From positions 868,001 through 932,000 of the forward strand of contig NZ_MWPH01000002.1 of NCBI RefSeq assembly GCF_002177135.1: 64,000 bases of DNA. The letters are read 5' to 3'. The notes beneath the pieces were generated by a model. That model made no database searches, was not told the origin of the DNA, and saw only the letters and a program-made list of their open reading frames with translations. Positions 1 through 64,000 of the stretch are shown here, piece by piece. Source of the stretch: Natronolimnobius baerhuensis. Its GTDB lineage: Archaea; Halobacteriota; Halobacteria; Halobacteriales; Natrialbaceae. Both the position numbers and the translations under genes were made by a program. Position 1 is the stretch's first letter. Each line of letters opens with the position of its first letter.

Positions 1-188
1 TCGATGGGAGCCACCTCGAGGGCACCGTGGCTGCTCCCCACGAGGTCAGCGAGGAGTTCGATTACTTCGCGACCGCGGTGCTGACGGAGATGGGTCTCGC
101 ACCCGACGGTCGACACGGGCTCACTGACGTCCAGATCGCTGAGGCGGTGTACGAGTCGGCCGAGGAGGGGACTCGAGTCGAGTTGTAG
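1..188 (+). CDS. Gfo/Idh/MocA-family oxidoreductase, C-terminal fragment
   Basis: Open from the left edge in the frame ending at the TAG at 186-188, giving about 61 C-terminal residues. The tail holds FDYFATAVLT followed by HGLTDVQIAEAVYESAEEG, which resembles the end of Gfo/Idh/MocA sugar dehydrogenases, where the last helix (a DVxxIEAxYESA pattern) closes the substrate domain. Haloarchaeal D-xylose 1-dehydrogenases end similarly, so a pentose dehydrogenase is possible. The nucleotide-binding domain and catalytic Lys lie outside the window, so the substrate cannot be read. It converges on the HTH/TumE-like pair with 6 bases between stop codons. Confidence 0.6.
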   Translation, partial: DGSHLEGTVAAPHEVSEEFDYFATAVLTEMGLAPDGRHGLTDVQIAEAVYESAEEGTRVEL

Positions 189-194
189 GTTCGA

Positions 195-641
195 TCACTC
201 GGTCCAGAACGCTCGCTGTCGCTCCTCGATCTCTTGCAGGACCGCTGTAAGGACATCGCGCCAATCTTCGGGATGGGACGTATCGATCCCCGGGGTCGGT
301 GCGTCGGGTCCCGGGTGGATGTGCTCACGAGCGTTGTGGTCTGATGGGTGGCGATCCCACCGATGATCGAACGTTCCTGCAGTGTGTTCTTCGTGATACT
401 GGATCGTGAAATCGCCGTTTTTGAACCAGATGTATTCGACTCGAGCCGTCTCGACGGTGGGCGGGTAGAACGCCGATTCGTAGACACAGACCACACGATT
501 CGGCGCGAACGCGGGGTGACTGTCGACGCGTTCAAACCGCTCGTTTGTCTCGAGTCGATCTGCAATCGTCTCTAATCGGTCGAAATCGACCGGTGCGCCG
601 CTATCGTCGCGACCCCACGTGTCGTCGCTGCGCTCGGTCAT
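195..641 (-). CDS. TumE/DUF6516-like protein, candidate toxin of a two-gene module
   Basis: A 148-residue acidic protein, second gene of a two-gene operon. Its start overlaps the end of the upstream HTH gene by 4 bases (ATGA), so the two are translationally coupled. A beta-rich centre is followed by a histidine-rich stretch, RWDRHPSDHNAREHIHP, and the protein ends in a helix with a terminal FW. The His/Asp/Arg cluster recalls the TumE (DUF6516) toxin family, whose partner is an HTH antitoxin, and the gene order (HTH first) fits a toxin-antitoxin pair. This is family resemblance by eye; a haloarchaeal protein of unrelated function remains possible. Confidence 0.45.
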   Translation of the reverse strand: MTERSDDTWGRDDSGAPVDFDRLETIADRLETNERFERVDSHPAFAPNRVVCVYESAFYPPTVETARVEYIWFKNGDFTIQYHEEHTAGTFDHRWDRHPSDHNAREHIHPGPDAPTPGIDTSHPEDWRDVLTAVLQEIEERQRAFWTE

Positions 642-1213
642 ACGGCTGTTCGTTCGTCGGTCGATGTTCCGGAATCAGCCATGAGCGCGCGCTCGAGGAG
701 ATCGATTCGGCGGCGGGTCGTCTGCCACGATGAAAGTTCTTCCCAGGCATCCGCAACTGGCTGGTCAGTCGCTGAGGCGTATTCGGTAATCGAGATGTCG
801 CTCGGTGAGTCGACCCCGAACGTTACGGCGAACTCTTCGTCAGCCGCTCGTTCGGTTTCGAGCGCAGACAGGAGTTCATCGACCGTGTACTGGGTCTGGA
901 GTTGCTGGACGCGACGCCAGCGAAGATAGCCGTCGTTTCGTTCGTACGTCGCCGGCGATTCGGTGACCTGCGTCACGATTCCCATCCGCTCGAACCAGTC
1001 CAGGTACTCCCGCGCCGCATCGACGCCGTGACCGGCGAGGTCGGCAATATCACCGACCGTCGCCGGGCTGTCTAGTCCGAGGACGGCGTCGAAGAAGTCG
1101 TCGCGCGTTCGCTCTCCGCGGACGAGATTTTGTGGGTCCGTCAGCGCGTCGAAATCAGGCGCCGACTCGCGCTCGTCGGCGTCCGCTTGCAGTTCCGGGT
1201 CCGGTTCTTCCAT
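638..1213 (-). CDS. winged-helix HTH regulator, candidate antitoxin partner
   Basis: A 191-residue acidic protein with a winged-helix N-terminal half: SPATVGDIADLAGHGVDAAR looks like the two HTH helices at about residues 50-70, followed by a wing near TYERNDGYLRW. The rest is helical and rich in Glu and Arg, which suits dimerisation or partner binding. ATG at 1211-1213 has an AT-rich TATA-like stretch at 1237-1243 and a perfect 10-base palindrome just upstream, so autoregulation is plausible. It is the first gene of the pair and overlaps the TumE-like gene by 4 bases. It belongs to a haloarchaeal HTH family (I think DUF7342, from memory). The DNA target is unknown. Confidence 0.6.
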   Translation of the reverse strand: MEEPDPELQADADERESAPDFDALTDPQNLVRGERTRDDFFDAVLGLDSPATVGDIADLAGHGVDAAREYLDWFERMGIVTQVTESPATYERNDGYLRWRRVQQLQTQYTVDELLSALETERAADEEFAVTFGVDSPSDISITEYASATDQPVADAWEELSSWQTTRRRIDLLERALMADSGTSTDERTAV

Positions 1214-1236
1214 AGTCGGCTGTCGTCTTGCGACGG

Positions 1237-1264
1237 AATAAATCTTTAGCCAATGGAATATTCC
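1237..1264 (-). promoter_or_regulatory. promoter and candidate operator of the HTH/TumE-like operon
   Basis: On the minus strand, ATTTATT (1237-1243) lies 24-30 bases before the ATG at 1213, the expected TATA position for a leaderless transcript. Immediately upstream is the perfect palindrome GGAATATTCC (1255-1264). The half-site GGAATA recurs at 1235-1240, exactly 20 bases away (two helical turns) and overlapping the TATA box, as expected for a repressor operator. Confidence 0.45.
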
Positions 1265-1374
1265 GTACGAATCTGTAGACTCCGGAAAGGGCCGGTGACT
1301 CCCTCCTGCCTCCTCTCCTCTCTTCTTCGTTGCGGCCGCGGTAGCCGTCGGCTGCGAGATACCGAGCCGTCGTA

Positions 1375-1839
1375 ATGAGTGACAGTTTTATCGATGACTA
1401 TCGAGTTGAAAATGTGAAACGACGCGGATTGCTGCTCGGGCTGACTGCAGGTGCGGTCGGTCTGGCAGGCTGTACGTCGTCCGAGGACGAACCATCGCCG
1501 CTGGATGCGGCGGTCGAAATCACCGACGCGCTCTGTGACGAGACCGAAACCCGTACGGAGCTACATCGGGAGTCCGAGGGCAAGGTCGTTGCCGACGGCG
1601 TCGTCACGAACCTGGCGGCCGGGGAAGGTCTTCGGTCGATCCTGTTGACTCCGCAGGAGGACGAGCCAAACGAGGGACCACTGCTCTGTGTAATCGAGAC
1701 AAGGGAACGGGCCGAAGACGGCGTCGACTGTGCGGGCAGCGTTTCCTACACCGCGGTGATCGAATTCGATCCGTCGCGGTACGCTGAGGTTGAGGTCTTG
1801 AACCGAGACGACGAGTACGCCGAGTCTATCGACCTGTAA
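1375..1839 (+). CDS. Tat-exported haloarchaeal lipoprotein, function unknown
   Basis: 154 residues. The N-terminus has the twin arginine KRRGLLLGL, a short hydrophobic stretch and the lipobox LAGC with Cys at residue 33, so the protein is probably exported folded and lipid-anchored outside the membrane. The mature part is acidic, about 120 residues, and has four more cysteines (in ALCDET, LLCVIE and DGVDCAGS), at least some of which could form disulfides. No known domain is recognisable. It is a single gene between the divergent HTH operon and the methylmalonyl-CoA mutase genes; nothing in the context suggests a role. Confidence 0.7.
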   Translation: MSDSFIDDYRVENVKRRGLLLGLTAGAVGLAGCTSSEDEPSPLDAAVEITDALCDETETRTELHRESEGKVVADGVVTNLAAGEGLRSILLTPQEDEPNEGPLLCVIETRERAEDGVDCAGSVSYTAVIEFDPSRYAEVEVLNRDDEYAESIDL

Positions 1840-1937
1840 CCGCGTTCCTCATCGGTTTCGTTGCGACGACTGGTCAGTTATCATCCCAGATACTGCCGTC
1901 CGTTAACGTGAAACGGTCGGGCGGTGAACAGGGGCCT

Positions 1938-2354
1938 ATGAGTACCGAACAGGAGGAGGCGTCGATCCGGTGTCTCGTCGCCAAAGTCGGACTCGACGGT
2001 CACGACCGGGGCGCACACGTCATCTCGAGGGCGTTTCGAGACGCCGGCTTCGAGGTCATCTACTCGGGACTGCACAACGCGCCCGAGGAGATCGTCCAGG
2101 CCGCGGTCCAAGAGGACGTCGACGTGCTCGGCATTTCGATCCTCTCCGGCGCACACGACACGCTCGTCCCGAAGATCATGGACGGCTTAGCGGAGTACGG
2201 CGCAAAGGAGGACACGCTCGTGCTCGTCGGCGGCGTCATCCCCGAGGAGGATCGTCCGGCGCTCGAGTCGGCGGGCGTCGCCCAGATTTTCGGCCCCGGA
2301 ACGTCGATTGAAGAAACCATTTCGTTCGTCCGGGAGAACGCACCCGAGCGATGA
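1938..2354 (+). CDS. methylmalonyl-CoA mutase, cobalamin-binding small subunit
   Basis: A 138-residue stand-alone B12-binding domain. It carries the base-off cobalamin motif DGHDRG (its His replaces dimethylbenzimidazole as the lower cobalt ligand), then SILSGAHDT and VLVGGVIP, the SxL and GG elements of the same fold. In archaea this domain is usually a separate chain that joins the catalytic chain to interconvert R-methylmalonyl-CoA and succinyl-CoA in propionate and odd-chain catabolism. The large chain is not in this window. I chose ATG 1938 over an in-frame GTG at 1908 because homologues begin just before the KVGLDGHDRG strand. Its stop overlaps the meaB start by 4 bases. Confidence 0.92.
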   Translation: MSTEQEEASIRCLVAKVGLDGHDRGAHVISRAFRDAGFEVIYSGLHNAPEEIVQAAVQEDVDVLGISILSGAHDTLVPKIMDGLAEYGAKEDTLVLVGGVIPEEDRPALESAGVAQIFGPGTSIEETISFVRENAPER

Positions 2355-3514
2355 GCGGCGCTAGCGACGCTGCCGGAGCGGGTGGCCACGAGGAGTTACT
2401 CGAGGACCTGCTTGCGGGCGAACACCGCGCACTGGCCCGCGTCATATCGAAGATCGAGGATCGCGCGCCGGGCTACCGGGACCTCGTTTCCGACCTCTAC
2501 GCGCACACGGGCGGGGCGGACGTAATCGGGATCACGGGCAGCCCCGGTGCCGGGAAGTCGACGCTGGTGGACAAACTCGCAGAAACCTATCGCGACCGGG
2601 GCGAAACGGTCGGCATCATCGCGATTGACCCCTCTTCACCGTTTACTGGCGGTGCGGTGCTCGGCGACCGGATTCGAATGGCCTCGACTGTGGGCGATAT
2701 GGACGTCTTCGTGCGGTCGATGAGCGCCCGCGGGACGCTTGGCGGCCTCTCGACTGCCACCGCGGACGCGGTCAAGGCGATGGATGCTTTCGGCAAGGAC
2801 AAGGTAATCATCGAAACTGTCGGTGCTGGACAGAACGAGATCGATATCGTCCGCACCGCAGACACCGTCGCCGTCCTCGTCCCGCCGGGGTCGGGCGACG
2901 ACATCCAGACGCTCAAAGCCGGGATCCTCGAGATCGCGGACGTGTTCGTGGTCAACAAGGCCGACCGCGACGGGGCCGACCGAACGGTCCAGGAACTCGA
3001 GGAGATGATCCATCTCGGCGAGGGCACGAGCACTGGCGGGACCGGACATCACGGCGTCGACGGAATGGCCGCGGCTGAGACCACGACCGACGCGGCCGAC
3101 ACTGGGAACTGGTCACCGCCAATCGTCGAAACCGTTGCGACGACCGGTGAGGGCATCGAGGCGTTTCTCGAGGAACTCGCGGCCCATCGGGGGTTCCTCG
3201 AGTCGACGGGGACCCGCACGGAACTGGCACGCAAGCGCCACGCCGAGGAGATCCGGACGCTTCTCCGGGCGGACGTCAACAGCCTTCTCGAGGCCGAACT
3301 CGAGCGCACGGGTGGGATTGATGCCCTCGCGGACGCCGTTCGAACGGGCGAGACCGACCCGTACTCGATTGCCGATGCCGTACTCGAGCCACTCGAGGCG
3401 TGTCTGGCGGAGGTCGACCTTAATCTCGAGCGCAGTAGTGAGACTGAGGGCGGGGGCGGGAGCGAGAGAGATATCAGTAATTCAACGCTCGGACGTGACG
3501 ACCCCTCGCAGTGA
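2351..3514 (+). CDS. meaB: MeaB/ArgK-type G3E GTPase, mutase chaperone
   Basis: 387 residues. This P-loop GTPase loads and protects adenosylcobalamin in methylmalonyl-CoA mutase. The Walker A motif GSPGAGKST lies at about 63-71, switch-region residues IDPSSPFTGGAVLGDR at about 92-107, the Walker-B-like ETVGAGQNE at about 155-163, and the base-specificity motif NKAD at 202-205. It overlaps the cobalamin subunit gene by 4 bases, which fits a client-chaperone operon. Most homologues are about 310-340 residues. Here a low-complexity Gly/Thr/Ala/His insert occupies about 224-255, after NKAD, and an acidic Gly-rich tail follows the dimerisation helices. Both are probably flexible and typical of halophile elaboration. 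Confidence 0.95.
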   Translation: MSGASDAAGAGGHEELLEDLLAGEHRALARVISKIEDRAPGYRDLVSDLYAHTGGADVIGITGSPGAGKSTLVDKLAETYRDRGETVGIIAIDPSSPFTGGAVLGDRIRMASTVGDMDVFVRSMSARGTLGGLSTATADAVKAMDAFGKDKVIIETVGAGQNEIDIVRTADTVAVLVPPGSGDDIQTLKAGILEIADVFVVNKADRDGADRTVQELEEMIHLGEGTSTGGTGHHGVDGMAAAETTTDAADTGNWSPPIVETVATTGEGIEAFLEELAAHRGFLESTGTRTELARKRHAEEIRTLLRADVNSLLEAELERTGGIDALADAVRTGETDPYSIADAVLEPLEACLAEVDLNLERSSETEGGGGSERDISNSTLGRDDPSQ

Positions 3515-3662
3515 GGGAGGACGCTGACTCGCGGACTGTCACGAGGTGACGCCGTTGAAACTCATGTTCAGACACACATCGAATGAAACAGCCAGTCAGT
3601 GAGGCCTGCGGACTGTGAAGTTGACCGGAATGTTTTTTCTTCAACTACGGACACGTCATACC

Positions 3663-4556
3663 ATGTCCATCCCTCCCTCGTCCCGCCGGACGGTCCTCGG
3701 CACTCTCTCAACGCTCGCACTGGGGGCAATCGCTGGCTGCAATATGCCTTCGAGGAGTGGCGATGAAGAAGGGGCAGCCTACCGTAACTGGCTGTACGAC
3801 CCCAGCGACTATATCGATGAGGAGATGCGGTCTGAAATGTGGTTCGAATCGCCGACAGAACTGGTGGCCGCCGAGGAATACCTCCACGACCGCGTGCGAG
3901 GGGAGTACGTGAATGGGTGGCTGAACAGAGGGCCCGACATGGCCACTGTCGAGTGGGCGATGTTTTATGCCGACCAATTAGTAAACGCGCCGTCTGTTCA
4001 GGCGTACGGTGGCTCATTCGATGCGAGCACTGCCAGAGAAACGACGGCAACCCACGGGGGTTCCGTTGACGACGCCGAGTCGCTCGGGTCCGTTAACGGG
4101 TATGAACTAGTCGCATACGACGAGGACCGATACGGCCTCTATAAAGACGGTGAAGCGGTCAACGTCGGTTTCGCTTCTGAAGACGTGGTTCGTGATCTCG
4201 TAGCCGAGCGAGCGGAGTCGCCGTTGGACCGTGCCGAGGGCGTCGAACAGCTCATTGACTGTATCGGGTTCGGAACAACCGCCTCGTTGAACGTCCAGAC
4301 TGGGGACGACCTCGAGTTTACCGGGTCCGGTGTTGGGTATACGGTCGATGGCGAAACGACCGCCGTGCGGTTTGCCCACCTGAACGGGGAGATGTCTCTT
4401 GACCAACTCCGAGAGCTCGGCGACGACAGTGACGCACTCTCGTCGGTGACCGTCGATGAAGACGGGCCGGTCCGATGGCTGGAGGGGACAGTCGACACCG
4501 ACCGTACCGCGCTTGATGGCACGATGTTCCACGTAGGCGAGGCTCCGTTCGAGTGA
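3663..4556 (+). CDS. Tat lipoprotein, function unknown
   Basis: 298 residues. ATG 3663 gives a signal peptide with SRRTVLGTLSTLALGAIAGC, i.e. a twin arginine and a lipobox with Cys at residue 24; a longer frame from GTG 3615 would bury the signal. The mature protein is acidic and appears to have two similar halves that each describe a beta-rich domain (around DRYGLYKDGEAVNVGFASED and VGYTVDGETTAVRFAHLNGE). No catalytic motif or named domain is recognised. It is followed at 184 bases by a same-strand hydrolase gene, not obviously in one operon. Confidence 0.7.
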   Translation: MSIPPSSRRTVLGTLSTLALGAIAGCNMPSRSGDEEGAAYRNWLYDPSDYIDEEMRSEMWFESPTELVAAEEYLHDRVRGEYVNGWLNRGPDMATVEWAMFYADQLVNAPSVQAYGGSFDASTARETTATHGGSVDDAESLGSVNGYELVAYDEDRYGLYKDGEAVNVGFASEDVVRDLVAERAESPLDRAEGVEQLIDCIGFGTTASLNVQTGDDLEFTGSGVGYTVDGETTAVRFAHLNGEMSLDQLRELGDDSDALSSVTVDEDGPVRWLEGTVDTDRTALDGTMFHVGEAPFE

Positions 4557-4739
4557 ACGCGGGTACGCTGGTACGTATCCAACCCCGGTTACCAGAACGC
4601 GGACCACGAGTCGATGCCGCCTCGGCTACACTCCACGCTGGAGGAACGATCTACAGCCTTCGACGATCGACTTTTCGGTACGGCTCACGAGGTGTATACT
4701 GACCGCAGTTCTAAGGCCATCGCGGCCATACTAACTCGT

Positions 4740-5711
4740 ATGAACGCCCGAACAGTCCTCGGTGCAGCGCTCGGAAGCGTTGGTGCAGCCGTCGTCGGCA
4801 ATCGCCTGCTCACAAAGCGGGCGGGCGACCTCGAGAACCCGCTCGAGGGCGTCGAACGAACGTATCGCTGGCGCGGGATGGAGACACGATACACCGTTGC
4901 TGGCGATCCGAACGATCCGGATATGCTCTTGCTTCATGGCGTCCACGCGGGAGCGAGCAGCAACGAATTCAGCCCTGTGTTCGAGCGATTGGCCGAAGAC
5001 TATCACGTGTTCGCCGTCGACCTACCCGGGTTTGGTCGCTCGAATCGCCCGCCGCTTGTCTACTCGCCGACGCTGTATGCGGAGTTCATCCGTGACTTCG
5101 CGGGCGACGTCACCGAGTCACCACTCGTCGTCGCCTCCTCACTGACCGGCGCGTTCGCCGTCGACGCTGCAGGCGACGCCGAACTCGAGTCCGAGTTTGC
5201 TCACCTCGTCCTGATCTGTCCGACCGGCGACACCGGCGATGAACGCCCGTGGCTGCGCACGCTCGTTCGCACGCCGATTCTCGGCACGACGCTGTTCAAT
5301 CTGTTCGCGAGCAAACCGTCACTGCGCTATTTCTACGACCGAGATGGCTACTACGAGAGTGACCGCATCGACGCCGAAGAAATCGCCTACGCCTGGGATA
5401 GCGCCCACCAACCGGGCGCTCGGTACGCTCCCGCATCCTTTGCCGCCGGCACGCTCGACCCCGAGTTCGACCTCGCGACGGAACTGGCCGCCCTCGAGAC
5501 GGACACGACGCTCGTCTGGGGACGTGATTCGGAACTCGTTCCGCTTCGAGACGGGCGGGACCTGGCCACGGCTGCGGATCTCGACCTGGTCGTCATCGAC
5601 TACGCGACGCAGTTGCCACACGCCGAACACCCCGACCGGTTCGTCGAGTATCTGACGGCAGAACTCCTCGAGGCAGGCCCAGCGGGTGCGGACACGAGTT
5701 CGGACGAGTAA
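4740..5711 (+). CDS. alpha/beta-hydrolase fold protein, membrane-proximal
   Basis: 323 residues from ATG 4740; an in-frame ATG at 4614 would add 42 residues. I prefer 4740 because the N-terminus then begins with a short hydrophobic stretch (VLGAALGSVGAAVVG), with TGTATACT-like promoter sequence upstream. The fold is clear: LLLHGVHAG (oxyanion HG), DLPGFGRSNRPP, a nucleophile elbow ASSLTGA (Ser in place of the usual GxSxG spacing), an acid near WGRDSELVP, and the catalytic His in LPHAEHPDRF. Substrate cannot be predicted; esterase, epoxide hydrolase or lyase relatives are all possible. The divergence of the elbow from GxSxG is noted but common in haloarchaeal members. Confidence 0.8.
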   Translation: MNARTVLGAALGSVGAAVVGNRLLTKRAGDLENPLEGVERTYRWRGMETRYTVAGDPNDPDMLLLHGVHAGASSNEFSPVFERLAEDYHVFAVDLPGFGRSNRPPLVYSPTLYAEFIRDFAGDVTESPLVVASSLTGAFAVDAAGDAELESEFAHLVLICPTGDTGDERPWLRTLVRTPILGTTLFNLFASKPSLRYFYDRDGYYESDRIDAEEIAYAWDSAHQPGARYAPASFAAGTLDPEFDLATELAALETDTTLVWGRDSELVPLRDGRDLATAADLDLVVIDYATQLPHAEHPDRFVEYLTAELLEAGPAGADTSSDE

Positions 5712-5776
5712 CCGTCTCCTGCGCATAGGCACCGCTTGCGGTCATCGCTCGGAGCCAGCGCGATTCGGTAGTACGA

Positions 5777-6280
5777 TCAGTCAGCGACGGCAACCTCGAG
5801 GTCGTCGCGGTCGACGGCCAGTCGGAACGTGGGGACGGTTCGGTACTCGACCTCGACGACGTCTTTCCGGCGGAGACTCTGGAGGCCCGAGCGGACGTCT
5901 TCAGCCGACGGATCGACATCGTAGGCCTCGCGGAGGCTGTGGAGCACGGAGACGACGCTCTCCGATTCCTCCTCGGGACCGGCGAGTACGTCGACGATCT
6001 GTGCCTGCAGTTCGGGGACGCGAATGCGCGAGGGCGCGCCGTCCGAGTCTGGATCGCTTTCGATTCCCGGTTCGACATCGACGAGATCGTTGGCCTCCGC
6101 GGTTGCGCGAATCAGGCTGTTGTCGTCGCGAAAGTAGTAGTCGCCGAGTTCGTTCTCGAGATACTGGTGGACCTCACTGCCGCTTTCGACCCCCCATCGG
6201 TCCTGTAGCTCGGAATTTTTCGTCGGCTGTAGCTCCACCACGTCTGCCAGGCGCCCTTTGGCCTCCTCCGAAAGCGTCAT
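5777..6280 (-). CDS. DUF5797-family haloarchaeal protein
   Basis: 167 residues, ATG at 6278-6280. The N-terminus (MTLSEEAKGRLADVVELQPTK) and the following QDRWGVESGSEVHQYLE read as a winged-helix-like domain, and a second helical/wing unit occupies about 95-155 (IVDVLAGPEE through DVVEVEYRTVPTFRL). This matches my memory of the Haloarchaea-specific family DUF5797. Two HTH-like units suggest nucleic-acid binding, but no target or partner is evident. It lies head-to-tail after the MFS gene on the same strand, 54 bases apart. Confidence 0.7.
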   Translation of the reverse strand: MTLSEEAKGRLADVVELQPTKNSELQDRWGVESGSEVHQYLENELGDYYFRDDNSLIRATAEANDLVDVEPGIESDPDSDGAPSRIRVPELQAQIVDVLAGPEEESESVVSVLHSLREAYDVDPSAEDVRSGLQSLRRKDVVEVEYRTVPTFRLAVDRDDLEVAVAD

Positions 6281-6334
6281 CGTCGCATCGTATGTGGATC
6301 CGGTACTTTTGCGTTGCGTCCCGCGTGTCGCCGA

Positions 6335-7672
6335 TTAGTCACTCCCGACGAACGGCAACGGAATCGGCTCCGTCGACTCGAGGCTCTCTTCGACCTGCGT
6401 GTAGACGAGGATGGCCCCCATCGCTGCGAGGACGGTGCCGAAGATAAACGGTACGTGGAAGCCGTACTCGATCAGTGCGCCGGAGGAGAACGGCCCAATG
6501 GCGATGCCAAAGCCAAAGGCCATCGTCAACACGGAGAGTTTCGAGCCGGATTCGCCCTCGGGCGCGAGATCGCCGGCAAGCGCGAGTGCCGGGGCGAACA
6601 CCATCGCGCCCGCGATCCCCTGAGCAAGCCGTGCGACAAACATCGACTCAGGAGTCAGGATGAAGCCTTGAACCAGCGTCGAGGGGACCAAGATGACCAT
6701 CCCGGTGACGATGAACGGCCGGCGTCCAAACCGGTCGCAGGCTCGTCCGATTGGGGTCTGTAAGACGATCTGGGCGACGATAAACGCCGCAAACTGCAGG
6801 CCAAACCAGGTCGCCCCCTGCCCAAGACGTTCGTTGACCTGTGGCTGTATCGTCGCAAACAGGGCAATCGAGGCGGCCATACACAGCGAGGCGAGTCCGA
6901 GCGTGAAGATGGGATCGAAGACCTTCGACCCTGAGCGGTCCCAGACGTCAATCGAGAGGTCTGCGCCCGCGGTTGCGTTCGTCGTGTCGGGGTCCGTGAT
7001 GAGGACGGTCACGAGCAGGTAGCTTAGACTGGCAGTGATTACGGCGATGTAGAAGGCGGCGTCGAAGCCGCTGATGGCCAATCCGCCGGGAAGCGTGTAG
7101 GGGCCGAGATTGACCACTGCGCCGGCGGCGACCGGGCCGGCCCCGAAGCCGACCAGCCGGAACGTGTTGTAGACGCCCATATTGCCGCCGCGGTCGCCCG
7201 TCGTCGCGAGTTCGTTCACCAGCGCGACCGACGCGGGGATGATAAACGAGACGCTGATCCCCTGCAAGCCGCGGATAACGACCAGCGAGAGGTAGCTTCC
7301 GGCGAAGACGTACGCAAGGTTCGTCACTGCCAGCCCGCCCAGCCCGATCAAAATAAACAGTTTTCGCCGCCCTGTTCGATCCGAGAGTCGGCCCGTCAAC
7401 GGCTGAAAGCTGCTGTTGAGAAATCCAAACAGCGAAAGGATGATCCCGATGATCATCGACTCCGAGAGGCCGAACGTTTCCCCGCCGACGATCCCGCTCG
7501 TCACGTACAGCGGGATCACGATAATCAGAAACGAGTTCCCGATGCCATCGGCCATCCGTGCAAACGCCAGCGCGAGCACTCGCCGGTCGACAGCAAACTG
7601 CGCGATGGCCACTCGGAACAGCCGACTCGCCCAGCCAACCGGTGTTCGGAACCACTCGAGCAGTCGTCGCAT
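6335..7672 (-). CDS. MFS transporter, 12-TM drug/metabolite exporter type
   Basis: 445 residues with about twelve hydrophobic segments, starting near FLIIVIPLYVTSGIVGG and ending near FIFGTVLAAMGAILVY. The loop between TM2 and TM3 carries GRLSDRTGRRKLFI, the MFS motif A (GxLaDRxGRRxxl), and a half-copy, GRACDRFGRRPFIV, sits at the equivalent place in the second half. The conserved motifs and the absence of sugar-binding signatures suggest a proton-coupled exporter of the DHA1 type; substrate is unknown. An N-terminal cytoplasmic stretch (RLLEWFRTPVGWASRLFR) precedes TM1. Confidence 0.9.
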   Translation of the reverse strand: MRRLLEWFRTPVGWASRLFRVAIAQFAVDRRVLALAFARMADGIGNSFLIIVIPLYVTSGIVGGETFGLSESMIIGIILSLFGFLNSSFQPLTGRLSDRTGRRKLFILIGLGGLAVTNLAYVFAGSYLSLVVIRGLQGISVSFIIPASVALVNELATTGDRGGNMGVYNTFRLVGFGAGPVAAGAVVNLGPYTLPGGLAISGFDAAFYIAVITASLSYLLVTVLITDPDTTNATAGADLSIDVWDRSGSKVFDPIFTLGLASLCMAASIALFATIQPQVNERLGQGATWFGLQFAAFIVAQIVLQTPIGRACDRFGRRPFIVTGMVILVPSTLVQGFILTPESMFVARLAQGIAGAMVFAPALALAGDLAPEGESGSKLSVLTMAFGFGIAIGPFSSGALIEYGFHVPFIFGTVLAAMGAILVYTQVEESLESTEPIPLPFVGSD

Positions 7673-7787
7673 CCATCCCTACTGCATCGTCGCACCCGTT
7701 TATACTTTCGAACCGAAACGTCGCTCTGGTGGACTGTCGCTCCCATCGTCAACGAGTTACAAGCCATCCGCTGTCGTAGCTCCGTCC

Positions 7788-8042
7788 ATGTCCGAAATCA
7801 AACTGAGCCGCATCGAAACCGTCCTCGCCGACCTCGAGTACCCCGCAACGAACGACGAAGTTGCCAGCGAGTTTTCGGATACAACCCTGTTGCTCGCCGA
7901 CGGCGAACGAAACCTCGGCACGCTCGTCGAACGCAGCGAGGCCAACCAGTTCGAGTCGACAGACGACCTCAAGACTGCGTTACATAACGTCTTACCGCGC
8001 GAGGCGGTCGGCGAGCCGTACCAGTCGGAAGGCGAGGGCTAG
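7788..8042 (+). CDS. small haloarchaeal protein, DUF5789/DUF2795-like
   Basis: 84 residues from ATG 7788. The pattern DLEYPATNDEVASEFSDTTLLLADGERNLG followed by FESTDDLKTALHNVLPREAVG resembles small haloarchaeal DUF5789/DUF2795 proteins, in which a helix pair frames a beta hairpin. Function is unknown. The gene is a short monocistron between the divergent MFS gene and the convergent PQQ-propeller gene. Confidence 0.65.
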   Translation: MSEIKLSRIETVLADLEYPATNDEVASEFSDTTLLLADGERNLGTLVERSEANQFESTDDLKTALHNVLPREAVGEPYQSEGEG

Positions 8043-8171
8043 TGGCGATCCAGATTCGAGTGACAGGATGAGCAATTGCCGGATCGAATCAACTTCATAC
8101 TCGAACCAACTGGGACGGACCAGTGTCTGTCCGACGGGAACGCCGGAAAATTGGTTCCCCAGACGATTTTC

Positions 8172-9488
8172 CTACTCGCCGATGGCGTAGACACCACCCG
8201 ACTGGGTCGTCGCGATCACCGTTTCGTCGACGACAGCCGGCTGCGTGCCACTCGTCAGTTCAACGGAGTCGACACCGTCGACCTCCTCCCACGGGAGTCC
8301 GAACTCGCTATCGTGGGTCCAGATAGGTTCCCCGTTGTCGGGGTCAAGCGCCGTCACCTGTCCGAAGGTGTGCCGGTAGAGCACGTCAACTCCCATCGCG
8401 ACCGCAGGCCCGAGTTCGTCAGTCCCGCTGACCCACCGCGACTCGCCCGTTTCGGCCTCGAGCGCGACGATACTGCTTGGATCCTGCTCGTCGTCGACAA
8501 GCTCGAGGGTATCCGAACTCGTTTCAGCGCTAACGCTGACGTAGACGGTATCGCCGTCGACGACGGGCGGTGCGTTCGACACGTGTGCCGCCTCGAGTTC
8601 GGGAGCGTCAAAGCGCCACTGTTCCTCGCCTGAGTCCCGACCGAGCGCGAGTAGCGGTCGTTCCCCCGATCCCGTACCGACGTAGAGGCGCTCGTCGTCG
8701 ACTGCGGGGGAACTCATCGGCAAGCCGCCATCGCTGTCCCACTCGTCGTACACCCACTGGCGCTCGCCGGATTCGGCCTCGAGGGCAACGGCCCCCTGAA
8801 AGCTATCTTCCGGCTCGCCGTCCTCGTCGAATTCGATGATCTGTCCCACCGAGTACACCGTCTCATCTACGACAGCGGGCGTACTCCCCAGCCCGGCACC
8901 CGGTTCGCGCCACAGCTCGTCACCGGAATCGGCCTCGAGCGTCAGAATCGAGGTGCGAACGTCGGTCGAGACGTGGAGGCGGCCGTCGCTGACGGTACAG
9001 GCGGAGTGAATCCGCCCGTCGGCGTCGGCAGTCCATTCCTCGTCGCCGTCGGTCGTCACCGCGTGAACCGTGTCGGTGTCGGCGACGTAGATCGTGTCCT
9101 CGGCGATTGTCGGCGTGTAGTAGATGTCCTCGCCGACGGAGTACGTCCACAGTTCGTCGCCGGTCTCGAGATCGAGAGCGTACAGCGTGCCGTCAGCCGA
9201 GCCGGCGTAGACGACATCGTCGGCGACGACTGGTGCGGTCGTGATCGGCTCGGTATCGACGCTCCAGCGTTCATCGGGATCGCTTGGACCCTGAACGCTC
9301 GTTTTGCCGGTGTTGCCGTTGTTGTGGCCGAGTGAGAGCCAATCCTCGTGGTCGAACGTCTCGGTTTCTGCGGAACCGAGACACCCGGCAAGGGAGAGGG
9401 CGACGAGCCCACCGGTTAGTTGCAGGGCAGTTCGTCGACTAACCGTGGTCGTGGTCTCGCCCGGGGACCGTGTCGGGTTACTAACCAT
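8172..9488 (-). CDS. Tat lipoprotein with PQQ-like beta-propeller
   Basis: 438 residues. The signal has SRRTALQLTGG and lipobox LAGC at about residue 35, so the protein is probably anchored outside the cell. The mature region consists of repeated blades with the PQQ-propeller pattern (LYALDLETGDELWTY, ILTLEADSGDELWR, AVALEAESGERQWVY, IVALEAETGESRWVS, VTALDPDNGEPIWTH). Such propellers act as BamB-like scaffolds or quinoprotein dehydrogenases; the dehydrogenase-specific PQQ ligands are not obvious, so a scaffold or ligand-binding role is more likely. The AT-rich 276 bases upstream presumably hold its promoter. Confidence 0.85.
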   Translation of the reverse strand: MVSNPTRSPGETTTTVSRRTALQLTGGLVALSLAGCLGSAETETFDHEDWLSLGHNNGNTGKTSVQGPSDPDERWSVDTEPITTAPVVADDVVYAGSADGTLYALDLETGDELWTYSVGEDIYYTPTIAEDTIYVADTDTVHAVTTDGDEEWTADADGRIHSACTVSDGRLHVSTDVRTSILTLEADSGDELWREPGAGLGSTPAVVDETVYSVGQIIEFDEDGEPEDSFQGAVALEAESGERQWVYDEWDSDGGLPMSSPAVDDERLYVGTGSGERPLLALGRDSGEEQWRFDAPELEAAHVSNAPPVVDGDTVYVSVSAETSSDTLELVDDEQDPSSIVALEAETGESRWVSGTDELGPAVAMGVDVLYRHTFGQVTALDPDNGEPIWTHDSEFGLPWEEVDGVDSVELTSGTQPAVVDETVIATTQSGGVYAIGE

Positions 9489-9764
9489 ACAGACCGTTTA
9501 TCACGTATCACCTTAACAGCTTTGCAAAAATCTGCAACATTCACATTCTGATCCGAATTATTCAAAATCGTCCGCTTTTGACTTGGATAATTATACACTA
9601 AAACAGTCTAACTGGTCGTCTCCGGCGCTCTCGACAGCGATCTAACTACTCATGCTTCTGTTGTGTCAGCCATCTCTGCGAACTCCTCCTCCCCTTCGCT
9701 CTACGCCCTCGAAAAGAAATTCTCTAAGCCCGAACCGTCTCTTCCCTCCCGACTCGAGACGTCG

Positions 9765-10658
9765 TTAATCCGCCTCGAGCGTGATCTCCGGCTCGACCAT
9801 GCGGCCAAATCGGGCGACAACGTCCGTCTCGGCGCGGTCGTAGCCGTCTGCAAAGACCTCGAGGGTGTACTGGCCGGGATCATGTTCCAGTTCAAACTGC
9901 CCGTCAGTATCCACCCTTTCGATCATCGTTGAGGTGTCATCACGGAGTCGAACCATCGCGTCCGAGATTGGCTCATCATCTTCGTCTGTGATCGTCCCTG
10001 TAATGAGGCTGTTTTTTGAAATCGGCCGCGGTTCGCTCCCTAGTTCTACAACCGCTCGAACAGTCTTATTTGGTTCGACGTATACCTCTTCATAGCCATC
10101 TCCGAACCCATCGACGCCCTCTGCGTGAACCTCCCACCACCCTTCGGGAACGACAAACCCCCGCGTCCAGTAATCACCATCCGGAACCCATCCATCGGGT
10201 GCAATGGCACTATGCGTTTCACCGTTCCCAAAGAGCGTCACCCGCGACTCGAGCGTCGAGCCCCCGCCGGGTTCGACGATGGCGACCTCGATTTCGCCCT
10301 CCTCGGGTCCCCACTCGCGCTCGAGGTCGAAATTGACGCTGGTCGTGTCGCCCGCCTCGAGTTCGATCTCCTCGCTGTCGGCGACGTAGCCGCCTTCGTC
10401 GACCGTGACGGTGTAGGTGCCGGGCTCGAGTTCCTGTTCGTAGCGCCCGTTGCTCGCCGTCTCGGTCGACGTCTCCTCATCGAACGCGAGGGTGACGTCT
10501 CTGGCCGGGATATCGCCGTACCGGAGGCGACCCTCGACGAGCGCCATGCCGTCGGCTGGCTCGTCCGCGGTCGCGGTTGCTGTCGCGCCTGCAACAGCGA
10601 ACAGCCCTGCGGTCGCGGCCGTTGAACGTCGAATGAACGTGCGACGATTTGCGTGCAT
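9765..10658 (-). CDS. Tat-exported protein with carboxypeptidase-regulatory (Ig-like) modules
   Basis: 297 residues from ATG 10658; TTG four codons upstream is a less likely start. The signal NRRTFIRRSTAATAGLFAVA lacks a lipobox Cys and ends with an Ala-rich cleavage region. Three beta-sandwich modules follow, the first and last of the CarboxypepD_reg/PEGA type: ALVEGRLRYGDIPARDVTLAF with GTYTVTVDEGGYV, and LITGTITDEDDEPISDAMVRL with GQYTLEVFADGYD. The middle module has GDYWTRGFVVPEGWWEV. Such modules are found in surface or adhesion proteins and usually carry no catalysis. It follows the PQQ-propeller gene on the chromosome (same strand, upstream by 276 bases). Confidence 0.8.
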   Translation of the reverse strand: MHANRRTFIRRSTAATAGLFAVAGATATATADEPADGMALVEGRLRYGDIPARDVTLAFDEETSTETASNGRYEQELEPGTYTVTVDEGGYVADSEEIELEAGDTTSVNFDLEREWGPEEGEIEVAIVEPGGGSTLESRVTLFGNGETHSAIAPDGWVPDGDYWTRGFVVPEGWWEVHAEGVDGFGDGYEEVYVEPNKTVRAVVELGSEPRPISKNSLITGTITDEDDEPISDAMVRLRDDTSTMIERVDTDGQFELEHDPGQYTLEVFADGYDRAETDVVARFGRMVEPEITLEAD

Positions 10659-10802
10659 GATAGCTGTCAAAGCATCTGCCTACCCCGGTATATCCTTTCT
10701 GAAAACAGTCGTTTCGGAGCGTGTTACTCTCGTTATCGGGAGATTAACGGATTACCCTGAGTATCAACAAAACTTATGACGTTCTACTGATCAGTTGGGG
10801 CA

Positions 10803-12188
10803 ATGGATCGACGTTCCCTCCTGCTTTCCGCCGGCAGTGTTGGCGGTCTCCTCGGTCTCGGTGGCTACCACCAGCGGCGTCGCCTCCGCCGCTGGGACGA
10901 CCGGGACGCCCTCCGGACTGCTCGCGACCGTGACCGGCCTACCCTCGATCCCGCAACAACGCTCACTGTTAGCGACGACCATCTCGAGGCTGCCCGTGCG
11001 GATCTTTCGGATCTCGTTGAGGACGTTCGAGACGCGTGGCCCGACTTCGATGACCAACTGGACGCCCTCCCACGCGAGGTTCAGCGAGCACAGTCGCAAC
11101 TCGAGTCCGCTGAAGACGACCTCGCCGACGCCGACGACCGCCTTACAGACAGTGACGATCTCACGCCGCCCGAGCGACTCCAGTTACTCGATGAGTTTCG
11201 AAACGGATTGCGGAGTGCAGGTCAGGCGCTGGCGTTGACCCAGCTCGAGCGCGGTGAGCGAGACGTCGACGACGTCGTCGACGAACTCGAGGCCGCCGAA
11301 GCCGAGTACGAAGCCGTCGCTGGGGCAATCGACTACTACGCGGACGACCTTTCATGGGCCGTCGCCGCCTATGGCGAACTCGACGAGCGACTCGAGGACG
11401 TCCGCCGCGCAATCGGTTCGGGTCAGCGCGAACTCGAGCAAAACCACCTCAATCAACGACCGAACACTGATCCCGACGAAGAGTCCGAGTGGCGCAGGCT
11501 ACAAGGTCTGGCACGGGCGTCCTCGCGTGTCTTCGCCGCCGACGCCATGTGTGAGGATATCGAACGCTTCGAAGCACAACTCCACGATGACGCCGATACC
11601 ACGACCGACGCGGCCGATGCGCTCGAGGCGAGATACGAGGCACTCGAGGATGAGATCGAGACGCTCACTGAGGAGGTTGATTTCAGCTATGGCGACGGGC
11701 ACGCAGCCTACGCACGCGACATGTGGACGCCGTTTGAATTTGACAGATCGGACGGCTCGGACGAGCGCCGCCGCGGTCGACTTGCCCTCGCAGTCCGCCT
11801 CATCGCTGAACGGTACGCAGTCGCACGCACGCTCGAGACATTCGCGGACACCCCATCCCCACGTCACCTCGACACTGACGACCCGCTGTACTCCTCGTTC
11901 GAGACGACTGGGGAGGACGTCCTCGAGGCTGCCCGTCGCGCTGACGACGCACTCGAGAACAGTCTCGCTGCTGACGGCGACCACCCGCTCGTTCATCACC
12001 TCTGTACCGTCGTTGTCGAGGATCGCGACTGGACCGACAGGCGACTCGAGCGCACCCTCGATGACATCAACGAGGACAGCGACGAGGAGTGGGCGATTGC
12101 ACTCGAGCGACTCCGACTCGGCTATCTCGAGGTCGAGGCGTTCGTGACGGAACTGCCGGCCGTTCTCGAGGCGATTGAGAGCGAGTGA
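10803..12188 (+). CDS. Tat/signal-anchor alpha-helical coiled protein (paralogue A)
   Basis: 461 residues. The N-terminus, with DRRSLLLSAGSVGGLLGLGG followed at once by YHQRRRLRRW, looks like a twin-arginine signal or short membrane anchor with an unusually basic segment after it. The remaining ~420 residues are acidic, almost wholly helical and rich in Leu-Glu-Asp heptads, so coiled-coil bundles are likely. There is no catalytic motif. The gene at 40830-42185 is a clear paralogue: both share GGYHQRRR, the LSWAxxAYGELDE block, the GERDxDD block and a C-terminal DRRLERxLxxINE block. Function is unknown; a surface or S-layer-associated structural role is one guess. Confidence 0.75.
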   Translation: MDRRSLLLSAGSVGGLLGLGGYHQRRRLRRWDDRDALRTARDRDRPTLDPATTLTVSDDHLEAARADLSDLVEDVRDAWPDFDDQLDALPREVQRAQSQLESAEDDLADADDRLTDSDDLTPPERLQLLDEFRNGLRSAGQALALTQLERGERDVDDVVDELEAAEAEYEAVAGAIDYYADDLSWAVAAYGELDERLEDVRRAIGSGQRELEQNHLNQRPNTDPDEESEWRRLQGLARASSRVFAADAMCEDIERFEAQLHDDADTTTDAADALEARYEALEDEIETLTEEVDFSYGDGHAAYARDMWTPFEFDRSDGSDERRRGRLALAVRLIAERYAVARTLETFADTPSPRHLDTDDPLYSSFETTGEDVLEAARRADDALENSLAADGDHPLVHHLCTVVVEDRDWTDRRLERTLDDINEDSDEEWAIALERLRLGYLEVEAFVTELPAVLEAIESE

Positions 12189-12275
12189 CGGCGCTGCGAC
12201 GGCAGCGACTCGAGGCTCGCTGGGAGCCACCAAACGGGTCGCTTAAGTCCGTCGGCCGACGTAGGCCGGATACTA

Positions 12276-12584
12276 ATGGAATTTTGCGATGAGTGCGGTT
12301 CGATGATGAAAGCCGACGACGGCACCTGGGAGTGTGGCAGTTGCGGCTACACGAAACCGAAAGGCAACACCGAGCAGTACACCGTCACGGACGATCAGGA
12401 AGCCAGCGAGGTCATCGAGTCCTCCGGTGAAACGTCGCTGCCCGAAACGGATGCGCTCTGTCCTGAGTGTGGGAACGACCGCGCACACTGGTACATGCAA
12501 CAGATCCGCTCGGCCGACGAATCCGAGACGCGCTTCTTTATCTGCACCGAGTGCGAGCACAAATGGCGCGAAGACGATAACTAG
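12276..12584 (+). CDS. tfs: transcription factor S (RNA polymerase cleavage factor)
   Basis: 102 residues, the usual TFS length. An N-terminal zinc ribbon (CDECG at 4-8, CGSCG at 20-24) is joined by an acidic linker to a C-terminal ribbon (CPECG, then CTECEHKW). The second ribbon carries the hairpin RSADESETRFF, whose Asp-Glu pair enters the RNA polymerase active site and stimulates cleavage of backtracked RNA, as in TFIIS and Rpb9/Rpa12. With both zinc ribbons and the acidic pair intact, this is a functional cleavage factor rather than one of the inhibitory TFS paralogues. It is followed by a hairpin-rich intergenic stretch. Confidence 0.95.
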   Translation: MEFCDECGSMMKADDGTWECGSCGYTKPKGNTEQYTVTDDQEASEVIESSGETSLPETDALCPECGNDRAHWYMQQIRSADESETRFFICTECEHKWREDDN

Positions 12585-12589
12585 AACCG

Positions 12590-12745
12590 AACTTTTTCTC
12601 TGCGTGCGGTCGCTTCGCGACCACACTCGGAAAAACTTCGATGAAAAGCACTCCTCCTTCCCCTTCGGGTCAGTCGTCGGCCCGCAAGCAGCCTCGCGGC
12701 TGCTCGCGGTCGATAACGGTGTGACGGCCTGCCCTTCCCCGAGTT
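12590..12745. repeat. hairpin-rich intergenic stretch, haloarchaeal repeat-like
   Basis: Between tfs and the convergent trmI gene. It starts with a T-rich run after the tfs stop, then GGTCGCTTCGCGACC (a 6-bp stem), an A/T-rich AAAAACTTCGATGAAAAGCA segment, and GCAGCCTCGCGGCTGC (a perfect 6-bp stem with a 4-base loop). The first part probably serves as the tfs terminator. The phrasing resembles degenerate short repeats that I have seen between many haloarchaeal genes, similar in style to 30155-30240 in this window, but a family assignment needs a genome search. Confidence 0.4.
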
Positions 12746-12802
12746 GCGGACGCCTCGTGATACTCGGCGTCCGCTCCCGGCCGATACGAAAACAGTAAAT
12801 CG

Positions 12803-13603
12803 CTACTCGTTGCGCGCGAGCGTCAGATAGCCCGTATGACCCACGGGCGCGGTCGATGGTCTCGAGCCACGGTCATCGAACTGCATCTCGCGCTGGATGG
12901 TCTCTCGGGTGCGGATATTCGAGAGGCCGACCTCGCGGGCTGTCTCGACGACGGCGCGAGTCGACTCGATGAATGGGCTGTAGACCGCGACGAAGCCGCC
13001 CTCGACCAGTAGATCCGGTGCGTGGGCGATTGCCTCGTCGGCGTCGCCCGTATCGAGCGTCAGCACGTCGAACGACGACGACTCGAGCGCCTCGACATTC
13101 TCGAGGAGGTCGCCGGTTCGCACGTCGACAGTGTCAGAAACACCGCCGAGGTCCATGTTCTCGCGAGCGACATCCGCGAAGTCACCCTTTCGCTCGTAGG
13201 TGGTGACTTCGGCACCGGCACGCGCCATCATGGCCGCGAGGACGCCAGTTCCGGTGCCAGCGTCGAGTACGCGGTCGCCGCGGGCGATGCCGGTCTCGCC
13301 GATCACCAGCCCGATATCGCGCGGGACCATCGGCGCGCCCGTGCGCTCGAAGTGATGAAAGAGGTCCGGGCCGCGGAGTCGTCGGACCTGGAACTCCTCC
13401 TCGAGGTGCGTCTCGAGTGTTTGGCCGGGCTGGACGTCTTCTGGTACCTCGAGGACACCGAGGTCGGTGCCCATCTCCTCGCCGGGTTGGACGAGAAACT
13501 CGCGGTCGCCGCGGACGAGCAAGACGGGCACGCGGTCGCTTTCGCTCTCGCTCTCGAGGTCCGCAGCAGCGCTGTCGTCGCCGTCAGTATCGCGTCCCGT
13601 CAC
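12803..13603 (-). CDS. trmI: tRNA (adenine-N1)-methyltransferase TrmI family
   Basis: 266 residues from GTG 13603, eight bases after the alpha-NAC stop, so the two are probably co-transcribed; the only downstream ATG would remove the N-terminal barrel. An N-terminal OB-like region (VPVLLVRGDREFLVQPGEEM) precedes the class I methyltransferase: GDRVLDAGTGTGVLAAMMARAGAEV binds S-adenosylmethionine, EALESSSFDVLTLDTGDADE carries the acidic motif, and GGFVAVYSPFIESTRAVVET is strand 5. Archaeal TrmI makes m1A at tRNA positions 57/58. The nac-trmI pairing is familiar in haloarchaea, although the functional reason is unclear. Confidence 0.88.
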   Translation of the reverse strand: MTGRDTDGDDSAAADLESESESDRVPVLLVRGDREFLVQPGEEMGTDLGVLEVPEDVQPGQTLETHLEEEFQVRRLRGPDLFHHFERTGAPMVPRDIGLVIGETGIARGDRVLDAGTGTGVLAAMMARAGAEVTTYERKGDFADVARENMDLGGVSDTVDVRTGDLLENVEALESSSFDVLTLDTGDADEAIAHAPDLLVEGGFVAVYSPFIESTRAVVETAREVGLSNIRTRETIQREMQFDDRGSRPSTAPVGHTGYLTLARNE

Positions 13604-13611
13604 GTGCGGGA

Positions 13612-13995
13612 TTACTCGAGGTCCTCGACCGCCGCGGCGAGGTCGCCGTCGTTGTCCTCGAGTGCGGCGCGGGCGTCGTCCTCGTTGACGCCGGCGCGGG
13701 TCGCGACGAGGTCGACATCCTCATCAGGGATCGAGGAGCCAGCGTCGTCGGCTGCGCTGTCTGTAGCGCCGCCGGCGGAGCCGGATTCGACTTCTGCTGG
13801 CGAGCCGATAACCTGGTAGGTTTCCTGGCCACGGGCGTCCATTTTCGTGACTTCGGCATCATCGAAGACGAGGTCGTACTCGTCGGTGCGGATGATGACC
13901 TCTTCGGCGTCGATATCCTCGACGTCGATGCCCATCTGTTCCATCATCTGTTCCATCTTGCGCGGGTTGAGTCCGCCGCCGCCTCCTCCGAACAT
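13612..13995 (-). CDS. nac: nascent polypeptide-associated complex, alpha subunit
   Basis: 127 residues from ATG 13995; a GTG three codons upstream is less likely because homologues begin at [12 protein letters not shown]. The N-terminal tail ([15 protein letters not shown]) precedes the NAC beta-barrel ([20 protein letters not shown], then [10 protein letters not shown]). An acidic linker leads to a C-terminal UBA domain ([20 protein letters not shown]). Archaeal NAC is a homodimer that binds ribosomes and emerging chains. The Ala/Gly/Ser linker is longer than in methanogen homologues. Confidence 0.93.
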
Positions 13996-14067
13996 ACGCG
14001 ACACGTCGGGGTCGGCAACCTTTTACCCTGCGGTCTGGCTCGCAGACAGTTCGGGGTGTTGAGACAG

Positions 14068-14586
14068 TCAGAACAGGACGGCAATCCCGATAAGCGGGAC
14101 GGCGACGTAGACGGCGTGATACAGGAGCGTCGAGGTCCCGACGTGGACGAAGTAGCGCCCGCTCGGATACGCACTCACTCCCGCAGGGATCGCAATCAGC
14201 CCGCGACTCCAGGGGATGACATTCGTCGTAAAGACGGCGATGCCACCGTACTGATGGAACCACTGTTCGACCCGCTGGAACGTCTCCGATTCCGGATCGA
14301 ACGGCAAGAGCGGCAGCATCGACAGGATGTCTTCGCCGTAGCGTCTGCTTCCCGCGTAGATAACGCCTTGCCCGAGTACGTGGGCCGTCGTCACCAGCAC
14401 GACGATAAGCGCAGCCCGCCAGTAGGTCGGCGTCATCACGGCGACGTACCCCGAGAGAAAGACACTCGTCGGAAACACCTTCCCGATGAGTGCGCCCTTC
14501 AGGACAAAGACGACGAACAGCGCCGGCAATCCGACGACGTGGACAACGGCGAGAGCGGACTCGAGGAAGGCGGTGGCTGTCGACAT
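14068..14586 (-). CDS. DedA/VTT-domain membrane protein
   Basis: 172 residues with about five hydrophobic segments, starting with FLESALAVVHVVGLPALFVV. KGALIGKVFPTSVFLSGYVA fits the re-entrant loop of the DedA/VTT family, and the central GGIAVFTTNVIPWSRGLIAIPAG corresponds to the family's conserved R and P (typically FxRF-PxxRxxxxxxAG). These proteins are linked to lipid scrambling or flipping of undecaprenyl-phosphate-type carriers and to membrane homeostasis. The glutamate usually found in the first helix is not obvious. A PAP2 phosphatase gene starts divergently 180 bases away, and a shared lipid-carrier role is possible. Confidence 0.78.
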   Translation of the reverse strand: MSTATAFLESALAVVHVVGLPALFVVFVLKGALIGKVFPTSVFLSGYVAVMTPTYWRAALIVVLVTTAHVLGQGVIYAGSRRYGEDILSMLPLLPFDPESETFQRVEQWFHQYGGIAVFTTNVIPWSRGLIAIPAGVSAYPSGRYFVHVGTSTLLYHAVYVAVPLIGIAVLF

Positions 14587-14765
14587 TGCTGGCTACGTGG
14601 TCTGGACGCTCACCGTGGTGGGAACGGCGCGGCCGGAGATGCGGGGCAGTCGGGGCGGGATACAGTCGACACTATCACAGGCGGGCTTATAAATCGCCGA
14701 GCGAAGTTTCCACGGTGGAAAGTCCACTCCAAATCTTTTAGCTGGCGATCCGTTTTGTGAATCTA

Positions 14766-15482
14766 ATGCTGTTCGATGGGGCACTTGTCGAGTCGCTCGT
14801 GAACGCGATTCCCGTCTGGCTAGCGGTTGCGTTACTCGTTGTCTCGTTTCTCGGAAGCGTCTACGTCATTATTCCAGGACTTATCGCCGCCTCGCTGTTC
14901 GGAAATCGGACACGAACGATGACCTGGCCAGGGATCATCATCGGTGGCTACGGCCTCTTCGTGACGCTCAAACCGTTGTTTTCGGTTCCTCGACCCGCCG
15001 TTACGCCGCCGTTCAGTCCCGAACTGTTGCCCGCCGGACTGTCCGTACTGTACGACCTCGGCCTTGGATTCACCTCCTCGAGTTTTCCGAGTGGACACGC
15101 TATCGCTGTGACCGTGTTCTGGGGACTCGTCGCGGTTGACTCCTCAATTGGGTCCCGCCGACAGCGAGTAGCCGGCTGTCTGGGCGTTATCGCCCTCGTG
15201 GGCCTCTCGAGGGTCGCACTTGGTGTTCACTACCCCGGTGACGTGCTGGCTGGGATCGCCCTCGGGGGCGTCTATCTGGCTGGCACGCTCGTAATCCGTA
15301 CGCGCGTGTCGAGACCGGTCCCAACGCTGCTGGCGCTGGGAAGTGCGCTCGCACTCGGTGGCGTACTCACTGGCCGTCCACAGGACGCGCTCGTCCTCTG
15401 TGGGGCCGCAGTTGCTGCCGGACTCGTCGCGCGGTACTATCCGGTCTCGAGGAAGCACTCTCCCAGCGCGATCTCATCGTAA
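14766..15482 (+). CDS. PAP2-family membrane phosphatase
   Basis: 238 residues from ATG 14766. A TCTTTTAG box at about 14733-14740 fits a leaderless start there better than the upstream GTG. The three signature segments are present: KPLFSVPRPA (KxxxxxxRP form), FPSGHA, and SRVALGVHYPGDVLAG (SRxxxxxHxxxD), which form the phosphohistidine active site facing the outer side. About six transmembrane helices are visible. Likely substrates are lipid phosphates such as polyprenyl diphosphate or phosphatidate. It faces the DedA gene across a 179-base divergent region. Confidence 0.88.
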   Translation: MLFDGALVESLVNAIPVWLAVALLVVSFLGSVYVIIPGLIAASLFGNRTRTMTWPGIIIGGYGLFVTLKPLFSVPRPAVTPPFSPELLPAGLSVLYDLGLGFTSSSFPSGHAIAVTVFWGLVAVDSSIGSRRQRVAGCLGVIALVGLSRVALGVHYPGDVLAGIALGGVYLAGTLVIRTRVSRPVPTLLALGSALALGGVLTGRPQDALVLCGAAVAAGLVARYYPVSRKHSPSAISS

Positions 15483-15515
15483 CTGCGCTCACACTGCGAG
15501 TTCCCCGTCGCCACA

Positions 15516-16007
15516 CTACTGTGCTGGTGCGCCTTCGCGAACGAAGACTGCCACGCCGGTCTCGAACTCGCCGATTGCGGCGGCATCCAGTTCCGCCCGG
15601 CCGACTGCGATCAACTCGCCGCGCTCGTGGACAACGAGCACCTCATCGCCCGGCCGAATCTCGCTTCCGGCCTCGAGGACGAACTTCGAAAAGACGTTCT
15701 TCTCGTCGCGGACGAACGGTTCGCTTTCGTCGTCGATAACGACTCGGTAGGCAGGATACTCGAGGGCGTCGTCGAGGCGTCGACCGCCCTCGAGACCGAG
15801 GGTAAACCGGCCGTCAGTGCCGAAAGAGACGAGTCGACCCGCTTCGGCGTGAACTTGTCGTGGTCGGCCTGAAGAGGTGCGTTTGACCGTAAGCGAGTCG
15901 GTTTCCGCCTGAGGAAAGAGTGCGGCACCTGCACCTGCGCCAAACTGATAGTCTGCAATGGTCCGCAGCGCCGGCAGACCCGCGTTGCCGTTGGTGTCGT
16001 CAGTCAT
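15516..16007 (-). CDS. PUA-domain protein, probably RNA-binding
   Basis: 163 residues. The C-terminal ~80 residues form a recognisable PUA domain: SEPFVRDEKNVFSKFVLEAG, then IRPGDEVLVVHERGELIAVG, AELDAAAIGEFETGVAVFVR. The N-terminal half (LRTIADYQFGAGAGAALFPQ) resembles the archaeal tRNA-guanine transglycosylase-associated pre-PUA region, so the protein looks like the C-terminal part of an archaeosine-pathway enzyme standing alone. PUA domains of this kind bind tRNA or rRNA in modification complexes. Stand-alone copies are common in haloarchaea, and the RNA target is unknown. Confidence 0.8.
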   Translation of the reverse strand: MTDDTNGNAGLPALRTIADYQFGAGAGAALFPQAETDSLTVKRTSSGRPRQVHAEAGRLVSFGTDGRFTLGLEGGRRLDDALEYPAYRVVIDDESEPFVRDEKNVFSKFVLEAGSEIRPGDEVLVVHERGELIAVGRAELDAAAIGEFETGVAVFVREGAPAQ

Positions 16008-16090
16008 TAGTCTCGCTTTGGGATGGGGCGTCGAAAGCCCTTCGACCTGCTCGAGCGACGCCGTTTACGCGTTCAATCAAATATCATGAA

Positions 16091-16098
16091 CTTTATAT
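16091..16098 (+). promoter_or_regulatory. TATA box for a small membrane-protein gene
   Basis: CTTTATATAC spans 16091-16100; the centre is about 30 bases before ATG 16125 in otherwise GC-rich DNA. It argues for a leaderless transcript beginning at 16125 rather than translation from the in-frame ATG at 16023. Confidence 0.6.
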
Positions 16099-16124
16099 AC
16101 TCAGACTGGATACGTGAGTATGAA

Positions 16125-16307
16125 ATGGATCTGACACAGATCGCCCTCGGAGTTGGCCTCCTGGCGATCAGCGGGTTGGCGTTTCTTGGATCGTCGACGC
16201 TCGATCCGTCTCTTATTGCCGGTCTCACTGGGGCAGCACTGCTCGTTGGAACGGGTGCCGTATTGACTGTGACGGCTCGAGACGCGTGTCGGTCTCGAGG
16301 AGAGTAA
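16125..16307 (+). CDS. small two-helix membrane protein
   Basis: 60 residues from ATG 16125, chosen because the TATA box at 16091-16098 is at the correct distance. Two hydrophobic stretches, IALGVGLLAISGLAFLG and LIAGLTGAALLVGTGAVLTV, are separated by a short acidic loop (SSTLDPS), and the tail is basic (ARDACRSRGE). No family is recognised. It lies divergent from the PUA gene and convergent with the NYN gene, with 19 bases to the latter. Confidence 0.6.
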   Translation: MDLTQIALGVGLLAISGLAFLGSSTLDPSLIAGLTGAALLVGTGAVLTVTARDACRSRGE

Positions 16308-16326
16308 CGACAGGGGTGGGACCAGC

Positions 16327-16824
16327 CTACAGTAAGAACGTCTCGTGACGCTCACCTAGATCGAGAAACGAGTCCGCGGCTTCGATGAGTTCGTCTGCAG
16401 TCGAGGATTCAAACGCCATTACTTCGACGCGGACGCCTTCGTGGCGCAGGTGCGAACACAGTCGAGAGAAGTCACCGTCGCCCGTACAGAGGACGAGCGT
16501 ATCGATGTGGTTTGCAAGCGTTACGGCGTCTAAACTCATCCCAACGTCCCAGTCCGCCTTTTTCGAGCCGTCAGCGAACGTTTTGATGTCCTTGATCTTC
16601 GTCTCGAAGCCGATATCCACCAGCGCATCGAAGAAACTCTCCTCTTCGGGCGAGTCCGCGCGGATAACGTAGGCAATCGCGCGCGTGAGTTTTCGATCCT
16701 GAACGCCTTTCTCGAGGAGCGACGAATAGTCGATATTTCGGCTGTGGAGGCTCTGTGCCGTGTGATAGAGATTTTGCGCGTCCACGAGCATGGCGACACG
16801 CTGGTCGGAATGAATCTCGGTCAT
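16327..16824 (-). CDS. NYN-domain (LabA/DUF88-like) putative ribonuclease
   Basis: 165 residues from ATG 16824. It is a PIN-like NYN domain: VAMLVDAQNLYHTAQ gives the first catalytic Asp with Asn, KADWDVGMSLDAVTLA the second acidic cluster, and LVLCTGDGDFSRLCSHLRHEG the third (TGDGDF). These acidic residues bind Mg2+ or Mn2+ in LabA, Limkain and related nucleases. The protein therefore probably cleaves RNA. It is a single gene with no partner, so it is more likely a housekeeping regulator than a toxin. Confidence 0.88.
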   Translation of the reverse strand: MTEIHSDQRVAMLVDAQNLYHTAQSLHSRNIDYSSLLEKGVQDRKLTRAIAYVIRADSPEEESFFDALVDIGFETKIKDIKTFADGSKKADWDVGMSLDAVTLANHIDTLVLCTGDGDFSRLCSHLRHEGVRVEVMAFESSTADELIEAADSFLDLGERHETFLL

Positions 16825-16917
16825 AGCCACATGTGGTGTGTCCAGCAGTAAAAATGGGTATCGTTCAGTCGACGCGCTCGTCGACACCAGACTCGAGTGA
16901 AAAATCTGCGGCGTCGA

Positions 16918-17727
16918 TTAGCTGCGGAGTTTCTCGATGCGCTTTTCGGTCGGTGGGTGCGTCGAGAAGATCTGCTGGAGGAAGCTCCGGTCAACGTTCA
17001 GAATGCACAGCGCGCTGACGTTGTCGTCGATGCGGGACTCGCGGCCTTCGGAGCCACGGGAAATCTTCTCGAGTGCGCGGGCGAGTGGTTCGCCGCTGCC
17101 GATGTACTGGCGTGCGTCGTCGTCGGCGACGTACTCGCGGTATCGCGAGATAGCCATCACGAAGATCATCGTCAGCATCTGGGCGACGACCGAACCTGCG
17201 TAGGCGACGAGGAAGTTGTTGTCGTCGCGAAGCAGGAAGAAGACCGCGTAGCTCACGATCATCCCGATGGATTGGCCGATAATCATCGTGATCGTATCAC
17301 GGTTATCCAGATGGGCGAGTTCGTGGGCGATGACACCCTCGAGTTCGTCGCGGTCTAAGAGTCCAATGAGTTCGTTCGAGACGCAGACGACGCCGGCACC
17401 GCGGCGGCCAGTCGCGAAGGCGTTCGGAACGCCCATATCTTGGACGACGAGTTTGGGCTTGTCCATACCCATGTCTCGAGCGAGAGATTCGGTCATCTGG
17501 TGGATCTGGCGATACTGGCCTTCGTCTGGCATCTCTTCGGTGCCACGAAGGGCCATCCACTTGCCGATTTTGTACTGGGCTGCAGGGAGAAGAACGAGGC
17601 TGATCGCCAGTATTGGCAGGAGGCTAACCTGGAACATCTCACTGAAGACGAGCGCTGCGCCAAAGTACAGCGCAAAAAGGATGGTTCCGACGACTGCCAT
17701 CCGAAGCTTAAGGCCGGTATTATTCAT
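16918..17727 (-). CDS. htpX: HtpX-type M48 membrane metalloprotease
   Basis: 269 residues from ATG 17727 (upstream in-frame starts would prepend an improbable hydrophilic stretch). Two N-terminal transmembrane helices (VVGTILFALYFGAALVF, LPILAISLVLLPAAQY) precede the catalytic segment GVIAHELAHLDNRD, which holds the HExxH zinc motif. Two further helices (GMIVSYAVFFLL, VVAQMLTMIFVMAIS) follow, then REYVADD, whose Glu is the third zinc ligand. HtpX degrades damaged or misfolded membrane proteins. The tail THPPTEKRIEKLR is the usual family ending. Confidence 0.95.
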   Translation of the reverse strand: MNNTGLKLRMAVVGTILFALYFGAALVFSEMFQVSLLPILAISLVLLPAAQYKIGKWMALRGTEEMPDEGQYRQIHQMTESLARDMGMDKPKLVVQDMGVPNAFATGRRGAGVVCVSNELIGLLDRDELEGVIAHELAHLDNRDTITMIIGQSIGMIVSYAVFFLLRDDNNFLVAYAGSVVAQMLTMIFVMAISRYREYVADDDARQYIGSGEPLARALEKISRGSEGRESRIDDNVSALCILNVDRSFLQQIFSTHPPTEKRIEKLRS

Positions 17728-17833
17728 GTGCGGTGGGTAATTCGTATTCAAACCTATAAAGCTCGTGGGAAGCGGACACGGTGTGTGTCTTAGTAACACG
17801 CCCAACGTGTGGAGAAAATGGCGATTGGAGCGG

Positions 17834-18268
17834 TCAGAACGGGTGCTGATCGATCAACCCGAGCTGGCGCATGAAGCCGTACGCGTCGTCGTTGACGTAC
17901 CGTTCAACGAGCATCCCGTCTTCGATGCGGTCGAACAGCATGCCGGTCACATCGATCTCGTTTCCGGTCGGGTCGACGCCCATCAGTTCGCGGTCGTGGA
18001 TTCCGGTCGTTCGAAACCGCGTCGCAACCAGTTCGCTGTCATCGTCTGCGATCTGTGCGTCGATTTCCATACGAAACTCCGACACTGCACCGCGGAAGTT
18101 CTCGACGAGTTGGCGGTACTCCTCGGGTCCGCGCACCTCCTCGGCGACCATCGGGTTGTGATAGACGAACTCCTCGGCGACGAGTTCGTCGATTTCCTCG
18201 AGATCCTCGTCGTTCCAGACCGCCTCGATTTCGTGCTGAACAATGTCTCTGGGATCTACTTGCAACAT
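17834..18268 (-). CDS. SnoaL-like / ester cyclase-type protein
   Basis: 144 residues from ATG 18268 (a GTG three codons upstream is also in frame). The cone-shaped NTF2/SnoaL fold is indicated by HEIEAVWNDEDLEEIDELVA, EFVYHNPM, GPEEYRQLVENFRGA, and RFRTTGIHDRELMGVDPTGN with LVERYVNDD near the end. SnoaL relatives either catalyse polyketide ring closure or act as enzymes or binders for many small molecules. Haloarchaeal copies are usually orphan genes, and the substrate cannot be inferred. Confidence 0.75.
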   Translation of the reverse strand: MLQVDPRDIVQHEIEAVWNDEDLEEIDELVAEEFVYHNPMVAEEVRGPEEYRQLVENFRGAVSEFRMEIDAQIADDDSELVATRFRTTGIHDRELMGVDPTGNEIDVTGMLFDRIEDGMLVERYVNDDAYGFMRQLGLIDQHPF

Positions 18269-18667
18269 CTCACTCACCGCTGTCCTACAGGCGTGCTCAG
18301 AAGATAATGGTTGTTCACGAATACTCTGAGCGACTGGAAAGCGCGACTGACAGGCGAGTTGCCCAGTTCACCCCCTCGTTTCGCTTGCACCAACTGCGCC
18401 AAGTCATAACGGCTAAGTTTCCGGCCGTTCGTTGCTCGAGTATGCGTCGCGTCGCTTCCCCACGTGTCGACCCCATCGTAAGCGACGCCGCTCGTTTTTC
18501 CGCCGTTTCGAAACGCCTGAAACGCAGCAACTGATGTGCTCAGTGCGGGCGTGGCACCCCGTTCCGGGCGCGATTCGGCGCGAGGACCGATCAACAACTA
18601 CTACAGGCTGCTAACCGACACACCACCCACGAACGGTCGGCGGCCACCGACACCCACCACAACCATC
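18269..18667. other. 399-base intergenic region upstream of dapA
   Basis: No convincing gene is present. The short frames in it have no motif and no haloarchaeal codon periodicity I can see. An AT-richer segment near 18405-18420 (ATAACGGCTAAGTTT) could be a promoter element for a long dapA leader. GC-rich short inverted repeats such as GCGCGATTCGGCGCG (18567-18581) are present. A cis-acting leader is possible but not demonstrated. Confidence 0.35.
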
Positions 18668-19600
18668 ATGAGTTCACCAATCGACTTCGAGGGCGTCTTT
18701 CCGGCGATGTGTACGCCCTTCGACGAGGACGAACGAATCGACTTCGAAACACTGCAGACGGATGCCCAGCGACTCGAGGCCGCCGGCGTCGACGGCCTCG
18801 TTCCCGTCGGCTCGACCGGCGAATCGGCCACGCTGACCCATGACGAACACGTCCGCGTCGTCGAGGCCGTCATCGAGGCCGTCGAGGACGTGCCCGTCAT
18901 CGCGGGCACCGGCTCGAACAACACCCGCGAAGCGCTCGAGTTGTCCGAACGCGCGGCTGACGCAGGCGCTGACGGCTTGCTCCTCATTTCGCCGTACTAC
19001 AACAAGCCCGAACAGCGCGGCCTGCTCGAGCACTTCCGAACGATTGCAGATGCCGTCGACGTGCCACAAATTGTCTACAACGTGCCCTCGAGAACGGGCC
19101 GGAATATCGAACCCGATACGGCCGTCGAACTTGCGAGCCACGAGAACATCGCGGGCTACAAGGCCGCAAGCGGCGACCTCGGTCAGATCGGCGAGATTGC
19201 CGAGCGGACGACCGACGAGGACTTTGCAGTGCTGTCGGGCGACGACGCGCTCACGCTGCCGATGATCTCGGTCGGCGCGACCGGCGCGATCAGCGTCGCG
19301 GCGAACATCGAACCCGAACGAACCTGCGCGATGGTCGGCGCGGCACTGGATGGCGACTACGCGCGCGCACAGAATTTGCACCACGAACTCGGCCCACTGT
19401 TCCGCGAACTGTTCGTCGAGACCAACCCGATCCCGGTCAAGGAAGCCATGCAGATCCGCGGCTACGGCCCGGCCCGCATGCGCCAACCGCTGTCCCGTCT
19501 GTCCGAAGCGTATCGTGACGACCTCGAGGCCGTGCTCGCGGATCTCGAGAATTCGTCGGCTGCGGTTGCGGACGTGGACGCGGCGGAGGACGACCGATGA
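18668..19600 (+). CDS. dapA: 4-hydroxy-tetrahydrodipicolinate synthase
   Basis: 310 residues from ATG 18668. It condenses pyruvate with aspartate semialdehyde, the first committed step of diaminopimelate synthesis. The TIM-barrel signatures are complete: GSTGESATLTHDEH (pyruvate carboxylate site), AGTGSNNT, ISPYYNKPEQRGLLEHF, YNVPSRTGRN with the catalytic Tyr, and GYKAASGDL with the Schiff-base Lys. An acidic C-terminal extension (AAVADVDAAEDDR) is a halophile feature. It overlaps dapB by 4 bases and opens the lysine cluster. Confidence 0.96.
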   Translation: MSSPIDFEGVFPAMCTPFDEDERIDFETLQTDAQRLEAAGVDGLVPVGSTGESATLTHDEHVRVVEAVIEAVEDVPVIAGTGSNNTREALELSERAADAGADGLLLISPYYNKPEQRGLLEHFRTIADAVDVPQIVYNVPSRTGRNIEPDTAVELASHENIAGYKAASGDLGQIGEIAERTTDEDFAVLSGDDALTLPMISVGATGAISVAANIEPERTCAMVGAALDGDYARAQNLHHELGPLFRELFVETNPIPVKEAMQIRGYGPARMRQPLSRLSEAYRDDLEAVLADLENSSAAVADVDAAEDDR

Positions 19601-20364
19601 CGATTCGGATCGGCGTCACCGGCGCGACGGGCCGGATGGGCCAGGAAGTGATCGCCGCCGTCGCCGCGCACGACGACTGCGAGGTCGCGTTCGCGGTCAA
19701 TCGCGACCCCGACGGCGCGACGGTCGATGGCATCGCCGTCGAACCCGCCGACGAGTTCGCGGACCTCGTCCACGAATACGAGCCAACGGCCGTGATCGAT
19801 TTCACTGGCCCCGAGTCCGCCCTCGAGTACGCCCAGGCCTGTGCCAACGCGAGCGTCCCTTTCGTCACCGGCACGACCGGCTTCGACGACGACCAGCGCG
19901 AGCGACTCGAGGCGACGAGCGAAGCCGCCCCGCTCCTTCACGCGCCGAACTTCGCCCGTGGCGTCCAGGCGCTCGTCAACGTCGTCGGCGACGCCGTCCA
20001 AGATCTGGCGGGCTACGACGTGGAACTCGTCGAGACCCATCACAACCAGAAACGCGATGCGCCGAGCGGAACGGCAAACCGCTTGCTCGAGGAGATCGAA
20101 GCCAACGGAGACTTTAGTGACCGAAAACACGGCCGCGAAGGCTTCGATCCGCGCGAGGAAGACGAAATCGGCGTCCACGTCCTCCGAGCGGGGAACGTCA
20201 CCGGCGAGCACGAAATCGTCATCGCGGACAACCACGAGGAGGTCCGGCTGACCCACCGCGCCGAGGATCGCGGGGTCTTCGCCGCCGGCGCGGTCGACGC
20301 CGCGGTCTGGCTCGCTGACTGCGAACCCGGCAGCTACGACTTTGCGGACGTCCTCGCCGAATAA
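19597..20364 (+). CDS. dapB: 4-hydroxy-tetrahydrodipicolinate reductase
   Basis: 255 residues. The N-terminal Rossmann motif GVTGATGRMGQEV binds NAD(P)H, FTGPESALEYA and GTTGFDDDQ line the pocket, and ETHHNQKRDAPSGTA is the DapB signature with the catalytic His and Lys. It reduces the DapA product. ATGA overlap with dapA indicates translational coupling. Length is typical and nothing is missing. Confidence 0.96.
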   Translation: MTIRIGVTGATGRMGQEVIAAVAAHDDCEVAFAVNRDPDGATVDGIAVEPADEFADLVHEYEPTAVIDFTGPESALEYAQACANASVPFVTGTTGFDDDQRERLEATSEAAPLLHAPNFARGVQALVNVVGDAVQDLAGYDVELVETHHNQKRDAPSGTANRLLEEIEANGDFSDRKHGREGFDPREEDEIGVHVLRAGNVTGEHEIVIADNHEEVRLTHRAEDRGVFAAGAVDAAVWLADCEPGSYDFADVLAE

Positions 20365-20417
20365 GTCGGCGCGAATGGATGGAATTTTAGCCCTGCACCC
20401 GCCATCCTCGGACAGCT

Positions 20418-21254
20418 ATGAGTACGCTCGAGACCGACATCGAGACGCTGTGGGAGCGCAAACAGAACGGCGAGGTCGACGCCCAGTCCGCCGGCGAGGA
20501 CGAACACGCCACGCTCGAGGCGTTCCTGTCCGCGCTCGAGGACGGCGATATCCGCGCGGCCGAAAAGCGCGGTGGCGAGTGGGAAGCCAACGAGTGGGTC
20601 AAGCAGGGCATTTTGCTGAACTTCGGCCTGCGCGAGAATCGGGCCTTCGAGTACGGCGGCGTCGAGCACTACGACGTGCTCCCGCTCCGAGAGACCGAGG
20701 ACCTGGGCGAACGGGGCACCCGAAACACGCCGAACGGGACGGCCGTCCGCCGCGGCGCGTACCTCGGGTCTGATTGCATCATGATGAGCCCGAGCTTCGT
20801 CAACATCGGCGCGTACGTCGGCGACGGCACGCTCGTCGACTCCTGTGACACGGTCGGTTCGTGCGCCCAGATCGGCGAGAACGTCAAACTCGGCGCGAAC
20901 ACGCTCATCGGCGGCGTGCTCGAGCCTGTCGAGTCCGCGCCGGTCATCGTTGAAGACAACGTCTCCCTCGGTGCCGGCTGTCGCGTCACCTCTGGATTCG
21001 TCGTCGGCGAGAACAGCATCGTCGGCGAGAACACCCTGCTGACGCCTCGAATTCCAGTCTACGACCTCGTCGAGGAAAAGGTCATCTACGGCGAACTGCC
21101 CGCAAACCGCCGTGCGTTCACGCGCTTCGTCGAATCCTCCGTCAGCGATCACGACCTCTTCGAGGGCGGCGCGTTCAAGCCCGCCGTCGTCGCGACCGAT
21201 GTCGAAGAAGAGACGCTCGAGGCGACTGAGCGAGAAGACGCGCTGCGGGAGTAA
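20418..21254 (+). CDS. dapD: tetrahydrodipicolinate N-succinyltransferase
   Basis: 278 residues, 53 bases after dapB. An N-terminal helical domain (ETDIETLWERKQNGEVD) is followed by a left-handed beta-helix of hexapeptide repeats (VNIGAYVGDGTLVDSCDTV, AQIGENVKLGANTLIGGVLE, VIVEDNVSLGAGCRV). It uses succinyl-CoA to open the ring of tetrahydrodipicolinate, which commits this organism to the succinylase branch that DapE completes. The usual next partners are lysA, dapF and dapE; a vapBC pair sits directly downstream on the opposite strand. Confidence 0.95.
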   Translation: MSTLETDIETLWERKQNGEVDAQSAGEDEHATLEAFLSALEDGDIRAAEKRGGEWEANEWVKQGILLNFGLRENRAFEYGGVEHYDVLPLRETEDLGERGTRNTPNGTAVRRGAYLGSDCIMMSPSFVNIGAYVGDGTLVDSCDTVGSCAQIGENVKLGANTLIGGVLEPVESAPVIVEDNVSLGAGCRVTSGFVVGENSIVGENTLLTPRIPVYDLVEEKVIYGELPANRRAFTRFVESSVSDHDLFEGGAFKPAVVATDVEEETLEATEREDALRE

Positions 21255-21309
21255 CGACCGCACGTTTGTTTCGGTCCAATATATTCCGTGCTGGTGAGTC
21301 GACGAGTCG

Positions 21310-21723
21310 TTACGCTGGCTCGTCGCGGAACCGTACGATGTCGGCGTCTACCTCGTCGAAATCGTCGTCGGCACCGACGAGAAGTGTCCCACCTACAGCG
21401 TCAGCTGTTGCAAGCGCATATGCATCGCCGAGTGCCATCGTGTACGCTTCTTTGAGGGCAGCTGCACTGTCCCAACACGCTCGCGGATCGGAGACTGTGA
21501 CACCCAACTCTTCGAGACGCTCGAGGCTTGCTCGGACAGCCCCAGGACGGAATCCAACGCGAGAACCGACGTAGAGGACCTCCGTTTTCGTCACCGGACT
21601 GACGTATCCCTCGACCTCGCCGGACGCAACACGGTCGATCCACGCTTCGACAGTATCACTGCCTGGTTCGTCGTCCAAGTAGGCGATGAGCGGCTCCGTA
21701 TCGAAGACAATCGTCTCAGTCAT
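21310..21723 (-). CDS. vapC: VapC-family PIN-domain ribonuclease toxin
   Basis: 137 residues. PIN-domain acidic residues are visible: VFDTEPLIAYLDDEPG (first Asp), KTEVLYVGSRVG (Glu), LGDAYALATADAVG (Asp), and LLVGADDDFDEVD (the last acidic pair). VapC enzymes usually cleave tRNA or rRNA. The start overlaps the AbrB-type antitoxin gene by 4 bases, the classic coupled order of antitoxin then toxin. The two genes read against the lysine genes and lie between dapD and lysA. Confidence 0.9.
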   Translation of the reverse strand: MTETIVFDTEPLIAYLDDEPGSDTVEAWIDRVASGEVEGYVSPVTKTEVLYVGSRVGFRPGAVRASLERLEELGVTVSDPRACWDSAAALKEAYTMALGDAYALATADAVGGTLLVGADDDFDEVDADIVRFRDEPA

Positions 21724-22025
21724 GGGTCCTCCGACTCGCTGGAAAAGCGCTCGACGAAATCATCCGCTCGCTGTTTATCACGGTCGCGTTCCTCGCGAAG
21801 AACTGCTGTTGCAGGCCGGTCCTCGTCGCCATCGCGCTCGAGACCGCGGAACTCGCGCATCGAACCCACTGGGTGAACGACGATTTCCCCGTCTTCGTTC
21901 TCAACGAATTTGACTCGTCCTGGTGCAGGAATTCCGTGTTTCTCCCGGAGTTGCTTCGGAATCGTCGCCTGTCCTTTTTCGGTGACAGAGACGATGCGCT
22001 CTTCGCCATTGGTATTACTCGACAT
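21720..22025 (-). CDS. vapB: AbrB/SpoVT-type antitoxin, VapB
   Basis: 101 residues. The swapped-hairpin DNA-binding domain reads RIVSVTEKGQATIPKQLREK followed by APGRVKFVENEDGEIVVHPV. The tail, ERDKQRADDFVERFSSESED, is helical and acidic and probably neutralises VapC. An 8-bp inverted repeat starts at the initiation codon, so it probably represses its own operon as a VapBC complex. Confidence 0.9.
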   Translation of the reverse strand: MSSNTNGEERIVSVTEKGQATIPKQLREKHGIPAPGRVKFVENEDGEIVVHPVGSMREFRGLERDGDEDRPATAVLREERDRDKQRADDFVERFSSESEDP

Positions 22026-22053
22026 AAGTAATACTTCTATTCCGAATTACTTA
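22025..22053 (-). promoter_or_regulatory. vapBC operator/promoter inverted repeat
   Basis: Perfect 8-base arms TAAGTAAT (22025-22032) and ATTACTTA (22046-22053) are separated by 13 bases. The distal arm lies about 21-28 bases before the vapB start codon and overlaps the likely TATA element, while the proximal arm touches the start codon. A VapBC complex bound here would block TBP and initiation together. The AT-rich block stands out from the GC-rich flanks. Confidence 0.6.
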
Positions 22054-22195
22054 ATTCTGTTTCTGGTTCGCTAACCGGGCGATGTCGACAAACTCGAGGA
22101 CACTGGTGACGACATCATCTCCACACACTCTGCGACGGCGGACACACAACGTCGAACCCAAACGCTTGAATCCTCGCGGTCACTTGAAGCGGGTA

Positions 22196-23431
22196 ATGAC
22201 CGACAACGCCGAGTCACCGGCTGTCCGCCGGCTCGACGACTGGGACCTCGAGCGACTCGAGTCTCTCGCGACCGAGTACGAGACGCCACTGTACGTGATG
22301 GACTGCGACCGGGTGAAAGCGAACTATACCCGCTTTTCGAACGCGTTTCCGGACGCACACGTCATGTACGCCGCGAAGGCCCACACCGGGAAGGCGGTGC
22401 TCGAGGCTGTTCTCGAGGCCGGCGGTACCATCGAGTGTGCGGCCTGGGGGGAACTCCAGCGCTCGATTGAAGCAGGCGCGGACCCGAACGAACTGCAGTA
22501 CACCGCCGTGAACCCGCCGGCGCACGACCTCGATTACGCCACAGAGTTGGGCGCAGAGAATCCGGAACTCACGATTACAATCGGTGCACTCGACACACTC
22601 GAGCGCCTCAACGAGCGCGGCTACGACGGCCGCATCGCGATCCGAATCAATCCGGGTATCGGGACGGGCCACCACGAGAAGGTCGCGACCGGCGCGGACG
22701 CGAAGTTCGGCATCCCCTACGAGCGCGTCCCCGAGGTCGCAGACCGCGTGCGCGAAGACTTCGAGTTGGTCGGCATCCACGCCCACGCCGGGAGTGGCGT
22801 TCTGACCGACGACCTCGAGGACCACTGCCGCGCAATCGAGCGCGTCGGCGACATGGCTCGCCGCGTCGGCGACGACGAACTGGAATTCGTCGACATCGGC
22901 GGCGGCTACGGCGTCCCGTATCGTGAGGACGAGGCGCCGCTGGACCTCGCGAAAACCTCGGACATGGTCCGCGACGCAGTGGGCGACCTTGAGGCCCAAC
23001 TGAAACTCGAACCCGGCCGCTACATCGTCGCCGACGCGGGGCTGATCCTCACGGAGGTCAACACGATCAAGGAAGCCCCCGATACGACCGTCGTCGGCGT
23101 CGACGCCAGTCTCTCGACACTGATCCGGCCGGCGATGTTCGGGTCTTACCACCCGATGCTGAACGTCAGTGCGCCCGACCGCGAGCCGCTCGAGGTCACC
23201 GTCGGCGGTCCGGTCTGTACCAGCGCGGATGTCTTCGCCCACGACCGACCGATTGCACGACCGGAACGCAACGATATCCTCGCAATCGGCAACGCCGGCT
23301 CCTACGGCTACGAACTCGCGAATCAGTTCCACTCGCAGCCAAAGCCGGCCGAGGTCGTCCTCGAGGACGGCGAGGCTCGCATCGGCCGGCGACGGGAGAC
23401 ACTCGAGGATGTCACGCGACTCGAGCAGTAG
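22196..23431 (+). CDS. lysA: diaminopimelate decarboxylase
   Basis: 411 residues from ATG 22196. A PLP enzyme of the alanine-racemase-fold group: YAAKAHTGKAV carries the Schiff-base Lys, GIHAHAGSGV and DIGGGYGVPYR hold the phosphate site, EPGRYIVADAG follows, and CTSADVFAHDR with GNAGSYGYELANQF are the substrate-side motifs (Cys-Glu/Asp type and Tyr). It makes L-lysine from meso-diaminopimelate. An upstream in-frame ATG (22082) would add 38 basic residues and is unlikely. It overlaps the next gene by 23 bases. Confidence 0.95.
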   Translation: MTDNAESPAVRRLDDWDLERLESLATEYETPLYVMDCDRVKANYTRFSNAFPDAHVMYAAKAHTGKAVLEAVLEAGGTIECAAWGELQRSIEAGADPNELQYTAVNPPAHDLDYATELGAENPELTITIGALDTLERLNERGYDGRIAIRINPGIGTGHHEKVATGADAKFGIPYERVPEVADRVREDFELVGIHAHAGSGVLTDDLEDHCRAIERVGDMARRVGDDELEFVDIGGGYGVPYREDEAPLDLAKTSDMVRDAVGDLEAQLKLEPGRYIVADAGLILTEVNTIKEAPDTTVVGVDASLSTLIRPAMFGSYHPMLNVSAPDREPLEVTVGGPVCTSADVFAHDRPIARPERNDILAIGNAGSYGYELANQFHSQPKPAEVVLEDGEARIGRRRETLEDVTRLEQ

Positions 23432-24707
23432 CGGTCGCAATGGCGCTGCTGTTAGCGTCGAGACCGCGGGTACCGACAGCAATGAGGGAGAACACCGCGT
23501 TCGGGTTTGGTCACGACGCCGATTTACACCTGCTGACTTCGAGTTGAGTCAGGACAAGTTCAAGGACGTACTTGTCCTCCCGCCAGCCACGGCCGCCCAA
23601 CTCTTCCCAGCGGATGCTACATCTGGATACGTTCGCGTGTCAGCACCTGAGAGCGAGTTAGCTGTACCGCTGTACGCGTTATCATTTTCCGACACCTACG
23701 ACCCGGTTACTACGAGTTCCGAGGTTCCGGATGCGTATCTGCGCCGCAACGTTCGAGAACGGATTGATCGGCTCCCGGATGCCGACGGCTCTGTCCTCGA
23801 ACTCGAACCGGTCGAAAATCCTGATTCTGGGCCGCTAACGGTTGTTCGCTTCTCGACTCGAACCGAAAGCACCCGTGACGGCGAATGTCGGGTTCATCCA
23901 ACTGCCCTCGAGCGAATCGGCGCAACTGATGGCGACGATGTGGAGCTGTACACTCCAGTAACCGGTGGTCGATTACGAACGACTGTTCGTGCCGAGCCAG
24001 AACTCGATCCGACAGAGATATCACTCAGCACCCGATCACGGAAGTTACTGCGTGCTGAAATCGAATCACGAGCGACAGGTGCTGTCTCTCGAACGATACA
24101 CCTTCGCTTACCGACTGAAACCGGTCCGACCGATGATGAACACGGACGCTTCTCTGGGCTTCGGAACCGGTTTCGGAACGGTGTTCACCGAGTGTTCGAC
24201 GCTGCAGTTGGTTTTCACGAGATTCAACTGCGCGTAATGCTCGGCTTGAACGCCGATGAAGGGCGCAACAGTGCTCGCGTCAACCGTGAGACGATGCGAA
24301 GTCTTGGCATCGACGATGGTGATCGGGTCGACCTTATTGTCGATGGAGAGACACGGTCAGTGCGGTGTTATGAACTCTCAGCGGAAAGTCACCTCATCAA
24401 GACTGACGAGGATATCGACCCAACCGACGTTCAAGATCGTGTTATTCTGTTGCCAGCGACCGAACGCGAAGCGGCAGGGGCGCTCTGTGATGATGTCGTT
24501 CGGGTCCGGCGAAACACCAGACATGTCGCCGTGCGTCAGATTGTCCCGTCGATGTTCGGATTCTTGGGTGTCTTCGTTGGCGGACTCCAAGCGATCAATT
24601 TGACGGTCTCGCCAGCCTGGTATCCACACGCAATCGGATTTGTTCTCCTTCTCAGTATTGCGTCGATCTGGGTTGTCCTCTGGCCGGAGCGACAGCGCTG
24701 TCAGTGA
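23409..24707 (+). CDS. membrane-anchored protein with barrel-like (CDC48-N/double-psi-like) repeats
   Basis: 432 residues from ATG 23409, inside the lysA 3' end in another frame (23-base overlap). At least two segments read like a double-psi beta barrel, the fold of the CDC48/VAT N-domain: CRVHPTALERIGATDGDDVELY at about 155-177 and ARVNRETMRSLGIDDGDRVDL at about 300-320, each with the pattern R-V-(H/N)-x(3-5)-L-G-I-x-D-G-D-x-V. Two hydrophobic segments close to the C-terminus (QIVPSMFGFLGVFVGGLQAI and IGFVLLLSIASIWVVLW) anchor it, with only a few residues after them. No AAA+ ATPase follows. The gene occupies the place where I would expect dapF. Function is unknown. Confidence 0.55.
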   Translation: MSRDSSSSGRNGAAVSVETAGTDSNEGEHRVRVWSRRRFTPADFELSQDKFKDVLVLPPATAAQLFPADATSGYVRVSAPESELAVPLYALSFSDTYDPVTTSSEVPDAYLRRNVRERIDRLPDADGSVLELEPVENPDSGPLTVVRFSTRTESTRDGECRVHPTALERIGATDGDDVELYTPVTGGRLRTTVRAEPELDPTEISLSTRSRKLLRAEIESRATGAVSRTIHLRLPTETGPTDDEHGRFSGLRNRFRNGVHRVFDAAVGFHEIQLRVMLGLNADEGRNSARVNRETMRSLGIDDGDRVDLIVDGETRSVRCYELSAESHLIKTDEDIDPTDVQDRVILLPATEREAAGALCDDVVRVRRNTRHVAVRQIVPSMFGFLGVFVGGLQAINLTVSPAWYPHAIGFVLLLSIASIWVVLWPERQRCQ

Positions 24708-24718
24708 CGAATCAACCA

Positions 24719-25255
24719 TTACACGTGACGTGCGTAATAGACCGTGTCGACGCCCGGTTTCCGATCATCTGGAAGCCGCTCGACACACTCGAAGGATAAC
24801 TCCTCGAGAATCGCGATGTGTGCGTGATTCGTGCTCCAGGTTTTTGTTGCGACGTATGGGTGTCTGTGGCTGGCAGGAACGTTCTCCTCGAGGAGTGCCC
24901 GATAGAGTCGCGTTGCGATGCCGCGGTTTCGAAACCCCTCGTCCACAATGAGAATTTCGACGTGTGTCGCAGGAGTATATCCCTCGAGTGCATCAGCAGT
25001 CGTGAGTTCGTGAAACGAACTGAATCCGACCAGATCGTCGCCGTCGAACGCACCAAGCAGTGGTCGAGAGACACATCGGTCGACATAGCCGTCAATATCG
25101 GTGGAACCGCCTTCGTCATCTGAGCGAGAGACAGTCGCTCGGTTGGCACCCGTCAGCGGCGGGACGAACGACTCATCAGCATCGACCAGTAGCTGTCGGA
25201 TCGCTGCTTGCTCGCGCTCGCGTGCTGATGCGTCCACAAACCTGATCGAGACCAT
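24719..25255 (-). CDS. GNAT-family N-acetyltransferase
   Basis: 178 residues from ATG 25255 (an upstream in-frame start is less likely). The GNAT core is clear: VGFSSFHELTT, then THVEILIVDEGFRNRGIATR with the R/Q-x-x-G-x-G/A acetyl-CoA pyrophosphate loop, and YVATKTWSTNHAHIAILEEL with the Asn/helix-4 region, followed by FECVERLPDDRKPGVDTVYY. The acceptor could be a protein, amine or antibiotic. It converges on the barrel-like gene with 11 bases between stops. Confidence 0.88.
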   Translation of the reverse strand: MVSIRFVDASAREREQAAIRQLLVDADESFVPPLTGANRATVSRSDDEGGSTDIDGYVDRCVSRPLLGAFDGDDLVGFSSFHELTTADALEGYTPATHVEILIVDEGFRNRGIATRLYRALLEENVPASHRHPYVATKTWSTNHAHIAILEELSFECVERLPDDRKPGVDTVYYARHV

Positions 25256-25420
25256 TGCTTGGTCTAGCCAGTCGACGGCTATAATCGATACGATGGACAA
25301 CCACATCCACTCTTCCGTCCACAGTGAGACGAAAGCGGACGCTTAAATCGATAGCATCTATAACCACTACACAACCCGTGTGGTCCGTCAGCAGTTGACT
25401 ACACATCTAATCCAATTCAG

Positions 25421-26509
25421 ATGACGCTCGATATCGCCCAGTTCCACGCCGACGCCGTCTCGACGCCCTCACACGAGGACGTGACCGAAATGCGCGAGCT
25501 ACTGGTCGACACGCTCGAGGACGCCGGCCTCGAGTCCGAGGTCGATGATCTCGGAAACGTCCTCGCGCGTCGCGGTGCTGCAGACGCGACGGGTCCGCAT
25601 ATCGTCCTGAACACCCATATCGACACCGTCGCTCCGCACGTCCCCTACGAGCGCGAGGGCGACATCGTCCGCGGGCGCGGGGCCTGCGACGCGAAGGGAC
25701 CGCTTGCCGCCCTTCTCGCCGCGTTTTTGCGCATCGAACCCGAGGCCGGGACACTGACCCTCGCGATCACCACCGACGAAGAGACGCTGATGACCGGTGC
25801 GGCGGAACTCGAGGAGACGCTGGCCCCCGCAGCCGACGGCTTCATCGTCGGCGAGCCAACCGATCTCGACGTCTGTATCGCCGCCCGCGGCCAGTGCGAG
25901 GGGACGATCACTATCGAGGGCGAGAGCGGCCACGCCGCGAAGGTGCCTGCCGACCGAAACGCCGTTTTCGGCCTCTCGAGCGTGCTCGAAGCCCTCCGGA
26001 GCTACGACGAGGCGGCCGGACCGGGCGCGGACGACGTGCTCGGCGAACCGAAACTGACGGCGACGATGCTCGAGGGCGGCGACGCGCCGAATCGCGTGCC
26101 CGACGCTGCGACGCTCACGTTCGACCGGCGCAGCGTCCCACCGGAGACGAGCGAGTCGTTCCGAGTGGATCTCGAGGACTCTCTCGAAGAGCGCGTTCCG
26201 GATGCGCTCGAGGTGTCAATCGACCTCATTCGCCCCGATACGCCGTTCCCGAAGGCATTCGTGACGGACTCGGACGACCCGCTGGTTCGAACGCTGGCGG
26301 ACGAAAGCGGCGGCGAAGTCCGCCCGTTCGGCGCGGCCACCGAGGCTGGCTTTTTTGCGACCCACGCGCCGACTGTCGTCTTCGGCCCGGGCGTGCTCTC
26401 GGACGCGGAGGGTGGCGTTGCCCACGCCGAGCGAGAGTACGTTCGGCTCTCGGATATCGAGACGGCCGCGAATGTCCTCACAGACGCCATCGACGAGTTG
26501 GTATCGTAG
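25421..26509 (+). CDS. dapE: succinyl-diaminopimelate desuccinylase
   Basis: 362 residues of the M20 metallopeptidase family. Zinc-site residues in order: LNTHIDTVAPH (His, Asp), GRGACDAKGPLAALL (bridging Asp), ITTDEETLMTGAAELEE (general-base Glu and ligand Glu), FIVGEPTDL (Asp), and GGVAHAEREYV (last His). A dimerisation domain lies between about 170 and 285. It removes succinate from N-succinyl-LL-diaminopimelate, so this pathway goes dapD-dapC-dapE. It would normally produce LL-DAP for DapF epimerisation. Confidence 0.92.
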   Translation: MTLDIAQFHADAVSTPSHEDVTEMRELLVDTLEDAGLESEVDDLGNVLARRGAADATGPHIVLNTHIDTVAPHVPYEREGDIVRGRGACDAKGPLAALLAAFLRIEPEAGTLTLAITTDEETLMTGAAELEETLAPAADGFIVGEPTDLDVCIAARGQCEGTITIEGESGHAAKVPADRNAVFGLSSVLEALRSYDEAAGPGADDVLGEPKLTATMLEGGDAPNRVPDAATLTFDRRSVPPETSESFRVDLEDSLEERVPDALEVSIDLIRPDTPFPKAFVTDSDDPLVRTLADESGGEVRPFGAATEAGFFATHAPTVVFGPGVLSDAEGGVAHAEREYVRLSDIETAANVLTDAIDELVS

Positions 26510-26565
26510 CCTCGAGTGCTCGTCTCGGTCGGGACGACTGGAACACTCACAATCGCACACTGACG

Positions 26566-26691
26566 CTACTGCGATTCTTGATCCTCGTTTTCTTCAGCAT
26601 CCGCGTTCCACACATGCAGTCCGTAGAGTCCAGCTAGCGCCGGTATGAGCGCTACAGCGAAAAAGAGAAGCAGAAACATCCTTTCAACCAT
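26566..26691 (-). CDS. small single-span membrane protein
   Basis: 41 residues from ATG 26691: MVERMFLLLFFAVALIPALA, then GLYGLHVWNADAEENEDQES. One hydrophobic helix and a very acidic tail. A TATA box sits 26-31 bases upstream (26717-26722), which supports a real leaderless gene rather than a chance frame; the longer frame to 26823 would have no such support. Function is unknown. Confidence 0.5.
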   Translation of the reverse strand: MVERMFLLLFFAVALIPALAGLYGLHVWNADAEENEDQESQ

Positions 26692-26716
26692 TGTCTTGGT
26701 ATACGACGATGGTTGA

Positions 26717-26722
26717 ATATAT
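26717..26722 (-). promoter_or_regulatory. TATA box of the small membrane-protein gene
   Basis: ATATAT at 26717-26722 in the AT-rich stretch GAATATATGAT, 26-31 bases before the ATG at 26691 on the minus strand. Confidence 0.5.
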
Positions 26723-26930
26723 GATAGTATGGGTTGCGAGGCGTCTGGGTAGCTCGTCTCGTCGTGCAGTGTGATCCCCGAACCGTTCTTTTGGCTCTGC
26801 CTCCGGCTACCGACGAAGGACACTGGAGGACACGTTATGAAGCGACTGTGGCTGTGCGATCAAGCCGGCACCCTTCCCAACCAACTCACTGAAGCCTTGA
26901 GTCGACACTCGGGGGCACTCAAAATCTGAG

Positions 26931-26953
26931 ATAGAGAGTATTAACTTCTCTAT
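26931..26953 (-). terminator. candidate purB terminator hairpin
   Basis: The minus strand can form a 7-bp stem, ATAGAGA/TCTCTAT, with a 9-base loop, overlapping the purB stop codon (TAG at 26950-26952). A second small stem, CTCA-GATTT-TGAG, with a T-run follows. Archaeal termination mainly needs the T-run, so this is a suggestion only. Confidence 0.35.
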
Positions 26954-28335
26954 ACGTCGTCGACCAGTTCGTCCGCGACGCCCGTGTAGCCGGTCGGCGT
27001 CAGCGCGCGCAGTTCCTCGCGAACCGACTCGTCTACCTCGAGGTCGTCGAACAGCTCTCGGAAGTCCTCGAGCGTCACCGATTTCCCGCGCGTGAGGGCT
27101 TTGACTTGCTCGTAGGCGTCTTCCTGCCCCTCACGGCGGAGGATCGTCTGGACGGCCTCGCCGATGATTTCGGGGGTCGACTCGAGGTCGTCGCGCATGA
27201 CGTGTTCGTTGGGGACGACCTTCGAGAGGCCGGCAGCGGCCTTGGTGTAGCCGATCAGGCAGTGAGCGAAGGCCGAGCCGATGTTGCGTTTGACGGTCGA
27301 ATCGGAGAGGTCACGCTGTAGTCTCGAGGTGGTGACGTAATCGGCGAGGAACGTGAGATCCGAGTTGGCCTTCGAGAGGTTCCCTTCGCTGTTCTCGAAG
27401 TCGATTGGGTTGACCTTGTGAGGCATCGTCGAGGAGCCGGTTTCGCCTTCGACGGCTTCCTGACCGAGGTAGCGATCCGAGACGTAGAGCCACATATCCA
27501 GATCGAGGTCGAGCAGCACGTCGTTCGCGCCGCGGAAGGCGTCGAAGACGGCCGCGAGGTCGTCACACGGGTTGACCTGCGTCGTGAGTGGCTCGAACTC
27601 GAGGCCGAGTCCCTCGGTGACGAATTCGTTTGCGAACGCCTGCCAGTCGACATCGGGGTAGGCCGCGACGTGGGCGGCGTAGGTGCCGGATGCGCCGCCG
27701 AGTTTGCCGCGCAGGTCGTCGGCTGCTGCCGTGATGCGCCCCGTTGCACGCCCAAGTCGGGAGGCGTAGACGGCCATCTCTTTGCCGAAGGTAGTCGGTG
27801 TCGCGGGCTGGCCGTGCGTTCGCGCGAGCATCGGCAGATCGCGGTGCTCGCGGGCCATCTCGGCGAGGGTGTCCTGCAGGTCGTACAGTTCCGGCAGGAG
27901 CACCTCCGAGACGGCGTCACTGACGAGCAGCCGGTGGGCGAGGTTGTTCACGTCCTCGCTGGTCAGCCCGAAGTGGATCCAGGCCGAGGCGTTGCTATCC
28001 TCGTCGAGATGGTGCCGAATGAAGTACTCGACTGCCTTCACGTCGTGATTTGTCGCATCGAACTCAGCGTGGCCCTCCGTCTCGAGTTTTTTGACTAATT
28101 GGGCGTCCTCTTCGGCGAAGTGTTTGTACAGTCCGCGCAGGTGTTTGCGCTCCTCGAGGCCGATTTCTAGCGGCGTGGCCTCGAGGTCTGCGAGTGCGAT
28201 CAGATATTCGACTTCGACGCGGACGCGAGCGCGCATAAGCGCGGCTTCGCTCGCGTACGGCGACAGCGGTGCGGTCCGGCCACTGTAGCGCCCGTCCAGC
28301 GGCGAGACGGCGTACAGTGCGTCAGTTTCGGTCAT
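26950..28335 (-). CDS. purB: adenylosuccinate lyase
   Basis: 461 residues from ATG 28335. It is a fumarase/aspartase-superfamily enzyme that acts twice in purine synthesis (SAICAR to AICAR, adenylosuccinate to AMP). The N-terminus YAVSPLDGRYSGRTAPLSPY is the PurB type, SEDVNNLAHRLLVSDAV and MLARTHGQPATPTTFGKEMAV carry the catalytic His, and GSSTMPHKVNPIDFENSEGN is the fumarate-lyase signature with the mobile catalytic Ser loop. An upstream in-frame start would add nine residues. It is divergent from the purNH gene, 177 bases apart. Confidence 0.96.
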   Translation of the reverse strand: MTETDALYAVSPLDGRYSGRTAPLSPYASEAALMRARVRVEVEYLIALADLEATPLEIGLEERKHLRGLYKHFAEEDAQLVKKLETEGHAEFDATNHDVKAVEYFIRHHLDEDSNASAWIHFGLTSEDVNNLAHRLLVSDAVSEVLLPELYDLQDTLAEMAREHRDLPMLARTHGQPATPTTFGKEMAVYASRLGRATGRITAAADDLRGKLGGASGTYAAHVAAYPDVDWQAFANEFVTEGLGLEFEPLTTQVNPCDDLAAVFDAFRGANDVLLDLDLDMWLYVSDRYLGQEAVEGETGSSTMPHKVNPIDFENSEGNLSKANSDLTFLADYVTTSRLQRDLSDSTVKRNIGSAFAHCLIGYTKAAAGLSKVVPNEHVMRDDLESTPEIIGEAVQTILRREGQEDAYEQVKALTRGKSVTLEDFRELFDDLEVDESVREELRALTPTGYTGVADELVDDV

Positions 28336-28512
28336 TGTGCGACCCTTTCCAGCGCGGTCCAAAAGCGTGTCGAAAGCCGGTTCCCGAAAGGGCCACGAGC
28401 GTGCACATCTCGAGCATCCTGTGGACTATTCTCGAGTGTGTAATACACGAACGTGAATACTTCGGGCCGAAAGACCGCAACGGCTTTCCCGTTCGCGGCT
28501 GGCCATGCTAGT

Positions 28513-30147
28513 ATGACGCGAATCGCCGGGATGGCCGGCAACCGAGGGCGTAATCTGTTGAACATCGCCGACCGACAACCGGGCGGAGCCGACCTCGCCG
28601 TCGTACTGACGAACAGTGAGGACGCGCCAGTACTCGAGGCCGCAGCCGACCGCGGGATTCCGACCGAAGTCGTCCCACAGGGCAACATGAGCCGCAGCGA
28701 GCACGAGGAAGCTGTGCTCGAGGCCCTGTCGGACTACGAGTTTGACCTGGTCTGTCTGGACGGCTACATGCGTATTCTCTCGGAGACGTTCCTCGACGAC
28801 GCGCCGACGACGCTGAACGTGCACCCCTCCTTGCTGCCCGCGTTCCCCGGCATGGACGCCTGGGGCGATGCACTCGAGGCGGATGTCTCGGTCACGGGCT
28901 GTACAGTCCACGTCGTGACGGACGCGACTGACGAGGATGGCGAGGTCCTCGAGAACGAAGTTGACGGCGGCCCAATCGTCACGCAGGAGCCGATTCCGGT
29001 CTACGAGGGCGACGACGCCGAGAGCCTGAAAGAGCGCGTCCTCTACGAGGGCGAGTTCCGCGCGTACCCGCGGGCGGTGAAGTGGTTCGCGGAGGGCGCA
29101 GTCGACGTGGATCTCGAGGCGGGCGAGGTCTCGGTCGATAGCGATGTCGCTACCGTGGGAGATGACGACCATGATGGGCTTCCGTCCCGTCGACTCGTCT
29201 CGAGCGACCGACTCGACACGCTCCGCTACGGGGAGAACCCGCATCAGGACGCGGCGGTCTACGCCGACTACACCTGTGACGAGGCGAGCGTTATCCACGC
29301 CGATCAGCTGAACGAGGGCGCGAAGGCACTCTCGTACAACAACTACAACGACGCCGACGGCGCGCTCAACCTCATCAAAGAGTTCGACGAGCCCGCGGCG
29401 GCAGTCATCAAACACACCAATCCCGCAGGCTGCGCGACAGCGGATTCGCTCGCCGAGGCCTACGAGAAGGCGCTCTCGACGGACCCGATGAGCGCCTTCG
29501 GCGGCATCGTCGCGCTCAACCGCGAGTGTGACGCCGCGACCGCCGAGCAGATCATCGACTCCTTCAAAGAGGTCGTCGTCGCCCCTGGCTACAGCGAGGA
29601 CGCCCTCGAGGTCCTCTTCGAGAAGGATAACCTGCGTGTACTCGACGTTGGTGAACTGGGCGAGCGCACCGAACGGTTCACCGAGAAGCCGCTGGTCGGC
29701 GGTCGACTCGTTCAGGAGCGCGACCTGCAGTCGATTTCGGTCGACGACCTCGAGGTCGTTACCGACCGCGAACCCACCGAGGAGGAACTCGAGTCGATGA
29801 CCTTCGCGTGGCAGACGCTCAAACACGTCAAATCGAACGGCATCCTCTTTGCAGACGGGACGGAGACGGTCGGCATCGGCATGGGACAGGTCTCTCGAGT
29901 CGACGCGGTCCGCCTCGCGGCGATGAAGGCCGACGAACACGCCGAGGGCAAGGACGCCGAGGGCGCAGTGATGGCTTCAGATGCCTTCTTCCCGTTCCCA
30001 GATGGTCTCGAGGAGGCCGCCGAGGCGGGCATCGAGGCGGTCGTCCAGCCCGGTGGCTCGGTCAACGACGACGACGTGATCGAAGCCGCGAACGAACACG
30101 ACATCGCGATGGCGTTTACGGGACAGCGGTCGTTCCGTCACGATTAG
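28513..30147 (+). CDS. purH: fusion: PurN-like GAR formyltransferase + AICAR formyltransferase (PurH C-domain)
   Basis: 544 residues. Residues 1 to about 200 are a glycinamide-ribonucleotide formyltransferase-type domain: RGRNLLNIADR, AVVLTNSEDAPVLEAAADRG, DLVCLDGYMRILSETFLDD, NVHPSLLPAFPGMDAWGDAL (the catalytic N-H-P-S-L), and CTVHVVTDATDEDGEVLENE (Asp). The rest is the AICAR transformylase half of PurH: LRYGENPHQDAAVYADY, LSYNNYNDADGALNLI, IKHTNPAGCATADSL, SDAFFPFPDGLEEAAEAG, and the C-terminal FTGQRSFRHD. The IMP-cyclohydrolase (MGS) domain that normally begins PurH is absent, so ring closure presumably relies on another enzyme such as PurO. I chose ATG 28513 over GTG 28453. A partial second copy of its 3' end lies downstream. 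Confidence 0.9.
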   Translation: MTRIAGMAGNRGRNLLNIADRQPGGADLAVVLTNSEDAPVLEAAADRGIPTEVVPQGNMSRSEHEEAVLEALSDYEFDLVCLDGYMRILSETFLDDAPTTLNVHPSLLPAFPGMDAWGDALEADVSVTGCTVHVVTDATDEDGEVLENEVDGGPIVTQEPIPVYEGDDAESLKERVLYEGEFRAYPRAVKWFAEGAVDVDLEAGEVSVDSDVATVGDDDHDGLPSRRLVSSDRLDTLRYGENPHQDAAVYADYTCDEASVIHADQLNEGAKALSYNNYNDADGALNLIKEFDEPAAAVIKHTNPAGCATADSLAEAYEKALSTDPMSAFGGIVALNRECDAATAEQIIDSFKEVVVAPGYSEDALEVLFEKDNLRVLDVGELGERTERFTEKPLVGGRLVQERDLQSISVDDLEVVTDREPTEEELESMTFAWQTLKHVKSNGILFADGTETVGIGMGQVSRVDAVRLAAMKADEHAEGKDAEGAVMASDAFFPFPDGLEEAAEAGIEAVVQPGGSVNDDDVIEAANEHDIAMAFTGQRSFRHD

Positions 30148-30270
30148 CATCTGCGAACGAATGAAGTGAGTGAGCAGCTTTTTGGCCCAGATTTTTGCGT
30201 GAGGGTGAACGAAGTGAACCCGAGCGGAAAAAGGTGGATCAGCGATGGCGTTTACGGGACAGCGGTCGTT
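30106..30270 (+). repeat. direct duplication of the purH 3' end
   Basis: A 29-base segment, GCGATGGCGTTTACGGGACA plus nine more bases, occurs at 30106-30134 (inside purNH) and identically at 30242-30270 in the intergenic region. Downstream of each copy the reading frame still encodes the same tail, FRHD then a stop (CGT CAC GAT TAG against AGA CAC GAC TGA). Between the copies lies degenerate repeat-like sequence. The second copy is probably a relic of an orthologous purH end. Confidence 0.75.
30155..30240. repeat. degenerate haloarchaeal intergenic repeat
   Basis: Between the two purH tails: GCGAACGAATGAAGTGAGTG at 30153-30172 and GTGAACGAAGTGAACCC at 30204-30220 share the AACGAA(T)GAAGTGA motif, and T- and A-rich runs surround them (CTTTTTGG, GGAAAAAGG). 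This style of sequence recurs in haloarchaeal intergenic DNA, for instance around 12590-12745 here. It may have mediated the duplication that surrounds it. Confidence 0.4.
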
Positions 30271-30393
30271 CAGACACGACTGAGCGAACGCGAAGTCGTT
30301 TTGAAACTTGAGAGACGAGCGACGCGACTCGAGAGTAAAAGACTCATTTCACCTACCCGAGGTGATTTTGGTGTGTCGATCCAAGGGTACTGT

Positions 30394-31152
30394 ATGGACC
30401 GACGACAGTTTCTCGCAGCGGCAGGCGTTGGCGTCGCAGCGACGACAGCGGGTTGTACCGGGAACGTACTCAGCACGGATGACGAACCGGGGTCGGGTGC
30501 TGAAACCGGCAGCGTGACAGACCGAGAGATTACCGTCAGCGCGGAGGGCGACGTCGAGACGGACCCCGATGAGGCCGAACTCTCCATCGGCGTCGAATCA
30601 CGCGGCGACAGTTCCCAAGCGGCGACTGACGAACTCGCCGCCGATGCCGAGCAACTGCGCGACGCACTCGAGGACCTCGAGATTCCGGAGGACAACGTCG
30701 AGGAGGGCCAGTACCGCGTCACCCCGGTACACAACCGTGACGACGACGTCGAGGAGTTCCGCGGCGTCCGCTCTTTCGACGTGACGCTCGAGGACACCAA
30801 CCGGGTCGGCGAGGTCATCGACGCCGCGGTCGAAGCGGGCGCTGACAATATCGGCCGCGTCAACTTCACGTTGGCCGAGGAAACGCGCGACGACTTGCGA
30901 ACCGACGCAATCGACGCCGCCCTCGAGCGTGCAGACAACGAAGCCGAACACGTTGCAACGAACCGTGGCGTCGAACTAACGGGCACGAACTCCGTCACGA
31001 CGAGCGACGTTCGCGTTCACTCCGTCCGATACGATGCCGGTCAGGACATGCTCGCTGCAGACGACGCCGCCGCAACAGGGACGGAAATCGACGCCGATCC
31101 GGTGAGCGTGACTGCGAGCGTCAGCGTCAGTTACGGCTTTACGGACGCCTAA
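30394..31152 (+). CDS. Tat lipoprotein with SIMPL (DUF541) domain
   Basis: 252 residues from ATG 30394. The signal has DRRQFLAAAGVGVAATTAGC with lipobox Cys at residue 20. The mature portion is the SIMPL/DUF541 fold: ITVSAEGDVETDPDEAELSI, VEEGQYRVTPVHNRDDDVEEF, FRGVRSFDVTLEDTNRVGEV, and the DAVEAGADNIGRVNF-like segment with RTDAIDAALERADNEAEHVA. Bacterial SIMPL proteins (BP26/OMP28 type) form channel-like oligomers; the role in archaeal surface layers is unknown. It lies after the repeat region, so it may be a separate unit from purNH. Confidence 0.85.
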   Translation: MDRRQFLAAAGVGVAATTAGCTGNVLSTDDEPGSGAETGSVTDREITVSAEGDVETDPDEAELSIGVESRGDSSQAATDELAADAEQLRDALEDLEIPEDNVEEGQYRVTPVHNRDDDVEEFRGVRSFDVTLEDTNRVGEVIDAAVEAGADNIGRVNFTLAEETRDDLRTDAIDAALERADNEAEHVATNRGVELTGTNSVTTSDVRVHSVRYDAGQDMLAADDAAATGTEIDADPVSVTASVSVSYGFTDA

Positions 31153-31206
31153 CTCCGGGTTCAGCTCTCGAAAACGAACGAAACAAAAATTGGGACGGGT
31201 GCGGTC

Positions 31207-32283
31207 TCAGTCGTCGGCGGGAACGGCCGTCGTTGCTCGCGTATCGCCCATTGCGAGGACGTCATCAAAGAAGTCGAGGGTGTCCTCTGGGCCGGGGTTG
31301 GCTTCGGGGTGGTACTGGCGGGTGATGACGTCGTAGTCGACGCCGTCGATCCCTTCGGGCGTGTCGTCGTTGACGTTGATCTGGGTAATCTCGAGGTGTT
31401 CGCCGGGATCGGCGACGGTGTAGCCGTGGTTCTGCGTGGTCATGACGACCTTTCCGGACTCGAGGTCGAGCACTGGCTGGTTGACGCCGCGGTGGCCAAA
31501 GGTCATCTTCTCGGTGGTGCCGCCGAGGGCTTCGGCGACGATCTGCTGGCCGAGACAGATGCCGGCGACGGGCGTGTCCGCGACGAATTCCTCGACGAGG
31601 CTAATTGCCTGCTGGTAGTTCGTTGGGTCGCCGGGGCCGTTCGAGATAAAGAGAATGTCGGGAGAGACGGCCTCGACGTCGGCAACGCTTGCGTCGTACG
31701 GCAGGACGTGGACCTCGGCGTTGCGGGCGACCAGCGAGTCGACAATCGAGCCTTTCGCGCCACAGTCGACGAGGGCGACGGTTTCGCCGTCGTTGTCAGC
31801 GCCGTAGACTTCGGGTTCGTCGACGCTGACCTGTGCGCCGATGTCGGTGTGTTCGCTCATCCCCTTGCACTGCTCGAGTTGCTCGAGTGCGTCGTCTTCG
31901 GTGACGTCATCGCCGACGGCGATGCCGCATTTCATCGCCCCCTCGTCGCGGATGTCAGTGACGACTTCGCGGGTGTCGAGGTGGTCGACGGCTGGGACAC
32001 CTTCTGCCTCGAGCCACTCGGCGACGTCTTCGGTGAGTTCCTTTGCGAGGACAGCGCGTGGGTGGATGCGGTCGTCCTCGAATCGTTCTTCTCGGACGCC
32101 GTAGTTGCCGATCAACGGGTACGAGAAGGTCAGAATCTGCTCCTCGTAGGATGGGTCGGTGAGACTCTCTTCGTAGCCGGTATATGCTGTGGTGAAAACC
32201 AGTTCCCCGCGAGCGGTGCCCGGAGCACGTCCACGACCCTCGATGACGTGGCCGCCTTCCAGTGCAACGTACGCTTCTGTCAT
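31207..32283 (-). CDS. carA: carbamoyl-phosphate synthase, small (glutaminase) subunit
   Basis: 358 residues. An N-terminal CPSase-small domain (AYVALEGGHVIEGRG, YTGYEESLTDPSYEEQILTF, GNYGVREE) precedes the class I glutaminase domain with ISNGPGDPTN, the nucleophile Cys in GICLGQQIVAEALGG, and His/Glu in RQYHPEANPGPED. It supplies ammonia to CarB for carbamoyl phosphate used in arginine and pyrimidine synthesis. carB is not in the window. Two copies of the ATTACGAA operator lie at its start (see the Lrp entry), so it is a likely regulatory target. Confidence 0.95.
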   Translation of the reverse strand: MTEAYVALEGGHVIEGRGRAPGTARGELVFTTAYTGYEESLTDPSYEEQILTFSYPLIGNYGVREERFEDDRIHPRAVLAKELTEDVAEWLEAEGVPAVDHLDTREVVTDIRDEGAMKCGIAVGDDVTEDDALEQLEQCKGMSEHTDIGAQVSVDEPEVYGADNDGETVALVDCGAKGSIVDSLVARNAEVHVLPYDASVADVEAVSPDILFISNGPGDPTNYQQAISLVEEFVADTPVAGICLGQQIVAEALGGTTEKMTFGHRGVNQPVLDLESGKVVMTTQNHGYTVADPGEHLEITQINVNDDTPEGIDGVDYDVITRQYHPEANPGPEDTLDFFDDVLAMGDTRATTAVPADD

Positions 32284-32350
32284 TACGAACTACGTATTGA
32301 TCCCACCAACATAAGTGTTGTCTTCGAAGCTCAATTACGAAATTCGTAAT
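32282..32350. promoter_or_regulatory. paired Lrp-type operators in the carA/lrp divergent region
   Basis: ATTACGAAATTCGTAAT at 32334-32350 is a perfect 8-1-8 palindrome. A second site with the same half-site, ATTACGAAC followed by an imperfect arm (6 of 8 matches), lies at 32282-32298 and overlaps the carA start codon. The centres are about 52 bases apart, roughly five helical turns, the sort of phased arrangement Lrp/AsnC octamers use. One site sits over the carA start and the other just upstream of the lrp promoter. Confidence 0.7.
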
Positions 32351-32385
32351 CGGTAAGTGCCCGCTCTCCGTATCGTCGCATCTCC

Positions 32386-32799
32386 ATGGACGAGCTGGAC
32401 CGACAGATCCTCGATATCCTCCGGCGAGACGCCCGGACGCCCTACACCGAGATCGCAGACGAAGTCGAAACGAGCGAGGGAACCGTCCGCAACCGCGTCG
32501 AACGTATGATGGACGATAACGTGATCGAACGCTTTACCATCTCGACCCGGACGGGCAACGTTCAGGCCATGCTCGAGATCGGCGTTGCGGTCGATGTAGA
32601 CACCAAGGCTGTCTCCGAGCGAATGGCCGAGTGGGAAGAAGTCGACCGCGTCTGGATGGTCTCGGGCGAACAGGATATCGTCCTCGTCGTCGACGCCGCG
32701 GACACGCGCGGGGTAAATGATCTCATTACGAAAGCCCGCGATCAGGAGGAGGTCGTCAGCACGAAAACGCGGCTGATCCTCGAGAAACAGCTCGGGTGA
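32386..32799 (+). CDS. Lrp/AsnC-family transcription regulator
   Basis: 137 residues. The N-terminal HTH begins MDELDRQILDILRRDARTPY and continues TEIADEVETSEGTVRNRVER; the C-terminal RAM/ligand-binding domain has AMLEIGVAVDVDTKAVSERM and VNDLITKARDQEEVVSTKTR. AsnC-type proteins respond to amino acids and assemble as octamers around DNA. The divergent neighbour carA and the shared palindromic sites suggest it controls carbamoyl-phosphate, arginine or pyrimidine supply in response to an amino acid, which I cannot identify. Confidence 0.92.
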   Translation: MDELDRQILDILRRDARTPYTEIADEVETSEGTVRNRVERMMDDNVIERFTISTRTGNVQAMLEIGVAVDVDTKAVSERMAEWEEVDRVWMVSGEQDIVLVVDAADTRGVNDLITKARDQEEVVSTKTRLILEKQLG

Positions 32800-32860
32800 G
32801 GGTTCTCGATGGAACAGGGGTCGCGAGTCGCCACCGCCACCTCACACGCCGTTTCGATAT

Positions 32861-33631
32861 TCACAATTCGTCACGTCGCAGGCGCTCGATGAGCTCTGCA
32901 CTGAGTGGCGGGAGCCAGGAGTCCTCTCGAGCAGCAATCTGTGTCAGTTCTGTCGGTGAACACGAAAGAGGGGAGTCAGGATGTTTTCGGCCGTGAATGC
33001 GACGGTAGCCACGCCGGAGGAGTTCATCAACTGGTCCGGTTTCGACTCGTGGTTCGACGCGGCCATCTCGAATCGCATCGACGACTGACTCGGGCGTGCA
33101 GTCGTCGGCGTCGATCAGGGTATAGGCTCGTCCAACTTCGAACGGGAAGTGTGCATCACTGCCGCCAACAATGGGAAGACCGGCCGCCTCAGCAATCCGT
33201 TCGACCAGGGGTTGCGTGCGGGGATGTTTGCCGTTGATTTCGATTGCGTCGAACGGCAGCTCCGCGAACCGAGTCGCTGCCACCTCGCTGTTGCGATACG
33301 GATGCGCGATGATCGCCGCACAGCCGCGGTCGTGTGCCATCTCGACGACTTCCATCGGCGTATGCTCGAGCGGGACGGTCTCGGTCGGCGGATCGGGACC
33401 GACCACGAGGACGTGGCCGTGTGTCGTCGAGATTTCGATGCCGGGAATGACCGAGACCGCGGTAGACGACGCCGGCGTGTAGTAGTCGTGATTCGTGGTG
33501 GCGACACCGTCGAGGCCGCGATAGCTGGCTGCGGCCGCGAGCAGCCGAGCACCGATGGGATCGAATCGGTCGCCCAACCGCCGATGCCCGTGGAAGAATC
33601 GGGTGTGTGCGTGCAGATCCACAGCGTACAT
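32861..33631 (-). CDS. PHP-domain phosphoesterase
   Basis: 256 residues from ATG 33631 (in-frame upstream extension lacks homology and is less likely). The PHP metal-binding motifs are MYAVDLHAHTRFFHG (H-x-H), TNHDYYTP (second His), ISTTHGHVLVVG, AIIAHPYRN (His) and GGSDAHFPFEVG (Asp-His). The domain is found in histidinol-phosphatases, DNA-polymerase proofreading modules and nucleotide 3',5'-bisphosphatases; the last is plausible for a short archaeal copy. Substrate is not determined. It shares a 78-base divergent promoter region with the lipid kinase gene. Confidence 0.9.
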   Translation of the reverse strand: MYAVDLHAHTRFFHGHRRLGDRFDPIGARLLAAAASYRGLDGVATTNHDYYTPASSTAVSVIPGIEISTTHGHVLVVGPDPPTETVPLEHTPMEVVEMAHDRGCAAIIAHPYRNSEVAATRFAELPFDAIEINGKHPRTQPLVERIAEAAGLPIVGGSDAHFPFEVGRAYTLIDADDCTPESVVDAIRDGRVEPRVETGPVDELLRRGYRRIHGRKHPDSPLSCSPTELTQIAAREDSWLPPLSAELIERLRRDEL

Positions 33632-33709
33632 ACTAGCCCTTTGGTGACCCCACGTTGTGAAGCATACGCCGGGGTCGTCCTTTTTTGCTTCCCAGCCGTC
33701 TGCCTCGCT

Positions 33710-34663
33710 ATGTCTGCGGGCGACGAGCAGTCGATTGATCGGTCTCGCATTCTCATCTCCAACCCCGTTAGCGGGTCCGGTGACCACGCTGAGACGATCT
33801 CCAGACGCGCAGCCGAGCACGGCTTTACGGTTCGCCACACTGCGCACGAAGGCGATGCCATGCGCCTCGCTCGAGAGGCAGCAGACTCGTCATCCGAGGC
33901 GCTCATCGCGGCGGCAGGCGGTGATGGCACCGTCAACGAGGTCGTCAACGGTATCGTCGCCGCTGACGCCCTCGAGTCGACGACGCTCGCCGTCGTTCCG
34001 AGCGGGACTGGGAACAATTTCGCGTCGAACATCGGTCTCGAGGGGCTCGAACACGCGTTTTCGGTGATCGAAGACGGACGACGCCGTCGGATCGACCTCG
34101 GGGTTGCAAACGACCGTGTGTTCGTCAACTCCTGTGTCGGTGGTGTGACTGCACAGGCGAGTGAGAAGACGTCCTCGGAGAGCAAAGCCAGGTTGGGAGT
34201 CCTCGCCTACGTGAAAGAGACACTCGATACGCTCGGCTCGTTCGACGGACTCCCGCTTCGGGTACGGACAGATGAGACAGACGAGGGGACTGCAGCGTGG
34301 GCGGGTACCGCGATGTTCGTCCTCGTCGGCAACTGTCGGCGATTCGGTGGCCGGCGAACCGCACAGGCGAACGTCGAAGACGGGCAGTTCGAAGTCACGA
34401 TCATCGAAGACGCATCCATGAGTGAACTGCTCGGAAACGTCGCTCTCGAGGAATTGCTCGGTCGACCGCAGTCGTCGATTGTCCGATACCAGACGCCGTT
34501 TCTCACCCTCGAGAGTCGACACGGTGCCCTCGAGTACAGCCTCGATGGTGAACTGCTCGAGGCAGAGACGCTGTCGCTCGAGACGCGGCCGAATGCACTC
34601 ACGGTCGCTGTCGGCGATAGCTATCAGCCGACTCCCGATGGGTCCGTGTGGCCGCTGCAGTGA
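33710..34663 (+). CDS. diacylglycerol/lipid kinase (YegS-like)
   Basis: 317 residues from ATG 33710, in a shorter frame than the maximal one. DAGK catalytic motifs are visible: ILISNPVSGSGDHAETIS, AAAGGDGTVNEVVNG (GGDGT, the ATP loop), and VVPSGTGNNFASNI. A C-terminal beta-sandwich completes the fold (EVTIIEDASMSELLGNVALE, LEYSLDGELLEAETL). It phosphorylates a lipid alcohol, in archaea perhaps archaeol-type or a polyprenol-related lipid, in membrane-lipid turnover. It is followed by the IPP-isomerase-like gene at 44 bases, so a lipid-related pair is possible. Confidence 0.9.
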   Translation: MSAGDEQSIDRSRILISNPVSGSGDHAETISRRAAEHGFTVRHTAHEGDAMRLAREAADSSSEALIAAAGGDGTVNEVVNGIVAADALESTTLAVVPSGTGNNFASNIGLEGLEHAFSVIEDGRRRRIDLGVANDRVFVNSCVGGVTAQASEKTSSESKARLGVLAYVKETLDTLGSFDGLPLRVRTDETDEGTAAWAGTAMFVLVGNCRRFGGRRTAQANVEDGQFEVTIIEDASMSELLGNVALEELLGRPQSSIVRYQTPFLTLESRHGALEYSLDGELLEAETLSLETRPNALTVAVGDSYQPTPDGSVWPLQ

Positions 34664-34707
34664 GCCGAGGCGATACTGGTTTCAGGCCCCTCTCCGAGTA
34701 TGCAGGT

Positions 34708-35271
34708 ATGAGCGTACCACCGGACGACCTCGAGCACGAAAACGCGAAACAGGATGTCATCGCCGTCGATGCCGACGACACCGAACAGAGACTCGTCAAT
34801 CGACTCGAAGCCCATACGGGCGATGGCATTCGACATCGGGCGTTCACCTCGCTCGTGTTCGACGGCGAGGGTAACATCTTGCTCGCCCAGCGCGCACCCG
34901 AGAAACGCCTCTGGGGGAGCTACTGGGACGGCACCGTTGCCTCCCACCCCGTCGAGGGCCAGAGCCAGGAGGAAGCGACGCGCCAGCGACTCGAGGAGGA
35001 ACTGGGAATTACGCCGGATCAGTACGACGACGTGCGCCTGACTGATCGCTTCGAGTACAAGCGCTACTTCGAGAACGCCGGTGTCGAACACGAAGTCTGT
35101 GCGGTCCTGAAACTGACGCTGACGGATCGCAGCCTCGAGCCGGACCCCGAGGAGGTCGCTGGTCTCATGTGGGTACCGTACGAACGCCTGCACGAGAATC
35201 CGGAGTGGTATCGCCAACTGCGGCTCTGCCCGTGGTTCGAAATCGCAATGCGACGTGACGTTCAGCAGTAG
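34708..35271 (+). CDS. IPP isomerase type 1-like Nudix protein without the catalytic Cys
   Basis: 187 residues from ATG 34708. It is a type-1 isopentenyl-diphosphate isomerase homologue: HTGDGIRHRAFTSLVF has the two metal-binding His, EHEVCAVLKLTL the pair of metal-binding Glu, and SQEEATRQRLEEELGI the Nudix helix. At the place where E. coli Idi has the catalytic Cys (S-V-C-G-H-P) this protein has T-V-A-S-H-P: Cys is replaced by Ala78, while the neighbouring His80 is kept. Length (187) matches Idi. Either the mechanism has changed or it acts on another substrate. It follows the lipid kinase, consistent with lipid metabolism. Confidence 0.8.
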   Translation: MSVPPDDLEHENAKQDVIAVDADDTEQRLVNRLEAHTGDGIRHRAFTSLVFDGEGNILLAQRAPEKRLWGSYWDGTVASHPVEGQSQEEATRQRLEEELGITPDQYDDVRLTDRFEYKRYFENAGVEHEVCAVLKLTLTDRSLEPDPEEVAGLMWVPYERLHENPEWYRQLRLCPWFEIAMRRDVQQ

Positions 35272-35422
35272 CCGTTCTGCCGCGTCTGTTTCGGTTCCAT
35301 ACCAGTTGAGGGCGGGCTCGAGTCCACAAACTCGTATGACAACAGTTACCGAGGAACAAGGCTTATGGTACCCCCATCCGTAGCGTCGGGTGAGGACCGA
35401 CAGAACCGGTCCGTGTGACGAA

Positions 35423-35761
35423 ATGAGTTCCCAACCACCGGAAGCCGAGACGTACGACATCGACCTCTCGCGAGACGAACAGTGGATCGTTCATCACGCC
35501 CTCGTCAGCTACGCCGATGACCAGATCGATGACGGCGACACACCATCCTCGTGGGTGCTTGCAGCCCTCGAGACCGTCGAATTTGATGAGGAAAATACGT
35601 TTACCAGCTATCAGGCACGCCAACTCGAGACCGTCCTGAGCGACTACATCGAGCGCGAGGGAACACCGGCTGACGACGCCGCACATGGATCGGCTGTCAT
35701 CGAGACGCTGACAGACCGCCTCGATCTCGAGGAGTGTGCCGACCTCGAGGCCGAGCAGTAA
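35423..35761 (+). CDS. haloarchaeal hypothetical protein, helical
   Basis: 112 residues, acidic, starting at ATG 35423. SRDEQWIVHHALVSYADDQI, SWVLAALETVEF and FTSYQARQLETVLSDYIERE suggest four short helices; no motif is known. Similar small proteins are common in haloarchaea (perhaps DUF7853, from memory) and have no assigned role. It is a separate short unit in the lipid-gene neighbourhood. Confidence 0.6.
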   Translation: MSSQPPEAETYDIDLSRDEQWIVHHALVSYADDQIDDGDTPSSWVLAALETVEFDEENTFTSYQARQLETVLSDYIEREGTPADDAAHGSAVIETLTDRLDLEECADLEAEQ

Positions 35762-35813
35762 CGACTCCAATTTTCGCGGAAAATCGTCCGTAGACAGTGC
35801 TTCCCAGTTGTTT

Positions 35814-36128
35814 TCAGGGCCGCGTCGTCGCCCAGACAGCAGTCACCGCGAGCAACACAGCCGGTGCGAGCGGGAGAATAATCAGTGCAAAGAGGTAGTC
35901 TGCGGGTGGGAGCAAGAGGATGGTCACCGGCGCAACAATGAACGCAAAGACGATAACGCCGATCAGCGTCCAGCCGCGCCAATCGAACTCACGGTTGACG
36001 GCAGCGGGATGGACCGGCCCGTCGTCTGGTGAGTCCCTATCACGATCATCGTCTCGAGGGCTTCCGTCATCGTCGAACGCTGACGGATCGTGGACGTATC
36101 CGCCGTCATCACTCGAGTTCGAAGTCAC
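35814..36128 (-). CDS. haloarchaeal small membrane protein
   Basis: 104 residues from GTG 36128; no other start codon lies downstream near the N-terminus. The first ~45 residues are extremely acidic (SSDDGG to SPDDGP); then a NREFDWRGW motif precedes two hydrophobic helices, LIGVIVFAFIVAPVTILLLP and LFALIILPLAPAVLLAVTAV. Topology suggests a cytoplasmic acidic head and a hairpin anchor. Function is unknown. Confidence 0.55.
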   Translation of the reverse strand: MTSNSSDDGGYVHDPSAFDDDGSPRDDDRDRDSPDDGPVHPAAVNREFDWRGWTLIGVIVFAFIVAPVTILLLPPADYLFALIILPLAPAVLLAVTAVWATTRP

Positions 36129-36224
36129 AGTTGCACTTTCGAGTCCGTGGTGATAGCACTCACGGTTCAGCCTGCGACGGCGGGTGACTGCGTCCGGTCG
36201 GTGAACCAGCCCGTCTGCTGGCGA

Positions 36225-37265
36225 TTAGAGTTCGCTATCCGGGCGGACAACGACTTTGCCGAAGCCCTCGCGCTGTTCGACGATATCGTGTGCGCGTGCA
36301 GTGTCGCTCATCGGCACCACCTCGCGAATCGACGGCTCGAAGGTGCCGTCCCAGACCAGTTCCATCACGTCATCGACCTGTCCGGGGGAGCCCATCGTGG
36401 AGCCGATGATCTGGAGTTGGTTCCAGAAAATACGTGGGATATCCGTCTCGGGATTGCCGCCTGCGGTCCCGCCACAGGTGACGAGTCGGCCGTTCTTCGC
36501 GAGGCTCTTGATCGAATCGCGCCACGTGCCGGCCCCGATGTAGTCGACGACGACATCGACGCCGCGACCACCGGTCTCGCTGCGGACCCATTCCGCGAAG
36601 TTCTGTTGCTCGTAGTTCACGACGTGGTCTGCCCCGTGATCGCGGGCGTACTCGAGTTTTGCCTCGGTGCTGCCGGTTGCATAGACCTCTGCGCCAGCGT
36701 AGTCTGCGATCTGGACGGCAGCGTGGCCGACACCGCCACTCGCGCCGAGGACGAGGACCTTCTCGCCGGGTTCGATATCGGCGCGGTCGATCAACAGCCG
36801 CCAGGCGGTCTGGAAGACGAGCGACGTTGAGCCGGCAGTGACCCAGTCAACACCGTCAGGAACCGGTATCAGGTTGTCTTCTGGGACGGCGGTGTACTCC
36901 GAGTGAACGCCGGTGACGTGCTCGCCGAGCAGGTGGAAGTTGACACAGAGCGTCGGATCGCCGTCGCGACAGAACTCACAGTGGCCGCAACTAACGCCTG
37001 CGGTTACAGCAACCCGATCACCGGGTTCGAACTGCGTCACGTCGTCGCCGACTGCCTCGACGATCCCCGCTGCGTCACTCCCGGGAACATGGGGCATCTC
37101 GAGGTCGAGCGTCGGCAGTCCACGGCGGACCCAGATATCGAGGTGATTGAGCGCGCCGGCTTTGACGTCGACGAGCACGTCGTTGGGGCCGACGGTTGGG
37201 TCGGGATACTCGCCGTACTCGATCACGTCGGTGTCACCGTGTTCGGTGATCTTGACTGCCTGCAT
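36225..37265 (-). CDS. zinc-dependent alcohol dehydrogenase / quinone reductase-type MDR enzyme
   Basis: 346 residues of the medium-chain dehydrogenase/reductase superfamily. N-terminal GroES-like domain: KAGALNHLDIWVRRGLP, and the structural zinc site GVSCGHCEFCRDGDPTLC with four Cys. In the second part, VLVLGASGGVGHAAVQIADY is the NAD(P) Rossmann motif, and DHVVNYEQQNFAEWV and VVDYIGAGTW support the cofactor domain. The catalytic-zinc residues of classic alcohol dehydrogenases are modified (GSDAAG in place of GHE), so the active site may be zinc-free, closer to quinone oxidoreductases. Substrate unknown. Confidence 0.88.
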   Translation of the reverse strand: MQAVKITEHGDTDVIEYGEYPDPTVGPNDVLVDVKAGALNHLDIWVRRGLPTLDLEMPHVPGSDAAGIVEAVGDDVTQFEPGDRVAVTAGVSCGHCEFCRDGDPTLCVNFHLLGEHVTGVHSEYTAVPEDNLIPVPDGVDWVTAGSTSLVFQTAWRLLIDRADIEPGEKVLVLGASGGVGHAAVQIADYAGAEVYATGSTEAKLEYARDHGADHVVNYEQQNFAEWVRSETGGRGVDVVVDYIGAGTWRDSIKSLAKNGRLVTCGGTAGGNPETDIPRIFWNQLQIIGSTMGSPGQVDDVMELVWDGTFEPSIREVVPMSDTARAHDIVEQREGFGKVVVRPDSEL

Positions 37266-37394
37266 AGGCGAGACTGATGGTCACTCGAGCCATAACAGTT
37301 GGGCTCTCGGCGAACCACCGCGACCGGTTTTGCGCCGCTCTCGTGCTGTCTCCGAGGTGGGCACTGTTTTCCGCTCGGCAGTCAAAGGCGAGGT

Positions 37395-38111
37395 ATGACC
37401 GGAGACGAGACGCCGAACGAGGGTGACTCGGACGCCGAGACTGCGTCACCGACAGCAACAGAGGACGCGTCCGAGGCTGCTGAGACGACGGCGACTGAGA
37501 CGGACACGGAAACAGACGCAGACAGCAACTCGGAGTCAGCGTCACTCGAGGTTGGCGTCATCACCATCGCAGCGAATCGCTCGCTCGCCTCCGACGACGC
37601 GGGGACGGCAATCGAAACGGCTCTCGAGGAGGCCGGCCACAATCTCACGACGCGAGAGCACGTCGCCGCCGAGCACGACCGGGTTCAGTCTATTGTCTTG
37701 CGACTGATCGAGCGAGACGATGTTGACCTCGTCATCACTGCCGGTGCAACCAGTATCGAACCCGACGACGTCGTCATCGAAGCCGTCGACCCGCTGCTCG
37801 ATAAGGAACTAACGGCCTTTCGCGAGTTGTTCACCATGTACGCTGCCGACCGAATTGGGACCCGCGTCGTTGCAATGCGAACGCTCGCCGGTGTTGCCGA
37901 CGGAAAACCGGTCTTCTGTCTGCCCGGAAACCCAGACGCCACCGAACTGGCGACCGAGAAGGTCATCCTCCCCGAAGCCACACACTTGATCGACCTCGCT
38001 CGAGCGGACGACGCTGAAACCGAGTCGGCTGCCGAGCCAGCGCTCTCGGACGACGATGACAGCGAAGACACCACTAGCGAGGACGCAGACGAGACTGACA
38101 CCAGTTCGTAG
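37395..38111 (+). CDS. MoaB-like molybdopterin-binding fold protein with acidic tails
   Basis: 238 residues from ATG 37395. The central part (about 52-200) has the MoaB/MogA molybdopterin-binding fold: LEVGVITIAANRSLASDDAG, RVQSIVLRLIERDDVDLVIT, ITAGATSIEPDDVVIEAVDP, and VVAMRTLAGVADGKPVFCLPGNPDA. The TTGGTG-type loop is replaced by TAGATS, and the later Asp is kept. Long low-complexity acidic arms flank the core (about 50 and 35 residues). It probably acts in molybdenum/tungsten cofactor synthesis (adenylylation) or is a paralogue with altered binding. The 5-formyl-THF cycloligase gene follows 56 bases later. Confidence 0.75.
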   Translation: MTGDETPNEGDSDAETASPTATEDASEAAETTATETDTETDADSNSESASLEVGVITIAANRSLASDDAGTAIETALEEAGHNLTTREHVAAEHDRVQSIVLRLIERDDVDLVITAGATSIEPDDVVIEAVDPLLDKELTAFRELFTMYAADRIGTRVVAMRTLAGVADGKPVFCLPGNPDATELATEKVILPEATHLIDLARADDAETESAAEPALSDDDDSEDTTSEDADETDTSS

Positions 38112-38167
38112 CGCGAGGCCGAAAAGCGACCAGCCATCGCTTAGTGGATCCAGTTCCAAGCGCGCAT

Positions 38168-38869
38168 ATGGACAAACAGCACCTCCGAGAGCAACTCTGG
38201 GACGACCTCGAGGACAGCGGTGAGGCACGATTTCCGTTTCCACCGCATGGTCGCATTCCGAACTTCGCGGGGGCGGATGCGGCTGCAGAGCGACTCGCGG
38301 AAACGACGGCCTGGGAACGCGCCGACGTCATCAAGGCGAATCCCGATGCCCCACAGCTGCCGGTTCGACGCGCAGCGCTGCGGGCTGGAAAGACGGTCTA
38401 CATGGCAGTCCCCCGGCTCCGTGACGAACAATGTTTTCTACGGCTCGATCCCGCCGAAATCGACGATATCGACCACGCAACGACGGTCGGTGGCTCGGCT
38501 GAGGTTGGTGTTCCAGTTCATCCAGACGCAGTCGATCCTATCGACCTGATCGTCGCTGGCAGCGTTGTCGTCACGCCGGCCGGTGGCCGCATCGGGAAGG
38601 GCGAAGGCTACAGCGACCTCGAGTATGCGATTCTCAGCGAGTTCGACCTCGTCGATGATGAGACGGTGACGGTCACGACAGTTCACGAGATGCAAGTCAC
38701 CGACGCGACGCTTTCGTTTTCCCCGCACGACGTCTTCATGGACCTGATCGTCACGCCCGAGCGCGTCCTCGAGACGACCCCGGACGCGGATCGGCCAGCG
38801 GGAATCGACTGGGACGAACTGGGCGATGACCAGCGTGCGGAGATTCCGATTTTAGAGACGCTCGAGTGA
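38168..38869 (+). CDS. 5-formyltetrahydrofolate cyclo-ligase family protein
   Basis: 233 residues from ATG 38168. The family pattern is retained: DKQHLREQLWDDLEDSGEAR near the start, PQLPVRRAALRAGKTVYMAV, and the C-terminal VVVTPAGGRIGKGEGYSDLEY, which corresponds to the G-x-R-x-G-x-G-x-G-(Y/F)-x-D motif. It would convert 5-formyl-THF to 5,10-methenyl-THF with ATP; in a haloarchaeon it would salvage folate one-carbon units used by the purine enzymes encoded nearby. The length is typical. Confidence 0.85.
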   Translation: MDKQHLREQLWDDLEDSGEARFPFPPHGRIPNFAGADAAAERLAETTAWERADVIKANPDAPQLPVRRAALRAGKTVYMAVPRLRDEQCFLRLDPAEIDDIDHATTVGGSAEVGVPVHPDAVDPIDLIVAGSVVVTPAGGRIGKGEGYSDLEYAILSEFDLVDDETVTVTTVHEMQVTDATLSFSPHDVFMDLIVTPERVLETTPDADRPAGIDWDELGDDQRAEIPILETLE

Positions 38870-39284
38870 GTCTAAGACGGATCAGTAGGCGACGCTCTCG
38901 CTCTCGAGTGTAAAACAGCCCGGGACGCAAACACGTCCCGGATGCCAGAACCGCAAGGAACGACGCAGGCCGGTGCAGCAGCCCGCGTCGGAACGGTATG
39001 GCAATGTGGGGGGAAGGGTGCTGTGGTGGGATTGCTGGAAGTCACGGGAACAGGCAATATGCCACGGTGTGGCGGTTGCCCGTCGACCTCCATCCATCCC
39101 TATTCGGGGGACCCACTTGAACAGGGGAGACGGTATACCGGTCTTACGCCGAATTCTGCCGAATTTAACTCGGATTTAATTGGCTGATATCGCGAGCGAG
39201 ACGGTTCACAAACCCAATACAGCCATTACAAACTACCGTCGGAAATAAAAGTGGTTGTTTCCCAGACAGTTCGAACGCGACTAC
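38870..39284. other. 415-base intergenic region with possible structured RNA
   Basis: No convincing protein-coding frame. The region is GC-rich with several good stems: CCGGGACG/CGTCCCGG (38920-38927/38934-38941, loop CAAACA), CGACGC/GCGTCG (38961-38966/38985-38990), GCAAT/ATTGC (39001-39005/39031-39035) and GCCAC/GTGGC (39061-39073, 3-base loop). An AT-rich tail begins near 39165. The extent and stem density suggest a non-coding RNA of about 200-250 bases on the plus strand, but I cannot assign a family (SRP RNA and RNase P RNA were tried; see rejected items). No promoter was clearly seen. Confidence 0.35.
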
Positions 39285-39614
39285 TTAGCCGAGCAGTTCC
39301 TCAGCAACGAGTGCCGGATCGAGCAGTTTCGGATCGACCGCAAAATCGAGTTGTGCTTTCACGAACTCCGGACTCGACTCTCTCGAGTAGACAACGGTTC
39401 GGATGTCGTCGCTGAGATCACAGACGATTGGAATCGTCGTCGCCTGAGAGACGTCCGTCAGGACGTACAACTGCGCCTCGACGATGCCAGCCTCCTCTAA
39501 CTGCGGCCGCGAGATAACGCCCTCGAGTCGAGCGACCTCGACGCCTTCGGCCTCGAGTGCGTCGGTGATGCCGTTGTCGTCAGCGCCGGCAACGACTGCG
39601 TTCGTGACCGCCAT
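39285..39614 (-). CDS. haloarchaeal small protein (DUF7126-like), guaA partner
   Basis: 109 residues, start codon overlapping the last base of the guaA stop, so co-translated with it. The sequence has a Rossmann-like start (AVVAGADDNGITDALEAEGVEVARLEG) and alternating strands and helices like a small receiver or TrkA-N-type fold: AQLYVLTDVSQATTIPIVCD, IRTVVYSRESSPEFVKAQL. The family is, I think, DUF7126. A role linked to GMP synthesis is suggested only by the tight coupling. Confidence 0.6.
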   Translation of the reverse strand: MAVTNAVVAGADDNGITDALEAEGVEVARLEGVISRPQLEEAGIVEAQLYVLTDVSQATTIPIVCDLSDDIRTVVYSRESSPEFVKAQLDFAVDPKLLDPALVAEELLG

Positions 39615-40531
39615 TATTCGTACTCGATTGTTGCTGGCGGTTTGTGCGTCACGTCGTAGACGACGCGGGCGACGTTGTCGTTCTGGCCGGTGATTCGGGA
39701 CTGGATGCGCTGGAGGGTCTCCCAGTCGATCTCCTGGGCGCGGGCGGTCATCCCGTCACGCGATTCAACCGAGCGCACGGAGACGACCCAGCCGTGGACG
39801 CGGTTGTCGCCTTTGACACCCGTCGCCTTGCCGATGACGGCGGCGAGGGCTTGCCACGGCTCGTACTCCTCGAGTTCCTCCTCGACGACGTGACAGGCGT
39901 CGCGGGCGACCTCGAGTTTCTCGTCGGTGACTTCGCCGATGACGCGCACGGCGAGTCCGGGGCCGGGGAACGGCATCCGTTCGGCGACGAGTTCGTCGAG
40001 ACCGAGGTGGCGTGCGACTTCCCGCACTTCGTCCTTGTAGAGGTCGCGAACGGGTTCGACGATGCCGTCGAAGTCGACGACATCGGGGAGGCCGCCGACG
40101 TTGTGGTGGGACTTGATCCCGCCTTCGCTCTCGATGCGGTCGGGGTAGATCGTCCCTTGCACGAGGTAGTCCGCGTCGGCGTCTGTGGCTTCGCGTTCGA
40201 ACTCACGGATGAACTGCTCGCCGATGATCTTGCGCTTTTCCTCGGGGTCCGTGACGCCCTCGAGCGCCTCGAGGAAGCGATCTTTCGCGTCGACGATGCG
40301 CAGCGACTCCATGTAGTCGAACGTCTCCGCGATCTGGTCGGTTTCGCCTTTGCGCATCAGGCCGGTGTCGACGTAGACCGGCGTGAGTTGGTCGCCGATG
40401 GACTCGTATGCGAGTGCGGCGGCCACACTCGAGTCGACGCCGCCCGAGAGGGCGATGACGGCGTTCGAATCGCCGATTTCGTCTTCGATCTCTGCGACTG
40501 CCTCCGGGACGAACGTGTCTGTCTCTACCAT
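39614..40531 (-). CDS. guaA: GMP synthase, ATP-pyrophosphatase subunit (GuaAb)
   Basis: 305 residues. Archaea split GMP synthase into an amidotransferase and this PP-ATPase chain. [20 protein letters not shown] is the PP-loop, and [34 protein letters not shown] and the terminal [13 protein letters not shown] belong to the dimerisation domain. It adenylates XMP and transfers ammonia to give GMP. The glutaminase chain is not nearby. Homologues elsewhere are commonly next to pyrG; here pyrG lies about 6 kb away on the same strand, with an island between. Confidence 0.94.
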
Positions 40532-40829
40532 TGGGGGTCACTCTCCTGTCGTCTCGGCGCAACTGCGTCCAAAATAGTGCTATCGAGCGTACTCGCCATG
40601 CCGACTTTCGGAACGGGACGGACAAAACGATTTTGAATTGGTAGTCGGCTGTGTCTCGAGGTGCGTTCGAGTGACGTGATGGCGTCCCGAATCGAGCCCG
40701 TCGCAGTTGACTCGAGACCGTCGCTAAAGCCGACACGACCGTTGTCAGCAACCCCGACGGCCTCGATGTGATCGCGGTTTGCATCGATTTCCCAACAATT
40801 ATGAGACGTACCTTCGACCGTCTCTGATA

Positions 40830-42185
40830 ATGAATCGGCGGACCGCTCTCGGGTGGCTCGGGGCTGGAACGGCCGCGGTTGGACTCGGAGGATACCACCA
40901 GCGCCGCCGCATAGGACGGTGGTCCGACCGCAACGCATTGCACGGGGCCCAGGAGATCGAGCATCCCACCGTCTCGGACGCCACGTCCCTCCGTCCGACG
41001 GAATCCCATCTCATCGATGCCCTCGAGGAACTCGCCGAGCGCGTCGAGGCGGCTCGAGAGCGGTGGCCGGACGGGGAGATCGAGGCCGACGAGGACGAAC
41101 TGATGGCCCACTCCGGACGGCAATTCGAACGGGCGGACGCGACGCTCGAGGAGTACGAGGCCCAACGCGGCTCGTTTGGAGAGTTCTCGGCGGCGGAACG
41201 GCTCGACGTTCTCGGCGACCTTCGGGGTGCACTGGGTGGGGCGGAGCAGGCAATTACCCTGGCGGCGCTGCAGCGCGGCGAGCGCGATAGAGACGACATC
41301 AGTGCCGACCTCGAGGCGCTGCGCGAGGAGTACGAGGCCGTCCTCGAGGGCCTGTCGTACGTGGCACCCAACCTCTCGTGGGCCGCCACCGCGTACGGTG
41401 AGTTGGACGAGTGGCTGGACACCGCCCGCGGTTCGATCCGGATGGCCGAGCGATACGTTCACGGAGAGGGCAACCTCGACACCGTCGAACCGCAGTATTC
41501 GGCTGCTCGAGCGGCCAGCGCACGCGCTCGGCTCGATGATGCCGTCCGATTTCAGGACTCATTGGAAGCGAGCGCACGGGAGGAGGCGTCTGCGGGTTCG
41601 CTTGAATCGGACCTCGAGGACGCCTCCGAACGACTCGAAGAGCGAACGGAGACGGTCATCGAAAACGTCGAGTTTGAGACCGAGGACGGTGGGGACGAGA
41701 TCGATGCCCACGCATACCGTATTTATATTTCCCACCTCCTCGAGCGTCACGACGGACCCACGGATGCGTTCGAGAAGGGCTTGCCCGCACTCGCAGTGCG
41801 TCGAGCGGTCGAACGCCACGCGTACGCACTCTCCCTCCCAGCGTTTGAGGACATCCCGTCCACGAGTGAACCTGACGTGACCGTCGAGTTCGACACGACA
41901 GGTGACGCCGTTCGCGATGCCAAAGCGCGTGCCTCGAGTGCGCTCGAGGATCGGATTCGTGCGGACGGGGACGATCAGCTCGTTCAGCACCTGTGTGCGA
42001 TGCTTGTGGATCGGTTCGAGCGACAAGACCGGCGACTCGAGCGCCATCTCGAGGCGATCAACGAGGAGTCGGCGAGCGACTGGGCTCGCCAACTCGAACA
42101 GACTCGGCTTCGGTATCTCGAGATTGAAGAGTTGGCGACGGCGATTCCGGATGTGATGGCGGTCGTTACAGAGATCGACGACTAA
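40830..42185 (+). CDS. Tat/signal-anchor alpha-helical coiled protein (paralogue B)
   Basis: 451 residues from ATG 40830. The N-terminus (NRRTALGWLGAGTAAVGLGG, then YHQRRRIGRWSDRN) repeats the unusual signal-like start of the 10803-12188 gene. The body is acidic and helical, with the shared blocks LSWAATAYGELDEWL, ALQRGERDRDDI and, near the end, DRRLERHLEAINEESASDWA. Identity over the whole is moderate, so the duplication is old. One paralogue lies in core DNA and the other in the island. A structural surface or envelope function is possible; nothing in the neighbourhood decides it. Confidence 0.75.
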   Translation: MNRRTALGWLGAGTAAVGLGGYHQRRRIGRWSDRNALHGAQEIEHPTVSDATSLRPTESHLIDALEELAERVEAARERWPDGEIEADEDELMAHSGRQFERADATLEEYEAQRGSFGEFSAAERLDVLGDLRGALGGAEQAITLAALQRGERDRDDISADLEALREEYEAVLEGLSYVAPNLSWAATAYGELDEWLDTARGSIRMAERYVHGEGNLDTVEPQYSAARAASARARLDDAVRFQDSLEASAREEASAGSLESDLEDASERLEERTETVIENVEFETEDGGDEIDAHAYRIYISHLLERHDGPTDAFEKGLPALAVRRAVERHAYALSLPAFEDIPSTSEPDVTVEFDTTGDAVRDAKARASSALEDRIRADGDDQLVQHLCAMLVDRFERQDRRLERHLEAINEESASDWARQLEQTRLRYLEIEELATAIPDVMAVVTEIDD

Positions 42186-42348
42186 GCGAGGCTTTTGACG
42201 TTTATATAGGGACTGTCTCTATACGTCTTCATAAGTGAGGAACGTTCTTCTATTCTTTCATAATGAACTGTTGTCTCACTTCTCTATTAATGGGACAATC
42301 GTCCAATTTTGAGCAAATATTATATATGGGTCTGTCGTAATGAATTGT
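42186..42348. other. AT-rich intergenic segment with TATA box
   Basis: It begins with GAGGCTTTTGACG and continues TTTATATAGGGACTGTCTCTATACG, which contains an imperfect inverted repeat (ATAG...CTAT, ATAGGGA/TCTCTAT), then a long AT-rich stretch. The TATA box of the next gene is at 42321-42327. Base composition is far lower in GC than the surroundings, suggesting foreign DNA. Confidence 0.5.
42321..42327 (+). promoter_or_regulatory. TATA box
   Basis: TATATAT in GAGCAAATATTATATATGGG; 22-28 bases before ATG 42349, which favours that start codon over ATG 42340. Confidence 0.6.
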
Positions 42349-42588
42349 ATGAGTGATCAACTAATAGGAATAATATGGAATATGATTGTAGTCTCTGTGA
42401 GCGGTCTGTTCACAATCATAATAATGACCCATCTATGGAATTCCAGTGCGGCTCCGGAGCCCGGTGATCCGTTTTATGAGTTAATGGCTTCAACTGTTGA
42501 AGGAGCGATGATGGCTTTCGGACTATTGGGTTTGGTTAGCCTAATCGCCATACTCGCATGGACATGGTCAGAAGTACAATCGTTCTAA
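42349..42588 (+). CDS. AT-rich small membrane protein
   Basis: 79 residues from ATG 42349. Two hydrophobic segments: IGIIWNMIVVSVSGLFTIII and MMAFGLLGLVSLIAILAWTW, with the polar loop SSAAPEPGDPFYELM between. Codon use is far from that of neighbouring genes: ATA and other AT-ending codons are common, in contrast with GC-ending codons elsewhere, so recent acquisition is likely. No family is recognised. Confidence 0.55.
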   Translation: MSDQLIGIIWNMIVVSVSGLFTIIIMTHLWNSSAAPEPGDPFYELMASTVEGAMMAFGLLGLVSLIAILAWTWSEVQSF

Positions 42589-42637
42589 CTGTCGCACCAA
42601 TTCTTGGTGATGTGAGAGCCAGTCCAAAATCTAATTT

Positions 42638-42907
42638 CTATTTTTCAGGCTCTAATTTGTCGGCTTCAAGTTCTCCGTCGAGATAGGCATGCCCGCGGTT
42701 AGTGATCCGATAGTACCCACGGTCTTCATCAACTTTCTCGAGAAGATCGTGTTCGACCAAAACGGGAAGCCGTCGTTTCACAGTCGGGTGAGAGACACCG
42801 TGTATATTGTACGAGACTACCGCTGGAGGCATTGCGATCCCTGTTTCCTCGAAGAACTCGAGGATGGCGGGATCTGATTTAGTCATCCACGATACCAGCG
42901 GGCGCAT
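42638..42907 (-). CDS. winged-helix transcription regulator, phage-repressor-like
   Basis: 89 residues from ATG 42907; the start MRPLVSWMT is typical of haloarchaeal members, and an AT-rich element lies about 30 bases upstream. The helix-turn-helix reads AVVSYNIHGVSHPTVKRRLP and the wing VEKVDEDRGYYRITNRGHAY, with LDGELEADKLEPE at the end. This family is common near proviruses and integrated elements in haloarchaea (recollection). It probably controls the AT-rich neighbour or a now-lost element. Confidence 0.75.
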   Translation of the reverse strand: MRPLVSWMTKSDPAILEFFEETGIAMPPAVVSYNIHGVSHPTVKRRLPVLVEHDLLEKVDEDRGYYRITNRGHAYLDGELEADKLEPEK

Positions 42908-43033
42908 TGGCCAGAGTCTCACACTTCGCCATCATAACTACGGGTGGCATAGCCGGACTCAATATCACTTGGCATCAGCTCTGATACTGTATGGGATCAA
43001 ATTTATGTTCCATGCGTTCGTGAGTGAGAGTAA

Positions 43034-43120
43034 CGGAAGCCAAAGAGACCCACTTGTCTGGGTTACGTGTTCGTCAAAACTGCGGACCCGGTGCTGCAAC
43101 ACCGGCCCGCGTGGCTTCCG
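43034..43120 (+). other. 87-base cloverleaf-like structured element
   Basis: A 9-bp closing stem CGGAAGCCA/TGGCTTCCG (43034-43042 and 43112-43120) encloses ACCCA/TGGGT (43048-43052/43059-43063), a small ACG/CGT stem (43065-43067/43072-43074) and GCGG-A-C-CCGGTG/CACCGG-C-CCGC (43082-43110) with loop CTGCAA. All pair exactly in DNA or RNA. It has no T-loop consensus or CCA, so it is not a tRNA. It lies in the AT-rich accessory zone. Confidence 0.55.
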
Positions 43121-43138
43121 TACTCAGGCTACGGACGC

Positions 43139-43462
43139 ATGCAATCGCACGATACTGCGGAGAATAAAGCCTCCGCTCGAGAGTCGTATCGCCCGCACAC
43201 ACTCCCAACGCTCCGAACTGACGGCGGCCAGAACCCACCCGCCACGCCCGCGTTCACACTCACCCTCGAGTACACGACGATGGATGGCCGTCGCCAGCGC
43301 GTTACCTACGTTCCAGCCACGGACGCGGACGACGCGCGGCGGATCACCCACGAGCGAGACGACAGCAAGTGGCGAGAAACTAGTCGCCAACCCATCTCGA
43401 GGCTTGCGGTCCACCTGCAGAACCACGCCGGCGGATCGGGCGACTACTACGCCGGCCCGTAG
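43139..43462 (+). CDS. hypothetical protein next to the structured element
   Basis: 107 residues from ATG 43139 (a longer frame starts with GTG/ATG at 43067 and would overlap the cloverleaf element). The sequence has an unstructured N-terminal third, then TLTLEYTTMDGRRQRVTYVP, RRITHERDDSKWRETSRQPI, SRLAVHLQNHAGGSGDYYAG. A small beta sheet plus helix is plausible. No known motif. The gene starts 18 bases after the structured element. Confidence 0.45.
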   Translation: MQSHDTAENKASARESYRPHTLPTLRTDGGQNPPATPAFTLTLEYTTMDGRRQRVTYVPATDADDARRITHERDDSKWRETSRQPISRLAVHLQNHAGGSGDYYAGP

Positions 43463-43507
43463 CGCGTGATCCGCCCCGCCGATACGGCGATTCCAGACGA
43501 CTCGAGG

Positions 43508-45259
43508 CTACACCTGCCGGAGCAACTCGGTCACGTCACTAAAACCGACCTCCTCGTTTCCGGCGAAATCGAAGTACTCGGGGTTGTCCTGCACCGTCTC
43601 GTCCTGCAGATGCTCGAAGAGGGTGGCCACGTCGTCGTGGGTGGTCTCGCCATCACCGGTGATATCGGTATACAGCCCGTCACCGTTCGGATCCGTCGGT
43701 GCGGACGCGCTGTTCCCAATCGGTTCGGGACCGTCGGTATCGACGGCCTCGAACGTCCAGCGCTGGTCGTCATCGCCGGTCCAGGACGACTGGATCACGT
43801 TCGCACTCGCTCCCTCGAGGGCGGCGATGTGCCCACTACAGGCATTCTCGAGACGGTACGTCCCATCGTCGTTCACGTGGAGATACCAGCGCTGGGTTGG
43901 GTGGCGGTGCCACGGCCACTGCTGGACGTTTGCTCCCTCGTCCGTATCGGCGGTTTCGACCTCGAGTGCCTGTTCACTCGCGGCGTTTTCCAGCAGGTAC
44001 TCGCCGCCAGACAGGCGTGAGACGTGCCACTCGGCCGCGGAGTCGTCGCCGGTCGTCGTGACGACCGCACTCGCTCCGTCGTCGGGTCCGTCGACTGCGA
44101 GGGTCCCCCCGTCGGCGCTTACGATGCGATAGGTCCCATCTGCCACGGGTACAGATTGCTGGCCCAGATTCGGCACCGGAGCCGACAGGCTCGGCGTTTC
44201 GTCCCCGCCGATGATCGGCCAATCGTCTGCGGTCCAGTAGATACGGTCCAGGAACAGCTGTCTGGCGGGCGGCCACCCGTACACATCCGCGATCTCCGGC
44301 CCCTCGGTGTCGTAGGCGTGATAGCAGAACCAGTGGGTGCCGTCGTCGTCGACCGTCACGTCGCCGTGGCCCGGTGCAATGAAACGCTCGTTGTCTCCGA
44401 GGTGTGTCGAGCCCGCGTTCCACTCGTCGCGCTCGAGCAGTGGCGTCCCTTCGCGGTCGTAGTACGGGCCGAAGGGATTCTCTGCCCGTCCAACCTCGAC
44501 CTCGTACGTGCTGTCGAATCCGTCACAGCAGTCCCCGGTCGCGGCGAACAGGTACCAGTAGCCCTCTCGGTAGAAGATGTTCGGCCCCTCGTAGGCGTCC
44601 CCGGCGACCTGCTGGAACGTCTCGGCCCGGAAGTCCCGGAGGTCGTCGGTGAGTTCCACGGCGTAGATGCCCCTGAAGTTAGCCCAGAAGAGGGACGGCT
44701 GTCCCTCGTACTCGACGAAGTAGGGGTCGATAGTGTTGCCGGGATAGGGGTGATCCGGGTTGGAGAGAATCTCCCCGTGGTCCGTGAAGGGGCCGTCGGG
44801 CGTGTCGGACGTGGCAACGCCGATGCCGGGGACCTCCTCGTCGTCATCGTCTCGCGGCCAGAGCGCGTAGAACAGCACCCACTCGCCGTCGTGGTAGTGG
44901 ATATCCGGTGCCCAGACCGAGCCGTACAGCCAGCCGGGCCGAGAGTCGAACGCCTCGCCCTCGTACGTCCAGTCGACGAGGTCCGTCGAGGAAAGGATCG
45001 GGACCAATCGCTCGTCGGCATTGTCGGTATAGCTCATGTTCGAGGCGTACGCCCACCACGTCCCGTCGTCGTCGCGGTGGACGGCCGGGTCCGCAAAGTC
45101 CGGACCGTACAACGGGTTCTCGTAGGACAGTTCGTCGTCACTCGTCGCCAACGCGGACCCACTCGTGCCGGCCAGGCCGACCGCACCGAGTGTTCCAGCA
45201 CCGATTGCTTGCAGCAGCCGTCGTCGCTCGAGCGCGTCGATTCCAGTCGGCCCCGTCAT
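43508..45259 (-). CDS. secreted GH43 arabinanase-like enzyme with ricin-type and dockerin-like domains
   Basis: 583 residues. Tat signal ERRRLLQAIGAGTLGAVGLA, no lipobox. Residues ~45-370 are a GH43 five-bladed propeller: LYGPDFADPAV (catalytic-base Asp), GNTIDPYFVEY (Asp), YEGPNIFYREGYWYL (acid Glu), with LGDNERFIAPGHGDV in a late blade. Next is a ricin B/CBM13-like trefoil with QxW motifs (QQWPWH.., TQRWYL, DQRWTF). The C-terminal ~70 residues form a dockerin-type module with Ca-binding loops, DPNGDGLYTD, DITGDGETTHDD and DFAGNEEVGFSD. It would cleave arabinan or arabinose-containing polymers outside the cell. It follows the lipase gene with a 1-base gap. Confidence 0.85.
   Translation of the reverse strand: MTGPTGIDALERRRLLQAIGAGTLGAVGLAGTSGSALATSDDELSYENPLYGPDFADPAVHRDDDGTWWAYASNMSYTDNADERLVPILSSTDLVDWTYEGEAFDSRPGWLYGSVWAPDIHYHDGEWVLFYALWPRDDDDEEVPGIGVATSDTPDGPFTDHGEILSNPDHPYPGNTIDPYFVEYEGQPSLFWANFRGIYAVELTDDLRDFRAETFQQVAGDAYEGPNIFYREGYWYLFAATGDCCDGFDSTYEVEVGRAENPFGPYYDREGTPLLERDEWNAGSTHLGDNERFIAPGHGDVTVDDDGTHWFCYHAYDTEGPEIADVYGWPPARQLFLDRIYWTADDWPIIGGDETPSLSAPVPNLGQQSVPVADGTYRIVSADGGTLAVDGPDDGASAVVTTTGDDSAAEWHVSRLSGGEYLLENAASEQALEVETADTDEGANVQQWPWHRHPTQRWYLHVNDDGTYRLENACSGHIAALEGASANVIQSSWTGDDDQRWTFEAVDTDGPEPIGNSASAPTDPNGDGLYTDITGDGETTHDDVATLFEHLQDETVQDNPEYFDFAGNEEVGFSDVTELLRQV
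43565..43723 (-). repeat. dockerin-module DNA repeat, copy 1 (GH43 gene)
   Basis: In the 3' end of the arabinanase gene. Over about 90 bases (43633-43723) it differs from copy 2 at only about six positions by eye, mostly silent, and the similarity continues less strongly to the end of the module. Confidence 0.85.
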
Positions 45260-45260
45260 G

Positions 45261-46283
45261 TTAGATCGCCCTCATGAGAGCGATCACGTCCCTGAAACCG
45301 ACGGTGCCGTTGTCGGCGAAATCGAAGTACTCGGCGTTGGTCTCGACGGCGTCGTCGTCGAGATTCGCAAGTAGCGTCTCGACATCGTCGTGGGTGGTCT
45401 CGCCGTCGCCGGTGATGTCGGTGTACAGCCCGTCGCCGTTCGGATCCGTCGGTGCGGACGCGCTGTCCCCAATCGGTGGCGGCCCCTCGTCGTCGGTGAT
45501 CGCCGCGGCGAGGTCCTGGCCCAACGCCGAACTACTCATGTATGCGCCATGGTTTTCGACGGCATCGGTGACGTCGACGTCCATGTACGTGTTCGGCGTT
45601 GCTGCCGAGTCCGGTGCGCCCTCCGCTCCGAGCGCGGTATCGTCCGCGCCGCCAAAGTCCGGCCCGATGACGTCGTCGTTCTCGGAGTGGTAGTTCCGGA
45701 CCTCGTCGGCCCGATTCGCGATGCCGTCGTACCAGTGGCCGCCCTCGGTCACCATCGAGCCGTCCGCAGCGATGCCAAGCGGCGCGACGGTATCGACGAC
45801 GTAGCCCTCCTCGAGGGTGGCGAGGGCCTCGAGGACGACGCGGCCGCCAAGTGAGTGGCCGACGAGCCGAATCGACTCGACGCCCTCATCGACGGCAGTC
45901 TGGACGAGGTCGGCGAGTGCAGCGCCGGCGTCCGCTGCGTCTTCCAGTACTGCGACGGGGTCGGGGGTGCTGGCGTCGTACACGAAGGCGACGGTTTCGT
46001 CGGGCTCGTAGTCACCAGCGGCGAGGACGTCAGCGAGGGCTGCGGCCTGATCGGGTCCGGCATTGCTGCTCATCCACCCGTGTACGAAGACGAGCAGTTC
46101 GTCGACGACGGGCAGCGTCGCATCCGGCGACTCGCGGATGTCACGGACAGTGATGTCGTTTGACTGTGCAGCGACCGAACTGGCCGTTCCGGCACCGGTG
46201 GCGGCGAGGATGCTTGCACCGAGGCCACGGAGGACTGTTCGGCGCCGAGCGGATGTCTGTAACGCCGTCTCATTGTGCGCCAT
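45261..46283 (-). CDS. secreted alpha/beta-hydrolase (lipase/esterase) with dockerin-like domain
   Basis: 340 residues from ATG 46283. Tat signal SARRRTVLRGLGASILAATG. The hydrolase domain has LLVFVHGWMSSNAGPDQAAA (oxyanion HG), the nucleophile elbow RLVGHSLGGRVV, and a late acidic/His region (NYHSENDDVIGPDFG). It is followed by a C-terminal dockerin-like module, SASAPTDPNGDGLYTD, DITGDGETTHDD, DFADNGTVGFRD, matching that of the GH43 protein. First gene of a two-gene operon with the arabinanase. Feruloyl or acetyl esterase activity on hemicellulose would fit the partner, but the substrate is inferred. Confidence 0.8.
   Translation of the reverse strand: MAHNETALQTSARRRTVLRGLGASILAATGAGTASSVAAQSNDITVRDIRESPDATLPVVDELLVFVHGWMSSNAGPDQAAALADVLAAGDYEPDETVAFVYDASTPDPVAVLEDAADAGAALADLVQTAVDEGVESIRLVGHSLGGRVVLEALATLEEGYVVDTVAPLGIAADGSMVTEGGHWYDGIANRADEVRNYHSENDDVIGPDFGGADDTALGAEGAPDSAATPNTYMDVDVTDAVENHGAYMSSSALGQDLAAAITDDEGPPPIGDSASAPTDPNGDGLYTDITGDGETTHDDVETLLANLDDDAVETNAEYFDFADNGTVGFRDVIALMRAI
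45314..45477 (-). repeat. dockerin-module DNA repeat, copy 2 (lipase gene)
   Basis: 3' end of the lipase gene; near-identical partner of 43565-43723. The high nucleotide identity, while the catalytic domains are unrelated, indicates module transfer or gene conversion. Confidence 0.85.
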
Positions 46284-46583
46284 AATTCCAATAATTACGA
46301 TAGTGAATATTAACGTTGGGATCAAATCATGTGACAGGCACAGCGCTCATCGAGTGTTGGCGGGTCCGCGAGCGAGTCACACCAATATCGACGGCGACTT
46401 GTCCGGGCCCCGTGGTGCGTGGTGAATCTAGCCGAGGCCCAAACTGTGTACAGTACCGCCAAAAACACGAATTTCCGCTGTCACTGACTGACAGCGTTCT
46501 GTCTCATACTATCGGACAGCAGTCGATAACAATTCTCGGCCCCCGTTCGGTCGAAACGCTGTGACTCGGTGTGTCCGACAGTC
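46284..46583. other. 300-base region between the lipase operon and pyrG
   Basis: The first 40 bases are AT-rich and hold the lipase promoter on the minus strand (TTAATATTCAC, about 25-30 bases before ATG 46283). The remainder is GC-mixed and no gene or strong hairpin is visible; pyrG ends at 46584 on the same strand. Confidence 0.45.
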
Positions 46584-48230
46584 TCAGTCGTCGGCGTCGG
46601 CCACAGGGGCTTGCGTCGACAGCACCGCTTCGACGAGGCCCAGGAACGGCGGACTCGGCTGTCCGGGTCGGGACGTGTACTCGGGGTGGTACTGCGTGCC
46701 GAAGAAGTACGGATGATCCTCGAGTTCGAGAATCTCCATCCGATTTCCGGCGGTGCCCGAGAAGACCAGCGGTTCGTCCTCGAAGTCTTCGAAGTACTCG
46801 GGGTTGACTTCGTAGCGGTGACGGTGACGTTCCGTACACGAGGTGTCCTCGTAGAGGTCGTACGCCAGCGTCTCGGGTTCGATTACGGTCGTGTGCTCGC
46901 CAAGGCGCATCGTGCCGCCCATGTTCTCGACTTCGTACTGCTCGGGCAGGATGTCGATGACCGGATGGGGCGTGTCTGCTTCCATCTCCGCGGAGTGGGC
47001 GTCCTCGTAGCCCAACACGTTGCGGGCGTACTCGACGACGGCCATCTGGAAGCCAAGACAGAGTCCCAGGAAGGGCACGTCGTTCTCGCGGGCGTATCGA
47101 ACTGCCTCGATCTTGCCTTCCGTGCCGCGCATCCCGAAGCCGCCGGGAACGATAATTCCGTCCATCCCCTCGAGTTGGCCGTCGTGACCGTCAGCCATCT
47201 CGTCGGCTGACACCCAGTGGACGTTCACGTCGACGCCGACCTCGAAGCCGGCGTGTTTCAGCGACTCGTGGATCGACATGTAGGCGTCCTCGAGATCGTA
47301 CTTCCCGACGAGTGCGATGTCGATTGCGCCGTCTTTCTCGGTGGTGACGATCTCGCGCCAGCCGTTCGTGCGCTCGCCTTCCGGCAGGGCATCCTCGGCC
47401 ATCCCGAACCGCTCTAAGACGTACTGGTCGAGACCTTCCTCTTCGACCATCAGCGGGACGTGATAGACGTCCTCGACGTCCGGGTTCGAGAACACCGCGT
47501 CAGTCGGAATGTCACAGAACAGCGCGATCTTCTCTTTGGTCTCGGGTTCGAGTTTGTCCTCGCAACGGCCGACGATCACGTCGGGCTGGAGTCCAATGGA
47601 GCGGACCTCCTTGACGCTGTGTTGGGTCGGTTTCGTCTTTTGCTCGCCGTTTTTCGAGTACGGCACGAGCGTGACGTGCGTAAAGAGAATGTCCTCGTCG
47701 TCTTCCTCGTGGGCGAACTGACGCAGCGCCTCGAGGTAGGGCATCCCTTCGATGTCACCGACAGTGCCGCCGACTTCGACGATACAGACGTCGGTTCCCT
47801 CGGCGGCCTCGCGGATGCGGCGTTTGATGTCGTTGGTGATGTGTGGGATGATCTGGACGGTCTTCCCGAGGTAGTCACCCGCGCGCTCTTTCTCGATGAC
47901 GTGTTGGTACGTTTTCCCCGTCGTGATGTTGTGGTCCGAGGTCATATCGACGTCGAGGAACCGTTCGTAGTTCCCGAGGTCGAGGTCGACCTCACCGCCG
48001 TCTTTGAGGACGTAGACTTCACCGTGCTGGTACGGATTCATCGTCCCCGCGTCGACATTCAGGTACGGGTCGATCTTCACTGCGGTGACATCGAAGCCAG
48101 CGTTTTTGAGCAATCGACCGGTACTCGCGGCCGTAATCCCCTTGCCCAATCCCGACATTACGCCACCGGTGACGAAGATAAACTTGTTCCCCAGTGTGGG
48201 GTCATAATCAGTGTCCGATTCCGTCGGCAT
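46584..48230 (-). CDS. pyrG: CTP synthase
   Basis: 548 residues from ATG 48230 (an upstream in-frame start adds 19 residues). The synthetase half has [20 protein letters not shown] (P-loop), [20 protein letters not shown] and [20 protein letters not shown]. The glutaminase half has [15 protein letters not shown], the nucleophile in [20 protein letters not shown], and [18 protein letters not shown] with His and Glu. It makes CTP from UTP, ATP and glutamine. It reads away from the following small gene; carA and guaA in this window share the glutaminase logic. Confidence 0.96.
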
Positions 48231-48362
48231 ACCGAGTGTGCGCGCGACCAATTGAAAACGATTTCGGGACTCCGCCGCGTCCGACACACCCTGTCATTCG
48301 GGTTCGTGATACGTTTCTTGGGCCCCTTTTTTGCCTCGAGTCGGTATCCGTTCACACAGAGC

Positions 48363-48717
48363 CTATTCGGCCTGTGGTTCCGTATCCTGCACTTCGACGA
48401 GTTCAGCGTGCTCGAGTTGCTCCATCCCGCCCGAGAGTCGCCTGTATCGTTCGCCCCGGCAGCCCCGGATCGTCTGGCTCGCCCGACTCCTGTACCGACA
48501 CAGCGGTCGCGCCATCGATCGTCACCTCGCGCCGTTGGATCGGATCGCCTTCGTACTCGACGGTCTCCCACGTCTCGAGGTCGAATTCATCAATGCTTTT
48601 CCCGAAGTATTCCTCCGGCTCTGGGTCGACCGCATCCTCGGTCTGGGACTCGCCGGTCGTCCGGTTGTCGTCGAACTGAACCTCCTCGTGTTTGTACTGT
48701 CGACAATGGACGAGCAT
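48363..48717 (-). pseudogene. haloarchaeal small protein with an apparent frameshift
   Basis: From ATG 48717 the frame encodes about 87 residues (MLVHCRQYKHEEVQFDDN, then SQTEDAVDPEPEEYFGKSID, DLETWETVEYEGDPIQRREV, AVSVQESGEPDDPG), after which it runs into an early stop at 48403 with an unnatural Arg-rich end. If one base is removed from the C4 run at 48454-48457, the frame becomes PGERYRRLSGGMEQLEHAEL and VEVQDTEPQAE and stops at 48363, a much more natural acidic end. The total (355 bases) is 3n+1, as expected for one extra base. It may be a real frameshift or a sequencing error. Confidence 0.6.
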
Positions 48718-48802
48718 ATGCAATCCACCTCGAGCAGCGTGTTACTGCTTCCACTGGCAGGAGCCAGGGGGTATGGAGATGTATGCGCCGCTCACCCCGT
48801 GA

Positions 48803-48810
48803 ATATATTA
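48803..48810 (+). promoter_or_regulatory. TATA box of the 48837 membrane-protein gene
   Basis: ATATATTA in GTGAATATATTACGTG; 27-34 bases before GTG 48837, supporting a leaderless GTG start. Confidence 0.55.
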
Positions 48811-48836
48811 CGTGTCGAGAGTGAAACACCACCACT

Positions 48837-49892
48837 GTGGTCTCCCGCGACGGCGCCCTTGTCGACGATACTGATATCGGCGATGACGATAGCAACGGCA
48901 ATCGCGAGAGCATTCCCGGAGAGCCCGATATCGCGTTTCAGGCCGGTTTCGGCTTCTATCTCGGGCTTGTCGTCACTGCTGGCGTCATGGTTGCTGGCAT
49001 ACTTGCCAACGTCACGACTGGCGCGCTGTTCGGTCTGGTCCCCAGTACGCTGTTGATCGTCACCATCATCGGCCATTTCATCGCACGGCGTACCCGCGGC
49101 CTCCCTGAACGAATCGGCGGCAGTCTCCCCCGGCGAGTGGCGTCGTACCTGCCAGTGGCGGCCCTGGTCGCCGTTCCGAGCGGGCTTTCGCTCACGTCGA
49201 CTGCCCCGTTCGGTCTCGAGGCGACCCCCCGTCTCGGGGCCGTTACAGCCACGTCCGGACTCGTCCTTGCTGCCACCGCCTACGGGTTGAACCGCCTGAG
49301 TCGGACGCGCTACGTCGATTCTCGAACCGACGACGAGCCAATTGCCAGCTGGGACTGGGTACGAGCAGGAATGTACTCGAGTGACACCATCTCGATGTTT
49401 GCCGGGCTATTCTTACTCATCTCTGGCCTTGCCATCGCGGCGAACGGAAGCCTCTTTGGGCTGTTCTGGGCAGGGTATGGCGGCTTTCTCGCACTCTCGA
49501 GTCAGTACGAGTCAGCGTCGTGGGCCGATCCGAGCGAACGCTGGAATCCTCCAGAAATTGCCGTCTACGACGCCGGTCTCGTCCTGAAAAATCGAACACT
49601 CCTCGAGTGGGACGCAATTTCAGACGTCCGCCTGACCGACGAGGAACTCGTGATCGAGCGCGAGAGATTCGCCCGCGACATTCGCTGCCATCGAGACGCA
49701 ATCGACGACCCCGACGCGGTGCTCGAGGCCATTGAGCAGGCTCGAAATGGACAGGGCCAGTCACCCGCGGACACGTCGGGGACTGGCGAGCGAGACGTGT
49801 CCGATCACGGCGCAGACCCAGCATCGCAGGCTGGCTCTGACTCGACATTCGACACAGATTCAACGCGCGAGCGAACGTCCGAACGCGCCTAA
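48837..49892 (+). CDS. haloarchaeal polytopic membrane protein with C-terminal PH-like domain
   Basis: 351 residues from GTG 48837. A very acidic N-terminus, then about six transmembrane helices (FQAGFGFYLGLVVTAGVMVA, TGALFGLVPSTLLIVTIIGH, YLPVAALVAVPSGLSL, TATSGLVLAATAYGLNRL, FAGLFLLISGLAIAANGSLF, and a following short one). The end (about 250-310) reads as a bacterial PH-type domain: PEIAVYDAGLVLKNRTLLEW, AISDVRLTDEELVIERERFA. The last ~40 residues are an acidic tail. Similar bPH fusions are common in haloarchaea with unknown role. Confidence 0.65.
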   Translation: MVSRDGALVDDTDIGDDDSNGNRESIPGEPDIAFQAGFGFYLGLVVTAGVMVAGILANVTTGALFGLVPSTLLIVTIIGHFIARRTRGLPERIGGSLPRRVASYLPVAALVAVPSGLSLTSTAPFGLEATPRLGAVTATSGLVLAATAYGLNRLSRTRYVDSRTDDEPIASWDWVRAGMYSSDTISMFAGLFLLISGLAIAANGSLFGLFWAGYGGFLALSSQYESASWADPSERWNPPEIAVYDAGLVLKNRTLLEWDAISDVRLTDEELVIERERFARDIRCHRDAIDDPDAVLEAIEQARNGQGQSPADTSGTGERDVSDHGADPASQAGSDSTFDTDSTRERTSERA

Positions 49893-49966
49893 AATAGTTC
49901 CGTACACCAATACCCGGTATATCCACGAGCGCTGCTCGAGCACTGTTGAGAGTTTTCAGCCGCGTC

Positions 49967-51790
49967 TTACTTGCCCCAGAAGGGGTCGCGACTGCGCTGC
50001 TTGTCGAGGAACATATTCAGCGCCTCGAGTTCGTCGGCGGGGATTTCGTCGGTCAGTTCCTGCTCTAAGATCTTCGCGTGTTTCTCGGGGATTTCGGTCC
50101 AGAGTTCGTCGTCTTCTTCGATCTGGCGGCCGACAGTCGGGCCGTCGATTGCGACCGAGACGCGATTGCCCACGCGGGCTTCGTCGACGTCCTCACCCTG
50201 TTCTTGAATCCCCTTGATCTGGCCGACGCGTTCTGGCTCGTTCGAGTCGAATTTGACGACGTTCGCGTTGTTCTGAATAGTGCCCGAATTCACCTCGACG
50301 CCGACGACTGCGGGGTCGTTCTGTCGGAAGGTGTGATCGGGCAGAATCCGGAACCGGGCCGGTCGGACGATATTATCGAGAATCGTATCCTGCTGGGCTT
50401 TCTCGAGGTCTTCGACGTACTCTTCGTACTCCTCGATGAGCTGATAGATGACCTGGTCGGTGAAGATTTTGACGTCGTCGCTTTCGGCGCGGCGCTCGGC
50501 ATCCGAGAGCGTGTCGACGTTGAAGCCGAGAATCGCCTGCTGTTTGGAGTCTTCAGCGGTTGAGGCCACAGAAATATCCCGCGGTGCGACATCACCGACT
50601 TCTGCACGGACAATTGGGACCTCAGCTTCATCGAGCGCGTCGGCCATCGCCTCGAGACTGCCAAGCGTGTCGGCTTTGACGACGACACCTTCGTCGGCAG
50701 TGTCGACGGCGATATCTGCGAGTTCGGCGCGTACTTCGTGGACGACTTCGTCGAGGCTGCGATTGCGGACGACGCGAACCGGTGCGCCGGCCATCGCGTC
50801 GCCGAGGTCAGGTGCTGCAACCTTGATCCCGGCCGCTGCGCCGACTTCGTCAACTTTTTCGAATCGGCTCTCGGTTCGAATTTCAGCGAGCGGGCGAGGC
50901 TGGAGCAGGGCGCGGACTTCGGTGACGATTGGATCGTTCTGCCCGCCGACAACGACGGTATCATCCGCGCGGATCGTCCCGTCGTAGAGGACGATATCGA
51001 CCGTCTTCCCGAACCCTTTCTCCTCTTTGACCTCGAGGACGGTGCCGACGCCCGGGCCGGTGACGTCGATTTCCATCTCTTCTTTCATGTAGCGCTGGGA
51101 GAGTCCCATCATGACCGCGAGCAGGTCCGGAACGCCCTCGCCGGTCATCGCAGAAACGGGGACGACACCGACGTTGCGCTGGAAGTTCTGGACCCGCCAG
51201 TAGAGGTCAGCGGAGAAGCCCTCATCCGAGAGATTCCCGATAATCTTGTAGAGACTCTCATCGAGGCGCGAACTCACGCGATCCGACTGGGCGTCGTAGG
51301 TCGCGTTGATCGGCATATCCTCGTTGACGTTCCAGCCCGGCACTGTGTCGATCTTGTTCGCCGCGACGATGAATGGGGTCTGGGAGCGTTTGAGGATGTC
51401 CAGTGCCTCGAGCGTCTGTGGCTGGAAGCCGTCGTTGACGTCGACGACGAGGATGGCGATGTCCGCAAGCGCGCCGCCGCGCGAGCGAAGCGTCGTAAAG
51501 GAGTGGTGGCCCGGCGTATCGATAAAGAGCAGTCCAGGGAGGTCGAAATCGTCGGGATCGACGAGGTCGCCCGCAATGGTAGAGATAATATCGAGCGGGA
51601 CGGCTGTCGCCCCGATATGCTGGGTAATCGCGCCTGCTTCGCCCTCGATGACGGCCGAGCCGCGGATCTTATCGAGCAGACTCGTCTTTCCGTGATCGAC
51701 GTGTCCGAGGACGGCAACGATTGGCGTTCGCAGGGATGTAGGATCCCGTGAATTCGACTCCGTATCAGTATCAGTGTCCGTATCCGACAT
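49967..51790 (-). CDS. infB: translation initiation factor aIF5B
   Basis: 607 residues. After an acidic Asp/Thr N-terminal tail, the GTPase domain has VAVLGHVDHGKTSLLDKIRG (P-loop), DTPGHHSFTTLRSRG (G3) and AANKIDTVPGW (NKxD). Domain II (VGTVLEVKEEKGFGKTVDIV) and domain III follow, and domain IV ends the protein with NNANVVKFDSNEPERVGQIK, RVSVAIDGPTVGRQI, WTEIPEKHAKILEQEL. aIF5B promotes subunit joining and initiator-tRNA handling. Length is typical for archaeal IF5B, with no intein. Confidence 0.96.
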   Translation of the reverse strand: MSDTDTDTDTESNSRDPTSLRTPIVAVLGHVDHGKTSLLDKIRGSAVIEGEAGAITQHIGATAVPLDIISTIAGDLVDPDDFDLPGLLFIDTPGHHSFTTLRSRGGALADIAILVVDVNDGFQPQTLEALDILKRSQTPFIVAANKIDTVPGWNVNEDMPINATYDAQSDRVSSRLDESLYKIIGNLSDEGFSADLYWRVQNFQRNVGVVPVSAMTGEGVPDLLAVMMGLSQRYMKEEMEIDVTGPGVGTVLEVKEEKGFGKTVDIVLYDGTIRADDTVVVGGQNDPIVTEVRALLQPRPLAEIRTESRFEKVDEVGAAAGIKVAAPDLGDAMAGAPVRVVRNRSLDEVVHEVRAELADIAVDTADEGVVVKADTLGSLEAMADALDEAEVPIVRAEVGDVAPRDISVASTAEDSKQQAILGFNVDTLSDAERRAESDDVKIFTDQVIYQLIEEYEEYVEDLEKAQQDTILDNIVRPARFRILPDHTFRQNDPAVVGVEVNSGTIQNNANVVKFDSNEPERVGQIKGIQEQGEDVDEARVGNRVSVAIDGPTVGRQIEEDDELWTEIPEKHAKILEQELTDEIPADELEALNMFLDKQRSRDPFWGK

Positions 51791-52126
51791 GGTGAACCAC
51801 CCGAGAAGGTCTTGCCTAGATCCTCCGCAGGGCAGTAGTTAAACCCATCGTCACGCATGTCTGGTAAGCGATATCGAACCGCTCACGCTACTCGAATTGA
51901 TACGACGCAGGCACGACTCGAGTCATAACAGTGGTCCGGTCGCCGACTCGAGTCAGTACTCATCGAACACGCAGTGGTGGAACTCGCTACACTGGACCGC
52001 TGGAAGTCGGTGGCAATCCAATCGCAAGCGGGCGTGTAGTTTCACAGAGACTGTATCATAATCGACCGTCTCAGTCACGTTTGTGACCCCATGGTATTTA
52101 ATACCGATTAGTAAATACGGGTATGC

Positions 52127-52372
52127 ATGAGCGATATACTCGCTGAAAACCTCTCGGGGAAGTCCGTCATGGGTTCGGACGGAACCGAGCTTGGACTGCT
52201 CTACAACATCACGATGGATCTCAAATCCGGCGAACTGCACGATCTCATCATCGAGCCGGACGAAGCAATTTCGACCCGCGCCGTCGATTTCGATATCAAC
52301 GACGCCGGTCGGTTTCTCGTCCCAGTGAGCCGCGTTCAGGCGGTTAAAGACTACATTGTCGTCCAGCGCTAA
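52127..52372 (+). CDS. PRC-barrel protein
   Basis: 81 residues. NLSGKSVMGSDGTELGLLYN and DLKSGELHDLIIEPDEAIST, with VDFDINDAGRFLVPVSRVQA, form the six-stranded PRC barrel known from RimM and photosynthetic reaction-centre H subunit. The gene is translated just before nob1 (4 bases between the stop and the next ATG), so it probably acts in ribosome maturation. A TATA-like element TTTAATACC lies about 30 bases upstream. Confidence 0.9.
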   Translation: MSDILAENLSGKSVMGSDGTELGLLYNITMDLKSGELHDLIIEPDEAISTRAVDFDINDAGRFLVPVSRVQAVKDYIVVQR

Positions 52373-52376
52373 CGGT

Positions 52377-52835
52377 ATGTACGTTCTCGACTCCTCGGCT
52401 TTTATCCACGACTTTCACACGACAGAACAGACTGCAACAATCCCACTCGTCCGCGAGGAACTCGAGGACGAGAGCGCCTATCGCTACGATGCGATGGAGG
52501 GATCGGGAATGCACATCCACATTCCCAACGATGACACGACCGAGAAGGTCCGCCGCGCCGCGAAAGAGTCCGGCGACCTTGGCGTGCTCTCGGATACAGA
52601 CATTCGGCTCATCGCCGCGAGTTTCGAACTCGACGCCACGCTCGTCACCGACGACTACGCGATGCAAAACGTCTCCGAAAAACTACACGTCGACGTCGAA
52701 GTCATCGCCCGCGACGGCATCGAAGAACAGCGCCAGTGGCACTACCAGTGTCAGGGCTGTGGTCGCGAGTTCGACGAAGAGAAGGATCGCTGTCCGATCT
52801 GTGGCTCGGATCTCGCACGCAAGAATCCCTCGTAA
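52377..52835 (+). CDS. nob1: rRNA endonuclease Nob1 (PIN domain + zinc ribbon)
   Basis: 152 residues from ATG 52377. PIN domain: MYVLDSSAFIHDFHTTEQ (Asp), VREELEDES (Glu), GVLSDTDIRLIAASFEL (Asp), ATLVTDDYAMQNVSEKL (Asp). The C-terminal zinc ribbon has YQCQGCGREF and CPICGSD with four Cys. Nob1 makes the final cut at the 3' end of 16S rRNA. Catalytic acids and zinc ligands are all present. The PRC-barrel gene immediately upstream suggests a ribosome-maturation pair. Confidence 0.94.
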   Translation: MYVLDSSAFIHDFHTTEQTATIPLVREELEDESAYRYDAMEGSGMHIHIPNDDTTEKVRRAAKESGDLGVLSDTDIRLIAASFELDATLVTDDYAMQNVSEKLHVDVEVIARDGIEEQRQWHYQCQGCGREFDEEKDRCPICGSDLARKNPS

Positions 52836-52972
52836 CTGATCCTCACAGGCCACATTCTCGCCGCTGACGAACTGACACTCCCCATCTCGAGCCTTGCGTC
52901 AACGCCGCTCGAGGCACACCCCTCGAATGCAAGTGATGCAAGTGAACGCAAGCGCCGACTGAACTCGTCGGG

Positions 52973-54094
52973 TTATCCGTAGAGGAAGTAGAGGTTCGCG
53001 AAGAGAATCGCGTTGTAGACGCCGTGGACCAGCGCGGGGACGACCAGATTATCCGTTCGTTCGTAGATCGTCCCGAGCACGATTGAGAGGCCGAAAATCG
53101 TTCCGAGACTGGCGACGACCTGCCCCGGCCCGGCGGTCCAGTACGCCTGTGTGTGGACAATCGAGAAGATGACGCTCCCGACGACGACGGCACCGTAGCG
53201 CGAGAACGTGCCGTACAGTGCTTTCTGGATGACGTTACGGTACAGCAGTTCCTCGAACGGGCCGATGATCAGGATGGCCGCGGGAATCAACACGAGCAGG
53301 ATTTCGGGGTTCTCCTGGGCCTGCTGGGTCGTACCGTGGTCTGCGCTCTCGACGCCCGTCGTCTGAAAGAGCATCGAAATCGCAAACAGTGCGCCAAAGA
53401 GGACGAACAGGCCGCCGACAGTCCAGGCAACGTCGCGCGCTGTCGGCACCTTGAGGTCGATAAACGACCAGTCATAGTCCATGACTGCGATGTATGCAAT
53501 CGCGAGCCCACCCATGCCGAGGGCCATCCCGATCTGACTGATGAGGACGAGTTCGAACCGGGAAAGCGAGTCAGTGACAATGAAAACTGGCTGGGCGATC
53601 AGCAGTGTGGCAACCTGTGCAGCCAGCAGCCCACCAAACCCCACAATCGATAGCGTCGCCGTCTCGAGACTGCGCTCTTTCAACGCCCTAGGCGTCAGTC
53701 CGTAGAACGTCGCCATACTCACGCCGGCGGTCAGCCCGGCCGTGACGAAGCCCGCAAAGACGAGCGAGATCGACGTCTCGAGGCCGGGAACCGTCACTGA
53801 GGCGGCGACTCCTTGATTCATCGCATAACCCGAGAGGAGGACGACGCCGACGCTCGAGGCGAGTGCGGCCAGTGCGGCGAGCCGTCGCTCGAGAACGCTG
53901 TAGCGACTGCCAAGAAAGGCGAGAACGGCGATGACGGCGAAGGCGGCGGCTCCCCAGACGACGGGGTCCTCGAGGCCGCGCTGGATCGGGACGGCCATCG
54001 CGGCGAGGGTGACCGCCGAGAGTACGGCCCCGATGCCGGGGACGGCGCTGTGTCCGAACGGGGTCGCGTCGTCGACCCGTGCAGTCTCGGTCAT
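52973..54094 (-). CDS. CPBP-family intramembrane metalloprotease
   Basis: 373 residues from ATG 54094. Eight or more transmembrane helices. The C-terminal CPBP (CAAX-protease, Rce1-like) signature is IIGPFEELLYRNVIQKALYG (EExxxR), GSVIFSIVHTQAYWTAGPGQ (first His) and NLVVPALVHGVYNAILFANL (second His). The N-terminal half contains extra helices not belonging to the protease core. Such proteases may process prenylated or bacteriocin-type peptides or regulate membrane proteins. Confidence 0.88.
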   Translation of the reverse strand: MTETARVDDATPFGHSAVPGIGAVLSAVTLAAMAVPIQRGLEDPVVWGAAAFAVIAVLAFLGSRYSVLERRLAALAALASSVGVVLLSGYAMNQGVAASVTVPGLETSISLVFAGFVTAGLTAGVSMATFYGLTPRALKERSLETATLSIVGFGGLLAAQVATLLIAQPVFIVTDSLSRFELVLISQIGMALGMGGLAIAYIAVMDYDWSFIDLKVPTARDVAWTVGGLFVLFGALFAISMLFQTTGVESADHGTTQQAQENPEILLVLIPAAILIIGPFEELLYRNVIQKALYGTFSRYGAVVVGSVIFSIVHTQAYWTAGPGQVVASLGTIFGLSIVLGTIYERTDNLVVPALVHGVYNAILFANLYFLYG

Positions 54095-54250
54095 ACGTTG
54101 CCTTTCGGCTGGGACGTCATAGGCGCACCGCAATCGGTAGAGTCGATCAGACCGGGGCATGGTTCGATTTCCCTCGAGGTAACAGTCGTCGTCCTGGAAA
54201 CCGAAACCGGAGCCGAAAACCGAAATTATTGTAGATCAGAACAGTATGCT

Positions 54251-54922
54251 ATGCAGACATATCTGTCGCTCGAGTACGCGCATCCGGACAAGTTACCACC
54301 CGGACACGCAAACGAGGTGCGAACGCCGGCGACGCTCGTCGAGCACTTCCTGCGGGAGTATTCCGAACCCGGTGATCGAGTCATCGATCCGTTCGCGGGG
54401 TACGGAACAACACTGCGAGTCGCCGAACGGCTGGATCGAGAGCCCTGCGGAATCGAGTACGAATCCGACCGCGTCGCGTACATTGAGGACCAACTCGAGA
54501 CCGCAGATGCCGTTCGTCACGGCGATGTCCTCGACCTCGAGGCGTCGTGGATGCCCGCCTGTGACTGTTGTTTCACCTCGCCGCCGTTCATGTGGAAAGC
54601 CGACGACCGAAACCCGTTCGAAAACTACGGCGGCGAGAGCACGTACGAGGCGTATCTCGTGGATATTGAAACGGCGTTCACTCGATTAGAATCGGTGTTA
54701 CACCCGGACAGCGCAGTTATCATCGACGTTTCAAACATGAAACACGAGGGCGAAGTGACGACGCTGGCGTGGGATATCGCAGACCGCGTGGCGAACATGT
54801 TTCACTTCGAAGGCGAGACAGTCGTCACGTGGGACGATGACGGCGACAACGACCGCGACGGTACCTTCGGCTACGGCTACGATCACTCCTACTGTCTGGT
54901 CTTTCGAAACGCCGCCGAGTAA
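54251..54922 (+). CDS. DNA (N4-cytosine/N6-adenine) methylase-like protein
   Basis: 223 residues from ATG 54251. The AdoMet motif VIDPFAGYGTTLRVAERL (motif I, D-P-F-x-G-x-G-T-T) comes first, and the catalytic motif FTSPPFMWK (TSPP[F/Y]) follows about 80 residues later; NMKHEGEVTTLAWDIADRVA and YGYGYDHSYCLVFRN complete the protein. The order (I before IV) is alpha/gamma-like. There is no target-recognition domain of the usual size, so DNA specificity is doubtful; an RNA or other substrate is possible. It has no restriction-enzyme neighbour. Confidence 0.75.
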   Translation: MQTYLSLEYAHPDKLPPGHANEVRTPATLVEHFLREYSEPGDRVIDPFAGYGTTLRVAERLDREPCGIEYESDRVAYIEDQLETADAVRHGDVLDLEASWMPACDCCFTSPPFMWKADDRNPFENYGGESTYEAYLVDIETAFTRLESVLHPDSAVIIDVSNMKHEGEVTTLAWDIADRVANMFHFEGETVVTWDDDGDNDRDGTFGYGYDHSYCLVFRNAAE

Positions 54923-54964
54923 CGTATCCCCGCCAAGTACCGCCTCGAGTGCGAACGAGCGGCC

Positions 54965-56266
54965 CTACCGCTCGATACGCAGTTCCGTCTTCTCAGCGAC
55001 CGCGTCGGCCTCTTCGAAGTCCCCGCCGCCGAGTAACCCTCGAGTCGCCTTCTTCGCCCACTCGACGGCCGGCTGCTCGAACGTGTTGACGCCGTACAGT
55101 TCGCCCGCGAGCACGCAGGCCGCTTCCATCCCGTACAGAAAGCCGCCGAGTTCGTACTCGTCGACGCGCTCGAGTTCGATGCGGACGTTCGGTCGGCCCG
55201 CAGCGGCGAGGCTCGCCTCGGTCGCCTCGAACTCCGCGGCGAGGAGTTCGCCGAGTGTCGAATCGCCGAGATAGGCGAGATCATCGACCTCGGTGTCGGG
55301 AATCGCTCGATCCGACTGTTCCTGGGGCACGACGAAGGTGACGAGTTTGTCGCGCGGCCCCGCGCGATAGAGTTGGAGTTGGGAGTGCTGGTCGGTCACG
55401 CCGAGCGCTCGAGCGGGCGTCTGTCCGAGGTCGTCCTTGCCGAGGCTCTCGGCCCACAGCTGGGCGAACCACTCCGCGGAGGTCTCGAGCGACTCCGCGT
55501 AGGGCATCATCGCATTGATCGCTGCGCCGCGCTGGTCGAGCGCGTAACTCGTCGCGCCGTAGGCGTAGGCCGGACAGTCGAACAGCGAGCCCGTAAGCGT
55601 CTTGCGCTCGGCCGCTGCGCCCTCGAGCAGCGTGTCGATGTCGTGGCCACAGACTTCGGCGGCGACCAGTCCCACGGCAGAGAGCGCCGAGAAGCGGCCG
55701 GGAACGCCGTCGGGGACCTTCAGCGACGGCAGGTCGTGGCGATCCGAGAGGTCCCGAAGGGGACCCGACTCGCCGGTCGTGACGATTGTGCGCTCAGTCC
55801 AGTCGACGCCGGCGTCCTCGAACGCCTCGCGGACGACGAGGAAGTTCGCGAGCGTCTCCGCGGTGGTTCCAGAGCGCGAGACGACGTTGATCGCCGCGTT
55901 CTCGAGATCGATCCGCTCGAGGTGGCCTGTGACCCAGTCGGGGTCGACGTTGTCGAGATAGATGGCCTCGGTGTCGCTCTCGTCTGCGAGCGCGTCCGTG
56001 ATCGTCGCCGCGCCGAGTGCGCTGCCGCCGATGCCGACCGTGATGAGCGCGTCGGCGTCCGTGACTGGCCCGACCGCCTGTCGAATATCGGCTGGATCGA
56101 CGTTCTCTGGCAGATTCAGCGCCTCGTAGCCGTGTTCTGCGTGTTCCATTCCCGCTTCGATGCGTTCGTGTGCGTCGGCGACCTGTGCGTCCAGTCGCTC
56201 GAGGCGCTCTCTCGAGATGCCCGGCGACGCAACGGTGGCAAGCGCATTGCCGATATCGACGTTCAT
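54965..56266 (-). CDS. pgi: glucose-6-phosphate isomerase
   Basis: 433 residues from ATG 56266 (longer frames in front are unlikely). PGI sugar-phosphate domains: TVGIGGSALGAATITDAL, NVVSRSGTTAETLANFLVVRE, TTGESGPLRDLSDRHDLPSL, GRFSALSAVGLVAAEVCGHD and TFEQPAVEWAKKATRGLLGG. It interconverts glucose-6-phosphate and fructose-6-phosphate, in haloarchaea mostly for gluconeogenesis. It converges on the methylase-like gene with 42 bases between. Confidence 0.93.
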   Translation of the reverse strand: MNVDIGNALATVASPGISRERLERLDAQVADAHERIEAGMEHAEHGYEALNLPENVDPADIRQAVGPVTDADALITVGIGGSALGAATITDALADESDTEAIYLDNVDPDWVTGHLERIDLENAAINVVSRSGTTAETLANFLVVREAFEDAGVDWTERTIVTTGESGPLRDLSDRHDLPSLKVPDGVPGRFSALSAVGLVAAEVCGHDIDTLLEGAAAERKTLTGSLFDCPAYAYGATSYALDQRGAAINAMMPYAESLETSAEWFAQLWAESLGKDDLGQTPARALGVTDQHSQLQLYRAGPRDKLVTFVVPQEQSDRAIPDTEVDDLAYLGDSTLGELLAAEFEATEASLAAAGRPNVRIELERVDEYELGGFLYGMEAACVLAGELYGVNTFEQPAVEWAKKATRGLLGGGDFEEADAVAEKTELRIER

Positions 56267-56393
56267 GCCAGAGTGCGCAACCGCCCGGAGTAAAGGCGTT
56301 CCGTCATCCGCTGGCCGGTTCGGCTGCGAGAGACGGGAGTCGCGACAGGTCGAAGTCGAAACCCCAAAACCCGAGCCTGGCCTACGAACGCAT

Positions 56394-56867
56394 ATGAGCG
56401 AAACAACGGGCACCTTCCTCGTCACCCACGCCGAACCCGACTCGGCTGTTGTCCGCGATGTCGACACCGCACAGGTCCACACCCTCGCGTCGAACCCTGG
56501 CCTCGAGTTACACGACGTCCTCGAGGCGACCGTCGCACCGGAGCCGCCACTCGAGGTTACCTGGGAGGTCGTCGACGTCGAGGAACGACGCACGGTTGAG
56601 GTGATCGACAGCGATCTCGAGCCGACCACGCACGAAAAGGAACTCGCGGCCGACGCCGAGGTCGGCGACCTGATTCAGGAAGAACGCGCCGGCACCGGCG
56701 AGATCCACATTTTCCGTGTGCCCGGAGATGACATCGAGGACGCCGCTACTGATGTGCTCGAGGATGAGGAAACCGTCGCACGTGCCGCACGACTCGAGGC
56801 CGTCCGCGTCGAGGTTCGGCGCTCGGCCGACGATGGCGTATTGAGTGTACGCTACCTGCCGGACTGA
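56394..56867 (+). CDS. DUF5812-family haloarchaeal protein
   Basis: 157 residues from ATG 56394. TTGTFLVTHAEPDSAVVRDVDTA, then VEVIDSDLEPTTHEKELAAD and EVGDLIQEERAGTGEIHIFR are typical of the Haloarchaea-only DUF5812 family as I recall it. A repeated acidic beta-strand and helix pattern is seen; no active-site motif. Divergent from pgi, 127 bases. Confidence 0.7.
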   Translation: MSETTGTFLVTHAEPDSAVVRDVDTAQVHTLASNPGLELHDVLEATVAPEPPLEVTWEVVDVEERRTVEVIDSDLEPTTHEKELAADAEVGDLIQEERAGTGEIHIFRVPGDDIEDAATDVLEDEETVARAARLEAVRVEVRRSADDGVLSVRYLPD

Positions 56868-56876
56868 TCGACCGTC

Positions 56877-57257
56877 TTAGGCGCGTTTCGGGCCGCCCTC
56901 GCTCTGGGCCTGCCAACTGCCGTCCATCTCGACGCTGTCCCTCGATTCGTACTCGAGCGTTGTCTCCTGATCGATCCAGGTCCCACCCTCGAGGCGTTCG
57001 ACTCGCAGCGAGACGTCCATCGCGCTGCCACAGCAGCCGACATCGAGGAACTCCTCCCAGACGTCGCCGACGGCCACGTCGTCGTGTACTTTCAGGAGAT
57101 AGGTTCGGAACGAGGACTTCTCGAGTTGGAACAGGCCCCACTCCGAGAGGTCTTCGGGATAGGAGACGACAACGCGGTCGGCGTGGTCCGTGCCGTCCGA
57201 GCCACTATCGGGCGCAGCCGAACGCGGGTCGGTGTGCTGGTCTGAGCCGTTCGTCAT
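56877..57257 (-). CDS. haloarchaeal hypothetical protein with conserved Cys pair
   Basis: 126 residues from ATG 57257. A disordered acidic N-terminus precedes VVSYPEDLSEWGLFQLEKSS, TYLLKVHDDVAVGDVWEEFL, the DVGCCGSAMDVSLRVERLEG segment with an adjacent Cys-Cys, and EGGTWIDQETTLEYESRDSV. Beta-rich. No known fold or function; the CC pair could bind metal or form a disulfide. Convergent with DUF5812 and divergent from secF. Confidence 0.6.
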   Translation of the reverse strand: MTNGSDQHTDPRSAAPDSGSDGTDHADRVVVSYPEDLSEWGLFQLEKSSFRTYLLKVHDDVAVGDVWEEFLDVGCCGSAMDVSLRVERLEGGTWIDQETTLEYESRDSVEMDGSWQAQSEGGPKRA

Positions 57258-57374
57258 ACGGTATGAGAGGAACTCGAGTGGCTTTAACCTGCGGTCGATG
57301 GGGTAGGATTCAGTCGAAAATATGCTGGTAGAATTGAGAAGGCTTACTTCGGCCGACTCCCTGTGGTGGGGTAT

Positions 57375-58271
57375 ATGGGGTATTTCGACGTACCGGAGAT
57401 TGATTATACCCGGTACACCAACCGCCAGCTCGCGGCGGTACCACTCGCGGTCCTCGCAGTCGCGTTGCTCGTTCTGAGTGGGACGTTTTTACTCACTGGG
57501 ACGCCGGTTCCACTCGGCATGGATTTTGCCGGCGGCGCAGAGTTGACGGTTCAGACGACGTCCTCGGAGTCTGAGATTCAGGGCGCGTTCGATATCGAGC
57601 CTGATTCGATCCAGTCTGTCCAGGCACCCGGCGTCGAGAACCAGTACAGCGTTCAGTTCGCTGGTATCGAGGATAACAACGTGATTCAGTCGTTGAGCAA
57701 CCAGGCGGCGACGAATCTCGCACAAGATGGTGACACAGCGGTCGTCCAATCGCAGTCGACGGTTTCGCCAACCTTCGCCGAACAAACACAGCAGACGGCG
57801 CTACTCGGGATTGCCGTCGCGTTTCTGGGCATGAGCGTCATCGCGTTCTTGCTGTTCCGGACGTTCGTGCCGTCGATTGCAATCGTCCTCTCCGCGTTTT
57901 CGGATCTCGTGATTCCGCTCGCGTTCATGTCGCTGGCGAACATTTCGCTCTCGCTGGGGACGGTCGCCGCATTGTTAATGCTGATCGGATACTCAGTGGA
58001 CTCTGATATCCTCTTGAACAACCACATCCTGCGCCGGCAGGGGGACTTCTATGAAAGTACCCACCGGGCGACCCGAACGGGTGTCACGATGACCGTCACG
58101 TCGATGGCAGCAATGCTCGTGATGGGCATCGCTGCAACGCTGTTCGGGGTTGAACTCCTGGCTTCGGTCGGTATCATCCTCTTTGTCGGCCTCGCGGCTG
58201 ACCTGATGAACACCTACATGTTGAACCTGAGCCTGCTTCGCTGGTACAAATTCGAGGGGGTGCGATCATAA
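57375..58271 (+). CDS. secF: protein translocase subunit SecF
   Basis: 298 residues from ATG 57375; an in-frame GTG precedes by 4 codons. Six transmembrane helices: TM1 around LAAVPLAVLAVALLVLSGTF, then the family motif GMDFAGGAELTVQ after it, an outside domain of ~100 residues, and TM2-6 with FLGMSVIAFLLFRTFVPSIA, GTVAALLMLIGYSVDSDILL (the conserved GYS-x-DSDILL/N) and ASVGIILFVGLAADLMNTYM. With SecD it uses the ion gradient to aid export through SecYEG. Gene order secF-secD is the reverse of most bacteria and is typical of archaea. Confidence 0.96.
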   Translation: MGYFDVPEIDYTRYTNRQLAAVPLAVLAVALLVLSGTFLLTGTPVPLGMDFAGGAELTVQTTSSESEIQGAFDIEPDSIQSVQAPGVENQYSVQFAGIEDNNVIQSLSNQAATNLAQDGDTAVVQSQSTVSPTFAEQTQQTALLGIAVAFLGMSVIAFLLFRTFVPSIAIVLSAFSDLVIPLAFMSLANISLSLGTVAALLMLIGYSVDSDILLNNHILRRQGDFYESTHRATRTGVTMTVTSMAAMLVMGIAATLFGVELLASVGIILFVGLAADLMNTYMLNLSLLRWYKFEGVRS

Positions 58272-59896
58272 TGGGAGCAAAAGCGTTCATCAAAGAGTAC
58301 TGGCGGCTCCTCTTGCTCATCGTCTTCATCACTGCTGCAGCCATCGCACTGTTTTACCCCGGTGGGCTCATGGCCGACGACGCTGTCGTCGAAGACGATG
58401 CCATCGAGGAAACCATGACCAACCTCGAGTACGGGATCGACTTAGACGGCGGAACCCGAATTAGCGCGCCCATCACCGGCCTCGTCGCAGAAGATATCGA
58501 CGCCGGCATCGTTGACGAAGACGGGTCGGTGGATCACGACCGAAGTAGCGCCCTCGAGGGTGCCATCTACGAGGAACTGGGTCTCGAGCCTGGCAACGCA
58601 AGCGTCATCGTTGCCAGTGACGGCACGGTTTCGGCCGAGATTTACACCGACGAGGTGAGTGAGGAGGACTTCGCCGCGATGTTACAAGCGCAGGGCGTCG
58701 ACGTTGACGAAGATGACATTCGAAGCGGCGTCTCCGCACAGACGCGCGCACAGATGATCGATACAATTCAGGAGCGCGTCAACGAAGCCGGACTAACCGG
58801 CGGCACCGCCTACGAGGAAGACACGCTCGGCGAGGGCTACTATATCGTCACCGAAGTGCCCGACATGGACCCCGAGGAACTGCGAGAACTCCTTCAAGAG
58901 CGCGGAATCGTCGAGCTGCAGGCGTACTATCAGGAAGATGATGGATCCTACACGAGGGAACCAGTCCTGACCGGCGAGGAGATCGATACCGTAGACGCGC
59001 CGCGCTCGAGCGATGAAACTCGCGGCTACGAGGTGCCCATTGAGGTCGACGGAAGCGCAGCGCCCGGGTATCAAAATCGGCTGAACGAACTCGGTTTTAC
59101 CAGCCACGGGCAGGGACAGTGTGACCTGAGTGGGCTTGGTGGCGAAGTCAACTTCCAGGGCGAATACGACCGCCCGCAGTTTTGTCTGATCACCGTCGTC
59201 GACGGAGAGGCTATCGACGCCCACAGCATGGGGCCGCGACTGGCCGATAACATGTACAGCGGCACCTGGGAGAACGACCCGAGCTTCTTCATGGGTGCGC
59301 CGGAACTCGATCAGGCCCAGTTGCTCTCGGTGAACCTCCGTGCTGGCTCGTTGCCCGCGCCGCTTGACTTCAGTCAGGAACAGACCCTCTCGGTCCAGCC
59401 GGCACTGGCGGATCAGTTCAAGCTCTACTCGCTGCTGATCGGCGGGCTCTCCGTGCTCGCAGTCAGTGGCATGGTCTTCCTGCGCTACCGGGACCCGAAG
59501 GTGGCCGTGCCGATGATTCTCACGGCTTCAGCGGAGGTGGTGATCCTGCTTGGCTTTGCGGCACTGATACGCATGCCGCTAGATCTCTCACACGTCGCCG
59601 GGTTTATCGCCGTCGTCGGGACGGGGGTGGATGACCTCATCATCATTGCCGACGAGGTGATGGACGAAGGCGAGGTGAGTTCCCAGCGGGTGTTCGAATC
59701 CCGCTTCCGGAAGGCGTTCTGGATCATCGGCGCGGCGGCGGCGACGACGATCATCGCGCTCTCGCCGCTTGCCGTCCTCAGTCTGGGCGACCTGCGCGGC
59801 TTTGCCATCATCACGATCCTCGGCGTGCTGATCGGCGTCCTCATCACTCGTCCGGCGTACGGGGACATCCTCCAGCGCCTGCTGACGGATCGGTAA
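58271..59896 (+). CDS. secD: protein translocase subunit SecD
   Basis: 541 residues, ATG overlapping the secF stop by one base. After TM1 (YWRLLLLIVFITAAAIALFY), NLEYGIDLDGGTRISAPI gives the GIDLxGG motif. A ~350-residue external P1/head region includes acidic loops and GEGYYIVTEVPDMDPEELRE. The C-terminal half has five TMs: YSLLIGGLSVLAVSGMVFLR, VPMILTASAEVVILLGFAAL, DLSHVAGFIAVVGTGVDDLI, AFWIIGAAAATTIIALSPLA, GFAIITILGVLIGVLITRPA. The P1 domain is larger than in bacterial homologues, in line with archaeal SecD. Confidence 0.96.
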   Translation: MGAKAFIKEYWRLLLLIVFITAAAIALFYPGGLMADDAVVEDDAIEETMTNLEYGIDLDGGTRISAPITGLVAEDIDAGIVDEDGSVDHDRSSALEGAIYEELGLEPGNASVIVASDGTVSAEIYTDEVSEEDFAAMLQAQGVDVDEDDIRSGVSAQTRAQMIDTIQERVNEAGLTGGTAYEEDTLGEGYYIVTEVPDMDPEELRELLQERGIVELQAYYQEDDGSYTREPVLTGEEIDTVDAPRSSDETRGYEVPIEVDGSAAPGYQNRLNELGFTSHGQGQCDLSGLGGEVNFQGEYDRPQFCLITVVDGEAIDAHSMGPRLADNMYSGTWENDPSFFMGAPELDQAQLLSVNLRAGSLPAPLDFSQEQTLSVQPALADQFKLYSLLIGGLSVLAVSGMVFLRYRDPKVAVPMILTASAEVVILLGFAALIRMPLDLSHVAGFIAVVGTGVDDLIIIADEVMDEGEVSSQRVFESRFRKAFWIIGAAAATTIIALSPLAVLSLGDLRGFAIITILGVLIGVLITRPAYGDILQRLLTDR

Positions 59897-59963
59897 TTCG
59901 TAGCGTTCAGACTCTTTTCGCTGCGACACTGCGTTTGATCGGACCAACACAGCCACGGCATCG

Positions 59964-60968
59964 CTACGGCGGAATAATACTCACCAGCCCGACACTCTCG
60001 AGGGCAAGCCAGACGACGAACAGGCCATAGAGACCCAGCAAGGTCCAGGCTTCAGTCCGCGAGAGGAGCATATCTGTCCGAGCGATGGCGAAAAAGACGA
60101 CCGTCGCGAAGATTAGAAACGCCATCATCGGGACGACGTGGGGGAACGCAATCGTGAGCGAACCGGCGACGAGGACCCCCGCGGGGATCGCAACCAGCAG
60201 GTCGAAAATATTGCTTCCGAGGACGTTCGCGAGGCTCACGCTCGCTCTGCCGTCGCGGGCAGCGGCGATGCTGACGAACGCGTCGGGGACGCTCGAGCCG
60301 GCAGCCACGACGGTCAGCCCCCAGAGGAACGCCGGCGTGCCGAAGGCGTCGCCGAGGCCAATCGCCGCTTGGACCAGCCCCTCGACGCCGACGATGATGA
60401 CGACGAGTCCGACCGCGAACCAACCCCAGGTTCGAGCCAGCGGAATGTCGGTCCGTGCGCCGTCGTGGTCGCTAACATCGAGATACTGAACGAACAGGTA
60501 CAGGGCGTACAATCCGAGCGGCACGAGTGCGAGTGGGCGGGTGATTTCTCCTTCAAGCAGGTCGCCCTCGAGCGGATAGTAGATAACGGCGAGCGAGAAC
60601 GTCAACAGGAGGACGGCGACGGCGAGCATGTAGAACAGCGCCTCCTTGTACACCAAGTCGCGGTTCGTGTCCATGCGGCCGCCGACGAGGACCGACACAG
60701 CGGGGATGACAAGGAGGTTAAACACCGCCGAGCCGACGATGGCACCAATGCCCAGTTCGAACTCGCCGTAGCGCAGCGTCGCGATGATGACACTCGCCAG
60801 TTCCGGCATGCTCGAGCCGACGGCGGCGATGACCGCGCCCTGGACCACCGCCGGGACGCCGTAGCCCGCCGCGAGATCGTTGGCTGCAGCCTCGAGCCAG
60901 GTGCTCCCTTTCCAGACGACTCCGGTTGCGACGGTGGCGACGACGAGCAGCGTCAGGACCTCGAGCAC
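59964..60968 (-). CDS. sodium/calcium exchanger-family antiporter
   Basis: 334 residues from GTG 60968, leaderless, with TTTTATA at 60993-60999. Ten transmembrane helices in two inverted alpha-repeats: the first contains GSSMPELASVIIATLRYGEFELGIGAIVGSAVFNLLVIPAVSVL (GSS-P-E ... G-x-V-x-GSAxFN), the second GSSVPDAFVSIAAARDGRASVSLANVLGSNIFDLLVAIPAGVL. In these alpha-repeats the acidic residue, Ser and Asn bind Na+ and Ca2+. Likely Na+(or H+)/Ca2+ exchange. The central loop is short. Confidence 0.9.
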   Translation of the reverse strand: MLEVLTLLVVATVATGVVWKGSTWLEAAANDLAAGYGVPAVVQGAVIAAVGSSMPELASVIIATLRYGEFELGIGAIVGSAVFNLLVIPAVSVLVGGRMDTNRDLVYKEALFYMLAVAVLLLTFSLAVIYYPLEGDLLEGEITRPLALVPLGLYALYLFVQYLDVSDHDGARTDIPLARTWGWFAVGLVVIIVGVEGLVQAAIGLGDAFGTPAFLWGLTVVAAGSSVPDAFVSIAAARDGRASVSLANVLGSNIFDLLVAIPAGVLVAGSLTIAFPHVVPMMAFLIFATVVFFAIARTDMLLSRTEAWTLLGLYGLFVVWLALESVGLVSIIPP

Positions 60969-60992
60969 GGCTCACAGTCCACCGTGAGCGCG

Positions 60993-60999
60993 TATAAAA
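60993..60999 (-). promoter_or_regulatory. TATA box of the Na+/Ca2+ exchanger gene
   Basis: TTTTATA on the minus strand, 25-31 bases before GTG 60968. Confidence 0.6.
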
Positions 61000-61029
61000 C
61001 CGGGCCGAGCAACAGAAGAGTAAGACGAC

Positions 61030-61713
61030 TCAGAACTGCTCGAGGCCAGTCTGTTCGGCCGTCGCGAGCACGTCTTCGCAGGTCGACCACGACGTGCGGG
61101 CAAACGGCGGCAACGAGCCGTGCTCGTCGACGTAGCGCTCGAGAAACTCGCGCGTGGCCGAGTCGCTCGGATAGCCGCTGCCCACATCGCCGTACTCCTC
61201 GGCGATGGCCGCGACGTGGGCGTCGCGTTCGACTTTCGCGATGATGCTCGCCGCGCCGACGACCGGCGAGTCGTCGTCTGCGCCGTGGCGGGCGTCGATG
61301 TCGACCGCGAACGCTCCCTCGAGCGTTCGGTCGTAGGCCTCGCTCACCCGCCGGGCGAATCGCTCGGCGTCGGTGTCGCAGGCGTCACAGAGACCGGATA
61401 CTGGCGTCTCGAGTGTGTCTCCCTCGAGTCCGGCGACCACATCGGCGATTGCTTCCGCGTGGGCGGCGACTGACAGCGAGTTCATGTCCGTCTCGGGGTC
61501 GTCGATCCGCGCGGGCGTGATTTCGGTGACACCGACGCGGATGCGCTCGTCTTTCCGGATCGCCGCCGCGAGTGCCTCGCGTCTGGCGGGTGTGAGTCGT
61601 TTCGAATCCGCGATTCCCTCGGGCAGCTGGGCGGGCTCGTCGACTGAGACGGCAGCGGCAAACATCGACCCGAAGACTGGCCCCTTTCCGGCTTCGTCGA
61701 CGCCGAATGGCAT
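61030..61713 (-). CDS. rnhB: ribonuclease HII
   Basis: 227 residues. GVDEAGKGPVFGSMFAAAV carries the first two catalytic acids (Asp, Glu), with GIADSKRLTPARREALAAAI and the last acidic pair around FAVDIDARHGADDDSPVVG and ASIIAKVERDAHVAAI. It removes RNA primers and misincorporated ribonucleotides. Homologues usually have DEAGRG; here it is DEAGKG. Length is normal for archaeal RNase HII. Confidence 0.93.
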   Translation of the reverse strand: MPFGVDEAGKGPVFGSMFAAAVSVDEPAQLPEGIADSKRLTPARREALAAAIRKDERIRVGVTEITPARIDDPETDMNSLSVAAHAEAIADVVAGLEGDTLETPVSGLCDACDTDAERFARRVSEAYDRTLEGAFAVDIDARHGADDDSPVVGAASIIAKVERDAHVAAIAEEYGDVGSGYPSDSATREFLERYVDEHGSLPPFARTSWSTCEDVLATAEQTGLEQF

Positions 61714-61785
61714 ACTTCGAGGTTGTGGGATGGCGGGATAACGATTGTGACTCTCGAGCGAGCGGAAAACGAAACTGCTGGCGGC

Positions 61786-63141
61786 TTACTCGTCGCCGTC
61801 GCGAGGCTCGTCGAGGAAGTACGCCTCGAGTTCGAACGGTTCGTCCTCGCCTTCGACACGGGTGACGTCGAGTGCGGTCACCTCGGCGTCGGTCTCGACC
61901 AGCCCGGCGAGACTCGGCTCCGTGCGGCCCTCGTCGCTGCTGATGAGTTCCTTGATGTAGAGACCGCCCTCGCCGTGGACGTAAACCTCGGCTGTCGTTG
62001 GCTCGAGCAATTCACCACCGATATCGTAGACCGTCCGCGTGCGGGTGAGACTCGCCCGCCGGTGGTCGACGCGCTGTGGGGTGTCCTGCTCGACGGTTGT
62101 TCCCTCGAGTTCCGAAAGCGCTGCCTCGAAGGTCTCCTCGTCGAGTGGCTCGGCGAACTCGACATCGGCGCGGTATTGCTTGCTCGCGTCGTGTTCTTTG
62201 ACGCGTTCGACCATGTCGTAGGTCGCCAGTCGGAGGCCGTCGACTTCGACCGACCCAGCGGCGGCCTCGTTGATCTCCTCCTCGAGCGTTTCGGGGTCCG
62301 GATCGCGTCGCTTTGGGCGTTTGACCTCGAGGACGAACGGGCGGCCGGTCTCGAGCATGCGGGCGTCGACGTCCTCGCGGCCCGCGCCGTGGAATTTGCC
62401 TTCGTCGCCGTCCATCGCCTCGACGACGTGCGGGCGGACGACCTGCTCGACGCTGGTGTCGTATAGGTAGCCCGAGCCGCCGCAGTAGTCACAGGGCTCT
62501 TCACCGGTGTCTGCCAACTGGACGCCGCTGCCGCCACACTCCCGGCACGGCCACTCCGTCTGTGGAATATCGCGCTCGAGTTTCCGGTAGCGCCCGTAGA
62601 CGAACGCCGGATTGATCTGGACGTCGACCGCGTGGCTCGTCACCGAGTCGTCGTCGACGGCCTCGAGCGGGTCGAACGCCTCGAGATCGATGATGACGAG
62701 GACGTCCGGGCGGTCGAAGTCGACGTCAGTGCCTGTCTTTGCGCCGACGCGGCGGCCGACCTCACGGTTGAATTCGCGCTTGAACGACTCGCCGACGTCG
62801 GGTTCGAGGTCGGCATCCTCGCGCAGGAGGCGTTCGTTCTCCTCGGCCAGCGGCGGGACGCGCGTCCCGACCTGGTAGGTCGCAAAGTCGACGCCCTCGA
62901 GAGCATCGACGATGGTGTCGGCGATGGCGTCGTAGGTGTCACAGTAGCCATCACAGACCCAACACTCCGCGGGTGGCGTGGGGTCGAAGTCGGTGTCGTC
63001 CTCGAGTGCAATCGTCGTTCGTAGCGCCCGGCCGCGCTCGGCGTTCGTCAGTCCGAAACTCCGCTCGGCGAAGGGGCGGCCGAGACAGGAGTCACAGATC
63101 GACCCGGTCGCAAGCAGCGCGCGGGCGTCGTCCGTAGTCAT
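61786..63141 (-). CDS. pus10: tRNA pseudouridine(54/55) synthase Pus10
   Basis: 451 residues from ATG 63141. N-terminal THUMP-like zinc region: SICDSCLGRPFAERSFGLTN, then CWVCDGYCDTY; more Cys pairs in CRECGGSG and CDYCGGSG, which can bind a second zinc. The catalytic domain has PAFVYGRYRKLERDIPQTEW and the signature GREDVDARMLETGRPFVLEV, with the catalytic Asp. It makes pseudouridine in the tRNA T-loop (54 and 55) in archaea. It follows rnhB on the chromosome, 72 bases away. Confidence 0.93.
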   Translation of the reverse strand: MTTDDARALLATGSICDSCLGRPFAERSFGLTNAERGRALRTTIALEDDTDFDPTPPAECWVCDGYCDTYDAIADTIVDALEGVDFATYQVGTRVPPLAEENERLLREDADLEPDVGESFKREFNREVGRRVGAKTGTDVDFDRPDVLVIIDLEAFDPLEAVDDDSVTSHAVDVQINPAFVYGRYRKLERDIPQTEWPCRECGGSGVQLADTGEEPCDYCGGSGYLYDTSVEQVVRPHVVEAMDGDEGKFHGAGREDVDARMLETGRPFVLEVKRPKRRDPDPETLEEEINEAAAGSVEVDGLRLATYDMVERVKEHDASKQYRADVEFAEPLDEETFEAALSELEGTTVEQDTPQRVDHRRASLTRTRTVYDIGGELLEPTTAEVYVHGEGGLYIKELISSDEGRTEPSLAGLVETDAEVTALDVTRVEGEDEPFELEAYFLDEPRDGDE

Positions 63142-63281
63142 ACCTCGAGCATCAGGGTGCTGGGGGTAACACGTTTTCCCTTCACCGGCCACAACGCCCG
63201 CGGTGTGTGAGCTTTCATCAGGCTGTCTCGAGCAGCAGGGTCTCCCCGGTGTTCAAATGGGTGGGGTCCTACCAGTCGGCT

Positions 63282-64000
63282 ATGAACGACGCTCGAGTGC
63301 ACCGTCGTCGGCTCCTCGCTGTCAGCGGTGCTGGCCTGCTGAGTGCTGTTGCGGGCTGTTCTGCCCCACGAGAATCCAGTTCGATTGAAGGCGGATCGAC
63401 GCGAGAGATTGATCGCGACAATCTCGCGGATGGCTCGACATTTACTGACGTCTACGACTCGATTATCGACTCCGTCACACAGGTCCGCGTCTTCGGCATC
63501 AGCAACCCACTGACCGATGCTGAGGGCCGCGGCCAGGGATCGGGCTTTCTCTACGACGAGAACCACATCGTCACGAACGACCACGTCGTCGCCGGCGGCG
63601 AGGAAGTCGACCTCCAGTACATCAACGGCGATTGGACCGGCACCCGACTCGTTGGGACGGACCACTTCAGCGACCTCGCCGTCCTCGAGGTCGATCACGT
63701 GCCCGACGCGGCGACACCGCTCTCACTGTCCAACGAGCGCCCCGTCGTCGGCCAGGAAGTGCTCGCCATCGGCAATCCCTACGGCCTCGAGGGGTCGATG
63801 TCACAGGGAATCGTCAGCGGCATCGAACGCTCGGTCAACGCGCCGGATCGACGGTTTTCCTTCCCCGATGTCGTCCAGACCGATGCCGCGGTCAACCCGG
63901 GCAACAGCGGCGGTCCGCTCGTCGACCTCGATGGCAACGTCATCGGTGTCGTCCACGCGGGCGGCGGCAACAACATCGGCTTTGCCATCTCGGCTGCGCT
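63282..64000 (+). CDS. HtrA/DegP-type trypsin-like serine protease, Tat lipoprotein (partial)
   Basis: Runs off the right edge; 239 residues are visible from ATG 63282. The signal has HRRRLLAVSGAGLLSAVAGC with lipobox Cys. The S1C protease domain has the catalytic His in IVTNDHVVAGG, Asp in HFSDLAVLEVDH, and Ser in VNPGNSGGPLVDL, with GSGFLYDENH and GNPYGLEGSMSQGIVSGIER before the Ser. A PDZ domain is expected beyond the window. It is a surface-anchored protease for damaged proteins or peptides. Its 3' half is not seen. Confidence 0.9.
   Translation, partial: MNDARVHRRRLLAVSGAGLLSAVAGCSAPRESSSIEGGSTREIDRDNLADGSTFTDVYDSIIDSVTQVRVFGISNPLTDAEGRGQGSGFLYDENHIVTNDHVVAGGEEVDLQYINGDWTGTRLVGTDHFSDLAVLEVDHVPDAATPLSLSNERPVVGQEVLAIGNPYGLEGSMSQGIVSGIERSVNAPDRRFSFPDVVQTDAAVNPGNSGGPLVDLDGNVIGVVHAGGGNNIGFAISAA

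Follow-up and report, generated by a model that had tools for sequence, protein, structure and literature searches.

How are the two subunits of carbamoyl-phosphate synthase kept in step where their genes lie apart, and is the regulator gene that shares a promoter with carA responsible? Carbamoyl phosphate is a precursor of arginine as well as of pyrimidines; E. coli co-transcribes both subunits, whereas in haloarchaea the genes are split. The locus described here lies in a window of 64 kb (i.e., the whole stretch of DNA that was analyzed) from a haloarchaeal genome of 3.9 Mb, with Natrialbaceae as its nearest named relatives. A precedent comes from Halobacterium salinarum NRC-1: according to a 2014 report (PMC4177876), Trh3 (VNG1816G) regulates carA and carB as well as its own gene and is ChIP-bound at all three promoters. 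The same report describes two conserved sites in 18 species in the promoter that trh3 and carA share, and a carA-carB co-expression r of 0.69. Deletion of trh3 conferred no growth phenotype in H. salinarum, and the effector was predicted to be Arg, Gln, or Lys (PMC4236453).

Genes and promoter elements of the locus

The genes carA and lrp diverge from a shared promoter in an intergenic stretch of 102 bp (Table 1), and this layout is common to the 76 named haloarchaeal loci compared. The lrp product matched the NCBIfam LysM, LrpA, and AsnC models, in each case under the cut-off. It belongs to the Lrp/AsnC family by its AsnC_trans_reg (RAM) domain, for which PF01037 scored above cut-off (C2:900584-900784), and by a full-length alignment to a solved Lrp protein, P. 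furiosus LrpA (1i1g residues 2-139 aligned to lrp 1-134, E 3.8e-15), which covers an N-terminal HTH and a C-terminal domain. P. furiosus LrpA and P. horikoshii FL11 are sequence relatives of lrp with different targets. Synteny makes lrp the likely ortholog of the Trh3-type regulator of H. salinarum.

Table 1. Genes and regulatory elements of the carA-lrp locus (window coordinates).
Feature	Position	Strand	Details
carA, carbamoyl-phosphate synthase small subunit, 358 aa	31207..32283	-	TIGR01368, 359.9 bits (curated cut-off 307)
Site A, imperfect palindrome ATTACGAACTACGTATT	32282..32298	.	2 mismatches to the site B palindrome
carA TATA-like element CACTTATG	32310..32317	-	~30 bp upstream of carA ATG; from sequence
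Middle element M, half-site TTCGA; 13-mer TTCGAAGACAACA in carA direction	32316..32328	-	exactly 20 bp from site B
Site B, perfect palindrome ATTACGAAATTCGTAAT, 17 bases	32334..32350	.	8-base arms, 1-base centre
lrp TATA-like element GGTAAGTG	32352..32359	+	~30 bp upstream of lrp ATG, directly after site B; from sequence
lrp, Lrp/AsnC-type regulator, 137 aa	32386..32799	+	

The element CACTTATG is presumably the TATA box of a leaderless carA promoter, and the columns over it (32311-32319) carry 1.7-2.0 bits. The corresponding element on the other side, GGTAAGTG, would be the TATA box of lrp; its core at 32355-32358 is conserved. Just 5' of the lrp ATG, at 32370-32385, TA and ATCTC are conserved as well, perhaps as the initiator of a leaderless transcript. 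Elsewhere in the window, the frame at 28453-30147 (+) resembles, on inspection of its translation, a fusion of a PurN-like and a PurH-like domain.

Geometry of the operator elements

The sequence-only reading had placed a perfect 17-base palindrome upstream of lrp and a second site over the carA start codon, about 52 bases away. Both sites were found, as B and A, respectively, and their centre-to-centre distance is exactly 52 bp. The core 13-mer of site B, TACGANNNTCGTA, occupies 32336-32348, and the site itself lies 35 bp from the lrp ATG (32386), just upstream of the lrp TATA-like element. Site A overlaps the carA start codon (complement of 32281-32283) by two of its three bases. These two sites had been described as twin operators; the pair stands, but the count was incomplete because a third element, the half-site M, lies between them. 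Reading in the carA direction, the array thus begins with palindrome B at 0, followed by M at +20 and site A at +52.

A perfect palindrome is, by itself, weak evidence for an operator. Within shuffles of the 102-bp intergenic stretch, a perfect 8+1+8 palindrome occurred in 0.09%, and one with any spacer of 0-6 in 0.7%; at the scale of the window, however, two perfect 8+1+8 palindromes are present, and 14 with spacers of 0-6, and palindrome rarity was therefore dropped as an argument. The case for operators rests instead on conservation and recurrence. Matches to the 17-mer with at most three mismatches numbered three in the window (0.06 expected), and only 10 places in the 3.9-Mb genome carried one, among them sites A and B and the carB promoter. 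That the sites are chance palindromes in an AT-rich promoter, as the count of palindromes in the window would allow, is contradicted by this specificity, by the conservation documented below, and by the recurrence at carB; we regard that explanation as already refuted.

Conservation of the shared promoter

Spacing was tallied over 77 loci, of which 76 were named haloarchaeal ones and the other was the window itself. The distance from B to A was 52 bp in 67 of them, 51 in eight, and 50 in one; at the remaining locus (L062), the script had picked the wrong site A. The M element, T[AT]CGA, was found at +20 in 83/86 loci, and TTCG[AT]A preceded the 17-mer by 11 bases in 76/77. Over the 60 haloarchaeal loci that could be aligned ungapped, columns carried 1.7-1.9 bits each at the two sites and from the carA TATA up to B, compared with ~1.0 bit at third codon positions in the genes on either side and 0.7-0.9 for variable intergenic parts. 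Sites A and B and the stretch adjoining B are thus conserved like first and second codon positions in these 60 loci, whereas other intergenic DNA varies like third positions. Within both sites, the centres (32289-32290 and 32341-32342) vary and the arms are mostly constant, which is the pattern expected of a site for a dimer. The shared promoter contains two conserved sites with the same motif, as in the Trh3 circuit.

Specificity of the motif

Motif counts across genomes were obtained as pattern searches. The exact pattern TWCGAAWTTCGWA matched 69 times in 41 genomes (31 before lrp/carA, 27 before carB, and 11 elsewhere), and the reversed-pattern control matched nowhere in the same genomes. 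Occurrence of the motif at random genomic density had been named as a finding that would tell against an operator; its density is not random, and the strict motif marks only the carA/lrp and carB promoters. Enrichment at pathway genes had also been predicted. It was observed at carA/lrp and carB, but not beyond them: near matches with at most one mismatch occupied 16 places, and where those outside carA/lrp and carB were examined, none was at a recognisable gene for arginine, pyrimidines, or glutamine. The near matches examined lay in or beside frames such as those that resemble, by inspection of their translations, a ribonucleotide reductase, a UDP-sugar dehydrogenase, and an SMC protein, or beside an unrelated AsnC-like gene. 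As these adjoin or fall inside unrelated frames, a wider regulon was dropped.

Several further candidates were set aside. The looser motif TWCGANNNTCGWA had 41 matches genome-wide, mostly with GC-rich spacers; it is the AT-centred form that is specific. A two-mismatch copy of the 17-mer, at C1:425410, lies within a frame that resembles a membrane protein. A three-mismatch copy in the window, at 22039-22055, is probably unrelated; this short palindromic stretch is ~300 bp beyond the start of a gene (21310-21723, minus strand) whose product appears by inspection to be PIN-domain-like, and it may instead be a toxin-antitoxin operator. Extra exact matches to the motif were also seen ~80 bp past the 3' end of lrp in one genome (G001:C4:109618) and, in two others (G022:C1:1388687 and G020:C30:62608), ~1.2 kb to the carA side of lrp, near the expected 3' end of carA.

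The carB promoter

In this genome carB is unlinked, 214 kb from carA and lrp, and the same motif, a match to the 17-mer with at most three mismatches, lies directly upstream of it. The carB promoters of 37 genomes were aligned on the TATA region and scored against the 13-mer, yielding three leading peaks of similarity, with mean matches of 9.57, 9.03, and 8.46 of 10 positions, spaced 20 and 31 bp apart. The carB array therefore has elements at 0, +20, and +51 in the same order as on the carA side, and in both arrays the spacing corresponds to two plus three helical turns. The second carB site is a full site, whereas its carA counterpart, M, is only a half-site, and the two arrays differ in where the TATA box falls: between M and A at carA, but at the third site at carB, which abuts the TATA box and overlaps its downstream side. 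Because TATA is placed differently, the effect of the array need not be the same at the two genes. From this alignment, a shared carA/carB operator grammar is likely but not proven, because the comparison was made post hoc and the middle carA element is a half-site.

The carB promoter of one genome (G031, L131) has its 0/+20/+51 array elsewhere relative to TATA, as if it had been moved as a unit. In G000 (L181), a further exact TTCGAATTTCGAA is present at C2:685650-685662, 300 bp upstream of the carB array, and in the one same-genus genome searched (G001), a single motif match was found near carB.

The third element also bears on how the sites might act together. DNA-looping control had been proposed for two sites five turns apart with the DNA between them unbound, and a distance of 52 bp, kept in most loci, does equal five helical turns. 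There is, however, a conserved half-site at +20, which in the carB array is a full site; furthermore, a loop of 50 bp would be stiff, and wrapping of DNA is what has been described for archaeal Lrp complexes (PMC2995911). We consider looping quite improbable, since a span of 52 bp with an intermediate site is better accommodated by adjacent dimers or an octamer around which the DNA is wrapped.

Co-occurrence of the carB array with lrp

Where lrp reached 65% identity or more, which was so in 37 genomes, the three-site score at carB was 23-29 of a possible 30 in all but one (G038), where the array is kept only in part. Four genomes scored 15-18, which is background in view of shuffled-DNA maxima of 18-21; two of them had no lrp match, and two had the most divergent lrp (64% and 55%). 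This co-occurrence is supporting rather than final evidence, because the species are related, the identity cut was set after the scores were seen, and one of the two genomes with no lrp match is only 78% complete. In the genome with the 55% identical homologue (G034, L231), that lrp has its own upstream palindrome, TACGAAGTTCGTA, and carB is without the array, which suggests that autoregulation may persist without control of carB.

Co-occurrence is also relevant to the identity of the bound protein. Nine AsnC-domain matches are present in the genome, some of which could use the same motif, and Trh3 and Trh4 of H. salinarum are similar in both motifs and targets (PMC4236453); a Trh4-like paralogue might then be the main protein at the carA and carB sites. 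We think this unlikely, as it is lrp that retains the divergent synteny, the carB array is absent where lrp is absent or most divergent, and, in H. salinarum, ChIP places Trh3 itself at the trh3, carA, and carB promoters (PMC4177876).

Proposed regulation of carA, carB, and lrp

Very probably, carA and the gene of a Trh3-type Lrp/feast-famine regulator are transcribed divergently here from one promoter region that contains a three-element operator for the regulator. The sequence-only reading had assigned the sites to the adjacent Lrp as a link to carA and a means of autoregulation, and this assignment agrees with their conservation, their recurrence at carB, their co-occurrence with the regulator, and the H. 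salinarum ChIP data (PMC4177876).

From the observed sites, spacing, conservation, recurrence at carB, and co-occurrence with the regulator, a mode of action can be proposed. Dimers would bind palindromes of the form T(A/T)CGA-NNN-TCG(A/T)A, and the carA elements at 0 (B, the strong site), +20 (M, a half-site), and +52 (A) would lie on the same face of the DNA. Bound along that face at intervals of two and three turns, the regulator would most likely wrap 60-70 bp of DNA, either as adjacent dimers or as an octamer. Archaeal Lrp sites are typically two or three turns apart and Lrp oligomers wrap DNA, P. horikoshii FL11 doing so as an octamer (PMC2995911). Because carB has the same array, one regulator would coordinate both carbamoyl-phosphate synthase subunits, keeping them in step while controlling its own gene. 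On balance, we find it somewhat probable that carA and the unlinked carB share a grammar of three dimer sites at 0/+20/+51-52, that one wrapped Lrp assembly coordinates the subunits in trans, and that the array is a unit independent of TATA. Occupancy would probably be set by one of the pathway's amino acids (arginine, lysine, or glutamine).

Whether bound regulator would repress or activate is a separate matter. The carA TATA-like element is ~30 bp from the ATG, and transcription is thus expected to begin within site A, in or close to the start codon. Since site A is on the expected carA start point and the third carB site is at TATA, occupancy there should exclude RNA polymerase, as with P. 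furiosus LrpA, a repressor whose site flanks the TATA box on its downstream side (PMC2995911). Site B, at the border of the lrp TATA/BRE, should likewise limit lrp synthesis. Alternatively, the regulator might mainly activate carA and carB, with dimers on B and M, or on carB sites 1 and 2, recruiting TBP, and with an effector that inactivates it. This would be similar to Ptr2 and LysM, the latter an activator and the best NCBIfam relative of lrp, and carB sites 1 and 2 are indeed upstream of TATA and 20 bp apart; in archaea, Lrp-type activators act from a dimer site immediately upstream of BRE, with additional sites above that (PMC2995911). In addition, trh3 expression in H. salinarum is weakly positively correlated with that of carA and carB, which does not favour simple repression (PMC4177876). 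The normal growth of the H. salinarum trh3 deletion (PMC4236453) likewise counts against the proposed circuit. However, the third element is conserved on the expected carA start and abuts the carB TATA, where bound protein should obstruct polymerase, and TATA is not at the same place with respect to the upstream sites in the two arrays, yet an activating site is reported to be highly constrained (PMC2995911). Activation is therefore a tentative possibility, and we lean toward repression rather than activation from upstream sites.

Relationship to known systems

The locus is the Trh3 circuit in another genus, and because it is the same circuit as in H. salinarum, it is counted as already known. 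Both have an Lrp-type regulator sharing the carA promoter, two conserved sites there, a site at the separate carB promoter, and autoregulation (PMC4177876). They differ in that carA, carB, and trh3 are adjacent in H. salinarum. Two shared-promoter sites are given in the accessible part of that report (PMC4177876), whereas the present analysis describes a third element and a spacing of 0/+20/+51-52. The same source states that the measured specificity of FL3, from a different species, Thermoplasma volcanium, matches the conserved carA/trh3 sites (PMC4177876). Ptr2, LysM, and Ss-LrpB similarly have arrays of dimer sites two or three helical turns apart upstream of promoters (PMC2995911), but they are activators or dual regulators with other targets, and membership in that group is not claimed. 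Beyond that circuit, the analysis contributes the exact conserved spacing within a grammar likely shared by carB and carA, the motif counts in 41 genomes, an example in which carB is distant, and the co-occurrence of array and regulator.

Coordination of the two subunits would thus outlast the splitting of their genes, the same spaced array being kept before both even with carB hundreds of kilobases off. With three positions and two spacings, the array is a sharply defined operator on which the mechanism of archaeal Lrp proteins, including activation versus repression, may be addressed.
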